Below are positions 1 through 64,000 of a stretch of 64,000 nt of DNA, piece by piece; positions within the stretch are counted from its first letter, which is position 1; every line of letters starts with the position of its first letter. Made by a program: the position numbers and the translations under genes. This DNA is from Capitulum mitella (Eukaryota; Arthropoda; Thecostraca; Pollicipedomorpha; Pollicipedidae). The notes beneath the pieces are model-generated. The model ran no database searches and was not told the DNA's origin. It worked only from the letters and a program-made list of their open reading frames with translations. Location of the stretch: positions 1,674,001-1,738,000 of the forward strand of contig CP099846.1 of assembly GCA_030062745.1 (NCBI GenBank). Direction: 5' to 3'.

Positions 1-297
1 TCACCCATACATCCATATCTATTTTACGTTCTCTCTTAAATGCGCTATTTTTGGTTGACAGTTTCCTTTCACCCTGAGCAGGGCCAAAAATGGTCTGAGG
101 TGCCTCCCAGAAACGTTGCCTGGCTTCGTCCCTCAGCAAAATAAACTTACAGAATTTCGTAAAAATACGTAGAAAGAACAGCTAGGAAAAGGCACCAAGT
201 TTCTTGAAGCTGCTTCAAAAACCCTGGAACTGGCAAGCAAAAAGCCCGAAGGCGGGGCAGATTCAGCCCCCCTGCCGGGAACAGGGTTAAGGAGGTC
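1..297 (+). repeat. dispersed repeat family R1, copy 1
   Basis: This stretch is repeated in reverse complement at 16232-16545. The shared text covers the TATTTTTGG region, AGGGCCAAAAATGG (GGCCAAAATTGG in the other copy), GAGGTGCCTCCCA, CTGGCTTCGTCCCT and GGGAACAGGGTTAA. Copies differ by substitutions and small indels. No terminal repeats are visible because the window starts inside the copy. The class is unknown. Confidence 0.75.
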
Positions 298-1185
298 CTG
301 CTTCTGTGAAGTCGACTGATTAGGACCTTGCGTCAAGCAAAGTCGCATAAGGATGGCCCATTGTCTATCAAAGTTGTCTGAGAAGGACCCTGCGTCTGCC
401 AGTGGCCCGAGAAGAGCCTTGGTTGAAGCCAAGGGGCATGGGATTAATTCAACGTTTATTGGCACGTCGAAAAGGGACACAAATAATGATTTGTGGAAGT
501 CGAAAATTCGAAAATCAAGCGGCCGAAATCCGAAGTTTTCGACTTGGGGGGGGGGTGTTAGGTTTGCCATGGCTTCCTTCTTGGCGAAATCTTGGCTACA
601 CCCCGAACTACAGACTTGATAACTACTTCAGTTCAAATCAAATGCCAGGCATTTGTCGTCTGTCCATTTTGGGCAAATTTGCAACTTTGCATCCTTTGAA
701 GGTTGTCCCCATTGCCGGTGATCGTTGCACTGCTTTCCGTCTACGGGATGCGTGGTGTCTTATTCAGGGTTGGCAAACCCCTCGCCACTCGCGGATCCAG
801 GGTGGAGACCACTGGGGCCGTGCCCTTCCCTTTTAGAAAGCCTGGGGCCAACATGCCTCTTGGCTCCCTTTTTCTGATGAAAACTGCAGATATTTTGCTC
901 TGGAAGCAAGTATTTCTTTACATAGTTAAACGTTAATTGTCGAAAATGGCGAAAGGAATTGGTCAAAATCCGAAGGGAAACTAGCAACTGGGCGCTGTTT
1001 CCCTCCTTCCTAAGCACATGGTCTGAATTTGCCTCCCGCCTTTGATCTGCTTATTATTGTAAAACATGTCTAATTGCAATTATAAAGCCGATATTTGACC
1101 AGTAGTTCTTTATTTTTAAACTTGCTTTTGGACGGGTGCTTGTTTACTAGCGGGTGTTCAGTGGCTTAGGTTTGGAACTCACGTC
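298..1185. other. no gene recognised
   Basis: Short overlapping reading frames occur here but none has recognisable protein content or splice structure. A run of about ten G lies near 546-556, the first of many long G or C homopolymers in the window. Confidence 0.5.
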
Positions 1186-1206
1186 TGTATATATATATAT
1201 ATATAT
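1186..1206. repeat. (AT)n microsatellite
   Basis: About ten tandem AT dinucleotides, read directly from the sequence. Confidence 0.9.
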
Positions 1207-2067
1207 TGTTTCATTTTGTACAGTGATAGAAACTAAATAAGGCAGATGTAGCCTTATGCTCACAATATCAGAAAAGAACAAAACCAAATTAATTCACCCT
1301 ACATTTCGGCTACGGCCCTTCCTTGGGGATAGTTTTTTTCCGGAAAGACCGTGTAGGATGCAGTTGCCGTGCAATAACCATGCATAGCCGTGTAGGACGA
1401 ATTATTTCGTTTCCGTTTTTTCCGCTATTATGAGCTTAATGCTGTTTTTGCCTTATCGCATTGCAACAGCAACGCTCATTTCAGCACTACAGTGTATTAA
1501 ACGTACGTTATAGGTTTGGATATCGCGAAGGATCTCTGGATATTTCGTGACCACCAAACAGAATACGCATTTATTTTATCTTCGGGCCGCTTAAACTTTC
1601 GAAAAAGATTATATACCAGCAGACTGTTCATATCTGTTAAGGTATATTGTCTGTAGGTATATTATCACATCTTTTGTGTATATCATAAGTCCTACACGAG
1701 GTGAAAATATGTCTACCGGGAGATGTCTTCTTCAGGAAGGTTATGAGTTGAAATGACCAACGTATGGGTTAAATTCACCTTTACTGTTTTTTTCGGGGGG
1801 AGAAATGGTTTGTTTATTTAATTACATCTTTGGTGCAAGCAGACATGGAAAGATGGGATCCTCTTGTCGCAGGGACGGCAGATAAAGGGGGGAGGACAAT
1901 GTCGCTGACCGCCTAACGTCCGTCTAAAGACTCTCTGGTGTGGACTGTATGTTTTATGGATACTAGAGGTCCGCGACACTTAAATGGGCAACGCTCTGGC
2001 TCAGGAAAAAGTAAGGAGGAATAGGTGGGAAAATTCAGAGGAAGCAGGCGCAGAATGCGCCTGCTAA
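1207..2067. other. no gene recognised
   Basis: AT-rich non-coding sequence with no long frames, no splice-consistent exons and no repeat copy noticed elsewhere in the window. Confidence 0.45.
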
Positions 2068-2260
2068 TTCAACAGCATGCAAGGAAAACCTTCCAATTCA
2101 AGATGGTATTCGGTCCTAACCGAGAATGCTACAATCCAGCAGCATAAGAAGAAAACCATCCACTTCAAGATGGCATACGGGTCCTAACTGGGAATGCTAC
2201 AATTCAGCAGCATGAAAGGAAGAACCAGCAAATTCAAGCTGGTATTGGCGAGGCAGGAGT
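2068..2260. repeat. tandem repeat, about 68 bp unit, nearly 3 copies
   Basis: Units share CAGCATG-type starts, then a stretch like ATTCAAGATGGTATTCGG, then GAGAATGCTACAAT. Two full units and part of a third are visible. A short hairpin, GCAGGCGCA/TGCGCCTGC, lies just upstream near 2046-2063. Confidence 0.7.
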
Positions 2261-2624
2261 TCCAATTCAGAAGCACAAGGAACGCTCCAGTTCAGGCGCG
2301 CTGGGATAGGAATGAACTAATTTCCAGAGTGGCAGTTCAGCCAACAAGGAGACCTCCCATGCAAGAGGTCAACGAGAGGGCAAATGGAAACTCCGGAGCC
2401 TCGCGGACTATCATTTTCTGCTATACGTCACTTCACATCGCTGCACTGCCGCACACCGTCACTGACAACGAAGTTCTGTATTGAGACGTCCGAACAGTTT
2501 GAGCGCCAGACAAAAAGAGAGCCGAGGACGTGTTTACGCCAAGCTTATATAGCGCGAGCGAAAGAGGTCACGAGATAAAGGGTAGACGTATTTTGGGGAC
2601 AGAACAAACGATAAAAGCCAATAG

Positions 2625-2815
2625 AGGTGGCCGGCCGGGTCCGGCGAGACGCGCGAAACCGTCGGCGTACGGCGGCCGGCCGGGCGTCGCGGCCCCACGA
2701 GGAACAAAGACGGCGCAAACACAGCTGGCCGGGCCGGGTCTGGCGAGACGTGCCGGACCGCCGGCGCAGGCGGGACGGACCGGCCGGCCGGGGCTTCGCC
2801 GCCCCACGGACAGGG
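2625..2815. repeat. GC-rich duplicated segment, about 93 bp unit, 2 copies
   Basis: Two diverged tandem units each run from a GGCCGGGT-CGGCGAGACG-type start through GGCCGGCCGGG to CGCCCCACG. The many open frames here on both strands follow from high GC and are not taken as genes. Confidence 0.6.
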
Positions 2816-2889
2816 CGCTGCACGACCGACGGCAACAGACAGGAAGGATAGACGCCACCTACGCCATGAAAGATGAAAGGCAAAGTCCT

Positions 2890-3539
2890 CTTCCCCCGAT
2901 CCAGAAAGGTGTTTGAAGAACGAGTTTCACTTAGTGGCTTATATGTTCAATGTTTTATCTATTGTTATCCTGTCTGCCCGACTTTTTCGTCTTTTTGGTG
3001 CCTTTATTCTGGATTGTTCTTTTTTTGTTTCGTTGAGTACATTTTTGCACGTTTTTTGTTTTTTTTCTTATGCCTAGTCGCCACGTATTGAAATCCAGAG
3101 AGACAAAAATAAGGCCAGTGTGGAAAAAAGGCATACACTCGATTTAGAGCCGAACGGCCCAGGATGGACTTTCAGGCACTTCCGATAAATCTCCTTGTCC
3201 GCCTGTAGTGTTTCAGGCACCTTTGCCAATGCTTATTTGTCGTTTGCTTTCTCTCAGCCGGTGAAGTCACGTTTGTTTTTGGTGCTCCGTTGTGTGCAAC
3301 CCTTGAAGACATGTTCTTTTGACGGTAGAGCTCTTCCGGAGAGGCCAGCCGTATTCGTCGGTACTCGCCTGGCCTGAACACGTTTGGACTTCAGTTGTGT
3401 CGGCTTTTTTTCTTACGTCCTTTCTTTGTTTCGAGAGATTAGTCATTACGGACTTCCCTCATGGCCCTGTATGTAGTCGATTTTGACACTCTTTAGCTGA
3501 AAGCGACTGTGTGCAAGGATGAAAGTTTTCGAAAATGAT
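2890..3539. other. no gene recognised
   Basis: T-rich sequence followed by mixed sequence. A frame of about 70 residues on either strand shows no family resemblance. Confidence 0.4.
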
Positions 3540-3630
3540 TTGGGGAAAATGGGATTTTGGGGTCCATTCTTTCCAGTCAACGCCCATAGGACCCATGTTA
3601 AAGTTTTGCATCTTGGGGGGGGGGGGGTCA
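3540..3630. repeat. dispersed repeat R2 with poly-G, copy 1
   Basis: Shares CATTCTTTCCAGTCAACGCC and a GCATCTTGGG motif running into a long G tract with 28765-28860. The arrangement of motif and G run is similar but not collinear throughout, so this is probably part of a larger repeat family. Confidence 0.6.
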
Positions 3631-4540
3631 CGTACCCCTCCAAAGTACATTAAACTTCCTTCCCTGACTGCGTGAGAGCCTCGCACGCTTCTTCCTTTGT
3701 TTCGCAAAATTATGCGATTATTTTCAGTTCTTCACGCCAGCGCATTCTTTACAAGCTTTCCGTTTCATAATGCCATGACGCAAAATAGGCGTCACAAAGA
3801 AAAAGAAAAATATCCTTTGACTTTGTTGGGTTGTGGTATAGCGTTTCCGACTTGCGCCCCTAACAATATCCCGAGTGTGTCCGATTCTAGGATGACATCT
3901 CTTGCGTTTTTCGGATGCGAAGGCTGTCGGTGCTACTGCCGTGCGCCGTTTTCCCTTCTCACACGTGCTTCAACGATTTTTTCCCGTGCCGCCTCCCATA
4001 CATCTGCGGCTCGTTAATAGTCAGACTCTCCAGAGGCTAGTGTGATCGATTTAGTAGAGCTCATTGAAGAAAAGTCATTTTTTTTATAGATGCCTGCTGT
4101 ATATTTAAACAAAAGAGTAGTGCGTGCTACAGGACGTTTTTTAACATGTCAACAGAGTGTCCAAACTGACAAATGGAATAGATGACTGGAAAAATGCGAA
4201 CAGATGAACAAATGAAAAATGAAATGTCCAAATGTCCAAATGGACACCCAAGGACGCGAAAATGAATACCGAGTTATGGATGGCCTGGGAGGCAGACACG
4301 GGCAGTTCACCAACAGCTATCCAAAAAAACTGTACAACAGTTCAGCACTTGGATCATATAAATTCCTAGTAGTGTTGTTTGAGAATGGCGATAGATTGAC
4401 AAGTATGCAATCGCCTTTGGATTGTTTTGTATGATGTACTGCCGCGGTTGCAGTAGTAACTTAGACTAATGCAATTTGAGGGGTTTATCACGAGCTACCA
4501 AATATGTGTATTTCGGATTAATGCAAAAATATGCACTGCC
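3631..4540. other. no gene recognised
   Basis: Non-coding appearance. A 106-residue plus-strand frame at 3697-4017 has no recognisable domain and no supporting splice sites. Confidence 0.4.
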
Positions 4541-4572
4541 GCACTCCAGGCAACTCCAGTTGCCTGGAGTGC
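4541..4572. other. perfect short-loop hairpin
   Basis: Arms at 4541-4555 and 4558-4572 are perfect 15-bp reverse complements separated by only CC. The arm reads GCACTCCAGGCAACT. Confidence 0.9.
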
Positions 4573-5670
4573 GCCATAACTACTTAACACATTAACAATG
4601 CATAAGCTGCTAATGCATTAAATGAATTACCACGTCGCAATAGCCGGGTCATCAGTTATGCTGATGTCTGCTGGCCATGCAATTTTGGTCCGTCCTTTAG
4701 CCCGTCCTAGGCCAAATTATCCAATGTGTATCCAATGCTATGCCACCTGTCTGTAGTCACGCTGTAATTCTCAGACAGCTGCAGCGGCTGTATAGCCATC
4801 AAGCGTAAGCCGCAAGGGCATACTCGCGACCACCAATCCCGAGACGGTGCTCATGATATTCAATGCAGCAGCCAGAGGTCTTCACTTGTCGCATGTTGCG
4901 ACTGGAAATGGAAATGGAAATGTTGCCAAATGGAGAATATAAAAAACTTTCACACAAAGAAGCAGACTTCTTATGTGCAGTCGTCCGAAAAGCCTTGACC
5001 ATTGTCATGTATCTCTCATAATTGTTGTGATAAAGCCTCCATAACGTGCAGAAATTTGCATAGGCACTAAATCCGAAAAAATTGGACATCCAGTGGAAAT
5101 TTGTTACGACAGGTCCTGGCGTACTATGCTAGTTGTACTTAAAAATAGCACAAATACATACGTTTGTAAGGTGAGGAACATGGGTAGGGACCCTGACTTT
5201 CCTGACATCAGGCATATACCAATGATTGGAAATAATCGGTTGGAAATCCTGGTTAGACCCCCTGTCATGATTTTTGAAAATATCTACCCATGTTTGTAGA
5301 ACTTAATATCCAAGAATAAAGGCGAAGGTGTTTCATTGTTTATTTCTTGAATATGACAACTGCTTCGTCTCTCAAATGTACAGAAGTCCATGGTGGTTAC
5401 TACGGTTAACATGTCTTGTATTGTGTTGTATTAAAAAAAAATCAGGTGCATCGTTATACATAGATGGCTATGATGCACCTACGTCAGTATGAGATAAGGA
5501 CAGGCTTGTCAGTTGTGCAAGGAAGAATCACAGGCATACCGGAAACAAATACACACGGGAAACAGTCGAAGCACCAACGGGTCCAGCAGGACGCAGGAAT
5601 AGCGAGAGAACCACCATTGTGCCTATTGGAGGGCGGAACAATGCTTACACAAAATCCAACCCGTGCAGCA
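4573..5670. other. no gene recognised
   Basis: AT-rich sequence. Short frames on both strands lack domain content, and no repeat partner was noticed. Confidence 0.4.
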
Positions 5671-6590
5671 TCATTTCTCTGAGACGTTTTTGAAAGTGGT
5701 GCAATCCAAGGCGTCCCAGATCAAATGGAAGTGTGTTGAATTTGCTTCATGCCTACGCTGGTCTTTTTCCAGAGCTCGATTTTGCACGCGGGCAACGGAA
5801 CTATTCAGTTTGTGCAATTTTGTACTGGTTTGTAAACCGAACCAACATATCCGATGCATCCGGCGGCTCCCCAATGTCAAATACTGTTTTTATCATGCAC
5901 AACTGTTGGTATGATACCATATGATCTGCTTGAAGCCACCCAAGATCTTTCAGCACGTCGGAAATATGATCAAACTTTCTACGTCCACTGATCGCCCTAG
6001 CACCAAAATTGAGCAGTTTCTATGCGCGATGCAACTATGTTCTTCCACAGGTATTACATACTGGGACACAATGGCGAATCGAGCTGATAACCAAAGCGCT
6101 CGCAATCTGCATGATGACGGAGGATGGCAGAACATGCTTGGAGTGTGACAACATGAGTATGCCTATGGTTTTGACTACAGGTTGATTAACGCGGTCTTCA
6201 AAAGAAAGGCTGCGATCCATGATGAGGCCTAGATTTTTCACAGTTCTGCTCTCCGATTGGACTGAAATACCATGTTTAATATGTGCGGGTGCGAGGCCAC
6301 GCAATGTGTGCGCAGTGCCAAACACGATCAGTTGGGTTTTTGAGGCCATTACTTTCATGGAGTTCGAGCAAAACCAGTCTGAAGCGTTTTCAAGTTTTAC
6401 AAGCGCAGATATCAGTGTGGCTCAAGCCATGCGTCAAGTTTGCCTCTGTTTTACTGTCTGGACAAGACAAATCAAGTCTCATAAGGTTGTCCGCGGTGAT
6501 GACCGACGATTGGTATGGATGCGTTGCCAGATATCTGTGGGGTTATACAGTAAGGCGTGCCTTGCAATAAGGCAGCAATACTATTTATCT
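5671..6590 (-). pseudogene. decayed non-LTR retrotransposon (LINE) reverse transcriptase 3' part
   Basis: Read on the minus strand, a series of broken frames matches the C-terminal part of a LINE ORF2. Near 6400-6250 is the conserved block with KTQLIVFG (the Lys-Thr-x-x-x-x-Phe-Gly palm/thumb motif). It is followed by VKNLGLIMDRSLSFEDRV, the usual NLG-x-x-x-D-x-x-L-x-F signature. Further on (5980-5800) comes a segment with FDHIS, LKDLGWL and GEPPDAS, as in CR1/jockey-type elements. The fragment ends near 5680 with the degenerate LP-F-x-x-R tail. The upstream YADD box looks mutated (about 6500). Frameshifts and stops make it non-functional. The clade (CR1, L2 or jockey-like) is an inference from motif style. 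Confidence 0.75.
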
Positions 6591-6599
6591 TCTTGCCCG

Positions 6600-7719
6600 T
6601 TTTCTGGGATTTGGTCTGTGTGATTAGTAGTGCAATTCAGAATGAGCTTATTTTTGAGCCATATCTGGCTCTGAAGCTGACATAGACTCAGGATGAACTT
6701 CTTTCTGAGCCATGTCTGGTTCTGAAGCTGACCCAGACTGCCCAGTGGACTGTCCGCACTTTGTCTGAGTCCGAGTCCTAGTCTTGTCCTGATTCGAGTC
6801 TGGTGGTCTGTCACTTGATCAGTCGGATCCGAAGTCCATTCCTGGGCATTTTGAATCGATTCGCATGAATCCGAAACCAAAAAGCCTCTAGTCTATCAAC
6901 TCGGACTCACATACGCACATCTGCTGTTTCGAAGGGAAAAGGAACCAAGAAGGAAAACTTTCTTAGGTCATGCAAGAAAATTTCGGCCCTCCAGTGAAAT
7001 GAAAACGACAAGCGGTTGCGTGAAGTTTCAGTATTCAGTTTAACTCATTGTTTTCCGTTTTGAACTAACCAACTGGGCCTGAACCCCTTGCAGCGATGTG
7101 TGGCGTGGTTGCCAGGCCCCAAAGAGATCGAACAGCATTTTCACAATGGACACTGTCATCTGTCAAAAGCCAACGCAGATGAGAACTTTTCTCCGACAGT
7201 AATGGTCATTAATCTTCCGTGTTTTCATGCCCAAATGCAGCCGCCGTAACGCAGGCTCTTACGTCCTTACGGCTTTCCTGATCAACAGCCGAAATCCTCT
7301 TTGTTTTAAAGCAGCCTCTTGTCCATTGGGAAACGCTGCCATACAAAGGCAAACCTGCCGTATCATTTCAAGTCTTCATTAAACTCTCTAGCTATTATTT
7401 TTGGCGATCCAATCTCACCGTGTCAGTCTTAAAGCTATCATTAATCGGAACTTTGGTGCTAAACTTGCTGTGGTATATCTGAATATTTTATCCACGATTA
7501 CGGATGGTCATCCCCATATACTGGTATCGCAGCGGCGCTTAGCGTAAGGGCTTTTAGTTCCGAGGACCTTGTTTCAACGTGCGATTCGTGAATAAATTAT
7601 AGGATTACTGCAAGCTGCACCGGTGTTTTCTTTGCAACGGTCGTATTGCGATTACTAATTCATTGCCTCCTGCATTCTGCTGGGGACATAATCCACTCCA
7701 CATGGCGCGCATATGCGGC
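6600..7719. other. no gene recognised
   Basis: Intergenic sequence. GATTC/GAGTC-rich text at 6770-6860 loosely resembles repeat R6 (26.1 and 30.4 kb). No coding evidence was seen. Confidence 0.4.
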
Positions 7720-8060
7720 AACTCCGAGCGTTCGGGGCCGCGCCCAGGACGACGCCGTCGTCTTGGGACACTCGACGGACGTCGTCGCGTGACGAGACGT
7801 GTCGGTGGCCGGTGTCACTTGGCCGTGCGTGTCGGCTGGCCGCCCGCCGCCCGGCGCGACATGTCGGGCCCGCGGGCACGCCACCGCCGCCCACCAGACA
7901 GTGCCGCGCCGGAGTGGGTCGTGCCGGCGGCCCCTTCGTCACGTCGCGGCGGGAGGGGTGACGCGGGCCTGCATAACGGTCGCGTGCGCCGCCCGGGTCG
8001 TGACGGTTCGCGCCGCCGGCCGGAAGCGGTCCAGCTGGCAAGAGCCGCCGGGGTCGGAGT
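7720..8060. other. GC- and CpG-rich island
   Basis: A dense CpG stretch with open frames on five of six strand/frame combinations, which is expected from composition. No domain was recognised. It could be an unassigned regulatory island or the remains of an LTR, since it abuts the LTR-like segment at 8061. Confidence 0.5.
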
Positions 8061-8111
8061 GTAGCAGATTCTGACTGTCTGGCGTGACAGTTTGACTATT
8101 GGCGACCTCGT
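8061..8111 (+). repeat. LTR-like fragment related to the gypsy element at 21.96 kb
   Basis: Begins TGTAGCAG and continues through GACAGTTTGACTATTGG and CGACCTCGT. This follows 21959-22010 (TGTAGCAG, GACAGTTTTGCTATTGG, TGACCACGT) with small differences. It is read as a fragment or solo remnant of a related LTR. No gag-pol was seen next to it. Confidence 0.5.
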
Positions 8112-8958
8112 TTGTGCCCAATTTTTCTAGTCTTCAGTACTTAACGTTTCACAAGTTCTTCTTGCCAATTCTTTGCCTATTCGTCAGAAACACAGAGTTT
8201 CCACTTTCATCACCTATATTCTTCACGCCAAACACTGACCACTCACAGCACTAGCACTTCACTACGTCACGAGCGTCACGTGGTCCACCACATGTTGAGT
8301 CAATAGATACCTAGATGGATACATTCTGACCGAAAACCGGCTCTGCTTATATCCTACCTACGAACGGAAATCATGAAAGGGGATGGTGCAATTATGATAT
8401 CATATACAACCAATCACGATGCGTTTTGCAATCCGAATATCCTGGAAATACTAGGCTTTAGTCAATGAACGAGCGTGAGAACGCACCGATTTCAAAGAAC
8501 TGGCTGATGTGAGGCGGACGCAAGAGCTCAGAAGTTTCCGCGGGTGTAGGCTATTTTAAGATTAGGAAAAGGAAGTCTCATTTAACATGGATATGATTCA
8601 TCTAGCGGCACTGCGGCACGATTGATGTACTTCAGGCACTAATGCGTTCTCAGAAGTCTTTGTCTGATTCCCTTCGGTGCCGACTCTGGGAACTAGGGTT
8701 GAAGGTACCTGGTAGCCTTAGACGGTGTTCCAAACCAAAGGCTTTTGAAGGGAAACCTCTACGATTTCGAAAAATTTAGCGAACGTTGAAATTTGGAGGT
8801 TTTCTGACACGGGAACTTTAATGCCATTTTGTGAACTTTGTTACACGGAGGCACCGGGGCTACGCTGGCACGGCAGAGGCGCTAGTGTTTGGCATAGATT
8901 CAAGACAACAGCTCCGTGCTGATGCCATGTTATGTTTCCTTCTTAGGCGCTAATTTAA

Positions 8959-10179
8959 CCCGCCCCCGACTGGGGCGCAGTTGACCCCTCCCCTGAGGTT
9001 TTTTCTGAGATTGCAACAAAACGAGCAAACATAGAGCCACGAAACTTTGCGTACCCTTTGCTTAATCATTTCTACATCCCGTATAAAGGTTTTGACCTCA
9101 GGTTAGGTCAGGTGTTTGACCTAGGTCAGGTCAAACGGACCTATGTCCAAAAATGTTTAGCGCTCTGTAACTTTTTCGCAAAACAAGATATCACAATAAT
9201 ACTTTCAGGGATTAGTGATCTTGATAGATGCAACAAATATGCCATCTCAGATTTTTCGTAATTTTACGGGCCATTGACCTAAGGTCAAGCCCATTTTTAA
9301 GACATGTCATCGTTTTTTTCGGAAATTGACGGAATATTTCACAACATTTTTAGTGTGGAGTGAAGCAGACATCTAGTTACCGTCACCTGGCAAAGTATCA
9401 ATGATTTCCAGCCGTTGACCTGAGGTCAGGTCACGAATAACTGTTGTGAGCCAAAACGTATCGTTGTCAGAATCAGCGATGAATTTCTCAGAATAGGTAG
9501 AAAATGGTAGAACTGGCTTGCATAGACGTGAGTAATACCAGGAACCTCAAAAAGTTTGAAAAAAATTGCATGTTTTGGAAATAAACAGGCTCTTGCGAAT
9601 AAAGCTTCGCCAATTGTGTAAATTAGTAACTAATGAATTTTTCCAAACTTTAAGCACGCAAAACCATCACAAGAACCACTAAGATCAACAAAATTGACAT
9701 GGATAGGCTTTTTTCGCGAAAATAAAGGAACGCTAAAATTAGTTCCCGCTAATTTCTTACTGCGTTCGGCTGCGGCGCCCGCCGACAGCCGGTGCGAAAA
9801 TTGTTGTGTCTTTAACTCAACATTTCGTCGTATATATTGAACAAATCCGAGAAATTAGATGTGCATCGGCATCCGCGGGCCTTTACTTGTGCACTGGTGC
9901 CTTTACCTATGCGTTATTAGTCACAGCCCTTGGGATTCAGGCCGTTTCTCGGTCTCATGCAGTCGGCTATGAGAAGATATATATATGGGACGTAAACTGC
10001 TTACATACTATCTAAAACTAAATTGAGACCGGTTCCGAACTCTATTCGTCACAAGCTCTCCAACGGAGTGCTTATTTTTATCGTGCGACCAACCGTACGT
10101 GAGTTAGAGGGGGAGCGGACAACTGCCCCCCCCCCCCCCAGTCGGCCGTGATCGTAACCGACCGACGGTCGTGCGCGGG
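8959..10179. mobile_element. non-autonomous TTAA-flanked DNA transposon, copy 1
   Basis: A 1.2 kb unit flanked on both sides by TTAA (8955-8958 and 10180-10183). It starts CCCGCCCCCGAC and ends with the near-complement GTCGTGCGCGGG. The whole length is repeated in the same orientation at 44578-45771. TTAA target duplication with CCC-starting termini is typical of piggyBac-like elements (Kolobok also uses TTAA), but no transposase frame is present. Inside are palindromic AGGTCA sites at 9117-9128 (TGACCTAGGTCA), 9275-9287 and 9416-9428. A run of about 15 C lies near the right end. Confidence 0.85.
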
Positions 10180-10442
10180 TTAAGCTGGGTGTGGAGGCCA
10201 ACGCGTGCAGGTAATATTAATATCCAACGAATTATGTCTAAAAGCCTGCGAGTTGCGTTCAAACACTATTAAGAATGGCTCCCGAGGGGATTGACATCTG
10301 TGCCTGTGTGCGTGGCGTTTTCCTAGCAGGCTTCCGTTTTGCTCGTCTACCACGATCACTGTTTGTTTCATTGGTCACTCAGTTCGCCGGTGACCTGTTA
10401 TTGGCTCTTGACATGTTCTTAATCCATAATCAGCTGACAGCC

Positions 10443-10637
10443 AGGGGCGTCGATTTCTGTAAATGATCGGGGGCGGGGGCCGGCACGAGGGCCGTCGGCC
10501 TAAACGCCCCCGAAATGTGGTTTTCTCAACGGACTTATCCCATTTGATTTTCACCAAGAGAAATTCATAGCTTTCTGGTGCTATTTATGAACTGAACATT
10601 TGCATGTGCCCCCGTGTTTATAGGCGTATATATATAA

Positions 10638-10680
<43 letters not shown>

Positions 10681-10860
10681 TTTATATATATACATACATA
10701 TAGGTAGATAGATAGATAGGTCACATTATGCTGTATCCTATGCTTTCTGTCTGTCTCCTATCTGTTGCACCCGTTCTTTACGTTATTATTGCCGATTTCC
10801 CTCTAAAACCGGCAGACAGTATTGGGGGCCCAAATCAAGATTGGGGGGGGGGCGGGTAAC
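10443..10860 (+). repeat. dispersed repeat R4, copy 1
   Basis: Direct repeat of 14450-14830. Shared text includes GTCGATTTCTGTA-ATGAT, a G run, ATTTCTCAACGG-like, AGAGATTT/AGAAATT, GCCCCCGTGT and a 3' part with CTATCTATTG-like and CAGACAGTATTGGGGG. The present copy has expanded AT/CA/TAGA microsatellites in its middle (10627-10722). Confidence 0.75.
10627..10722. repeat. compound AT/CA/TAGA microsatellite
   Basis: Tandem TA, then ACAC, a long TA run, CATA and TAGA blocks. It lies inside repeat R4. Confidence 0.9.
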
Positions 10861-13323
10861 CCCTCACAGAAGAATGAAAATCAACCATCCTGCTGACAGC
10901 TGCAAGCGCAGTGAACATACACGTTTGAGTCGGTTTGACCACCCAGGCGCGTGTTCCTCAATGTTTCTCCTTAATGGAGCACTGAAAAAAGTTCCAGATT
11001 TCGCATCCTCATGCATGTAGGAGCTTTGTGTACCTCGTTATATCCGCGAACGCTACGTTCACGAATACAATGGTTCACAAGTATAACCAAGCCACGGACG
11101 CTGGTTACGTCACTGGCAAATTGAATACGAACTCTCCTCGACATTGGGATACAACGCAATGCGATAATGACGTGTGGTAGATGTAGCTGAAAGGGCGCAA
11201 CACGCCACTCATCAAACTACTGTTTACCGTGCGATGCTGATTAACCATAGCCCCTGCAGATGTTGTGGTCTCAGATAACATAAACAGCGGCTGCTTCATC
11301 TACCCAGCTCTGTCGCACCAGTGAGGTCGTTTAATGAAATTGCTGTCGCGACAGGGTCTGCCACTGATCAGGCCCTGACGGGAATTAATTCGCTGTAGTG
11401 AGGCTCCGGTCGTCGAAGTATGCCCAGTTTAATCACATGACCACTCGCCAGTTCTTTTAATCTGAACCGGAACTCGGCTGTCAGCCTGTGTCGGCCATTG
11501 GGCCGACAGTCGGCCGATGCCTGAAACCGTCTACAAAGCCAGGGCCGCCGGTTTAACGTAAATGACAATTTGGCCTTTGTTCTGTGTTGCAAGCCTGTCC
11601 TGACACGTTAGGTTTTGCATTGGACAGGGGAACTGTCGTCAGCCCAGAAACCAAGCGTGATGCAAATACCGGCGAGTGTCGGGGCACGACGTTCGTGTCC
11701 GACACATTGCTGCCGAGAAATCAGGTCCGCTCCCCTGTCAGTGCATTCCGATCAATGCAGTCTCTGCCAGGTACAGCGACTGTCATATATTCAAAACCAT
11801 TTTGAGCTCACCAAAGGCCCAATCGTGGATATGATTGTCCCACTCAATAAAAAGTCAAGAAAAACGTCACGTGAGGAGAATTCTTGACGGTAATGGAAGA
11901 CGAATCCTGTACAGAATCTATGAGATATTGTTTTGGATAACATCAAACTGGGTGAACACAAACCAGACGTGACTCATTTTTTTCGCTTTGCACAGTTTTA
12001 CTTTTGCCGTCATGTGGTCATTGTCTCCTCAGAAACGTCCTACAATGATGTCACCCGCACCGCCAAAAGTAATGGATAGCTTTAACAAATGAGTGTTCGT
12101 CTGTGGTCGTCTCCTCCTGGGGCGGATTTGGAAGGTAAACATTGTAAACACTATTTACTCGCCGAAAGATCACGTTTTTTCTGTTGAGCTTTTACACCAT
12201 ACAGCAATGGCAGTAAAAACAATTAATTTCCCATTGTAACCGATTCTAATTCGAATTATAATTATAACTGATTGTAAATTAGTAAATATGCCCCAAGGCA
12301 ACAAATTTCTTTTACGTTTCTCGTTGCGAACCGGTTCTTTGGTGTAGAATTCATATGATGAGAGGGAAACGTCGTCGTACCTAATTTACCTCGCCAACTA
12401 GGAAAACAACTAGGCTGCCAGTGTGCCGTCTACTGAATGCATATGTTTAGTTTGCAAGAAGTTTCATACTAAACTTTTTACATTGTTTGCGTTACAAAAT
12501 GTTACGATACTTATGAACAGCTGATTCTTTACGAAAAGTGATTCATACATAGCATGGTTGGTTAAATCTTCCTCGTTCCTATTCCTCGTTTAAAGTGATT
12601 AATATATATCCACCTAGTAGATCAGAAACAACCAATGGATGTGATAGGAACCAACGGGCTAAGCCAAAACGGGCATAATCAAGTTGGTATAATAACTGTT
12701 TACCAAAGTCTATGAACAGATGATCTGAACATTAGCACAAATGAAACAGTGCACAGAAATGCCGGAAACAGCAGTTGCATGTACGGTGTTGGAAGAATAA
12801 GGAAAAATAATCAGACACCATCTAAGGGATGAGGTAAACACCTGCAGAGCTTTTACTTGTTCACCCATTTCCAAAGGCCCGACGCCTCTCGTGGTCTTCT
12901 CATGACATTTTTATTTCCATTTTCCTTCCATTATTTTGGGCTGTAACGTAAATTATTTTGAAATACTAGAAACAAATACACTGAAGTTATTTTAGCCCTC
13001 TGAACTAGGCAGATGAAATGTATGATGACCTTCACTGCAAGTTTTAATAATGCTGAAATTTCCTTGCATGTGATTGAGCCACAATGATTGAATTCATTCA
13101 GAGGCAAGACAAGTAAGTGTCCTTTCCTGTTGTCGGCTTCGGACCAAATCCCTAAATGCCTTAATTTTGGCTGTCCTCTGGTGCTCTCTCGTTCACAAAT
13201 TTACTAGGAATGGTTAGCGCTAGGCAGACTGTTATAGGCGCTTCTGACCGACCTGCCTCGCAAAAAAGAAAAAAACGGGGTCTTAAGGGTTCCTCAATAG
13301 CCCTATGACGGTGACGCCCTTAA
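10861..13323. other. no gene recognised
   Basis: About 2.4 kb without a recognised feature. Frames of 60-90 residues occur at 11105-11887 but show no motif. 12,100-13,100 is AT-rich and frame-poor. Confidence 0.45.
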
Positions 13324-13575
13324 TCAGTCAAGAAACTTGTTTCGCACTCCCTTGTTCAGGCGATGGCCTACCACGCGCATGCGTTTTGAACGATCTCTGG
13401 ACTTGTCTTGTGCGACTGAAATTCCTGCGACGCCGCAGACAGTCCGGTTGTAGGTGAAATTCTCGGAGGTCCTGGCGAGCCGTCCTGTCATGGAGGGGCG
13501 CCCTGGTGCCAGAGCACGGGTCGGCGTGGCGGAGCCGGCAGCCGCCAGGCCTGCCATCAGCAGGTTTATGGACAT
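13324..13575 (-). CDS. candidate small secreted protein (speculative)
   Basis: An 83-residue minus-strand frame starting at 13575. The first 20 or so residues (MSINLLMAGLAAAGSA...) are hydrophobic and alanine-rich with small residues, so they resemble a signal peptide. Two possible N-glycosylation sites follow (NFT and NRT), with a single Cys and then a basic tail. A TATA box lies 60 bp upstream of the ATG, leaving room for a short 5' UTR. The frame ends at a stop with no splice needed, although this could be a first exon. I do not recognise a family. GC-rich sequence can produce such frames by chance, so confidence is low. Confidence 0.25.
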   Translation of the reverse strand: MSINLLMAGLAAAGSATPTRALAPGRPSMTGRLARTSENFTYNRTVCGVAGISVAQDKSRDRSKRMRVVGHRLNKGVRNKFLD

Positions 13576-13635
13576 CCTTGGCCAACACAAACAGTAGCGG
13601 TTAGGGTTATGCCTGCCCCTGGACCGCGTAAACTG

Positions 13636-13643
13636 CTTATATA
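13636..13643 (-). promoter_or_regulatory. possible TATA box
   Basis: TATATAAG on the minus strand, set in GC-rich sequence and 60 bp upstream of the ATG at 13575. Spacing would place a start site near 13610. It is supported only by motif and position. Confidence 0.35.
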
Positions 13644-13796
13644 CCACCTCCCGCGCCGCCAGCTTCCCGTGCCGGAAGACGCTTGCCAGCTGTTGCAGTT
13701 TCAGCCGAGAAGGAGCAGGTAGCGAGGACCACCGGGCTAACCAGTATCCTCAAGTCCAAATTGAAACTGGGGCAACAGGAAGAAGTTAATGGCCAC

Positions 13797-14035
13797 GCCT
13801 ACGGGGACCAGACTGAAATATATCACGCCTGCTCGGGCTGGCACCATTGTGACAACAGGGAGAGGCGTCTCTGCGCCTGCAATGATGGAGGTGAAATCTA
13901 TCGCGCCTGTTCAGATTGGCGCAGTTGCGTCATCAAGGAGAGATTCGTCGCTGTGCCTACAGAGGTTGCACTGAGATATGCCCCCTGCTTAGATTAGCGG
14001 CACTGTGACAACAGAGAACTGTCGTAAACGGCTTC
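13797..14035. repeat. tandem repeat, about 78 bp unit, 3 copies
   Basis: Three diverged units each contain a GCCTRC start, a GARATATATCACGCC-like box, a TGTTCAGATTGG-like box and a GTGACAACAGAG-like end. The first two read in frame as Cys-rich peptide repeats (YHACSGW, YRACSDW), but the third has a stop, so a coding role is unlikely. Confidence 0.65.
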
Positions 14036-14449
14036 AATAACCCCAGAATAAACGTTCGGCGACATGGCGGGTGTCATTATTGACCGCCGAAGGAAAAGAA
14101 TATTTGTTGGGCCTTTGCAAAAGAGGATATCGTTACAATCAAAGGCCGTGCCTGTTTCCATTCATTGACGTCCGTGGCTTTCGATAACGTGAGACAGTGA
14201 CGTTTTTTAATTCATTGCCGTGTGATTTTGCATGCCATGGACAACGCATTGTTAAACGTTTTACGTTATAGAAAAAAGTGTAGAAGTGTAATGGTAAACG
14301 TTCCTCGTGCATAGGCTCAGTACCAGATTTATTACTTTAAGTAGTGTGTTGGGATGTATAGTATGCCACATGCTCAAAGTCTAAATGCCCTCAAGCCTCA
14401 GAGCTGAAGTAGATGACGGAAGGAGATGTGCGGGCATGTCTTTTGTGCA
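14036..14449. other. no gene recognised
   Basis: Intergenic sequence with no coding or repeat evidence noticed. Confidence 0.4.
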
Positions 14450-14830
14450 AGGATGTCGATTTCTGTAGATGATTGGGGGGGGGGGCGAGCCGAGAACCCA
14501 ACAACCTAATCTCTACGAAATGCGGATTTCTCAACGGCTTTAGCGCACTTTATTTTGACCAAAAGAGATTTGTAAGTCGTTTTTGTTGCTATTTGTCAAA
14601 CTAAAAATTGCATTTATCCCCGTGTATACAGGTATCTATAAAGATAAAAGATAGAAAGATAGATAGACATATCGCCTTAGACTTTATTCTGTACTTTCTG
14701 CCTATTTCTTATCTATTGCGGCCATTCTTTCGTTATCACTATTCATTGCTTTTCAAAGCTGTCAGAAAATATTGGGTGGGTCCAAACCAACATTGGGTGG
14801 GCCGAAATCAACATTGGGTGGGCCAGGGTC
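14450..14830 (+). repeat. dispersed repeat R4, copy 2
   Basis: Direct copy of 10443-10860, about 4 kb apart. It contains the shared GTCGATTTCTGTAGATGAT start, a G run at 14474-14486, AAAGATAGATAGACATAT, and a triplicated ATTGGGTGGG motif near its end (14771-14823). Confidence 0.75.
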
Positions 14831-16231
14831 CTTTCAAAAGAATACAAATTGACAACCCTGCCTTGACGTATCTCAGAGATGCTTGTCGTAACGGTCATTG
14901 ACTGGAATGCTTGATTAAATAAGACCCAGGATGTTGCAGTGTCAGCTGTTTAAGTGGAAAAGCCGAAGACTCGGCACGCTGACAGATGATCACTGTTGGT
15001 TCGAGCCGTGCGCTATTCCGTCGTTGGCCGAGCCTCTTCAGAAAGCCATTGCGGCAGCAGTCAGAGGTGGCGAAACCTGTGAGACGCTGGGGCGCTGCGC
15101 CATGGATGGCGGAGGCTATTTCGGGGGGGGGGGGCAAACTGTTGGCGGATCTGGCCATCCCCACTCGGCGGAACCTTTAACTGCCCCTCAGTTTTGATTT
15201 TTCCTCGGATTTTGGTACCTTCGTTTTCGGTTCAGACCTGACATAACGTGAAATGAATATGACTTAATTACGATGATGATGATCAACGAAGCGTTGGACT
15301 CCCCGCTGCCAGACGTGCAGAAACATACATCGCTTCATTTGACAGGAGTGGTTTTGTCTGTCGCATCGAAGGCGTGAAACCTACCGCCCAACAATAATGT
15401 TAAACGCGTTTTTTTACCAATTTCTTGTCCCTGCGTCCACACTTTATCTTGCTCAATATGCTGGATGGACTGGGACTGCAAGCAAACGTTTCAAATAGTT
15501 TTATCGGGCTCGCATGCATGTAAATGTAGGACACATTGTGCATGTTTTGACAAAAACTACAGGATTTCAAAAAAAGTATCTTGAACATTAGTCGAGACCT
15601 TTCAAGTACCTGTGCATGGGGAGGCATCGTTGGTATTATAGTTGCCACAATCTGCTGCATTCGATACCTCAAGGTCAAACGGTTAGATCACTGAATACTT
15701 ACGGTCACTGACGTAACCATCTTGTTGGTCTCTGCTTTACTTTGTCTGCCTTTGTTCATGTGTGCGCAGATATGTTTTAGTGATAAGTCTTGCGAATTTT
15801 TTTTCGAAATCAGAGGCCTCAAACCCAGCGCCATCGAACAATTTTAGTTTCAGCCACGAACAAGAGGTTTGGATCGCGATCGGCAAAAACACGCAAAACG
15901 AGACATGCTAACTTTTTATACGTTTTTATTTAAATCGGCCTCAAAGAAACACGACCAGTTTTCTACAGACGAGTGCAGAATTGCTCAAGGAACTTAGTGG
16001 CGCTGCGATATAAGTAATGAAAATCTGAAGCCACTTAACGTTATAAGCAGTTGTTATTTCAAGACATAGCTGCCAAAATCTAGTACGTGGCTTGCGGCCA
16101 TTTTTTTGGGGAGGGGGTGGGGGCAAAAAGATATGTTTGTTCACATGTCTGTGGATTGGGGGGCACTTTGACCTACTACCACCCCCCGCTTCCGCCACCA
16201 CTACGCTGTGCCCCCCCCCCCTCCACGCATT
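14831..16231. other. no gene recognised
   Basis: Contains G/C homopolymers at 15123-15134 and 16205-16221. Reading frames of 80-117 residues around them have no recognisable content. Confidence 0.4.
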
Positions 16232-16545
16232 TAAGTTTAACCCTATTCCCGGTGGGGGCGCCGAATCAGCCCCCTCGGGTTTTTGGCTTGCCAACTCCAG
16301 GATTTTTAACGCAGCTTTACGGAGCTTAATGACTTTTCTTAGATATTTTTTCTACGCACTGTGACAAAATATCAAAATTCTGTTTTACCCAGGGACGGAG
16401 CCAGCCGACGTTTTTGGGAGGCACCTCAGGCCAATTTTGGCCCTGTTGAGGATAAAAGGAAAATGACTGCCAAAAATAGCGTTTTAAGATAGAACTTAAA
16501 ACCTTATATGGATGTATAGGTAAACAGTTGGGCAACGTGCAAATA
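16232..16545 (-). repeat. dispersed repeat R1, copy 2 (inverted)
   Basis: Reverse complement matches 1-297 over nearly its whole length, including GAGGTGCCTCCCA, GGCTGGCTCCGTCCCT and CCCTATTCCCGGTGGGGGCG (complement of the other copy's CCGGGAACAGGG end). Confidence 0.75.
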
Positions 16546-17401
16546 CAATTTTGTTCATCTGAGGTCAGTTAACAAGGTCAGATCAAAGCCAAAATTCAAA
16601 ATTTGGTTTTATTGTAATAACTTCGGCAGTATTTTTTTGAAATGCCAAACCCGGAATGTATATGACGTAGAATGGTGCCCTCTACTTGTGTATCAAGTTT
16701 CAGTTTGGCATCAGGTCGGGTCACGGAGCTATGACCTAAAATGTCAGTGCACGTGCCCTGTATAACAATAGCCATAAAATGGAATTTTTTTAAATAGGGT
16801 GAATTCAAATGATTGAAAACGTTTACAGACAATCTTAAATGGGCCCGAGATCATTTCAAGTGACTCCAAGGTCACTGAAGGTCATTTAATGGCAAAGGCC
16901 ACAAGTTGACCTGAAGAGCATGTGACCATGACCGTTCCCCCTTTTTCATGTCCCTGGCACCGCCTATGCTAACATTATGCAAATATCGTAATACGATTTG
17001 TACTTGTTAGCATGGCATGACTAGAAGAAGCCAAAAAAGTGTTTTTACCTTTTTTCTTCATTCAGTTTTGGAATACTAATCCTTCTATTTTTAAAACCCT
17101 GTGAACGCCCATGAATATTCTCAGAATTTCAAATGTGTGTATCAATGGTAAAAGTCCTATCCATAATCTCTGGATTCATGTCAATTTCATTGAAATCGGT
17201 CCATAAGCAACAGAGTTATAAGAAGCCCAAAAGCACCCCCATTTCGATATTTTTGCCTCCCTTTATCCACCCCTTTCAAAATTTTTAAAGTTTCTCCTTT
17301 TAACAATGTAGCTCACATCATGGAAAATCGATTGCCGTTTGTTGTGATAAAATCGGATGCGTAGTTCTCGAGATCTCAGGGGGCCAAATCGCCCCCCCCC
17401 C
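16546..17401. other. AGGTCA-rich unassigned repeat-like sequence
   Basis: AT-rich, with many AGGTCA or TGACCT half-sites at 16561-16930, in the same style as the TTAA elements but without collinear identity. It ends in a ten-base C run (17391-17401). It is probably part of a dispersed repeat, but no second copy lies in this window. Confidence 0.4.
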
Positions 17402-20400
17402 GGTGCCGGGAATCGGCCATACCGTCTAGCCCTTCGGGAAAAGGGTTACTGTTGGCCGTCGACGTGCACTACAAACTAATGACTGAATCACTGCCTGCGT
17501 CACACCGTAATCAGGACGTTCCGCCGCCTAAAAATAGAGATGTACAGTAGAGCAGAGTAGAGATGTAAGGTTCAGATGCACAGTACAGTCTAGATGCAGT
17601 TGACGTGGCGGGTTTTGCTGATAACCCCGCAATCGTGCGGAAATGAAACACGTCATGTTTGTCGCGTTCCCCCGATACCAGCACGTCTTGCGCCAGCAAA
17701 TTAGGCTATCAGGCCCACAATAGCGCGGAGTCATTTTGTTGCAGAACAAACCGCAAATGGCTGGGCCAGCAGTAATTTCTAGACGAGGTCCCATCGCAGC
17801 AAGAGACAAAACCATTGCATGTTTGTGGAGCGAGCTTGAGGCAAAATTACATTAGCTAATCATGGAAACGGCTTCATTTGAAAAAGATGGCGTGCCCTGA
17901 GACGCTCCGCTTGGCGGTGCGGCGGCCGCAGGTACAGACTGCGCGACGAGCCGTTTCTGCTGCAGCAGAAGGAGGAGCCGCAATTTCGGAGGAGCCGGTT
18001 CGGATAGTCTCATTCGTGGTGGTGCAGAGCGAACAGCGGGGACCCCTTCATTTGTCGCGCAGATTTTATTGGATGTATTTACTGCAGTAAACTTCCTTGC
18101 GCAAGCTTGCTGTTTGAACTGAACGATTCAGACCGTATTTCCTGAACTCAGAATAGAATCATCTTTGCTTGCTACTCCCATCATACACAAAAGGATCACG
18201 ATTTCTCGGCCGACAACTTTGCAAGGCGAGTTGTATTGTTGACCGCTTCCTGGCTGGGGACCCACCTGGGATGCCCAGCCGAGCTCTCCAGAGAGGCCAT
18301 TGGTCGGTGAGTCGGGCGTTCCAGCCTGTGACGGTCACTGACGCCGTCCTCTGATGCGCCTCGTGCCGGGCGCTCGGCGTTTGTTTACACAGTTCCAGTT
18401 TCAAAACACACACTGTCCGCGGCGTTCCGGTGACAGTTCAGCTGACCGCAGCTGACTGACTCTGAGAGAGCGGCGGTCACAAACTGAGGCGCCCGCCTTG
18501 GCCCCCAGACTGGCGATCCGAGGCCAGTCCAGCGACAATAGTGTCACCTGATTTGACGCGCACACGTCATCGACTGCGAGTCCTTTCGCTTGAATTAGTG
18601 CATCGCACGATGCTTTTGTGCACTGCCGTCAACAACTGGATTCGATAACTTGCATCGGTAACATGTGATGAAGAAACGTCGAGTGCGAGGACTGAACGCA
18701 AACATGGTGTGACGATAATGTGTTGTGTGTGTGTCGGGGGGGGGGCATCAATAGGGCAACCTTCATCTAACTTCTTTGCACCACTGTCCTTCCTTGTCAT
18801 ACAGAAAATCCCTATGAACATGAGGTGTCTTCTGCCTAACAGAGACCGTGTTCTTTTGGGCTTTTAATTCCCAAAATAGTAGGGACTTCGCACATAAATA
18901 TCCACTGGCCACCTTCAGATTCCGTGAAGTTGTTATCATACGCGTTCTCAAGAAAAAACTCGAAATAACTCTTGAACGGTGTCCGGCATCTTCCGAGCTT
19001 TGAGCGAAAACATCGCCAACCTGGAAGAATGATTAACTGCAACAAGGAATAACAAGCATCCAGTTTTCTTTGCGCTCAGACGTGTGAACACGGGCCCTTT
19101 TTTCTGCGGCCACTGACGGCTCCGGGTGGCCGGCCCGCGGTTGAGCCCCGCCGCCAATGTAGGAGGTCGGCCGTACTCTCCATTACCTCGACCAGAAACT
19201 GAAACATTCTTCCCCCGAAACCGTGCAGCTCCGCCCGCACAGATCTGGAGCAGCTGCTGTGTGCATGAAAAACGGGGCGCGGTGAAAAATTCCCGACTCC
19301 ATGTCGTGTGTGACGCATTCCGTCCCCGCGCCGGCGTCGCACCAGGCCGGGCGTGGCGCGCCAGAGTACGCCGTGGTGGTGACCGGACGGCGTACGCGGC
19401 GCACTGGCGCCAGACGGGCACGCACTGCGCTGCGGCGTTGCAAACGTTTATTTATCCGCTCGCCCGGGAGGATGTTGACGCGAACGGCGCGGCGCGGCGG
19501 GCCCGAATTGTTTGCCTTTCGCGGCGTGATACGGGCGATCACGGGAGATCCCGATCACGTATCGCGCGCAGGAGCGCCGTTGCGCGCAATGCTCGGCACT
19601 CCCGGCCAGCGAGCCGCGCGAGAAAACCTAGCGCCGTGGCGAGGTCTGGGGTCGCATTTTGAACCCTGACCGTGCTCTGCCGCGTATCACGGGTCCGATC
19701 ACCTGAGCTCTGGCAGACGTCCAGCGGTGATAGCTGCGGCGCGGACGGCTCTCCGCAGAGGTGCAGATGTGCGGGCCGTCAGCCGGAACCCCGCGGACTG
19801 ACGAGCGGGCCATCAGCTGGAGCCCCGCGGACCAACCACCCTGACACCTGGCACCATCCAGCAAGCCATCACTCGCGAACCGGGCTGGGATTGTCCGTAA
19901 CTGCGCTACATGGGAACGTGATGTTGGCGCTTGAGGGTGGCGAGCTTCTCGGAAAAAAATGCCGTACCGTAATTGGCTGGTGAAAATAATGCCAAGTATC
20001 GACAAATCATGTTGCTCAGCTCACTAATCAGTTAGTGCTGCAATCGTAGTTGGGCTGGGTTGATTGAAATGGGTCTTATCATCTTTAAGCTGCGGTCTCT
20101 TATCGAGAGGCCTTCTCGTGGGCAACTCGGCAAGGAAAGCAAGTTGCGATTTGATCTGCACTGTCGCAGCAGCCACTCTAGATTTTTCTTAACTTCGTTC
20201 GGCCATCGCGTTGGCCTAATCGGAGGCGCTTCCTTGCCCGTAACCTGGAGGAACACAGTCGTTTCCACGCTTCTGACGCTGTCACCAGTTGTTTTCTTTC
20301 GTAAACGTGGTTGGTGGACACAGCTCAATCTTCTGGCAGACAGATAAAGGGAGTGCTGTTCGCCACACAGCTGTGCGGGCTCCACCAGGCTCGACCGTGT

Positions 20401-21042
20401 GCAGCAGCGTCTGATACAGTCCGAGGCCTCAAGCCGATGGCTGATAAACTGGGGCGCCGTGCAACTCGGCTCGGCGGTGACGGAGGAGTCCGTTATACGG
20501 CCGAGTCCTCGCCCGGTCCGAGGGCCGCTCCGGACCAGCGGCGGACGATACGGAGGCGCCGACAGACGTGGAGACGTGCCCGGCGGCGGGGCCTGGCAGG
20601 CGGCGCACGATACGGAGGCGCCGACAGACGTGAATCAGAACTTGAGATCTGAATTAGCCGAACCTCGATATGAACAGACCTGGCATTTTCAAGCAGGACA
20701 CTCCGATAGGTTATGTTGAGTTTTCCGAGCGTTTCGACACATTCAAGCCATGCGAAACCTGTCGGAGAGAAGATCAGATCCTCATCAGGGAGCGGATTCC
20801 TCGTCATAGCGACCGACGCGTATGCAGACATGTGCTGTATGGGTGGTAACGCTGCGCATATCGTTAGTTCCAGCACTTTCCTGTAAAGTTTGGTGAGTGT
20901 GTTGTTCTCACAGATCGGCGGTCATCGTCCTGAAATGCCTCGACACATTGAGACTATGAGAGCACCATAGATGCTTGACGCGTCAGGAATCGATGCTGTG
21001 CCACGCCGTGCGCTTAGACGTCGCCCTGCTGTTTTCAGCCAG
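17402..21042. other. unassigned, partly CpG-rich region upstream of the GPCR exons
   Basis: GC-rich stretches at 17880-18080, 18230-18560, 19080-19830 and 20390-20660 give long frames on both strands (up to 178 residues) with no domain content. A G run occurs at 18737-18746. The segments 20465-20570 and 20575-20640 share GGAGGCGCCGACAGACG. The N-terminal exons of the downstream receptor could lie here, but none was recognised. Confidence 0.4.
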
Positions 21043-21226
21043 GTGCGATCGACCTCGAGCGGCGGCAACAAGACGAAACGGTTCATGCGGTACTCCGCGT
21101 ACAGCTGGCTGTGCCCGCTGCTGCTCACCGCGGTCACCGTGTTCATGCAGTACGCGCCTGACGACCTGGTGCCGCCGGAGCACTTCATCCGGCCGGGCCT
21201 CGGCATCGAGCGCTGCTGGTTCAGAG
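21043..21226 (+). CDS. GPCR exon: TM4 and extracellular loop 2
   Basis: The acceptor is CCAG at 21039-21042 (an alternative AG at 21037-21038 would add four bases). The donor is AGAG/GTGAAG after 21226. It encodes about 61 residues ending CWFR plus one base. The sequence past the donor runs straight into the minisatellite. Confidence 0.85.
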
Positions 21227-24200
21227 GTGAAGCGCCAGACTGTCTAGTCAGACGTCCGGCACCCTGGCCAGCCGTCAGAGACCGGCCCCCTGGTCCAGAC
21301 ATCCACCACCCCGGTCCAGACATCCGACACTGGGGTCCTGGTCAGCCGTCAGAGACCGGCCCCCTGGTCCAGACATCCGCCACCCCGGTCCAGACATCCG
21401 ACACTGGGGTCCTGGTCAGACATCCGACAGGCTCCCTGGTCAGACATCCTCAGACGTCCCCCCTGGTCAGCCGTCAGACATCCGCCACCCCCAGAATGTA
21501 CCTGGGTCCTGGTTAGACATCCGCCACCCCGGTCCAGACATGCGACACTGGGGTCCTGGTCAGACATCCGACACCCCGTTCAGACTTCCGACACCCTGGC
21601 CCAGACATCCGACACCCCGGCCAGACATCCGATACACTGGTCAGATATCCGACGCTGGATCCCTGGTCCAGACATCCGACACCCTGGTCTGGCATCCGAC
21701 ACTGGGGTCCTGGTCAGACATCCGACATCGGTTCCCTGGTCAGACATCCAACACCCCGGTCCAGACATCCGACACTGGGGTCCTGGTCAGACATCCGACA
21801 CCCCGGTCAGACATCCGACACCCTGGCCCAGACATCCGACACCCTGGCCAGACATCCGATACGCTGGTCAGATATCCGACGCTGGGTCCCTGGTCCAGAC
21901 ATCTGACACCCTGGTCTGACATCCGACACTGGATCCCTGGTCGGACATTCGACACCGATGTAGCAGAGATTTCTGCTTGGCGCGACAGTTTTGCTATTGG
22001 TGACCACGTAGAAAACCTCGCTACAAATTGGTGCCGTGACCCGGATTCGCAAGTCTCATGCGTCAAGTCCGAAGTTTCCAGGTTACCTTGTGGAATATCG
22101 AGATAGTGAGTCAATCCATCCCCGCCTCTCCTTGAGCCTTCTAACTTGCATTTATTATCTGCAACAAGTTGTAAGTTGTTTTTCTGTATGGTGCTCGCGA
22201 TTCTTATTGTTGTGAATATGTTTACATCGACATCCACTGTTGGGCAACTGATCGCCCAAACAATGCAGAAAATCTTTCACGAAATCAGGGTTCAGGGTCT
22301 AACACATCACCTTCAATGGGAGTTCGTCAAAATTTCACGATTGCGAAGGGGATATGGACAGCATCTTTTGCACAATGGACGATGAACGCATGTGGCTCTG
22401 GCGACCCGCACTCTCAGTTGGCCTGCAGGAAAGTTTGCCTGTGGGCTTATAAATGAAAATCCCCACATCAGTTGGGGAGAACTCCGAGAGAGACCCCGCA
22501 AGCGATACAGTGAGGATCCTTACTGCGCTCAAATGAAGTTGCGTCAGGTTAGAAACGTTTGAGAGACTTCAGGCTGTAGCGTCTGAAGCATTTGAGGACG
22601 TTACTACCCTCGAAGTTCGTCGTTTTCGGGCAAAAGTTTTCCAAAAAGGAGTCATCGACGATAGGTTAGCCCGCAATCTTAAACGTAAGCGATTTAACGC
22701 CCTTCAAGAAGCCTTCGATTCTGCATGCGATGAGTAACAAACCAACTGCACGTTCGCAATGTGCAGGGGATCTTCAGGTCCTACTGGGGAACCAATGAAG
22801 ATTGACATTGCTCGCAACACACCTGGGTCCGACAAAATCGATAAATTAGAGCAATCTCTCAAGGAGTTTGCAGCAAAATCAGGTAAGGTATCGGAGCAGG
22901 CGACTGCGTCGAAACAACATTCGTATTCCCCAAGTTCAAGAGCGTGCCAAAGTCATCCGTCCAATCGAGGATTTTTGTCTCGAAATGGACAGTCGCCAGG
23001 GCGAATGCAAAATTTCATGCCCTCGGGACCGCTCCAGGCACCTCAGCAAGTGGGATATCGAAATTTTCCTGAGCGACATCCCCAATCTTCTGACTGCGTC
23101 CATCCCAGCCCCCAACAAATCACCCCATTCTGCAACCAAACGCGCAGTATCCGGCGCGTTCGCGTTACCAGTTGACCAATGATGGGCGCCCCATCTGCGC
23201 TCTTCCTGAAAAAAACTAAAAAAGAACACAGCGCAGCTGTCCTGCAAAAGCTATTTCAGCGGGCTCCATTATCCTAAATCCCGCTAAGGGAAACTAACTG
23301 CTCTTCTGTTCCTGGAGTGAAACGGACGGAACGTGAGCGCCAAACTGGCTCCGCGGTCAAAATTGCGCGAGTCTATGTCAAACCAGGCCCTCCGACAGGG
23401 GCGCAGCCAGGATTTGCTTAAGGTGGGGGGGGGGGGGGGGTGGCAGAGCCCAGCGTGAACTGAAATCATACGAAAACCGTCCGCCGGGAAGACGATGTAC
23501 AATGGTTTCCACAAGAAATGCGGGCCTGGGGGGGGAACGAGCCCCCGGCTCCCCTTGGTCTCTGGCTATGGATTCCGATTCTACCGATAAAACTGCTTTC
23601 ACTTGTTTGTTGTGCCTCTTCTCTTTAAATGTACGTCCTGTTGGATAGCCAGTGCCTCAGCCCTCTTTTCTGAACTTATGAATAAAGTTTTGGCAGGGAT
23701 ACAACATAAATTTGCGATTGCCTACATCGATGACATCGCAATCTTCTCCAAAATTTCTCAAGAGCATCTCAGACACACTGAAGCTGTGTTTGATCATCTC
23801 CGCAGTGCACGCTTCAAGCTCAAAAGGTCAAAACGCGAATTTCTGAAGCGGGAAGTCAAATACTTAGGTTTCACAGTTTCTCCAAGTGGCATAAGACCGG
23901 ACCTGGTAAAGCAGACGTCATTAGAAACCTGCACCATCCAACGGACGAAACAGGAGTGTGTTCACTCAATGAGATCTGCTGATATTATCACCGTTTCATT
24001 CCAAATCGTTTTGCAAAAGTCGCGAAATCTCTCAGAGTTAAAGGGGAAAAACCACCGTTTTCTCTGGAACGATCTTTGACAAAACGCTTTCGAAACGCTT
24101 CAGGATGCACTCACAGAGGCTTCCGTTCTGGCTCATCCTGACACCTCAAAAACGTACAAACTTTAGAAGGACGCGTCCTATCCCGCCATCGGTGTTACTG

Positions 24201-27200
24201 TTGTGCAGGACACCGAAGAAGGCCAAAGATTAGTCCAATGCTTGTCGCACCGGCTGAACGTCACGCGACAGCGGTGGCCCGTCGTTGAGAAAGAAGCTTG
24301 CGCCATCGTTTATGGCGTTCAGAAGCCGAGACAATGTGTTTTTGGCTCAGAATTCACCGTCATGACTGATCACAAACCTCTCAGACATCTGTTCACCGGT
24401 GAGATGAGAAACTCTCGTGCACAGCGATGGGCCATCATTCTATACGAATATGGCTGTGACGTTCACTTCATCTCTGGCAAACAGAATGTGGCTGCCGACA
24501 CCCTCTCTCGTCTCGAACCTCCCTCAGAGGTTAACGTCGTTGACTTCGGCAGAACACCCAGAGTGGAGCTGAACTCCCAAGAGGAGAAATGCCCAGAAGA
24601 TGAGGCAAACCCGCAACACGGACTCGAAGAATTCCTGTCGAACAACCGCGGCGTTAAGAGTGTTCAGGATAATGCTACGGACATCAGGACGATCCGTGAT
24701 ATTCTTGACAATGCAGAGCATCCAAACTTTGCTGAAATCCTCCGACATTGTACGGCTTTGGATGATTTACGGTTTCGCATTTCGGGCATTCAGAAGTGTA
24801 CCCCATTTCCAGGCTTTTGTAGTTAGTCATTTCACGCATTCTTCAAAAACCTCTCGTCGAGTAAATCCATTCAGGGAAATTCGGTGGACATCTAGGCGTC
24901 GACAAAACGTGTGGCAAACTCCGTTAGTGTTATTACTGGTCTGGCATTTACCGAAACGTATTTCAGTATCCCAGAAGCTGAGCTGCCTGCACCATGCGAA
25001 TATTGCGCAGAGAACGGCCTCCGTTCCAACACATACAGATTCCAAAATATGCGTCCGAAATCATCGCTATCGACGCATGTGGACCATCTCTCAAAGCCAT
25101 AATGGCAAATGATATATCATTAACTTAATCGATATATTTGTTGGATGGCTTAAGTCATTTGCCACGGAATCAAAGTACCGAGACCGTGGCTCGAATTCTC
25201 ATCGAACATATCATGCCTGTCCGTCCGTCACGCGTCATGCCTGTCCCCGCGTCATTATTTCGGACAACAGGACCGAATTTCGCAGTGCAGTCGTCGAAGA
25301 AATTTCTTCGTTCTGCAACATCAGACATATTTGTATTTCGGGTTACCATCCTCAAACGAAAGGAAAATGTGAGCGATACAATCGCGTCCAAAATGACAGG
25401 CTCTCAAAATTAGATAGCAGATCCCAACGAGACTGGGACACAACAATCCCAGCAATTCTTTCGGCATATAGAACAGCAGAAACGATAGCACAAGTTTGAG
25501 TCCGTTTTTCGTTCATTACGATAGGGATCCTGCCCTTCCCGTGGACATGTTTCTCTCTCCAAAATTCAGGTACGAAAATGAGTACGTCCCCACAGTGCTG
25601 GAAAATCTTCACCGCTCGTATCACCAAGTCCGGCATAATCTGGCCTTAAGTCACGAGAAAAACAAGTTATATTACGACCAGAAAGCGACACCAGTAAAAA
25701 TTCGGCCTGGAGACATGGTCTACTTCACAGACCCATCAGCAGCTTTTGATTCGTCGTCAAAACCCTGCTACAACAGGCTCCCTGGCCCAGACATCCGACA
25801 TCGGGTCCCTGGTCAAACATCCGACACCGGTTCCTCGGTCAGACACTGACACTGGGTCCCTGGGCCAGACATCCGGCAGCGGCTCCCTCTTCAAACATTA
25901 CTTGTTGCTGACTCGTCTCCAGCGTTCGCAGGTCCAATTTCTGGGACAGGTTTCCATCTCAGGGGACGCCAGCTCCAGTGACAGGTTTCAGGCGTGCCGA
26001 GTGCGCTTTAGTTTTGCTTCAGGTCAGTTTTGAACTCGATTTCTCAGCAGCGTGGTGGTCGATCAGTTGCAGCCAGACTCGTGCTCGATTCCAGCGGAAT
26101 CGCAGCCGAATCCGGGTTCGCTTCCAATTGGCCCGGAATTGGATTCGGAATCGATTCACTTGGGAGATGTGTTGAGTCGGATTCAGAAACGATTCAGTTA
26201 CTCCGTGGAAACATTGGAATCGGAAGGGAATCCAAAGGCAAAATGACTGATTCCGCTTTTATCAGTCTAACGTACCATTGCTTTGGTGTCTAAAAATGTA
26301 ATGTATATAACGATGAACAGCAGTGCATGTAAAAGCAATAAAGGCTTCACTTTGAGAGCAGTTTTGGGCAGCTTCATGTCAATGGTTTGTTTATTTATGG
26401 TGGCATGAGCTGGACATTGTCTGTCAGGTAGGTTGACAGGTAATGGGAAATGAGGCTGTGCTCCAGAATTTAGAACAATTAACAGGAGATCAAAGGTTTT
26501 TTCCTCAAGGCAAGACAAAAAGGTAGGAAAAGGATACACAGACATCACTGGTACACCAGTTTGCTGGTTGACAGTAAGTAGGTACTAGGTAGTGTTATCA
26601 TACCTCCAATTACTTTTACCGCCTCATAGGTATTTGCCTGGTGACGAATGTCGATTGTTATTGACTTGAGGCATGTCGCAAGAACGCCAGAACCGTACGT
26701 CGTAAATAATGTGTAAATAGAGCGCAAATACTTCCTCTTACTGCCTGAAGTCATAAGTATTTGATTGGCTACGAATGATTATTCTTGACTTCAGGCATGT
26801 CGTAAGAGCGCCAGAACTATACATCATAAATGGCGCGGAAACGCCGTGCTTATATTCAGGTATCACGTGATGCTTATTTTCTTCGCTCAGTTTTTTACAA
26901 TGTGAATATCATGCAAACGATGAAAATTTTCCTTTTTTATGACAACAACTTGTATTCAAATATTTGCTGTTGCTGAGTGCTAGATACCATAACCAATACT
27001 ACTTATGCAAACAACCTCGCGCCGACTCGAACCACGTTGTGCCGCTTTGCGGGTTGTCTGTGTTAGCACGTCCCCTCCCCTTCTTCGATCTTAATCCTTC
27101 TCCTCTTTCCTTGTGTCAGTCTGTCCCGGAAAACTCTTTGGCCGTTTGAAGTTTTAGTTCCACCTGAAAAAGGTTATCATACAGAGCACCAGCCAAGGCG

Positions 27201-30175
27201 GTGCTCTGAATGATCACCTCAGGAGTGGTAAGTGTTAAACATTAACGAGAAGCAGGTGTTGCCCCCTACCGGCATCGTTTCTGCAACTCGGATCAGGGCA
27301 GACACTGCTCGGCAGTTAGCCTAGGTGCTGCACAGTTGTGAACTTTCGCTTCAGCTAGTATTTGTTTTAGTGGCGCTAGGCAGTGGTTGATAATGTGGCG
27401 CACGAGCACGACTCACGAGAGACTGGCAGAGCTGCTGACTGTAGGTTAATTAGCCAGAGCTGAATACTGTTGGGTACACGCCACATGTGATAATGCTTAT
27501 CCGTGATTAGTCCATCCTGCGTGAGGCGAGACAGGTAAAGGACAAAGAGCATGACACAACTGAGAAGCCTGAATGGTCGTGATGGAAATTTATGGTTTAG
27601 GTAACTGTAGTCCGCAATCCTTTAGAAGCGCACGCCATAAACCAAGCACACTGGATGACACATATACGGCGCGCGTGGCAAAAGGAGACGTCAGCTGTTG
27701 CGAGAAACAACAATATTATGCACTGGAGCTCCAGGTCGTAGATCACCTACTATTCGCTCTTGTTTTACACAGTAGGTTAGGTTAGGTTAGGTTAGGTAAG
27801 GTTAGGTTAGGTTAGGTTAGCGAATAGTAGGTGATCCACGACCCTAGAGCTCCAGTGCATAATGTTGTTGTTTCTCGCAACAGCTGACGTCTCCTTTTGC
27901 CACGCGCGCCGTATATGTGTCATCCAGTGTGCTTGGTTTATGGCGCACGCTTCTAAAGGATGACCACTGTAGTCAAGGGCAACGTTTTGTTTAAACAATT
28001 GAGGGGGGGGAGCGGATGGGATGGAAGAGCAAGAGCCTAACTACCAAACGTTCCCCGAATGAGTTAGTCAACGGATTTAGCCGCATTAGTTTGATCGGCA
28101 TTAATTGTCATTTTTAATATTTGGTTATCATATACCATCTTAAACGCTTTCTTCCTTTCTTTAAAAATGAGAAAATATTTCGTAATGGTTGAGCAGGCCT
28201 CCCGCTTCTTATAACTCTACAAATCCATGCAGTTGCCTAGCCATATTGGTACCAAAAGATGCGCAATGAAAAAATAGCCCGATCGAAAGTATATGACACC
28301 TTATCGATGCCACAACTTTCCCAAAGTAACCTTTAGAAGTGATCCATTAACCCACCGCCTCTACAGTTAGCACGAGTACAGGTCACGGAGCATCTTAGCG
28401 AGACGGATCAACGCTACCAGACAAGGTTTGGCAATTCGCAAGTGTCGTGAAACATGACGTCACCGAAAAACTCCCGTAAAACGCAACAGTCTAGAAATCC
28501 GAAATAAGAGACAGCAACACTGCAACGGTTCGTATGGAACAGGGGCGTTGGAACCGAGGGGGAGGAGGCAGCTGTCCCCCAACTTTGGGCAACATTTAAC
28601 TTCCTATGACACTGCATGGAAAAAAAGAGGCAAAAATCGCATTTGCCCCCATCTCCATAGAGGCTCCGCCGCTCCTAGTATGGAAAAGTTTGGTAGAGAA
28701 AGGTTTGTAAGGGAGAAGGTTCGTAACTGGGGGCGCGGGAACTCCTCCGCAGTTGGGGTTGTGTGTGGGGGGGGGGGCAAAAAAAGCATCTTGGGTCAAT
28801 TCTTTCCAGTCAACGCCGAAATAATCATTGTTAGATTTCAAAAAAAGTTGGGGGGGGGGGACAGCTGCTCCCTTCCGCTTTCCGCGTCCTTGCCCCAACC
28901 CTATAGACATGACACACCGTTCCGCTGCCATTCATTTCTGCTACCACAGTGCCGCCTGCCTTGGATGTGTCCCTCCCAGAGAGGTTGCAAAGGAAAAAGG
29001 TTCGTAGCTTCTTCATGTTCATATGAACCTTATGTTTATGTTCATAAACATAAGGTTCGTATCGGAAAAGGTTCGTTCCTGTTTTGCGCTGAAGGTGCGG
29101 TACAGGATACTAGAGGCCGCAGGCCGACAAAGGGTGCGACCGGACTTGGCTTGGTGCAATGAGGAGTCAATTTAAAGGCTAGGTTAGGTGAGGTTAGGTT
29201 AAGTTGGGTTAAGCTAGATTAGGTTAGATTAGGCTGGGCTAGGCTAGGTTCTATTATAGGTCCGTTCCATTTCCGATACCAGCGTTTTCCAATACGAACC
29301 ATAAGTTTACGAGCTTTTTTCTAACGAGCCTTTTCCCTAACGGACCTTTTCCCTTACGAACTTTTTTCTCACTAGTCATTTCCATACGACCTTTGCAGTA
29401 CGGACCTTTTCCATTACGAACCTTTTCCGACACGAAACCTTTTCCGGTACGAACCTTATGCATACCAGCCTTTGGCTACGAACCTTTTCCCATGAAACCT
29501 GGTCTCCCAACTCAGGATCCTTCCATGCCCGTCCCATTAGTCATCTCTATCCCTATCCCATCCATGTCCCCCTTCATACCCCAGTATTATCTCAGTTTTC
29601 CTTCTCGGTCCTTCCCTCCTTGGCACACATGCCTGTCCTTGTCCGGTCCCAGTCGATCTCTCTGTCCTGATCCAGTAGTCTTGCTTCGAATTTCGAGACT
29701 GTTGTTTTTGTGAAACTCTTTCAGTGACGTTATATTTCACGACACTTGTGAACTGCCGACCCTTATCAGTTTGTGTTGATCTGTTTCGCGGAGATGCTCC
29801 GCGCTTCACACTCGCGCTAGTTGCGTACGCGCGATGTGTGACTGGACCATGTCTAGAGGGTATTTTTGGGAAATTATGATGTTGATAAGGCAGGAAATAA
29901 TCTCGATTGATCCATATTCATACTGTGCATCTTTTGGTACCAATATGGCGAGGCAGCTACCTGAATTTCTGGAATTAAAAGAAGTGGGAGGCCTGGTCAA
30001 CCAATACCAAATATTTTGGGGGAGGGGATCTGCCTAATACATCCGGAGGGGGGCAGATCCACATTGGGACGCCATGGCAGCTCCCAAAGAGTTTAAATTA
30101 ACCCCTGGTAGCAGTAGGCTTACCTACCTGATTATTAATATCTTATTGATATATGTGTATGTGCATGTGATGCAT

Positions 30176-30212
<37 letters not shown>

Positions 30213-33200
30213 CATACATACATATATACATCATTTGTTACTTATTACACTGTATTATGTTTGGTTATGTTGTATTTACATTGTCTGTCTAAATCGGATT
30301 CGGATTCGGAATCAGACAGTTTTAGCCACATTGGAACTGGATTCGGAATCGATTCCATTTGTAACTGGTTGCTCGGAATTGGGTTCGGATTCGGAGTCGT
30401 TTGCCTTGTTATTGAGTCGGAGTCGATTCCAGTCAAGTGGAATCAAGCACAAGTCTGGCTGCAGCAGAAGTCTGGCATGGGTACTACACCAATCTGGCTA
30501 TCTGTGAGAAGACGTTGAGTCGGAAAACTGGCCGCTGGACGTACTGCAAACGAATTTTGTTTTCAGTCAGGCCAAGTTTTGGACGGCACTTCGCTGGCGC
30601 GGCCCGCGGACGTTCCCAGAATCACGGCTGCGCCGCCTGGCGAGAGGTCGCTCGTAGATCATGGCGCAGAATGCCGGTCAAGTGCGGAGTCAGTCTGTGC
30701 TCCGCATTCCCAACGGCAGCCACTCGGCGCCGAGCATCGCGCCAATATAAACTCGCCTGCGGGCGAATCCCAGACAGCCGTAACGAGCGCCTGTGTGGTC
30801 GGGGTCGCCAGCTTACTGGTCAACAAGCGCACGGGCCAGGGCTCCACCAGGCGTGACGAGAGGTTTGCAGAACGGCCAGTTCAAATAAAACACCAAACAC
30901 CACGGCGCCCAGCGCCGTGGTGTTTGGCCGTGCTGGTGGGCCCACTTGACACGGGCCAGGCGGCCGTGTCAACGCGACGCTCACCTACTTCAGTCGGCCG
31001 ACATTGAAACGGAAACCGGAGCCAGCGGCGACAACACAGAGCCGTGCCACGGCCGCCCCCTTAGTCACGCGCCGCGGCTGCCCGGCGCGTACAACCTGAG
31101 GGCATTCTTACTGAAATGCCGGGAACAATTCTGTTACCCAGTTTACATGGGCAGCCGGAGAAAATCCGAATAATGAAAGGATCGGGTAATGCGACTGTAA
31201 TCCTTCCGTCGTAGTGCGTTTACATGGGCGAAAGCGGTTTGACGTTGGCTTAATCGCGAAGAGTCGTGGCTTCGGAAATCCGGATCGAGAAACGGATTAT
31301 CTGCAAAAATGGCGCTCTTACGACAAATCTGAAACAAACTAATACATTGCCCAGCCCACGGCGCATGTAGCGTTCAGGCGATTGACGGAGAAAGTTAGTA
31401 CTTAGTAGTTAGAAAGTTGCAAGTAAAAACAAAGTTGGATGCAATTTACCAGAATGGGCTCAAGTATCATTTCAATTTCTGATTCAACTTATGTGAATTG
31501 AAAAGAATAATGCAGTTGAAGTTCAGCTCATGGCTGAAATTATCCAGAGGTCCCTAACTTGCAATGCTCATAACATTACAGACGTGCATGAACTCTGTGG
31601 TTCATACTCCCACAATAATCTGTCTTAAAATACTTTGTTTCCAGATTGCACTCACGTGGGCATTCCTATGACGTTTCCCATCCAGAGCTTTATAAAGCTG
31701 CAAGTCTTGGATCACCTCGAGCATTGTAGTTATCTCTTCTTTTTGCCAGTCTTTTTTCTTCTCTTTGGTGGATCTGTCTTGAGCTTCCATTCCGCTTTTT
31801 GCTTCATATGCACCCGCCGCCCTTACCTTCAACTTCCCGCAATCTTCTCGCATGTACCAACACCCCCAAACAGGTGATCAAACGAGAAAACGCGCCGTAC
31901 AAAGGGGTTGAAAAGCAAAAACGTGGTGTGGAAGCGTACAGAAAAACATTATTAGCAACTCTCTCAAACATCGAAAAAGATGCTTTCCTGGAATGGTAAA
32001 ATATCAGGATGATAGTAATGCAGTAATGCATACATATATTTTTAGTAGTCTTTTACCTCAGCTCAGTCCAAAGAAAATCCCTTCCTGAAGGGATAATCCT
32101 TCTTCGGGAGAGGATTTCAGTCGGCGCGTGATTCGAATTTACCGAACGACTTACATGCGTTTACATGGGACACTAAACGCGACTCTGAGCCGACCGCATG
32201 GTCCATCCGGATTTCGGCTGTCCATGTAAACAGGGTATGTGTCGTTTTACGTCAACATTTGTCTCTTCGGTGACAGAAGAGTACACCGATTACGCACTAC
32301 TGTGGCATTTTATTGCCACTGAGTTTATGATTTGTTTTATGGTGATTTTGCTCGTCGTTTGGGCGCAACTGTCCCCTTGAAATGAGAGAAAAGCTGTCTT
32401 CGTTGGTGTAGTTTTTTTGCGCAATGATAACCTCTGCTCGCGGCCTCACAGAAGTGGACTGAACGCTGGGCTAGTGTGGGAGATTGTGACGTTTTTGGAA
32501 TTCGAAAGACGGACTGGTCGTAACGCTGTCCCATTTTACTCGTTTTCATTAAACGAGAAGTGAGCGCTAAATCAAACGATTTCTCCGCCAACAAAACCAG
32601 AATTTATATAAACCCTTCATAAAAGTCAGGGAATGCCAATGTATGTTGCTTATGTCGATGAACTGCTTAATTTTCTGGAAAGACTGCTTTCAGCCTGTCG
32701 ATCTGGGTCGCCGAAGTTTTTTAATGGATTGATGCTTCCTCTGGCAGGGAGCTGGGAGATGTTGGCTTACCTTCATGGACCAGTGTTGGTGCTGATGACC
32801 TCCAACCTGATTTTCTTCGTGCTGACGGCTCGTAGTCTGTTCCGCACCGAGAAAGATACCCAGATGGTCCGCAAGAGGAAGACTGGCGTGGAAAGGTAAG
32901 GGGCGTGTGTTAACTGTTCGTCTGTAAGACTGATCTTTTTCTGTGTCCCCGCCTGTTTTGCCAGCTCCTTCGCACTCACCTACTCACCCACTCACTAGGC
33001 GCGTTTATACGGGCATTTGAAAAACTGCCGGATTTCCGGCCAGGTTGGCCGGATTGGCCAGCTTTAAAATCAATGCTGATTGAAACTACAGTTGGTTCTG
33101 GAAAGGCGTATATTAACATCGTGGGACAGAATGAATGGATTGCGATGCAAACAAGCTTGAAAGAAGAGGAAGAGAAACCTTGGCTTTCTGTACTACATGT

Positions 33201-36200
33201 CATGCGCAGTAATTTCCTCGCGTGTTCTGCGGTTTATTTGGAAGTTTCTGGCTAGCCTGGCCGCGTCTCGCCAGTGCGGCCGATGGCCAAATCCAGCGGT
33301 TCACAAAGCTATATACCTTGCCAAGGCTGGAAAGTTTTGCAACGAAGGCGCTGACTGGTCGAAAACTGATCAGCTGGAAGCGCAGGAAGAGTGGCAAGGG
33401 AGCGAAAAATTCCTTCACTCATTGTGCACATCGTAGCGTTTGTGTTTGAGGCGATTTGTGATTTTCGAAATCTAAAGAAGATAAGTGGATTGGTATACGG
33501 ATTTAGTTAGCTGCAATTTCATGCAAATCAGCATAGGACGCAGTGGTGTTTAAACTGCCATGTCTAACAACAAGTGAAGGAAATGTGAAGGAAACCCCGA
33601 ACCTCGCGGATGCTTAAACTGGCCAGAAAGGTGCACCCTGGCCAGTCTGGCCGGGAATCTGGCAGCTTTTCAAATGCCCGTATGAACGCGCCTACTTAGT
33701 CACATCCTTACTTACACCCACTACCTTTTCAACTCAATCACTCGCTCACTTATTTACCCACACTGACCCACTGTCTGACTAACCCACTCACCCACTCATT
33801 CACTTCTCACGAACTTCCCACTTATCCACTCTCCCTGTTCTATCTGCGCCCTTTTTCGCTCCTCTTTCCGTCCTCAGCGTCAGTGTGTTGTTTACACAGA
33901 GGGCCCCAGCCGATGAGCTTGGTAATCTCCAGCCCGGGCTGCTGGAAGCCGAAATGTTAACAGGCCATCTGAAATCGCGGACCGTGTTGACGAATGCGTG
34001 ACAGCTTTATCCTGCTACCGGGGAACACTTGGAGTCTGTCCAGCCATACATCCGGCTATTCGGCCCAGACCTAAACAAAGTGCTACCGGACCTACGGCGT
34101 CAGCAGATCGCTGACCGCGCGCCCAGCTGCACGGAGTTCTTATGGAAATCCCAGTCTGTCTGACTGGGGATTGAGCTTGACCCATTTCCGACGTCGCTCG
34201 CGGCCGACATTGATACGCTGGACTGAGTTGGATATTGCGACTGTTTCTCGAATCTTCCACGCCTTTTCCAGGCTGAAAATATACGTGAACCTGTTTATCG
34301 TCATGGGCATCACGTGGATCGCCGAAGCGCTCTCGATTTACCTCGGACCGAAATACCTGTGGTGAGTAGGTGTGAGAGTAACAAGAGCACGTGTTTCGTG
34401 CTCTCAAGCATCGTGCCAAATGTTCCGTTTTTTTCTAGCAGCTAAGATTCTTCAAATATTCTAGCAGCCGAGTTCAGGAAGTACTAATAACGATGTACAT
34501 GGGTATTTAAAGTTGCGGAGGAACACGTTGTCATGCTATCGGACACTTGTTTCCTGGCGCGTGGAAAATAGTTCCAGTGAGCGAAGATATGTGCCTACTC
34601 AGTTTGATTTCAGGAATTATTCGTGCTCTGAGCACAGAAGGATTTGCTGTCCTGTCTTTGCTACAGCTGCTTTGCCACAGCAGGTTGCATCTTGCGCAGA
34701 AAATGATACAGCTCAACCAGCAGCTTTACTTAAGAAATTGCTCGACTCATTTAGTCTAGGGCAGAAAATGATACCGCTCAGCCACTGGGTTTACTTATCA
34801 AGCCGCTCGACTCAATTTGCGCGAAAAGTTACGACGACACCGAACCTCAGAAGGCCAAACCGCCTGGTCTGACGTTTCAAAACGTGAATCCTCCGGACGC
34901 CGCTGACAGGGGTAGCTGCTGCATGCAATTCTTCGGCTGGAATTCAGTGGCAGTGATGCCATTACGCGGGACAGATCCGCCAAACTGGCCGAGATACAAG
35001 GCGTCAGGCCTCCGTTTCGGGGGGGCGCCGTCAGGCTGGCGTCAGGCCTCCGTGTCAGGGGGGCGCCGTCAGTCTGGCGTCCGCACAACAGTGTAATTCG
35101 CAGAAGTTTTGGCTGCGACACGGACGTTCGTCTGTTGCATTTTCAGACTCGCTGAAGCACATGAATCCCTCGATGGCGTCTGTGTGGGGAGGTGCCAGCC
35201 GCCCACACCGTCAAACGCGCTGAGCGAGTCCGTGTTTAAGCTTCCGCGGTGGGGAAATGTTGTCATAGGGACTCAGGATAATTTGTTCGTGGAGAAAACC
35301 GCCACGCCCTGTATTTCTTATCCACGGACGTGCTGCCTGAACTGTTTCAGTTTCAACTGAAAGTGACGATTGATATGAATATAAACAGCTTATTATTATA
35401 TTGATACTATCACTATTGCTGTATGATATGAATTACAATTTTTGTACTATTGTTATTATTATGATTATTATATAACAACTAAAAGACATCATTAGACCGG
35501 CATCATTAGATGCCGGTGGGCCCGAGGATGACCCACCAGACAACAAGCCTAACTTAGTCTTGGTGAGCCTGTCGCAGTGCTCAACCTCTGATGAAATTTG
35601 GCCGGCCATTGCCCAGCCCATCATCAGTAAGTACGATTTGTCTGTTCACATTAACCCGTAAAGTATTGTGTATGGGATCGGCATAGCGGATAGCCGGAAG
35701 CTTCTTCGCTGAGACTCCTTTTCATCTCTTTTCTTAACACAGGATAATGCTGCTGGTTTTGCTGTAGAAATAGTCATGTGTTTTGTTTTGCTTCCTTTCC
35801 TCGACAGGTAATGCCAAGTTTAGTACTTTGGGATTTAACGTAAGGTTCTTTGCGTCGTGACGGTTTGGGGTGGGAGCACTCATGTTCACCTGATTAAAGG
35901 TGTCGGATTCTGTTGATGTGGTTGTCATTGCCTTTTTTGTTTTCCATAATAACGATAAGTGGTATATGTTGTTTGTCTGAAGAGAAACGGAAAAATAAAT
36001 TAGGTCTGTCCGACAACGCAACAATGTTTATTGTTTGAAGTTCGTCTTACGTGCGAAAGGATAGTTTTTGGTGCTATCAAAACAAACATCACTATAACTT
36101 AAATCACCTGGATACTGTGGAAAGTGTTTTCTGATCGTGGTCGTTGGGATTTATGGTCGTCATGTATTGCTGGCCGCTCGTTCTATTCACGGAGCTGCGT

Positions 36201-36776
36201 CCGGCGTTTGGCCGATTTGTGAGCTAAAAGCGTCTTAAAGCAAACATTGCGCCTCGGATTGTGTAGATGGACACTGCAGTTATTAAAATCTGACTCAACA
36301 CCGTGTGTCAACACACTGTTGACACGCTCGATAACGCCGATGTTTTTTTTTTCGCGCGCCGTTCCCACTGTCGTCCCCACTGGACAGAGGCCGAAACGTC
36401 GGAAAGTTTTCTGTTGGAAGCAAATCTTAACGCTAATTTGACGTAGCCAGCTGTCACGCCGTCTCGTTGCTGGCTGTGCACCATGTTATTCTGTTGCAGG
36501 TACGTCACGGACGTGATCGATAGCCTGCAGGGATTTTTCATTTTCCTGCTGTTCACCATGCGAGGCAGGACGCGCAAGGTGATCCGGCGCCACCTGGATA
36601 GTTGGGGAATCCTCCGCTGGTGTCGCTGGTGTCGCTGCTGCTGCAGGACGTCGACCGACGGTAGAACCTCCGTACTGCTGTCTGGCTCGAAAACCCGCAC
36701 CACTTCCCTGCCGACTGGCACCTCGACTAAGCGGGATCAGTGCCAGGAGGAAGCTGCGGCTCCTCTGCAGGCTTAG
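21043..36776 (+). CDS. Methuselah-like family B GPCR, 3' half (TM4 to C-terminus)
   Basis: Four exons join in phase: 21043-21226, 32748-32895, 34272-34361 and 36500-36776 (stop). They encode TM4 with extracellular loop 2, TM5 with loop 3, TM6, then TM7 with the cytoplasmic tail. Typical Methuselah-family features are the FMRYSAYSW start of TM4, CWF in loop 2 (the Cys that pairs with TM3), NLIFFVLTARSLF in TM5, VNLFIVMGITWIAE in TM6 and DVIDSLQGFFIFLLF in TM7. The tail is Cys/Arg-rich (CRWCRCCC), suggesting palmitoylation. Intron phases agree at each junction (1, 2, 2) and each site is GT-AG. The first intron is about 11.5 kb and packed with transposons. The extracellular domain and TM1-3 exons were not found; they may lie upstream of or outside the window. 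Methuselah-like receptors are peptide-type membrane receptors, and the ligand here is unknown. Confidence 0.85.
21250..21958. repeat. minisatellite built on CAGACATCCGACAC
   Basis: A degenerate array of units of about 20-45 bp, alternating CCAGACATCCGACACC with TGGGGTCCTGGT or TCCCTGGT spacers. It begins some 25 bp after the receptor exon donor and stops abruptly at the gypsy LTR (21959). The same unit resumes after the element at 25775. Frames across it on both strands give repetitive peptides and are not genes. Confidence 0.9.
22029..22046 (+). promoter_or_regulatory. putative tRNA primer binding site of the LTR element
   Basis: TGGTGCCGTGACCCGGAT begins three bases after the presumed LTR end (GCTACA at 22020-22025). 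TGG matches the universal CCA end of tRNAs. The tRNA species was not determined. Confidence 0.55.
22558..22737 (+). pseudogene. gag remnant of the Ty3/gypsy element
   Basis: A frame of 59 residues plus stop with an alpha-helical pattern: FERLQAVASEAFEDV, then FRAKVFQKGVIDDRLARNL, then ALQEAFDSACDE. This resembles the C-terminal capsid region of gypsy-type Gag. After a frame change, 22759-23175 continues with a coiled segment (DKIDKLEQSLKEFA) and low-complexity Pro/Ser/Gln sequence. No intact CCHC zinc knuckle was seen. Confidence 0.55.
23398..23573 (-). mobile_element. MITE-like repeat R5, copy 1, nested in pol
   Basis: Read on the minus strand it matches 38751-38908, sharing ACCATTG-ACATCGTCTTCC and TTTTCGTATGATTTCAGTTC. 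One terminus is GGGCGCAGCC (23398-23407), and the far end (GGCTATG) is its diverged complement. A long G run (23424-23440) lies inside. It interrupts the reverse transcriptase region of the gypsy element, so it inserted later. Confidence 0.75.
23603..24079 (+). pseudogene. Ty3/gypsy reverse transcriptase fragment
   Basis: An open stretch with the RT palm core: SALFSELMNKVLAGI, then IAYIDDIAIFS (the YxDD catalytic box), then KREVKYLGFTVSPSGIRPD. These blocks are in the normal order for Ty3/gypsy RT. The N-terminal fingers are lost upstream, where repeat R5 is inserted, and the C-terminal part drifts out of frame after about residue 100. Confidence 0.85.
24130..24826 (+). pseudogene. Ty3/gypsy RNase H fragment
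   Basis: The segment starts with a diverged DAS-x-x-AIG motif (a stop interrupts it near 24165). It continues open from 24203 with VEKEACAIVYGV, FTVMTDHKPLRHLF (catalytic Asp region), AQRWAIILYEYGCDVHF and KQNVAADTLSRL. These are the standard RNase H signatures of Ty3/gypsy pol. A linker of about 100 residues toward integrase follows. Confidence 0.85.
24860..25772 (+). pseudogene. Ty3/gypsy integrase remnant
   Basis: Frame-shifted pieces in the expected order: a zinc-binding-like HLGVDKT segment near 24880-24920 with CEYC later, the core-domain YHPQTKGKCERYN signature around 25335-25385, and WDTTIPAILSAYRTA after it. The C-terminal GPY-like region contains SPFFVHYDRDPALPVD and KIRPGDMVYF (25499-25726). 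Several stops and frame changes make it inactive. Confidence 0.75.
25775..25885. repeat. minisatellite remnant downstream of the gypsy element
   Basis: Three to four units of the same CCAGACATCCGACA type as 21250-21958, with GGTCCCTGG spacers. Their presence on both sides supports insertion of the retroelement into a single array. Confidence 0.85.
26062..26165 (+). repeat. dispersed repeat R6, copy 1
   Basis: Matches the reverse complement of 30335-30470, sharing TGCAGCCAGACT-GTGCT-GATTCCA and GGATTCGGAATCGATTC. It is rich in GATTC/GAATC. Confidence 0.65.
26610..26870. repeat. tandem duplication, about 130 bp unit, 2 copies
   Basis: Both units carry TTAC-GCCT at the start, then GTATTTG, GACGAATG or TACGAATG, TTGACTT-AGGCATGTCG, then AGAACGCCAGAAC-like and CGTAAATAA-like. 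Identity is moderate. Confidence 0.65.
26871..27616. other. no gene recognised (GPCR intron)
   Basis: Intronic sequence with no exon-like frames and no repeat partner noticed. Confidence 0.4.
27617..27961. repeat. long palindrome with telomere-repeat core
   Basis: Left arm 27617-27758 and right arm 27819-27961 are inverted copies over about 142 bp, with only a few differences. They share TCCTTTAGAAGCG, CATAAACCAAGCACACTGG, GACGTCAGCTGTTGCG and CACCTACTATTCGCT. The 60-bp centre contains (TTAGG)n. Opposed frames of about 65 residues in the two arms are mirror images and are not evidence of a gene. Confidence 0.95.
27774..27820. repeat. interstitial (TTAGG)n array
   Basis: Eight to nine tandem TTAGG pentamers with one TAAGG variant, forming the loop of the palindrome. 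TTAGG is the ancestral telomere repeat of arthropods. Confidence 0.95.
28765..28860. repeat. dispersed repeat R2 with poly-G, copy 2
   Basis: Contains GCATCTTGGGTCAATTCTTT and CCAGTCAACGCC between two runs of ten or more G, as at 3540-3630. Confidence 0.6.
29015..29060. other. hairpin in GGTTCGTA array
   Basis: AACCTTATGTTTATG at about 29027-29041 is followed at once by CATAAACATAAGGTT, making 15-bp perfect arms with a two-base loop. AAGGTTCGTA copies lie on either side. Confidence 0.8.
29178..29248. repeat. degenerate TTAGG-like repeats
   Basis: A run of AGGTTAGG, AGGTTAAG, GGGTTAAG and AGATTAGG variants lies in the centre of the foldback element, 1.4 kb from the cleaner TTAGG array. Confidence 0.75.
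29268..29490. repeat. tandem TACGAACCTTTTCC array
   Basis: About ten diverged copies of a 14-20 bp unit TACGAACCTTTTCC. The complementary GGAAAAGGTTCGTA occurs on the other side of the centre (28695-29075), so the array adds further self-complementarity. Confidence 0.8.
30179..30206. repeat. (AT)n microsatellite
   Basis: About 14 tandem AT dinucleotides followed by ATAC variants. Confidence 0.95.
30335..30470 (-). repeat. dispersed repeat R6, copy 2 (inverted)
   Basis: Reverse complement of the 26062-26165 copy, with TGCAGCCAGACT and GGAATCGATTCC in common. Confidence 0.65.
30893..30927. other. perfect GC-rich hairpin
   Basis: Arms CCAAACACCACGGCGC (30893-30908) and its exact complement (30912-30927) have a 3-base loop. 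It lies in the long GPCR intron. Confidence 0.9.
31137..32235. mobile_element. TIR DNA transposon with TA duplication, carries Myb/SANT ORF
   Basis: The left end CCCAGTTTACATGGGCAGCC and the right end (complement CCCTGTTTACATGGACAGCC) are near-perfect inverted repeats. TA flanks both (31135-31136 and 32236-32237). The motif GCGTTTACATGGG recurs inside near both ends (31207-31220 and 32157-32169) as subterminal repeats. The only coding sign is a minus-strand Myb/SANT-like frame, and no DDE transposase was seen. PIF/Harbinger elements carry a Myb-like gene, but their 3-bp TWA duplication does not fit exactly here, so the superfamily is left open. Confidence 0.8.
31602..31853 (-). CDS. Myb/SANT-like DNA-binding protein fragment of a transposon
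   Basis: A minus-strand frame of 83 residues. Residues about 36-66 (DWQKEEITTMLEVIQDLQLY, then KALDGKRHRNA) match the first helices of the Myb/SANT-like (Myb_DNA-bind_4/trihelix) domain: an early Trp, EE, a Leu/Ile helix, and LDGK-x-x-RN before helix 3. A strong donor (CAC/GTGAGT at about 31672) directly after the RNA residues suggests the exon ends there and the rest of the reading frame is intron. No downstream exon was identified. It lies inside the TIR element at 31137-32235 and belongs to it, not to the GPCR gene on the other strand. Confidence 0.55.
   Translation of the reverse strand: MREDCGKLKVRAAGAYEAKSGMEAQDRSTKEKKKDWQKEEITTMLEVIQDLQLYKALDGKRHRNAHVSAIWKQSILRQIIVGV
32748..32895 (+). 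CDS. GPCR exon: TM5 and intracellular loop 3
   Basis: Acceptor CTGGCAG/GGAG and donor GAAAG/GTAAGG. It enters with one base from the previous exon (completing Gly) and leaves in phase 2. It encodes SWEMLAYLHGPVLVLMTSN, then the rest of TM5 and a basic loop ending KTGVE. Confidence 0.9.
32998..33692. mobile_element. TIR DNA transposon with TA duplication, no transposase
   Basis: A 695-bp element in the GPCR TM5-TM6 intron. The left terminus GGCGCGTTTATACGGGCATT and the right terminus (complement GGCGCGTTCATACGGGCATT) stay similar for about 53 bp. TA lies directly outside both ends (32996-32997 and 33693-33694). The GTTTATACGGGC core echoes GTTTACATGGGC of the element at 31137, suggesting a related family. 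Internal frames of 60-79 residues were not recognised. It sits within CTCA/CCCA-type simple sequence. Confidence 0.85.
33700..33840. repeat. imperfect CACT-type simple repeat
   Basis: Many CACTCA, CCCACT and CTTAC steps. Together with CACTCACCTACTCACCCA just left of 32996, this shows the TIR element split one low-complexity tract. Confidence 0.65.
34272..34361 (+). CDS. GPCR exon: TM6
   Basis: Acceptor TTTTCCAG and donor TG/GTGAGT. It encodes LKIYVNLFIVMGITWIAEAL followed by SIYLGPKYL; the Trp codon is split with the next exon. Phases 2 and 2 agree with the neighbouring exons. Confidence 0.9.
36500..36776 (+). CDS. GPCR exon: TM7 and C-terminal tail
   Basis: Acceptor CTGTTGCAG. It encodes YVTDVIDSLQGFFIFLLFTM, then a basic RGRTRKVIRRHL helix, a Cys-rich segment and a Ser/Thr-rich tail to the stop at 36774-36776. 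Confidence 0.9.
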
Positions 36777-38750
36777 AGGCGATCTGCATGCGAACGACGA
36801 GCCCTGGCTCTCTCCTGCCCACACTGGACTCTGGCGGTTTTGCTCTCTTGTCATCTTCGCTTCGTGTGGCCGCAGACTCATCTCTCAGCTCGGTGTTGCC
36901 TTTGAGGCTCTGCGTGGGCTCTGTGTCGCGCTCTTCTTCAACCCTGGCCAGTAACACTGTTCGCACGGTCGTTTTTCGCGTGTTTTCATGTATCAGGGAT
37001 GCCGGCGAGGTGCCTCGTCCAGCCTGTGTCTGCCGCGACCGTTCGGTGTGCGATTTTCACCCGCTCGTTTCATGCTTTGCGAGTGGGTGACTTGCCTTGG
37101 AGCTGTTCTGAATGCTGTGCCACATGAAGGCCAGCGTAATGTGTCGATCACAGCGCAGTCTGAAGTCCGGCAGCCGCCAGTTACCGTTGTCGGAAGCTAT
37201 GCCAGTTACTACGCAGCAAGGCTCATTCCACCGCCATGCTGCGTTTGTAATGATCCTTGTTTGCGTTTCAGCGATGTCGCTTTTGCGGAGTTTCTGGACC
37301 AGAAGCGGGTTTAGTACGTGACGTGAGAGATGGAGATAGACAGGACCTTCGCGGACAGCAAAGCGTGCGCCTTAGGTGCGGGCCTGTCGCCTAGTCTCGG
37401 TTCAAGAGGGAACTCACCGTTTGTCACACGGTTGCACATCCCATCAGGCGTTCCTTATGGCAGCGGCCACGGGGCGATACCCATATCCACGCGCAGTGAT
37501 CTGAGTCTAGTTAGCCCCTCTGTGACGGAGTCGGGCGTGGGCTGTGTCTGTTCAGATGGGTTCGCGGTCACCGTTCGTTGGTTAGTGGATATGTTTCGAT
37601 ATGCTTCGACATGTTTTGCTCGATGGCCACACAGAGTTTTCCGTGTCCCATTTAAGTGTGATGCCCGCAGACGCAGTGTGTCTCTTCACCCTGTAGTCAG
37701 CTGGAGCACAAATAAACAGATCGTCGTGAAGAGCTGTGGGGCTGTGGTCCCTTGGTGGGCCAGTCGATTGTGGAGCGCACCGCAGAAAATTGCGTCTGGT
37801 CCGTGGTTCCACGCATCATGATTCATGCGCGATGGGTGTGTGATGAGATGCGCAAAGAACAACCGCAACGGGTGTTCATCACATCCAGCTGAAGAAAGGA
37901 TGACCACTCCATTTCTTTCGCACAGTTTTCTTCGTCCGCTATCAACGGGACCCTGACGCTACTGGAGACTCATCTCATTGAGTCATATCCTCTTTTCGCG
38001 AACTTTGTGGACCCCAGAGCAGAGACGACGGTCGGCTGTCGGAAAGCATTCGGAACATCACTTCATAGGACTGAAGATGGGGCTTGGCATTGGCAGCTGC
38101 GCCTGAACTCTACCGTGATGGATTAATAATCATTTGACCGATTCATCCTCTCTGTAGACGCAGTCGAACGTCATTGTCGCGTCCGATGAAAGGGTCATGA
38201 CTTTTGAAATCATTTCATTCAAATCATTCATTTTTATTCGAATCACTTTTGGATCAGTGATCCAAAGAAGATAGCAGCAACTCTCACCAAACACTACCGG
38301 ATCGCCATCGTAGTCGACATCCGGTAAATCCCTGCAGTGAATTCAGGCGTCCTCTCCCCACCGCAGGCCGACGGCGACAGCTGAGGCCGCGGCTGCTCGG
38401 CTGCCCTTGTCTGACCTTGACGTCCACCCGACCCGACCCGGTGTTTTCTTAAAACCGGAGTGCACGGCGCCGGGCCGGCCTCAGTGCCGCGTGGTTTGGC
38501 AGCGGGTGTGGTGCACGGCCGAGATCGGCTCGCCGGCTGCCGATTCACCCTCCAGTCAGCAGCTGGCTCACGGTGAGACAGGTCTGGCAGAGGTGTCCAT
38601 CTCTAGCGCGGAGCAGGACCGACCGCAGCTGGCTGCAGTCCTGCTCGCGGCGGCGCTGTGGAATATTAGATTTTGTGTATTGTTATTGCAGAAAGTGGGG
38701 AAAATCTAGGACTCCATGAATAACGATCTGAATATCATTATCGGATCCAT
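36777..38750. other. GPCR 3' flank and intergenic region
   Basis: No further exon was recognised. AATAAA at 37711-37716 could be a polyadenylation signal of the receptor, about 0.9 kb after its stop. The GC-rich stretch at 38340-38660 has frames without domain content. Confidence 0.45.
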
Positions 38751-38908
38751 GGGCGCAGCCAAAGGGGGAAGGCTCAGGGCCCGGCCCTCTGCTCAGGTCC
38801 GCAGTTTTTGCGAAAACCATTGCACATCGTCTTCCTGGCAGGCGATTTTCGTATGATTTCAGTTCATCCTAAGCTCCGGGCCCCCGTTAAGAACATCCTG
38901 GCTGCGCC
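38751..38908 (+). mobile_element. MITE-like repeat R5, copy 2
   Basis: A 158-bp unit starting GGGCGCAGCC and ending with its complement GGCTGCGCC. It is homologous in reverse to 23398-23573. No confident target-site duplication was found. Short length and TIRs without a gene suggest a MITE. Confidence 0.75.
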
Positions 38909-39233
38909 GCTGATCTGATCCCTGCTATCTTTGTTGACTTTAATGCGAGAGCTTCGTGAAATTGTACAAGAATTAGCAAAGAATGTAAGCTCATCAAGCT
39001 AAAAACGTTGGCTGGAAAAGCTTCAGCCAGGTCGTAGCCTTCAGTTTAGTGGGCCTTAAGTTGAAGCACCATTAACGCACTTATTCAATGATTTCCTTCG
39101 TCGATGCCCATGTTTGGCAGCAATTCTCGGAGGCATTTCTTTGCCCGCTGCTCTGTCCTCTAACAAAATAAACAGTCTTCCCGTGTCAGCCCCCGGCTGT
39201 GACGGCGACGGTCCCGTGCAGGCTGTCTAGACC

Positions 39234-42200
39234 ATGGCTGACAGCGGAGAAGGAGGGAAACTGTGGGGCGGCCGGTTCACCGGTCCCGTCGACCCCGAGA
39301 TGGACAAATTCAACGCGTCACTGCGCTACGACCGCCGCATGTACCGGCAGGACATCCAGGTAAAGCCACCACATGTACTGGCAGGACATACAAGCGAGAA
39401 CGACACATCACACCAGACTCGTCGTGTCTAGCGACAAGTCAGGCCAGACTCGTCATGTCTTGGCTGTCCAGAGTTGTCATGGTCTCAGACTTAAAGCCGC
39501 AAAGTGCCGACTGAACGTTTAGGCGGCATTGGTCGGCGCGCCATGGGGGAACGGTGCTTATCGGGGTCAGGTGTGGCTGGACGTATAAGAGGAGCTGGTT
39601 GCAGGCGATCGTGGGAGTTGTCCATTGACCGCTGGGCCGGGACTGGCCCCATGCTGAGGTGGGACTTCCTCTGTTCGTCATGAACGGAATCCTAGTCGGC
39701 GACTGGGACTCGGGCCGTCTGTGGCGTTCGGCGCCTCCGCCCGTGCTATTTCACCCAACATAAACAGAGGCATTCTGCCCGGCCGAGGGGGAGGGGCGGC
39801 TCCAACTGAGCCGTCGCCGGGGCGGGGGAAACAGCCACGCTGCTTAGACATGCACGGTCAGCAGATCTGAGGCTGCACCGCGCCGAGCGCCGGTGGCCAA
39901 TTTTTTTCGAGCCAGAATGGGGATTTCCGAAGGTGATCGGGATTTATGTTACGCTCTTTATGTTGCGGCGTTTTAGGTGGTTCCTTTCCGGCTGACGCCA
40001 ATGTGCCATGTTACGATCCTGGCAAATTACGCGGGGTCTCGTCTCACAATCGCCAGGATGTCCAGCTATTTGTCTCGACGTGTTTTGTTCGTGGTGAAGG
40101 CGTGAAATATTGCAGAAGGGTATGCTGTACATCCTTCATCCCAATGTTCATGTTCTGCAGGGCAGCAAGGCATACGCTACCGCAATTCATAAGGCAGGTC
40201 TGCTGACAACAGAAGAAGAGGCGCAAATCCAAGACGGGCTAGACCAGGTAACTGCACCATCTTCCAAGACTCGAAGAAACGCAGTTTTTTTCGTATGGCT
40301 TGTTGTCCTCCCCTGTAACAGACTTTCCCTGGAGGAAACGCAAGGTGTTGGGTCTGTGGTGGAAGATCGGGAGAGTGTCAGGTTTGAGCCCTGCGGGCCC
40401 CTGAAGCTGGACCAATCCTTACAGCAAAAGTCAGGTGGCAAATAAATCAGTGTTCACATTATGTATGCATGCAGCCTTCTTACCAGGGAAAGCACCACGG
40501 AGTTTTGACTGTGGAATTACCACCAGGGGAACAGCTCAGACGATGTGCTCTTGAACGGAGATCTCCCTCAAAACTGGGCTTTTCCCCTGATTTGGGCCAC
40601 TTCATTTCACGATGTACTATCTTTGCAATATAAAGCTTGCCGATTATCTGGCCAAAATGGCGGTAAAACTGGCCACGACCCGACACAAAATTTTGCGTTT
40701 TACATAACAAAACAAACCACCTTCTTCGCACCCCGCTACATGTTCTCGCCAGTTCTGCTATTTATCTCCTCTTCCTAGAAACGCCCAGATTTCTATGAAC
40801 TCATTCATGAAAGCAAACGTTGTCGCAATATATCCGAAGTTAAATTTCGCCGCCAAATGACGTCATGAAATGTTGCTGCATTATGCAATGGATTTGAGAT
40901 CTTTATCGAAGTCGGGCTGACAATCACCCCGCACCAACCAGTTTTATTAAAATAACTAAGCTTCCGATCATATGCAAAAACAACTTCACAATTTTCTGGT
41001 CAACCGAAAAATCTCAGAATCAGTTGTATGTTTCACCAAAATATTTCGCCTTACTAATTATGATTGTTGTTGGGTACTGGGTATCGGCAGTATCTCACAG
41101 TCAAATGACTGTGGGGTATTAGTACCCCACGCACTCAACGATGGCACCGCCCATGCTTCTTATTTAGATATCTCCGACATTCCATAACTACGTTTAGGTT
41201 TGACAGCGGAGAATTATGATATCGCAACCATGATAAATGCATGCACCGGGGTTCATTCTAGGTTCCTTCGTGGTTCCTTCTCACTCTGCCGACCAACGCT
41301 TCATTGATCGGCTGAGCTGCCACTGCGTTGCGAACGCAAACGGGGATTTTTTCACACTGGCTAGCGCTGTATACATATGACGTTACACTCCACATGGGCT
41401 ACGCCCCGTTCTGTTCCTCCAGCAGTGCCATCGGCTTGCGTCACTATTTCCGACTAATGTCATGCCCCGCGATGATGTCAGAGTTCAGTCCGACTGCGTA
41501 TTGCGTAGTCGGACTGAACGTAGTCATGTCACCCGCACTCTAGAAGCTGAGCACTGGGTACCTTCGATGGTTTCCGTTGCCCTTTCTGTTGGTTTTACTC
41601 GGTATCTGGGGAACCCTGGACTCTCGGTTCCGAGAGGAGGGGCTGATTATGCCGCACCCGTCTACGGTTCGTCTTGTGCAATTCTCTGTGGCCTCCTGTG
41701 CAAGGAGATGACCTAAAAATGGTGTCCTGGTCCTCAGTAATCCGCGCGTGATTGGTCGGAACCTATGGCGGTCATTCGGTGGCCGGTCCGCCATCAACTG
41801 GGTGAGAAGGACTGGGTTGCAGTGACGGCCGGCGGCGCCTGAGCCCTGAGCTCGCGGCTCAGCCGGGCGGGCGCTCCGTGTTCCAGGTGCTCTCGGAGTG
41901 GGAGGAGGGCTCGTTCGTGGTTCGACCCTCGGACGAGGACATCCACACGGCCAACGAGCGGCGTCTGACGGAGCTAATCGGCCAGGCCGGAGCCAAACTG
42001 CACACCGGCCGCAGTCGCAACGACCAGGTGGCCACCGACACCCGGCTGTGGCTGCGTGACGTCATCGGCGAGCAGCTGGAGCCTCTGCTCAGGGAGCTCC
42101 TCGCTGTGAGTGGACCGATCCTGCGGGGAAATGGCAGTCAGACGACGGCCCCTCGGCCGGCGCAGTCTCGTCTGGTGGCGCCGTGAATGCTGGCGGATCA

Positions 42201-45200
42201 GATGAGGTCGACCACGCCGCCATGACCCGCAGTGACCTCGTGACCGCAGTGACATCGCACCTCGCCCGCGATGCCATCTAGCGGGCGTCGCGGCTACTAT
42301 GGCTATGCACGTACTATGACTGTATTCGCTGTCAAGAATGGTACCATGGCGAGTCGACTGTTTCCTGCTGGCGCTTCGACCGCGGTTTGCGCAATCTGGC
42401 AGCACCTTCTGGAACGTTAGTTGCAGGCAATGGAAGGTCGGACCGGTGGTAGTGTCATCTAGTGGGAACATTTGCTTGTATTTTGTCACGGTGTCATGTA
42501 TGTGAGAACAGGTACTGCCAGGGCAGACTGACGAACGGGTCCGTCATTGGTTCCATCCATCAGCTTTTCTGGTACTTGTTTTCCTGGTACTAATGGTCGC
42601 TGCCATCTTGTGAGAACTGGTGGTTTTACAACTTAAGTCCGATGGACGGGCCACCCTGTAATGTCGATGGCCGATATTACAATTGCAGACGCTGACAGAC
42701 CGGGCTGAGGCGGAGGTGGATATCCTTATGCCGGGCTTCACGCACTTGCAGCCAGCCCAGCCAGTCAGATGGAGCCACTGGCTCATGAGGTCAGGCGGCC
42801 CAATCCGCGCGTCACGTTACTTAGCGTGACACTGAAGTCACGCAAAGATGGGGCGCCACCAAGGCCTTCGAGCAATACGTTACGGAATTCAAAAATTCTC
42901 TTACCTGCAATCCCATAATGTTTGGCGTTTGGCCAAATTTGTCAGTAAACTATTGCTTTCTGGCGTTCGTGTTCCTCTGACCAAGGCAGTCAGTGACGAT
43001 GAGAATGCCGCCGCAATGACCCGTGCACCGCGGTCATGTTTTCATTGACACGTGTACACTAAGACAACCAACAGACAGCGGCAACTTTCCTAGTCTGGTC
43101 TGGTCTGGTCCGGCGCCCGGAACCAACGGACGGCGACCACTCCCCTTGTCCGTTAACTAACAGAGAGCGGTCCCTCCCCTGGTCTGGTCTGGTCCGGTGC
43201 CCGGTAACTAACAAAACGGCGGCCACTCCCCTGGTCTGGTCTGGTCTGTTGTGGTCTGGTCCGGTCCGGTCCGGTGTTCGGTAACCGCCTGCCGACTGTC
43301 CGCAGTCACGGCTGGTTTTTCCGCTCGGACCTGGAGCGACTGCAGCAGCTGGCGCAGCGCGTGGCCAGCTGTCCCCTGGGATCGGGGGCGCTCGCCGGAA
43401 ATCCGTTTCCGGTGGACCGGGCCGCCATGGCCGCCGCCCTCGGCTTTAGCTCGATCACACCGAACAGCATGTTCGCCGTCAGTGACCGCGACTACGTCGG
43501 TGAGTTGTGCCCGAACACAGCCACCTCAGCGCCAAAAATGTGCATGGTGTCTCACAAAAAACTGATACATTTCAGTGTAGCGTTCAGGATGAGTAAACGA
43601 CAACGAGTTTGCAAACTTTCACCACCATATACCATGAGCAATGCCATTTTGTCTGCACAACATACCTCTCCTCCCTCTCCTTCTCTTCTTTCGGTATAGT
43701 ACATCCGGTATGGTGATTAAGCACTCATACCCTCCTGCTAGGACCCCTTGTCCTACAGGGCCGACACGGTGTCTGTGTAAGACTCTTTCAGAACTTAGAT
43801 ATGGCCCGTCCGTGCATCACATTCACTGAACACCGTGCACAGGTACACCGCTGGTTCAAATTTGTGCGCCTCACCTGGGATGTTGTATCGAGGATGCCGA
43901 TAGATTAAAGATGGACATTATGGACAGTGTGTACATACGGTTGTCAAACGCCTATTGTATAGGTATACCCCATGAAAACATGCGTATGGGAGTTCATTAC
44001 ACATACATATAATGTATATCGAATAACTGCGGCTAGTTTATGAGGAAAACTTTCTGAATTCACTGGTAAGGAAGACCCCGATCCCAAATTTTCGGATGAA
44101 GCATTTGCGTTGGCCATAGATAAGACTACTGGCTGGCGGTTGGCGCGAATCGTCCTCTTCCGATCAATGAGCGTTTTTCTGTTAGCGCATATTTGAGCGA
44201 GATATTTTTCTGAGCCCGCCGACAGAACCAGGTTCGTAACACCGAACTAAGTCTGTCGAACTCCGTGAACATTACGTCCGGTTTGGACACCGTGATGCAA
44301 CGGCCAGATGACCTGCTTCGGATCCTACAACTGCAGAGCAGATGTGCCCGTTTTCGTCGAGTTATTGCGCAAATCTAGCTCCTGCTCCTCTATGGCCCAA
44401 TGGCGTATGACAATCCCCTGCTGCCACGTGACATGCATTTTAGGGCCAGCAGCAACGCAGGGCAGGACTGTCACATGGACCCGGAGAAGAGACTGGAAGA
44501 ATGCCATAGCAAAACACCTGGCTTCCCAAACACGGAACACTGAAACAATGGCGAAGGATTTCTCAAACCAATATTAGCCCGCCCCCGACTGGAGGGTGGG
44601 CGGTTGACCGCCCCTGAGGTTTTTCTAAGGCTACGAGAGAACGAACCAACACAGCGCCACGAAACTTCGTGTACCTTTTGTTTGATCATTTTTACACCCT
44701 GCGTCAAAGTTTTGACCTCAAGCCAAGTCAGGTGTCTGACCTAGGTCAGGTGAAACGGACCTGTGTCCAAAAAAGTTTAACGCCCTGCAACTTTTTCGCA
44801 AAACAAGATATCACAATAATACTTTCAGGTATCTGTGATCTTGGCAGATGCAACAGATCTGCTATCTCAGATTTTTCGGGAATTTTTAGGTCATTGACCT
44901 AAAGTCAAGACTATTTTTAAGACATGTTGTCTTTTTTCGGATATTGGCGGAATTTTTCACAATATTTTTGGTGTGGAGTAAAGCAGACATCAAGTTACCG
45001 TCACCGGGCAAAGTATCAATGATTTCCAGCCATTGACCTGAGGTCAGGTCACGAATAACTGTTGTTAGCCAAAATGCATCGCCGTCAAAATCAGCGATGA
45101 ATTTCTCAGAATGGGTAGAAAATGGTAGAACTGGCTTGCACAGACGTCAGTAATACCAAGAACCTCAAAAAGTTAAAAAATTGCATATTTTTGTAATAAA

Positions 45201-47833
45201 TAGGCTGTCGCGAATGGGGCTCCGCCAGTTGTGTAGATTGGTAACTAATGAATTTTTCCAGAATTTAAGCATCACATGAACCACTAAGACCAATAAAATG
45301 TGCATGGATATGCCTATGTCGCGAAAATGAAGGAACGCTAAAATTAGTTCCCGCTAATTTCGTACTGCGCACGGCTGCGACGCCCGCCGACAACCGGCGT
45401 GAAAATTGCCGTGCCTTTAACTCAATGTTTCCGCGTGCATGTTAAACAAATCTGAGAAATTAGACGTGTATCGGCATCCGCGGACCTCTACTTGTGCGTT
45501 GGTGCCTTTACCTATGCGTTGTTAGTCACAGCCCTTAAGATTCAGGCCGTTTCTCCGTCTCATGCAGTCGGCTATGAGAAAACATATATAGAACGTAAAT
45601 TGCTTGCATATTATCCAAAACTAAAAATGAGACCAGTTTCGAGCTCTACTCGTCACAAGCTTTCCAACGGTGAGCTCATTTTTATTGTGCGACGAACCGT
45701 TCGTGAGTTAGAGGGGGGCGGTCACCCTCCCAGTCGGGCGTGACCGCCGCCAACTCACGGGCGTGCGCGGGTTAGCACTCTGCACGAGCTCCTATTCTCA
45801 ACACCCGGCAACCGCTCGGATCAAATGCAAAAAATATGTTCTCTGACCTAGTTCTGACCCCCTTACCTTGAAAAACGAGGCCATTTCCTGCGACTGAGGC
45901 TCGCTTGCTGTCGCTGGGCGTCGGCACGCAGCGGAGTTTCTGTTCTGGGCATCACTGCTGGGCACCCACTTCTCCCGGCTGGCCGAGGACCTCATCATCT
46001 TCTCGACGCCGACGTTCGGCCTGGTGCGCATCGCCGACGCCTACAGCACGGGCAGCTCACTCATGCCGCAGAAGAGGTGAGACCCGAACAGAAGGGCGGG
46101 AGCCAAGCGTGCGGTTGACGTCTGGGGACCGCCAGCTCGCGGGCGCGAACGCGTCACCGTGCGCATCTTGCAACGACGCTGACGGAGCAGGGAGTCGGGT
46201 AGTGCGCTTCGCATGCGAAAAAGATCATAGCCTGGTGTCTCTTTCCTGGCTACAGATGAAATAGCACGCCAGTTGGCTGAAGATACCCGCTTTTGTGCGG
46301 GCCTTTTCCGAAAAAAAGTTGACCCGCGTCTTCGATGACCTTTTCATCGTCTGTGTCAACACCAGGCATCGACGTAAAGAAATGAGACAATAATAATCTC
46401 TGACGGTATTTCACTGAACGAGGCGCTGACGAGCCCGCGGTCTCCGCAGCCGCAGACTGACCTCGGCGGCGTCCCGTCGCTGAGTTCCGTGGCTGACGTG
46501 ACCCTGACCGTGGCTCGTCTGCGCACCAGAAACCCGGACGGTCTGGAGCTGGCTCGAGGCAAGGCGGGCCGGTTCCTGGGCAACTGCGTAGGTCTGATGG
46601 GGGTGCTGAAGGGCACGCCGTCCACCTACAACAAGGACTTCCAGGAGGACAAGGAGCTGCTCTTCGACTCGGTCGACAACCTCATCGGTAATGCCGATCG
46701 AGCGAGTTCGTTATCGTAACGTAATGTAACGCAAGTGTTATCGTAAAAAGTTGCGCGCTGTTTTAATGTAACTGCAGACCGGAATCGCCGTATTCCACGC
46801 CCTCCGCGCCGGCTTTGGAGTGAGCCTCGGCCTCGCTTGGGACCAGAGTCCTTGACCATGTTCCCCCCCGCTGTCATGTCCCGTCCGGCGGGTGTGCCGT
46901 GGTGATCCAGACTTCTCCCGCTCTGTGACAGGGGTGCTGCGCGTGATGACCGGCGTCGTCTCCACCATGACTGTGGACGCCGCCAGGTGCAGGCTGGCGC
47001 TCAGCGAGGGCATGCTGGCCACAGACGTCGCCTACTATCTCGTCAGACAGAACGTGAGCTCCCGCGGAGGCGCTGTCTGATGGTGTTGGGAGGGTGGGTC
47101 GGCCAGGGGCGCTGTCGGCTGGCTGCTGGTCTGGAATTTCGAGCCCGTCCATGTCTTACCGAGGGCACGCAGCCGACATTGTCGATACCGCGACGGTCTC
47201 GACGTAATCGGACATAGAGTTGTTTTTCGGCGTCCAGGTGTCCACAGCACAGCACAGGCCACTCGGTACAGCTAACATTATTCTGTTTTAGCTACATCGC
47301 GCGGCCAAACTGTTTTCCAAACCGACACCTGGCGCCGGGTCGGACGCTTGTTGCCATTACCACTGTCCGGCAACTGTTGCTAACTGCAAGCTTCGTCACC
47401 GACACTTCCGCCGTCCAGCGCACTCGAACGCGGGCCGGCTCTCCAGCCTGACGCGAGCCCCACGCCGACAGGTGCCGTTCAGAGAGGCGCACAACCTGAC
47501 CGGCAAGTGCGTGGCCCTCTCCGAGTCCAAAGGCGTGCCGATGAGCCGCCTGACGCTGCAGGACTTCCAGAGCATCAGGTAGGTCGCAGTGCTCCGCCGC
47601 CGTCCCGACTCGTCCCTCCGCTGTGCTCGTCTTCCTCGCGGCGCCGGCCGCGCCGGTCGCTGTCCGCGCTGACGTCTGCCGCCCGTTCCAGCCCGGCGTT
47701 TGGCGCCGACATCGCGTCCATCTGGAGCTACGAGGCCAGCGTGGAGCAATACCGCGCCGACGGAGGCACCAGCAGGACGGCCGTGCTCCGCCAGGTGGCG
47801 CAGATGAGGGCCCAGCTGGCGGCGCCCCAGTGA
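39234..47833 (+). CDS. ASL: argininosuccinate lyase, complete, 10 exons
   Basis: Splits argininosuccinate into arginine and fumarate as a cytosolic homotetramer (urea cycle/arginine synthesis). Exons: 39234-39359, 40161-40247, 41887-42105, 42689-42789, 43306-43499, 45932-46076, 46530-46687, 46932-47053, 47472-47578 and 47692-47833. All introns are GT-AG and all phases agree. The product is 466 residues, against 464 in human. Visible motifs: KLWGGRF near the start (residues 9-15), [11 protein letters not shown] (87-97), TGRSRNDQ (111-118), [10 protein letters not shown] with the catalytic His at about 163, and the fumarase/lyase signature [11 protein letters not shown] with its catalytic Ser at about 284-285. 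PSTYNKD and [10 protein letters not shown] are also intact. An AG acceptor just upstream (39222-39223) suggests a 5' UTR intron. Its fifth intron houses TTAA element copy 2. It converges on SENP8. No defect was seen. Confidence 0.97.
41483..41519. other. hairpin in ASL intron 2
   Basis: Perfect 13-bp arms GTTCAGTCCGACT (41483-41495) and complement (41507-41519), with an 11-bp spacer. The separate motif TGTGGGGTATTAGTACCCCA at about 41110-41129 is another short hairpin in the same intron. Confidence 0.75.
43098..43280. repeat. GGTCT pentamer and 65-70 bp tandem repeat in ASL intron 4
   Basis: Clusters of tandem GGTCT/GGTCC alternate with a unit containing CGGTAACTAACA and GCGACCACTCCCC. About three units run up to within 25 bases of the exon 5 acceptor at 43305. 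Confidence 0.8.
43500..44577. other. ASL intron 5, left part, nothing recognised
   Basis: No repeat partner and no exon-like frame. The intron continues into the TTAA element. Confidence 0.4.
44578..45771. mobile_element. non-autonomous TTAA-type DNA transposon, copy 2
   Basis: Direct copy of 8959-10179 over its full length. Flanking tetramers are TTAG on both sides (44574-44577 and 45772-45775), a one-base variant of TTAA. Termini are CCCGCCCCCGACTGG and CGTGCGCGGG. The palindromic TGACCTAGGTCA and TGACCTGAGGTCA sites are retained. It lies in ASL intron 5, sense relative to the gene by repeat orientation. Confidence 0.85.
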
Positions 47834-48053
47834 GGATGGGCCGGCCGTGCTCCACCACAGTTGAGCCACACAGCCCTCGCAGATGAGGGCCAAGCTGGGG
47901 GCGCCCTAGCGAGCATCAGGCCACTTATATCAAACGGCCCCATGAACTGCCTTCAGAATCGCAGAACAGCGAAACGTACAGCATGCGTGGCGAATCGTGT
48001 CGAGCGTGTTAAACCATAGATATACAACGATAAAAAAGTCTGATCACGGCAAA

Positions 48054-48060
48054 TTTATTT
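48054..48060 (-). terminator. possible SENP8 polyadenylation signal
   Basis: AATAAA-type motif on the minus strand (AAATAAAT), about 255 bp after the SENP8 stop. It sits between the convergent ASL and SENP8 ends. Confidence 0.5.
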
Positions 48061-48209
48061 AAAAAAGCGCTGTCATCTCATCTCCGGCCACTGGCTTCGT
48101 GGAACGCCTCTGGCAAGGGCTAATATCAAACACCGGCAGTGACCACACGAATTGAAAAATCGCCTCAAAGGGGCAGAAACAGTCCAGCCACCAGGCGCCA
48201 TGCCGCCCC

Positions 48210-48231
48210 CGCCGCCGCCGCCGCCGCCGCC
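48210..48231. repeat. (CCG)n trinucleotide run
   Basis: Seven tandem CCG units inside the presumed SENP8 3' UTR. Confidence 0.9.
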
Positions 48232-48314
48232 CGGCCCGAAACAGCCTGTCTCCCGGCCGACGCGACATACGGCCATCCCGGCAGGCCGGCCCGGCCGGTG
48301 GCGGCTCAGACGGC

Positions 48315-48953
48315 TCAGACGGCCGTCTGAGCCTCCCCGGAGGCCAGCGTCCGTATCAGCTGCAGCATCTCGGCGCGCAGCGCGTGCACGCGCTCCTGGC
48401 TGACAGGCACGTGCAGCAGGTCAGCGCGTCGCTCGCCCAGCCGGCGCGCCACCTCCTCGGCGTGGCAGAGCGCGAACAGGCCGCAGTCGTAGCCGTTGAG
48501 CTGGCGGCCGCAGGAGGCCTCCTCGAGCCGGCCGCTGCCGCCCAGCAGCGGCGCCAGCCGGCGCGCCAGGTGCCGGGCCACCGCCTGGTTCCCGTCCGCC
48601 AGAGAGTCGTAGTGCAGGCAGCGGCCGCCGGTGGCCACCAGCAGGCTCCAGTGGGTGCCGCCCGGCGCGTCCGGCCGCTCGCAGTCGTTGATGACGAAGA
48701 GCGCGGCGCGCCGCTCGGCCAGCCGCAGCGGCTCCAGGAAGGCGGCCAGCTCCCTCTCCGGGCAGAGCCGCGCGAACTGCGTCACGTCCGGCCCGACGAA
48801 CGCCAGGCCCGCCGCCGGGAACACGGCGTGCTCCAGGTACTCCAGGTAGAACTGGATCAGCTTGTCGTTGAGCCAGTGCGGCCCCTGCAGCAATTCGCCG
48901 TCCGATTCGTGCAGCACGGAGTCGTGATAACTCAGCAGCACTGGCTCCGACAT
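48315..48953 (-). CDS. SENP8: sentrin-specific protease 8 (NEDD8 protease DEN1)
   Basis: A C48 (Ulp1/SENP-fold) cysteine protease that matures NEDD8 and removes it from substrates. It is a single uninterrupted 212-residue frame, the same length as human SENP8, and is likewise intronless. The sequence starts MSEPVLLSYHDSVL. The family block GPHWLNDKLIQFYLEYLE lies at residues 24-41. The catalytic triad is readable: His101 in GGTHWSLL, Asp116 in HYDSL, and Cys157 in QLNGYDCGLFALCH, with Gln151 for the oxyanion hole. The frame is very GC-rich, so long antisense frames appear on the plus strand. It follows MED31 on the same strand by 303 bp and converges on ASL. Confidence 0.97.
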   Translation of the reverse strand: MSEPVLLSYHDSVLHESDGELLQGPHWLNDKLIQFYLEYLEHAVFPAAGLAFVGPDVTQFARLCPERELAAFLEPLRLAERRAALFVINDCERPDAPGGTHWSLLVATGGRCLHYDSLADGNQAVARHLARRLAPLLGGSGRLEEASCGRQLNGYDCGLFALCHAEEVARRLGERRADLLHVPVSQERVHALRAEMLQLIRTLASGEAQTAV

Positions 48954-49256
48954 GACTGGTGTCGGTGGACGGTCGACGGTTCCAGTTCCGTGCTACAATA
49001 CCTTAAAAGCACGAGCGCTTCTCAGCGCGTCCGGGGCTCTGCCGTACTACAACAAATTACTCTTCCGCGCGCAGGTTACATACACGAAGGATACGCTGTG
49101 ACGTTGCAGTTCAGGCGCAGAAACCGTTACGATGAACCAATCAGGAGTAGTTCGCCTCCGCAGGAACCCGAAACACCGGCACGGAACGGACCACAGTCGC
49201 GGTCAGCTGCCGCACGGTCAGCCCTGACCCGGTGAGAGTGGCGCCGCAGGCGGTCT

Positions 49257-52200
49257 TCACAGGGTCGGAGTGGTGCTGCCCGCCGGAGTGGTTGCTGTCT
49301 CGCCGGCCAGCAGCCGCGTGCGCCGCCGCGTGTAGTGCTGCCAGTGCAAGATCTGCTGGTCGTCGATGAACTTGGCGCACTGCGAGTTGACCAGCTCCTT
49401 ACGGAAGTGTTCGTACTGCAGCAGGTCCAGGAAGTGCAGGCACATGGGGTACCTGCGCGGAGCGAGCGAGTCAGCCACCTCCGCCGGGGCAGAGTGCGGG
49501 GATGACCGCGCGGAGATCAACTGGGCGCAGCCTCAATGATACTGGCGTTACAGAACTGGAAGCAGTTCTTCCGTGACACCACAGCCGGTGGTACTTAACC
49601 CGTCCAAAAAGTGGACAAAAGAGATTCCCATACAGGGAAATGAAATGACATCACTGCTTTGCTATTCACAAAATGACGACAGAGATACGAACACATTTTT
49701 CATCAACAGCAACAACAAACATTATTCATACAAATTAATGACTGCAACAAGCACATAGTGACAGTGTCTAAGCCAGAGTCCTTCAACAGTCCTAAGAGAA
49801 CACATCACTACAGATAAATATACAGCAATGTCTGCAGTCAAAATGTATGCCTGCAAAATGCAATGCTTATGAATGTATATATGGGTCCAATATTAAATGC
49901 AGTGCTTTTCAAAATACAAACAAACTTAATTAATTCTATTAAACCACCATTGCTCTGCCACATAACCTTTTCTAAGGTGCTGTGAGGGCAGTCATATTTT
50001 GCCATCCAGTCATATTTTGCCAATCATTTTGCTAAAGTGAATTTTTCATTTTTTTTCATTCATTTTCATTTCATTTCATTTTTCATTTCATGCATTTTTC
50101 ACTAAACTGCTTCAAAGGGTGTCTTGGCCCACCAATGCCAACAGTGGGTCAAAACACACTCACTGAGATGCTTGATATTTGCCTAAAGCCATGATCACAT
50201 TTTGCAACAGCCACACAGCCCTTTCTAGAAGCTGTGGGCAAAATATCTGCTTTCCTCATCTGTACCATACTCTGAGCCATAACAGATTCCTGTTGACCAT
50301 ATAGCCTTGAAATTCAGCCCTGATATTCCTGTGCCAATTTTGGTTTGTAAAGATGACCATCTTAGTTACAAAATACCCAAGCTCCAGTTCCTGCTGCCCA
50401 ATATAAGACCTTTTCTCAAGTTTTTTGTAACAGAGTTTCTGTCACCCCTTTTAGTTTTACACAGGATGGTTATTGGCATCTTTTGCCATGTCTTAACTGT
50501 CATGGCATTTCCAACCAGACTGCACCATTTAGCAGGCAATATCAATGCAATGAGCAATGCTTCCATTAAAACCCAGCAGTGCTGACCTCACAATAATAAT
50601 TCCAATCTGCTTTTATCTTAGCAAATGTGCAGGTCAGCATTATACCATCTTATTCCACTGTGTGCCTAACAGCTTCTTTACAAATTTACTTCTTTCAGCA
50701 ATGCTAAAAAGCTACTGAGATATACTATGAACAATTTATATCACAAACTTTCAATTTGCCAGAGTGAATGAACTGATGCAAAATGCAACCTGTTCAAGTA
50801 TACATATGAGCTATGTGGAAACATTTACAAAATCAAGAACTCATTTCATTTCTAATTCCACTAACATTACCATGGAATGCCATATGTGATCATTTTCAGA
50901 CATCATGATAAACACTAACAATGAAAGGTGAACTGCAATACACAGGCTGTGGCTTCTAGCAATGTGTGAAATTTGCAAGGATGATTCTCAAATAGCTTGA
51001 GCTGGGAAACAGCAATGTCAGAATGTAAAAGGCCTCCAGCTGGCAGTCAATTTCAATGACAGAAGCTTTAAAAACACTTGATAATTAAACCTCATTCTAA
51101 AACAGCATCCTGGTTCCTAACCAATGGTATTTCTGCATTGACATGAGTTATGACTTACTTGATGTATCTCACATATTCTGGTTTAGTCCAGTATTTCAGG
51201 TACTTCAGGTAGTTGACAAAGGATTGTTCCTTGAAGTAGCCACGCTGAGCAAGAACTGCAAAATTTGTAGTGTTGGTTTCTTCCTTGGCTCTTACAGTTC
51301 ACAAGTACCCGTAAGCACCATCTTTCTCTCCATCAAAGACAATGCAGGTAACATTTTCAGCAAAGCAAAACAAATGACAAAAACAAATGCACAGTGGCCA
51401 GCTAGACCTTTAATTTCACAGATGAATAATGCATGCGCAACTTCTTAAAAAATTAGAAATGTGATATAAAGAGATTCTATAATGCACTTAATTTAATGCT
51501 GAACCTAACAATAAAGCAAGTACAAAGTTAACCTGTTTAAGTTGGATAGTACATGTATGCACTGCACAACAATGAATAACATAATAAAAATGGTACTATA
51601 TACTTACAGTTCAAATAGTTTGGATTAGCCAAGCACTGAACAAACTCTAACTCAACTTGAAATCTTAGTTTCTGTTGATCTTCAGCTTCTGAAAATAAAG
51701 ATCTGATGAGAAGCAGCAATATTAAGCTAGAAACTTTCAAGGCCTGCAGAACACATCTCAGCAGATCCCTCCTACTCAGAATCAACCTGGAGCAATCAGG
51801 AGCAGCATGAGGAAGTCTGCAGGTAAAGTAAAAAAAGGCCATATCTGCTATCTTCCACATCAATACCTGCTGGTTCAGCACAGGTGGGTGTAGCAATGAC
51901 GTGACTGCTGAATAAATATCATTTCTGTCCTCATATCTGCCCTCTACACAGCAAATATCATAGTCCAAGCACACCTGGCCTTGCAAGTTGCAACCAGCTA
52001 TAAAATGAATTACCATGACAGATTTGTCAACAGCACGAATCTGCACCAAGTGTGCACCACTTAAAAATTTCTGCTCCACGGCATTCATAATTGCCAGCCT
52101 ATGTCACCACACCAAATATGTAAGGCATGTGTTCAGAGCAGGGAGCAGAGAGAATGCAACACTGAACAAAGGTGCCGAAGCATTGATCAAAAGCCAGAAC

Positions 52201-52839
52201 TAAAGAGCTTTTAATAACTTTGTGACAATCACACAACCTGGTCAGAAGTAACTGCTTCACTCATAGGATAGTGAACAACTGGAACAGACTGCCAGAGAGT
52301 ATGGTGTGGGCCTTATCTGTGGCCATGTTCAAGAAGCTGGATCAGAACTGGGCACATGTGTGGCACCTGACAAGACCAACACAGGGGAATTGAGAAGTAA
52401 AATGGGGATCTGAGACCACCTGGAAATGGCTGAACAAGAAGGGAGCAGACAACAGACATGGCAAATCTGTGCATGAGCCCACAGGTTGTCCTAGCAGTCT
52501 TATATTACACTAACCCTAAGTTTAATTTCAAGCTATAAGTGACAATAATTATGCATCAAAAGCCAAGTTTTCACTGGGCATATGATAAAGTGCAAAATTA
52601 CCTTCTTTTGTCATTCAGGAGCAGTCCTAACACATCCGATACCTGGATGTGGATAAATGGATCCATGGATTTAAATCAAATGACAAATATTCATAGCCCA
52701 CGAAATCACGACTGCTACTCGATCAGGAACACAACCAATTAAAAAATACCCACACTTAATGATACTTTTTACCGACGAAGAATGCGCGACAGACAGCCAG
52801 CGAATTACCTGCCATTACACGATACAACTTGTCGGACAT
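49257..52839 (-). CDS. MED31: Mediator complex subunit 31, complete, 4 coding exons
   Basis: MED31 (Soh1) is a small, highly conserved subunit of the Mediator middle module that links activators to RNA polymerase II. Minus-strand exons: 52839-52809, 51688-51608, 51255-51159 and 49452-49257. Phases (1, 1, 2) match at every junction and all sites are GT-AG. The product is 134 residues (human 131). Nearly the whole family core can be read: KLRFQVELEFVQCLANPNYL, then FLAQRGYFKEQSFVNYLKYL, then YPMCLHFLDLLQYEHFRKEL, then FIDDQQILHWQHYTRRR. The N-terminus (MSDKLYRVMAEAED) and C-terminus (Thr/Pro-rich) are variable, as usual in the family. Intron 1 contains a LINE fragment. The introns are strikingly CpG-poor. 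Confidence 0.97.
50040..50098. repeat. (TTTCA)n-like microsatellite
   Basis: Tandem TTTCAT and TTTTCA steps in the last MED31 intron. Confidence 0.85.
52222..52520 (+). pseudogene. LINE ORF2 C-terminal fragment in MED31 intron 1
   Basis: On the plus strand a short frame reads NCFTHRIVNNWNRLPESM, then FKKLDQNW. This is the usual R-V-x-x-W-N-x-L-P and F-K-x-x-L-D-x-x-W ending of CR1/jockey-like reverse transcriptase ORFs, followed by a stop and an apparent 3' UTR. It is 5'-truncated, as most LINE insertions are, and lies antisense to MED31. Confidence 0.7.
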
Positions 52840-53967
52840 GAAACATCGACTGCAGTTCCCTAATGCCTGCTCTTCCAGTGCAGATGCATCATTAGTTCAA
52901 GGCCCTCTATAGGCACTGGTTCAACCACTGCACGATCAAGGAAACGCCGTAACTTGGAACTCGCCCGTTCGCTTGTCGTGAACATCCGGCAGATTGCCAG
53001 AGGTAATAGCGAACTTTGCGGATCTGATTACACTTCTATTTCCTGTTTTCATTTTGCAAGAGAGACAGCAACAAACCTATTTTATGTTGCATTTTTTATC
53101 AATTTGTAGGGCTTAATGTTTTTTACGATCTTATTTATAGAGGATATTAGGATTTCTTTAAATTTACGTATAACACCGAGGGATAGTTTAACATGAGACC
53201 TATCGTTTTATACTTAATGGCGCAGTGAAGACAAATACGATGGATGCTTCCAAGACTATATATGATACGATGGATGCTACCTATAGCTGTCTTGGATACT
53301 CCTGCGTTCATTAATGGGAAGTTTGTTTACACAGTTCAGTGGTGCAAAGGGTGGCACTTTAAGTCAAGGCCCTGTGTACCTTTAAGTAGCCACGACGTCC
53401 ACCAAGTCGGCGCCTGACAGACTGGTAATACCCATAATAGAGTATTACGGTAGCACCCACCGCAATGTGCAGTACTCGAGTACGGGGGCTTGGAGATCCT
53501 TGCCGAGCCGGCTGAGCCAAAAATCGTCTTGTCAGTATTTCACTGGATGACCATTCCTGGACTGCATCCAGAAACTAGCTTGGTCACTTACCTTGGTCAT
53601 GGCCACTTACTTGACTTGCTGACTTCTGACAGACTTGTTCATAAATTGACAAGTATCACTGACCACCCCTTGTTTCTAAACTGCCTTGCAGCAAGGCCAG
53701 TTTTCATTTGCTTCTCCCAAAAAAAGTCAGGCTTTCTAATGATGTTTTGGAACTGCAACGTAGTTGGGTGAGTGACCAACTCAACTTCTGAATGCAACCT
53801 AGGTCACCTTATTGCTCCAATAATTAGGGATCAAGGCCATATTTTGACAATTAAGGAGAAAATGCCCTTGTTGCAAAAGGCAGCTTAAAAGCAAGAGGCA
53901 AGCTTGTCAGCAGTATGTATCAGTTTCTGAATGGGACCTGAGAAAGAATGCTGTCCAATTTTATATC
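52840..53967. other. MED31/VPS53 intergenic region, possible divergent promoter
   Basis: Starts upstream of the MED31 ATG. CpGs are present at 52900-53010 and again near 53390-53510. A VPS53 first exon would be expected somewhere between here and 56582, but none was recognised. Confidence 0.4.
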
Positions 53968-54043
53968 TTGTGGTTCAATGATGTGCTAATGTATGCTAAT
54001 GTATGTGCTAATGTATGTGGTTCATTGATGTGCTAATGTATGT
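53968..54043. repeat. short tandem ATGTGCTAATGT repeat
   Basis: About five imperfect copies, with GGTTCA inserts. Confidence 0.8.
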
Positions 54044-54309
54044 TGAGTTCATGGTAGAGTTGTTGACTTTGAACATGACCATATGCTTCTGCCTGAAAGC
54101 TTTCCTCCCCATTGTTTGGTATCCTTCCATCCAGGCATGATTTTCTTTTTGTTTTATTGATGTCAGGATAAATTTGTAAGTGTTTCATGATGTTTTGCTC
54201 AGTCATAAAAATATGTATTGAATCCAAGAGAATGTATGAGTTACCAGCCTGTATAACACTGCAATGCATATATATTTGAGTTTGGTTGAAAGGACATGTG
54301 GTCATCAGG

Positions 54310-55975
54310 CACAGATCCAAGAGGGGTGATAGGGGAGGGCAATGACCCACTCCTGAGGCCTGGGAAGGGGTCTTGCCAGACCCAAAAAGAGGCCCTGTAT
54401 GAGCTTCACAGGGTCTCTGTGAACATGTGGCAGCATCCTAAGACAATCATGGGGGCCTGTGGTAGGATTAGATCGCCACTGAGATGTGTAGAAGGACTCT
54501 GGAAACTCCCAAAGGGCTCCTGAGACCACAACAGGGCCTCACCATGGCAGTCCCTGAGACTGCCAGAATGACCACAGGGCCCTTGAGTGGGCCAAGATAA
54601 GGACTTGGTCCCTAGGATGCCCCTGGAATGTCATAGGGCCCCAAATGGATTTCACAGACCTGTGAAAGGCTGAAGGTTCCTGATGCAGTCAGAGGGGTTT
54701 GGGGAGGGTTAATGAGACCTGAAATGGCAAGATGGCCACTTGGATAGAAGAGCCTCTGAAACCCTTCAAGAGTCTCTGGGACCTCAAGAGGGGCACCAAC
54801 ATGGCAAAGGGTCCATGAGACTGCTAAAAGTACCAGAAATGTCCCTAAGATGGCAAGAACTTAAGAGGTTGCCTAGCATGACATAAGGAGACCCTGGCCA
54901 GCCAGAGGGGCACCCTGAACAGAGATTCATCAGTGATCTTCTCAACCTCAAGGGGACCCCAGATGGGCTGTACTGGTCTTTTTGGAAACCTGAGGGAATC
55001 TTGATGCATTCAAGGGACCCCAGGAAGGTCATGTGGGTCCTGAGATGACAAGATGGGCCCCTACATGGCAGATGGCCCCCAAGACTGCCAAAGAGACTGA
55101 AGGGCCCCTGTGAAGCAAAGATGATTAGATGGCCACTTTGATTGTATGGGGCCCTGGATGGCCAGAGAGGGCCCCTGAGTGTGTGAGGTGGGCTCCTGAC
55201 ACAGAAAAGGTCCCCTGAGACTGCCACTGAGGCCCCTGAAGTGCCAGTAAAGGCCCCTGATATGGTTGGAGGGGCCCTAAGACTGCCAGCTATACCCCAT
55301 GTAACAGAGGAGGACCCCTGATACAACCATGGGGACCACGGGAGATGTTCAGAGGGCCCATAACACTGCATGGGGCCCCAAAATCACCAAAAGGTCTTTT
55401 GGGACCACCAGACAGCCCCAGAAATGACAAGAGGGACACCTAGGACAACAGGGGGGGTCACTGAGACTGCAAGAGAGGGGCCTTTGAAACTGCTAACAAG
55501 TAGTCTGTGGTAGTAGGGGCCCCTGAGACAACCAGAGGGACCCCTGAAACTCCTCTTGAGACGTCCAGACAGCTCCTGGAATGAACAAAAGACTGATAGA
55601 ATTGCCAGAGGCGCCTCTGTCATGGCATTTAGAGATATATAGAGGGCCCTTGTTACTGCCTGAGGGCCTCCTTAGATGGCAAGAAGTCCCCAGGGATGAC
55701 AGGGGGAGCCCAAGATGGCTTCAGGAGGGAACTCAGGATGGCTTCATTGTCCCTGAAACTGCCAGATGGGCCGACGAAACTGCTCGAGGTGCCCTTGAAA
55801 TTGCCAGAGGAGTATCTGAGACTTCCCGAGGGACACGTGAATCTGTAAAACGAACCTGAGACCACTAGGGAGTCCTGACATGGCAGACGGCCTGAGACCA
55901 CCAAAAGTGCCCTTACAAATGCAAGAGGGAACCTAACATAAGCTAGCAAGAAGGTCTCCAGAAACTGTGAAGGGC
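54310..55975. repeat. degenerate CpG-poor minisatellite
   Basis: About 1.65 kb of diverged units of roughly 25-30 bp. Their recurring text is GGCCCCTGAGACTGCCAGA with variants such as CCTGAAATGGCAAGA. The repeat explains a 195-residue minus-strand frame (54784-55371) and other frames in the block, none of which resembles a protein family. CG dinucleotides are rare. Confidence 0.8.
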
Positions 55976-56582
55976 AGAGGAGCTCCTGGACCAGATACAG
56001 ACAAGACATTTCAAAAAGAGGGAGGGTCGCAACTGCCTAATATCCTGCCATTGTTTCTGCCTCTTCGTAGGGGAACAAAACTCAAATTTTTCTCAAATAC
56101 AGTGGCATGCTTTAATGTTTGCAGTTACTTTATATGGTAAAAAAAAACACAAAATTGCGTCAAATATGTCTCTCTAGACCCGAGCGAGTCAACGTTTCTT
56201 CATGCCTCAGGAGCAAGCAAGGGGACCGGCCAGGAGGGGACCTCACGGTGACCATGCCTCCTCCCGGCGAAATCCTGATTAACCAGCAACCTCTTGGTCC
56301 TTGCTCCTATTGTGTGTTGATATCTGTTAAACAAAAAAGCAAGATATGCAGCACATATTTCTCATTAATATCTGCATTTTGTAAGTGAGATTTTCCTGCA
56401 CAGTTTGGTGCTGTGGCATGTGGTGCCAAGTAGGTGTCAAGGAGTACATTTTCCAGTAAGCCATTTGTTTAGTTTGAACTCACAATGACGTAGATAAAAA
56501 ATGAAAACATGACACCTTTCGTTGATGGAATTGTTCCGCATTTGTAACTGTATGCGCCTGATACTGAACTCCTTTTTCACAG
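55976..56582. other. no gene recognised, upstream of VPS53 exon
   Basis: Low-complexity and unassigned sequence. A polypyrimidine tract ending CACAG marks the start of the VPS53 exon at 56583. Confidence 0.45.
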
Positions 56583-59500
56583 AGAGGCCTGATGCAGAAA
56601 TGTTCTCAACACCAGACAACTATTTCCAGTCTGAGGATGGTGAAGATGCTGACCTGATTGACCTACCACCAGACGTTTTGGCTGCTATTGATGAAGTGAG
56701 TGTAGCTTGTTTCCCTCTGATTATTTTTTTCTGTGTAAAACTGTGAGTCTTGCTAAGTGTGGTAGGCATTGCATTGCATGCTGTAAGACCTCACAATGAT
56801 CGTACAGCTTTCCCACAAGACAGTTCATCCTGAAGTATGGAAATGTCTTCAGACTCTCATCCAGTGGGCACCATTTGGGCAGCATTTCTATTTTTCACAT
56901 TTACTCTTTAATAATGTTATTCTGCCCTTTGATCTCTGCACCCGTCATTGTCATGCTTATTAAACGTCACGCTCACGATATTTCAGCCATACAAATGGTT
57001 CCATTATATGCTCTGGAGTTCGAAAATTTAGAAGTGACTTAGACAAGAACTACAGCTAGAAACAACACAAAAACCACTGCTCCCGGGTGTGATTGCCTTC
57101 CTAGAAACATATCTACAATGCGTTGCAAATGCACATGATTACGTTTTTATATATTAGAAGTATGTATAAATAAATATATATATATACATATATATATGTA
57201 TATATATATGTGTGTGAAGTATATATAAATATATGTACAAATTATTCTCCATGCGAAATCAAATAACAAATAGAATATGAACACTCATTCACTGTTTTAT
57301 TACCAAATGAAAGTCATGTGTCAAAGATATCTAAATATGTATTTATGTTAAGAGATGCACAGGATTGGGATTTCTGTGATCCGGCTGGATACCGGAATAT
57401 GCCGGATCAGGGTGCTGGATAGGATATGCGGCTGGATATCCGGCTGCATAGCAGATATTATACCTGCCTGCTTTTATTTACTGTTTTTACTAAAAAATGT
57501 GATGAAGAAGGCTAAACTGAAAAGGAGAGATGTGACAAACTGAAAAAAATATTAAAGAAAATGTTAACATTGTGAACAATTCGCCCCACTGCCTACACTT
57601 CCTGTAAGGTTTCCATGGTTTCCCTTGAAAAAAACAAATAAATAAATGAATAAAGAGGACAACAGTCATAGCGGAGCTCACCATTTCTCGCTGCATGCGA
57701 GGGCATGGGTGTAACCACGGCGCAGAAATTGGGGGGGGGGGCAAACTGGCTGTAATCCACCAAGAATGGGTAGTGTGGGGGGGTGACGATCACCTTTTTT
57801 GGTCCTTGTATGATAACGTACGGTTGAAATTCCTTTTGTTGGATTTTAAAACTCAGGGAACTGTGTCGCCAGTGGGAAGTACCTATTTCATACTTCAGAA
57901 ATCGGGGGGGATAAATCGTCACTTCTGGAAAACTACGTTGGACGTGCCCTCCGCACCCCCGTAGAGATTACATTTATTGGCAAAGGTTCCAGAATGCGCG
58001 GAATACCGTTATAGCACCTTCGAACAACTAGAACACGTGGTTTGATAAACTTTTATACAAATGCTAGGTCATGTCTCTAGAAGCATATTGTTCTTCATTG
58101 CATTTGTATCAGAGGATTTGAGAAAGGTAAATATTTGAAAAATAGAAAGATAATACACCACAAAATGGGCTGCTGAGCACAAGCTGGCTATCGTTTCACA
58201 GCCTTGAGATGAAGTCCCACTCTTTCAAAATATGTCTGAATCCTCCCAAGCTAAGAAGGAAAGTGATGCTCCAGACAGACCTTGAAACTGCCAGTTACAT
58301 CCACAGTCTAATGTAACAAGGCACATTTCCCCTGAAATTTTGTAGGCAGACATGAAAACAACGTCTTGGTCGTATACCGGGAGGCTAGATATTGGGCAAT
58401 ATCGGGTCGGATCACCGAAATATCCGGCCGGATACCGGGTAATCCCTGGTACCCGGCCGGACCGAATATCGGGTGCAGCCCTATTTATGTCTGGATAGTT
58501 AAAGTATTTGTCAATACTTTTTACACTACTCAGCTTCCAATATACTCTGAGCAACATAACGCAGAACCACTGTCATCTTACACAGCTGTGTATCTAAAAA
58601 TATATGGAGAAAGTAGATACTGCTAAATAGCTATTTTCTCACTCCACTGTCAGGAGGTGGATAATGCAGAGCTCTAGTTATGTTCTGTACTTGGCGAGCA
58701 GAGTCGTCTGAATGCTTTTGACGACGTGGACTCGGAGGTCTGGAATCGGATGCAGTTGAGAAAAGAACGGAGTACGATACGGTGGCGGTGAAGCGATGCT
58801 TGTTGGATTCTTGACTTGGAAGAATCAAGCGATTCTTGGAAGAAGTTCCTTGCCACTGCCCCACAGGTGACATCCCATTCTGCTCCAGCATCTGCTGCCT
58901 TGCTCTTCATCGAAAATAAAGTTGCTGGTTCTCCCGATGGTCATTAAAGGAGGGTTACTTTCCAGATCAGCTATGCCAGCTTTAGTGAAAACGTAAGGAC
59001 AGATTGTCCACCCAACCATCAGAGATATATACACTGTCTCATAACTTGAGTTTGTAGCATGACATAACATGTCTCATAACATCATGAGCCATCCACACAT
59101 TAGCACAGAACACCACAGCATGTTGCAAAACGTTTGGTTTAGATGATTAATGGACTAACCGTGGTTACCCTGTGAGGGAGTTACCATTCGAAATACCTGG
59201 AGCTCATTAGCCAAGGAAAAGTGTGTGTGTGTGTGTGTGTGCGTAGTGGGGGTTAAAAAGCGCGCGCGGAGATAACAGTGTGGTTTTGAATCCCACTCTT
59301 GAGCGGAGTCGTCCGTGTTGCGTGATAGGTACCGGCAGACAACATGACTCTTGACCTCCGGGTGCTTCTGACCTGTTGAATCCAGCCCGCCGAATAATCC
59401 TCGGTAGATCTCTGGGGCCAATGCGGTTGGATGGTCAGCCCAAAGACGTGCATGCGCTGTCAGGAAAGAGGGTCTCCCAGACGAACGCAAAAAGCAGTAT

Positions 59501-62500
59501 GTTTTGTTTTCTTCTATCAGGCTTACATATCTTCTTAAATTTGTAAAAAATCACCTGTAATGTATTAGTGAACACACTGCTGGCATCGCCTTCGAAGCCC
59601 TGTATGTTCTCGTTGAGGCACAAGGTCTTTTAATCGGTAGGGGAGAGCTGACAGGTCAAGGGTATTCTTTAACATAACAAAAGGGGGATGTTCCCCAAGT
59701 CAGGCTGTTAACCCCTTCTTGCCCCCCCCCCCTTCCACCGTCAGATCCTTTTCCCATTATCTTAACCGCTGCCAGACGTCAGAATTTCCACCCACGTTCC
59801 CGTCGAGGGTTGCCATCCTGACCCATTTCTCCTCTAGTCAAGATGAAGCAGACAAGCATGGAGGATTGGATGTCGGTGTCATTCGTTATTATATGCATAT
59901 TTCGTTGAAAACTTCGGGTTAAACTGCGACCTCTCAAGTTAGTAGGGAATGGAGTTGATTGTACTACTTTCCGCACTCGTAGTTATCGTTGTATTTTTTT
60001 CTCACTCTGGCTGGGAAACCATGCTTTGAAGCGTTAAATAATTTCCATCTCTCAAGTATGAAACAGAACGTACTCCTGAAACTCTTCAGAGCCATTTCGA
60101 CGTAATTAGTGCCATTGACCTCACTTGAACTCGAAGAGGTCATCAATTTTCGAAACCCGAAATGTATTGTCAGTCGTATGTATGTTGTGTCATACATCAA
60201 AATTGACTCCAGATCTCGCCAGATTGTTAACGAATGGCATCAGACGTAGCTTAGATCTAGAAAAAGACTAGCAAGCCCTCCAGAAAGACGCCAGAATGCA
60301 CAGGCCTTATAAGACTCAGACAGAAGTTGTTGCGAAAGATGTGTTTTTGATGCGAAAGATGCGAAAGACTAAATTTCAGTCCCCTGACGTAGGCTTTTAC
60401 TGGTCTCGAAAATCCTCCTTGGGTGTGACAATCACGTCCTCTTGTCCTGTGAGGATTAACATTATTAGGCAGTCGTCGCTGACTCGTGGTGCGGTTGTTC
60501 ACTACAGTCAAGACCTACTAGAGGTGGTCATGTCTAGGACCAGTCTTCAGAGTTGATTTTCAGTGGGAAGGGGGAACTCCAAACCAAAATCAGAGCATCT
60601 TTATCATCTCCAGTTCTTGGGTGGGAAGGACACCTGCTTGGAATCATACAAAAAATTGGGAAGTCACGTCACGGGCAATGAAGATTTTAGCGTCAAGGAA
60701 GCTAAACATTGTAAAGGGACAAAAACGGCGCAGAAAAATGGTGTTCAGTGATAGTTCATTCTACACATGCTTCGACTAAGTCAGAAACGTGGTAATGACT
60801 GTGCCGTATGTTGGCAAACTTACAATGCCCGACGAATTAATGCGGGATTATTTTGTTTGATAACTATTTAAAAATACAGACGGGTAAACCATGAACATTT
60901 TTTATACACCTTCGTATAGCTTGGCACAAACATGTTGAAACGTAAAATAAAATAGCATAGCTGAAAACTTTTGACAAGTATTATTTAAATAGTGCTCTTC
61001 TCAGTGTGTTAAATGCCGGAAGTCATGTTATTGTGATATGCCATTTTGCATAGCTCGCAATTTGATCATTCTCATTTCTAACAATGGTATGTAATTTGGA
61101 AGGGAAACGCATACAGTGCCATTTTAACCATACGACATGTGGGTGTCCATAATTTCCTCTTCCTTTCGGGAACCAGAAACATCAGCCTGTCCAGCCCTGC
61201 AGTGTTTTCTCTTGGCGTTATATTACCGGCATTGTTACGGCACCCGTGACCTTTCGCAGGTGCTGCCCAGCAACGACCCGCTCGATCGCCACGACTTCGA
61301 CGTGGTCGACTACATCAACCAGCTGTTCCCCAGCGAGCAGTCACTGGCCAACATCGATGACGTCATATCGTCGATGACGGAGCGCGTGCGGGACATTGAC
61401 CAGGAGATCAGGAACGTCGTCCGAGGCCACACAAACGCCGGACAGGTGAGCGCCGGGCCGAACGGCGTCACATGACCCGCCGGTGACTGGCAGACGAGCA
61501 GTGCCGGTCAGTTTCGTGATCGCGGGGCGCGGGGGTCGCTCGAAGCCGTCCCGCCGATGACGTCACGCTGGGCTTGTGACGTCCGTTCGGGCTCAGACCC
61601 GCAGCCGGTCACCCGCCCGATGCGCGCCGCAGGACGGGAAGCGGGCCCTGGAGGAGGCGCAGAAGTCGATCGTGCAGCTCTTCAACAAGATCTCCGAGAT
61701 CAAGGGCCGCGCCGAGCAGTCGGAGCAGACGGTGAAGGAGATCACGCGCGACATCAAGCAGCTGGACCAGGGCAAGCGGAACCTGACGGCGGCCGTCACC
61801 ACGCTCAATCACCTGCACATGCTGTCGGGAGGCGTCGACACGTTGCAGTCAGTAGACTGGGCCTGTGGCCGGGGCTGTGGGAGGGCCATCTCACCAGCGA
61901 GCAGTCAGCACATGGGCTCTGTGACCAGGGAAGGCAGTGTAATGGGCCTCTGATTAGGGAACAGTCAGTACGCTGGGCCTCTGACCAGAGAAAAGTCATT
62001 CACTGGGTCTCAGGACAGGGAGCAGTCGATATGCTCGGCACTTGTTGGGCGACAGTCAATGGCCAGATCCGCTTTGTTTCGTATCCATCCGATTGCAGTA
62101 TCTCCCTGTCCCGTGACAGCCGGTGTTTGTGGCGTGAAATGGCCCAGGCATTTCAAAGCGTCGACAGATAACTGTGAGTGTCACAGGTGACTGTATCCGC
62201 ATTTGCCCTGTTTAGTGCAAACTCGTCTCTGGCACGCACACTGTCCTGTGAACTTGGAAACAAAGCACCTGTCGTTTTTGTGGCTTTTCCGCAGCCGCCT
62301 GGGGCGATGCGTTGCCATATTCCGCGCTCGTGGTCTCGTGACATGCCGTACAATGTGCCGTCCCCCAGATCGCTCATCTGCCGGCGGCAGTACGGGGAGA
62401 TCGCCATGCTGCTGGAAGGTGTGATGAAGGTCCTGGAACACTTTGACAAGTACCTCGACATTCCTCAGATCAAGGACTTGGCCGACCAGGTGAGCCTTGC

Positions 62501-63607
62501 CACCACGCGGGTATGTTCCCGTCCTGTTGAGCTGTCCTCGTGGGCCGTGCCCGGTGTCGCCGGTCCCGTGAGGGACGCAGGATGGTCGCGGGTCGACCGC
62601 TCGGCGCTCTGGAGGCGGACGGAAGCCGTGGCCGTGCGGAGCCGCAGGCGCGGTGTGTCGGCTCCTCCGGCGCGCGCCGCCTCCATCCGGAGACAGCGTC
62701 TTTCCGTCGGGCGGCGGACGCTCGGGCGCGGCTGACCGCTGCCCGGGCCCGCCGCAGGTTCACAAGATCCGCGCCGACCTGGCCGACCAGATCACGACCG
62801 ACTTCAAGGAGGCCTTCTCGGCGGCCAACACCAAGAAGGCCATCCCCAGCCAGCAGCTGGGCGAGGCCTGCCTGGTGGTCAACGTGCTGGAGCCCAGGGT
62901 CAAGTGAGCTGCCGCCCTCTCAGCCGTGTCGCCCGGGCTTTGGCCAGGAGGTTCTGGCGTGCATGAGGAGTCGGGAGTGAGGGCAGCGCGCGGCGCCTCT
63001 CGGCTGGCGCGCACGCTGAAACTGCACTCCGGGTGCGGTGTACTTGTGTTTCTCGTTCTGTGGTGTGTGCTGAGATTCTGCTTTCTATGGAAGTCTGACC
63101 AGGACCTCTGTGCGCAGAGGTGAGAATGGCATTATTGACAGAAATGGTTTTGTTTGGGAATCTAAATGTTGCGTATAGGTGAGACCAAATTGGCTTAATG
63201 AGCGTTACCTTGTGCTTGCGGTTCCGTTTGGTAAGCCTAATGCTCCGAAAAGTCTGCCTCTGTTCCAGTCAGAGTCTGTGCAGTGGTCACGTTGACTTCT
63301 CGGCAGTCTCTTCGGTCCATTTCCGTGAGACGGAACCTGTTAAGTGTTCCATGCTGACCCTCTTCCGACGTCTCTGGTCTGTTTCCACCAGGCGGGACCT
63401 GCTCAAATGGTTCGTCAGCCTGCAGCTGGCCGAGTACACGCACCTGTTCGGCGCCAACGAGGAGTCGGCCTGGCTGGACAACATCGACAAGCGCTACACG
63501 TGGCTGAAGCGGCACCTGATCGAGTTCGAGGAGCGCTTCGGTCGCCTCTTCCCGCCCGACTGGGAGGTCTCCGAGCGGATCGCCGTCGAGTTCTGCCACG
63601 TCACGCG
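56583..63607 (+). CDS. VPS53: VPS53 subunit of the GARP/EARP tethering complexes, 5' part
   Basis: VPS53 is a core subunit of GARP (endosome to Golgi) and EARP (endosomal recycling) complexes. Exons: 56583-56695, 61260-61445, 61633-61847, 62369-62489, 62758-62903 and 63392-63607. Phases agree and all sites are GT-AG. The product runs from the acidic N-terminus ([14 protein letters not shown]) through [29 protein letters not shown] and VRGHTNAGQ. It continues through the coiled-coil [51 protein letters not shown] and [14 protein letters not shown], to [12 protein letters not shown]. The gene continues past the window: about 326 codons are seen of a family length near 800. The true start is unclear. 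An in-frame ATG lies at 56600, but the exon opens with an acceptor in phase 1, so an upstream coding exon is possible. Confidence 0.95.
56696..57348. other. VPS53 intron 1, left part
   Basis: Unassigned, with an AT/TATG microsatellite at 57170-57220. Confidence 0.5.
57349..58482. mobile_element. non-autonomous hAT-like DNA transposon
   Basis: A 1.13 kb element flanked by an exact 8-bp duplication, ATTTATGT (57341-57348 and 58483-58490). The left end TAAGAGATGCAC and right end GTGCAGCCCT are inverted (AGRGMTGCAC). Just inside both ends are mirrored subterminal motifs (CCGGCTGGATACCGG left, CCGGCCGGATACCGG right). Eight-bp duplications and AGGGCTGCAC-like ends are characteristic of hAT elements. 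No transposase frame was seen. The centre has G runs (57730-57740, 57775-57783, 57903-57910) and may hold a nested repeat. Confidence 0.85.
58491..61259. other. VPS53 intron 1, right part
   Basis: No exon-like or transposon-like sequence recognised. A (GT)10 microsatellite lies at 59221-59240 and a C run at 59725-59735. Frames of 60-110 residues have no motif. Confidence 0.45.
59221..59240. repeat. (GT)n microsatellite
   Basis: Ten tandem GT dinucleotides in VPS53 intron 1. Confidence 0.95.
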
Positions 63608-64000
63608 GTACGTCACGCGTCCTGCCGGGGCCGGGAGCGTCACGGGAGAGACGAGCGTCACGGCTGAGACGGCGGGGGCGCTGGTGTTGCAGGAGCGTCG
63701 TTCGGGTGTCCTCGGGTGGTACAGGATGGACTTTACGCCTGATGGGACACGATGGACTTTCGTCTCGTCATCCTGAAAGACACAGGAAATGCGCGTCACG
63801 TGTCTGACACGTCACGTCACGTGTCAGACATACTGCAAAGTGTCAGATGTCAGATACTGCGATATGTCTCGCAGTGTTTGTCATGCGTGTCATGCATGTC
63901 ATGCATGTGAAGTCGACTGACTGTGTAATTCCGTTGCTGGCGGGATTAATTTCTATGCGAACCAAGTTACTTCTGTGTCTCGGTGAGTCGGAGAGTAGCT
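63608..64000. other. VPS53 intron at window end, CACGTG/GTCAGA repeats
   Basis: Short palindromic steps such as ACGTGTCTGACACGT and TCACGTGTCAGACA occur at 63795-63830, then GTCATGCATGTCATGCATG at 63890-63907. No next exon was seen before the window ends. Confidence 0.55.

Follow-up and report, generated by a model that had tools for sequence, protein, structure and literature searches.

The window, a stretch of 64,000 nucleotides from contig CP099846.1 of Capitulum mitella (assembly GCA_030062745.1), contains host exons and several kinds of repetitive DNA. The exons encode the N-terminal region of Vps53 in two frames (62181–63773, plus strand), a Ulp1-type protease (48315–48992, minus strand) and a fragment of Med31 (51537–52103, minus strand). 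Remains of a retrotransposon with reverse transcriptase and RNase H frames lie at 23591–24823 on the plus strand. Two separate tandem arrays (21247–21956 and 25779–25888) have a 20–26 bp unit of the CAGACATCCGACAC type in common, and an inverted repeat pair of 210 nt, 77% complementary and 16 kb apart (43–252 and 16272–16481), probably represents two copies of a dispersed repeat. Nothing in the window matched Rfam at gathering thresholds. The following features belong to two neighbouring elements with inverted arms, the foldback element FB1 and the palindrome PAL, or to a site related to one of them:

28181–30008, plus strand: FB1 foldback element, window copy (L010), 1828 bp, with ends fixed via 29 other loci
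28173–28180, no strand: left target-site duplication of FB1, AAATATTT, a perfect 8-mer at zero offset in the sequence
30009–30016, no strand: right target-site duplication of FB1, AAATATTT, a perfect 8-mer in the sequence
28181–28512, plus strand: left arm (terminal inverted repeat, TIR) of FB1, beginning CGTAATGG, from arm alignment and copy comparison
29677–30008, minus strand: right arm (TIR) of FB1, terminating in CCAATACC, from arm alignment and copy comparison
28726–29034, plus strand: extra stretches of FB1 (28726–28990 and 29009–29034), in at most three of 22 aligned copies, also in L011
29021–29062, plus strand: internal hairpin of FB1, two 20-nt arms (29021–29040 and 29043–29062), 95% complementary
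29098–29159, plus strand: FB1 flank module upstream of the array, common to loci L080, L079 and L002, from the FB1 consensus against these loci, with coordinates read off the window sequence
29176–29250, plus strand: degenerate (TTAGG)n array near the FB1 centre, the equivalent site being filled in 22 of 23 complete copies
29307–29490, plus strand: 16-bp tandem units of the TACGAACCTTTTCC type, the reverse of the GGTTCGTA units on the left side, from a repeat scan
27613–27965, plus strand: PAL palindromic element, 353 bp, a separate family, from arm search and copy reading
27604–27612, no strand: left target-site duplication of PAL, ACTGTAGTC, 9 bp
27966–27974, no strand: right target-site duplication of PAL, ACTGTAGTC, 9 bp
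27773–27820, plus strand: (TTAGG)n loop of PAL, 9.6 units
14478–14619, minus strand: copy of another dispersed repeat, corresponding as a related empty site to FB1 copy L012 (78% alike over the join)

An earlier note on this DNA described a foldback at 28172–30017 with equal arms of 341 bp. The foldback is real and its arms are equal in length, but the span took in the target duplication; the AAATATTT octamer is its own reverse complement, so that the arms seemed longer than they are. Arms of 332 bp, about 72% alike, enclose a middle of 1164 bp, and long inverted arms of this kind are a hallmark of foldback elements. In a local alignment of 28172–28543 with the reverse complement of 29643–30017, 269 of 376 columns are identical (71.5%) and the score is 313, against a mean of 25.7 (s.d. 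3.8, maximum 38) in 100 dinucleotide-preserving shuffles of one side. The TTAGG-like repeats that had been placed in the centre (29178–29248) correspond to the array at 29176–29250, and the claim of repeats in both orientations also held, with GGTTCGTA-type units found either way round. These 16-bp units are oppositely oriented on the two sides of the FB1 centre. Tandem subrepeats in or beside the arms are typical of foldback elements, and those of FB1 sit within the inner edges of the arms, not in the outer arms. The hairpin reported as 15 bp and perfect (29027–29058) is present, with arms of 20 nt, but it is not a trait of the family, since its left arm lies mostly inside a stretch common to at most three of the 22 aligned copies. 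The same stretches between 28726 and 29034 make the window copy longer than the others.

FB1 is dispersed throughout the genome. The search, with the left arm as query, covered the window's own assembly (477 Mb in 16 contigs) and gave 771 first-look candidates; all 40 that were scored match at 81–100%, the best being the window itself. Across 30 loci, the window copy included, the order left arm–middle–right arm is kept at about 1.5 kb. The earlier note had suggested a genome search for paired arms with similar spacing, and such pairs were found, with both ends placed in 23 of the 30 loci, rather than arms that are mostly unpaired and independent. The other loci (L013, L023, L026, L029, L030, L031, and L033) reach a sequence edge or are broken or rearranged; in L030, for example, the right half is inverted. 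Perfect 8-mer duplications were found in 8 of the 23 copies at a shift of up to 2, compared to 1 of 506 swapped pairings. Seven copies have them unshifted (L010, L011, L017, L021, L025, L028, and L039), four match at seven of the eight bases (L012, L016, L018, and L022) and the other 11 are weaker, while 9-mers are perfect in one of 23. The 15 copies without a perfect 8-bp duplication are a point against the model proposed below. Empty sites were sought by joining the flanks of 44 FB and PAL copies minus one duplication and matching them to unfilled copies of other repeats. Related empty sites across the join exist for L012 and L022 (FB1) and for L050 and L061 (PAL); the matches of L036 and L074 were excluded, each lying within its own locus.

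The FB1 consensus measures 1527 bp; with the array excluded, the median divergence of 22 aligned copies (without L038) from it is 7.6%. In a consensus built from the copies, the left and right arms agree over their outer 24 bases and differ further in, which is expected if a transposase recognises mainly the ends. The end pattern, with up to two mismatches, has 168+156 genome matches (control 1+0). Copies that are scattered and flanked by target duplications are one of the traits of a foldback transposon, and we regard FB1 with near certainty as a mobile foldback family. A TTAGG-like array occupies one constant internal site in 22 of the 23 complete copies, the exception being L038, in which most of the middle is deleted. 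Array length ranges from 33 to 118 bp among the 22, and the arrays of L021 and L036 are poor, with two TTAGG each. The idea of a foldback family linked to telomere-like repeats, put forward from the window sequence, is thus borne out by the paired arms at conserved spacing and by the recurrence of the array.

The two arms of PAL have 144 identities in 156 columns (27604–27758 against 27819–27970). PAL ends 215 bp before position 28181 (207 bp upstream, with the facing edges of the two duplications about 198 bp apart), so it adjoins FB1 and the two are not nested hairpin systems, as had been proposed, but independent families whose ends differ. The idea that the two adjacent elements are causally linked was considered and rejected, as PAL is near just one other FB1 locus among the 30, namely at the right end of the copy in L026. 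Their closeness looks accidental, but the TTAGG repeats that they have in common do not. An arm search for PAL gave 631 candidates, of which 40 were scored, with 75 arm matches at 79–100%; the end pattern occurs 358+340 times (control 0+0). Both ends were placed in 23 of 30 loci, and all 23 copies have at least five TTAGG at a constant site, in arrays of varying length. Target duplications, scored with a one-base shift allowed and without a swapped control, are perfect at 9 bp in 15 of these copies, at 8 bp in one and at 10 bp in one, and imperfect in six. At 353 bp and with 23 of 30 loci complete, PAL has the properties of a miniature inverted-repeat transposable element (MITE), for which FB1 at about 1.5 kb is long. 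In the PAL copy L003 on contig C1, the loop is longer by some 60 bases, which lie between left arm and array and may be part of an ancestral middle.

A second foldback family, FB2, is related to FB1 (arms 75–77% alike). Its copies L096, L097, and L100 are 94–95% alike, with arms of about 560–580 bp that are some 96% alike within a copy, and judged by these likenesses FB2 looks younger than FB1. None of the five copies examined (L095, L096, L097, L100, and L103) contains a TTAGG doublet. Exact FB2 ends number 125 in the genome; among the 100 listed, 24 pairs face each other at a distance of up to 12 kb, and 16 of these pairs are spaced 1700–1768 bp. In the window, 173 bases at 58269–58438 are 80% alike to the FB2 interior (L101:8112–8283), a likeness from which a fragment of FB2 is possible. 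The loci L077 and L078 (97% alike) represent a form with FB2 arms, FB2-delta, in which 716 bp (863–1578 of L096 reversed) are exchanged for (TTAGG)n, and L078 matches the FB2 copy L096 at both sides of the array. The left break follows GGTTTGGTA and is in register with the array: the sequence goes on as GG(TTAGG)n, as compared to ATTATGG or ACTATGG in FB2, with one additional TTTGG unit in L078. On the right side, FB2 sequence picks up again at TTGATCGG. The deletion removes about 199 bp of one arm, which marks the form with TTAGG as derived.

The FB2-delta junction was found at 26 places (13+13; 24 exact and two with one mismatch; control 0+0). Seventeen lie in the range covered by the listed FB2 ends, and 15 of these lie 623–691 bp inward from an exact FB2 end in the correct orientation. 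The other nine are on contig C15, beyond that range, so that some may be segmental duplicates instead of transpositions. Most simply, a single capture was multiplied by transposition, and some of the C15 copies could be duplications. Capture of telomeric repeats by break repair is the probable course of events in the FB2 lineage. Capture as such is demonstrated in this one lineage; for the other elements we infer it. It is also not a rule, since L103, an independent FB2 deletion, and L038 lost sequence without gaining TTAGG, and a 1.07-kb pair at C11:17166083 is without the FB2-delta junction.

The earlier note saw TTAGG-like sequence as a link between two hairpin systems; both do carry it, but the link extends well past these two elements. 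Four tandem TTAGG units occur 4217+4304 times in the genome, compared to 3+3 for the reversed pattern, the only control used. Twenty-six interstitial loci were read, representing 100 listed places that fall within the initial 8.7 Mb of contig 1 and thus within one chromosome segment. By sequence, 21 lie inside five element types (PAL 9, family D 8, FB2-delta 2, FB1 1, PAL2 1), and four more have element flank sequence: L002, L079, and L080 that of the upstream side of FB1, and L084 that of its downstream side. L001, the remaining locus, is unassigned. The upstream flank of FB1 scores 74 against L080 (maximum of 200 base shuffles 25), 49 against L079 (26) and 44 against L002 (26), and the downstream flank scores 86 against L084 (24). 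For L003, L008, L081, L082, L087, L089–L094, L077, and L078, all scores of the FB1 flanks are at or below their own shuffle maxima. Furthermore, L002 has blocks in common with family D.

PAL2 (L099:425–1015 and L081) starts GGTAATCCTTACC and has a duplication of 8 bp in L099 (TCACCGAC), with seven of eight bases matching in L081. The genome has 103+105 matches to its end pattern and 39+49 to its TTAGG junction (controls 0+0 for both). At G000 C7:1507753, C7:4920481, and C10:13423881, PAL2 end pairs are about 1.95 kb apart, compared to the usual 0.59 kb or so, and form a longer subfamily. As TTAGG-free ancestors these three pairs were rejected, the TTAGG junction being present in all of them. 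Family D was found complete once (L098), inside an FB1 arm and with a 9-bp duplication TGTCAAGTG; a search for it gave 630 candidates, and all 40 that were scored match at 94–100%. FB1, FB2, PAL, and PAL2 start with GG[T/C]A[A/T]T or close variants. Located by hand, the array lies between 0.37 (PAL2) and 0.61 (FB2-delta) of element length, so not all arrays are central. Such positions suit breaks in the loop of a palindrome or unfinished gap repair, as far as five types allow this inference.

We propose that FB1 is a non-autonomous Mutator-like (MULE-type) foldback transposon. A MULE-type transposase would work in trans on the GGTAATGG... ends and thereby give 8-bp target duplications. A break within a palindromic or long-TIR element would be repaired with telomeric repeats, either added by telomerase or joined on as telomeric DNA, internal sequence being lost in the process, and the (TTAGG)n array would from then on be copied along with the element, its length shifting probably by slippage. 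The array would most likely be passenger DNA, and the arrays of FB1, PAL, PAL2, and D would have arisen in the same way. As a whole, this combination of a MULE-type foldback with telomeric capture at repaired breaks is the best explanation and probably correct. For the FB1 array in the window itself, however, we put an origin by break repair at somewhat less than an even chance; its upstream flank is common to other TTAGG loci, so that the array may come from an older module, which fits inheritance better than fresh capture. A bolder reading is that palindromic Mutator-like transposons of this genome are healed by telomere addition again and again in their interiors: telomerase would extend breaks at hairpin tips or in unfinished gap repair, the extended breaks would be rejoined, and transposition would spread the scars as most of the interstitial telomeric repeats. 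This is speculative and rather unlikely, although if true, internal telomere sequence in an animal genome would owe its production and spread chiefly to a DNA transposon system.

The most serious competitor of the capture model holds that the TTAGG array and its flanks are an old inherited module. FB1, L002, L079, and L080, and perhaps D, would descend from it or have exchanged a TTAGG core, FB1 would have needed no break repair, and the array might have a role, for example in binding a host protein. The flank matches of FB1 to L080, L079, and L002 upstream and to L084 downstream agree with this, as do the blocks common to L002 and family D and the constant array site in FB1 and PAL. However, the FB2-delta array came by replacement of FB2 sequence, PAL, PAL2, D, and FB2-delta are without the FB1 flanks (scores no higher than the shuffle maxima), and the spread of array lengths among the 22 FB1 copies is unlike tight constraint. 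We consider a general explanation by inheritance unlikely. That the arrays are ordinary microsatellites, grown by slippage from short TTAGG-like seeds and only incidentally similar to telomeres, is more doubtful again. Array length does differ among copies and FB2 does have the seed-like GGTTTGGTA at the left break, but slippage leaves unexplained why 716 bp are missing where FB2-delta has its array, at least five element types with different flanks contain the same pentamer, and four-unit TTAGG vastly exceeds its reversed pattern.

Telomere repeats of arthropods are known targets of retroelements of the TRAS/SART type, and the arrays might stem from such elements or from insertion of an element into telomeric DNA. 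This is highly improbable: the two long frames of FB1 have no Pfam match, the array is inside the element and not outside, and the TTAGG-bearing types that were read have TIRs or inverted arms and duplications of 8–9 bp in non-telomeric sequence. TRAS/SART elements are recognised by a reverse transcriptase and by insertion in telomeric arrays, and FB1 shows neither. It is barely conceivable, finally, that the FB1 arms are a chance or degenerate inverted duplication of local sequence that never moved. Their likeness of just 72% or so could be read in this way, but FB1 copies are dispersed, their arms are paired, target duplications as well as related empty sites exist, and the shuffles fall far below the arm score.

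Parts of the capture model have precedents in the literature. In rodents and primates, double-strand breaks took up telomeric repeats, accompanied by deletion and microhomology (PMC2246262); FB2-delta likewise has repeats at a break, a deletion and in-register microhomology, but the mammalian cases are single loci, whereas the FB2-delta scar is inside a transposon and was multiplied. Already in print are microsatellites in MITEs, such as the hitchhiking (GTCY)n cited in PMC6947457, transposons that carry simple repeats in shrimps (PMC7878876) and the idea that interstitial telomeric repeats may arise by transposition (PMC6410037; PMC7859515). The MITE microsatellites resemble the present case in that a simple repeat spreads inside a TIR element; they differ in that here a telomere repeat is involved, in several families, with a deletion junction in one lineage. 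Telomeric (AACCT)n is also abundant in the genomes of other crustaceans, i.e., penaeid shrimps (PMC7878876) and Penaeus monodon (PMC3124438), and transposons were proposed to carry simple sequence repeats in the former, as here, but the excerpted parts of both accounts describe no element family with a TTAGG interior and no capture junction. Nor did the titles and abstract openings surveyed, mostly non-subscription, mention several TIR families with TTAGG interiors or an amplified capture junction.

Where interstitial telomeric repeats come from is usually discussed on the basis of single loci, as old chromosome fusions or repaired breaks. FB2 presents the states before and after a capture in one family, with the junction multiplied, which makes the break-repair model testable on many copies. 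The abundance that internal TTAGG can reach in an arthropod-type genome may be explained in this way, and the many insertions can be used to measure decay, expansion and rearrangement of arrays.

The assignment of FB1 to the MULE superfamily, which we consider likely, draws on several traits. Target duplications of MULEs are 8–10 bp and most often 9 bp, and those of FB1 (8 bp) and PAL (9 bp in 15 of 23 copies) fall in this range; TIRs of more than 100 bp and subterminal repeats are likewise present in FB1. An 8-bp duplication is also compatible with hAT, P, and other superfamilies. The MULEs of Aedes aegypti (Muta1 and others) have duplications of 8–9 bp, TIRs mostly longer than 100 bp and subterminal short tandem repeats, and resemble FB1 in these respects and in their many non-autonomous derivatives; the likeness is one of traits, not of end sequence, and the excerpt describes no telomeric array (PMC5225508). 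Tm1 of root-knot nematodes (PMC3169594) and Tetris of Drosophila virilis (PMC4079207) are, like FB1, built of long composite inverted arms with tandem units in or beside them, have duplications of 8–10 bp and are mostly non-autonomous. Unlike FB1, a MULE-like transposase is known for Tm1, and the excerpts on both elements do not mention a telomeric array.

The transposase that would move FB1 may be of this superfamily. MULE domains have six matches in the genome, and the loci concerned (L040–L045) were rejected as the source of FB or PAL elements, as there is no FB or PAL arm in the flanks examined. Neither the MULE-domain flanks nor the FB2-armed locus L095, L101 or the empty-site comparison revealed a transposase with FB or PAL ends. 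A large transposase family has 74 genome matches, with open frames of up to 1181 aa, and the single element of it that was read, the one nested in L101, has other ends. L095 (C3:11569600–11576100) is a 6-kb FB2-armed element with arms of 857 bp, 97.4% alike, and an interior of 4.3 kb; as an autonomous FB2 it was dismissed, with no Pfam match in the 10 scanned of 27 listed open frames. The same applies to L101, whose coding sequence belongs to a distinct element of 7.04 kb that sits within FB2 and has a 9-bp duplication of its own, GAAAAGACG; L096 shows the empty site of this nested element. The ends of this nested element score 24 against PAL (shuffle maximum 30) and 20 against FB (maximum 39), no better than chance, and one L101 frame gave a single weak match to the PDB (E 0.069), to an unrelated protein. 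The nested element itself (L101:592–7634) has inverted arms of about 1.5 kb made up of 329-bp tandem units, and its frames are transposase-like and unnamed by Pfam. Its copy on contig C12 (L102) has an open stretch of 1099 aa with a Ulp1-type (Peptidase_C48) protease domain at the end, and a fragment of a Mariner-type transposase (PF01359) is nested in the 7-kb element at L101:4408–5247 on the minus strand.
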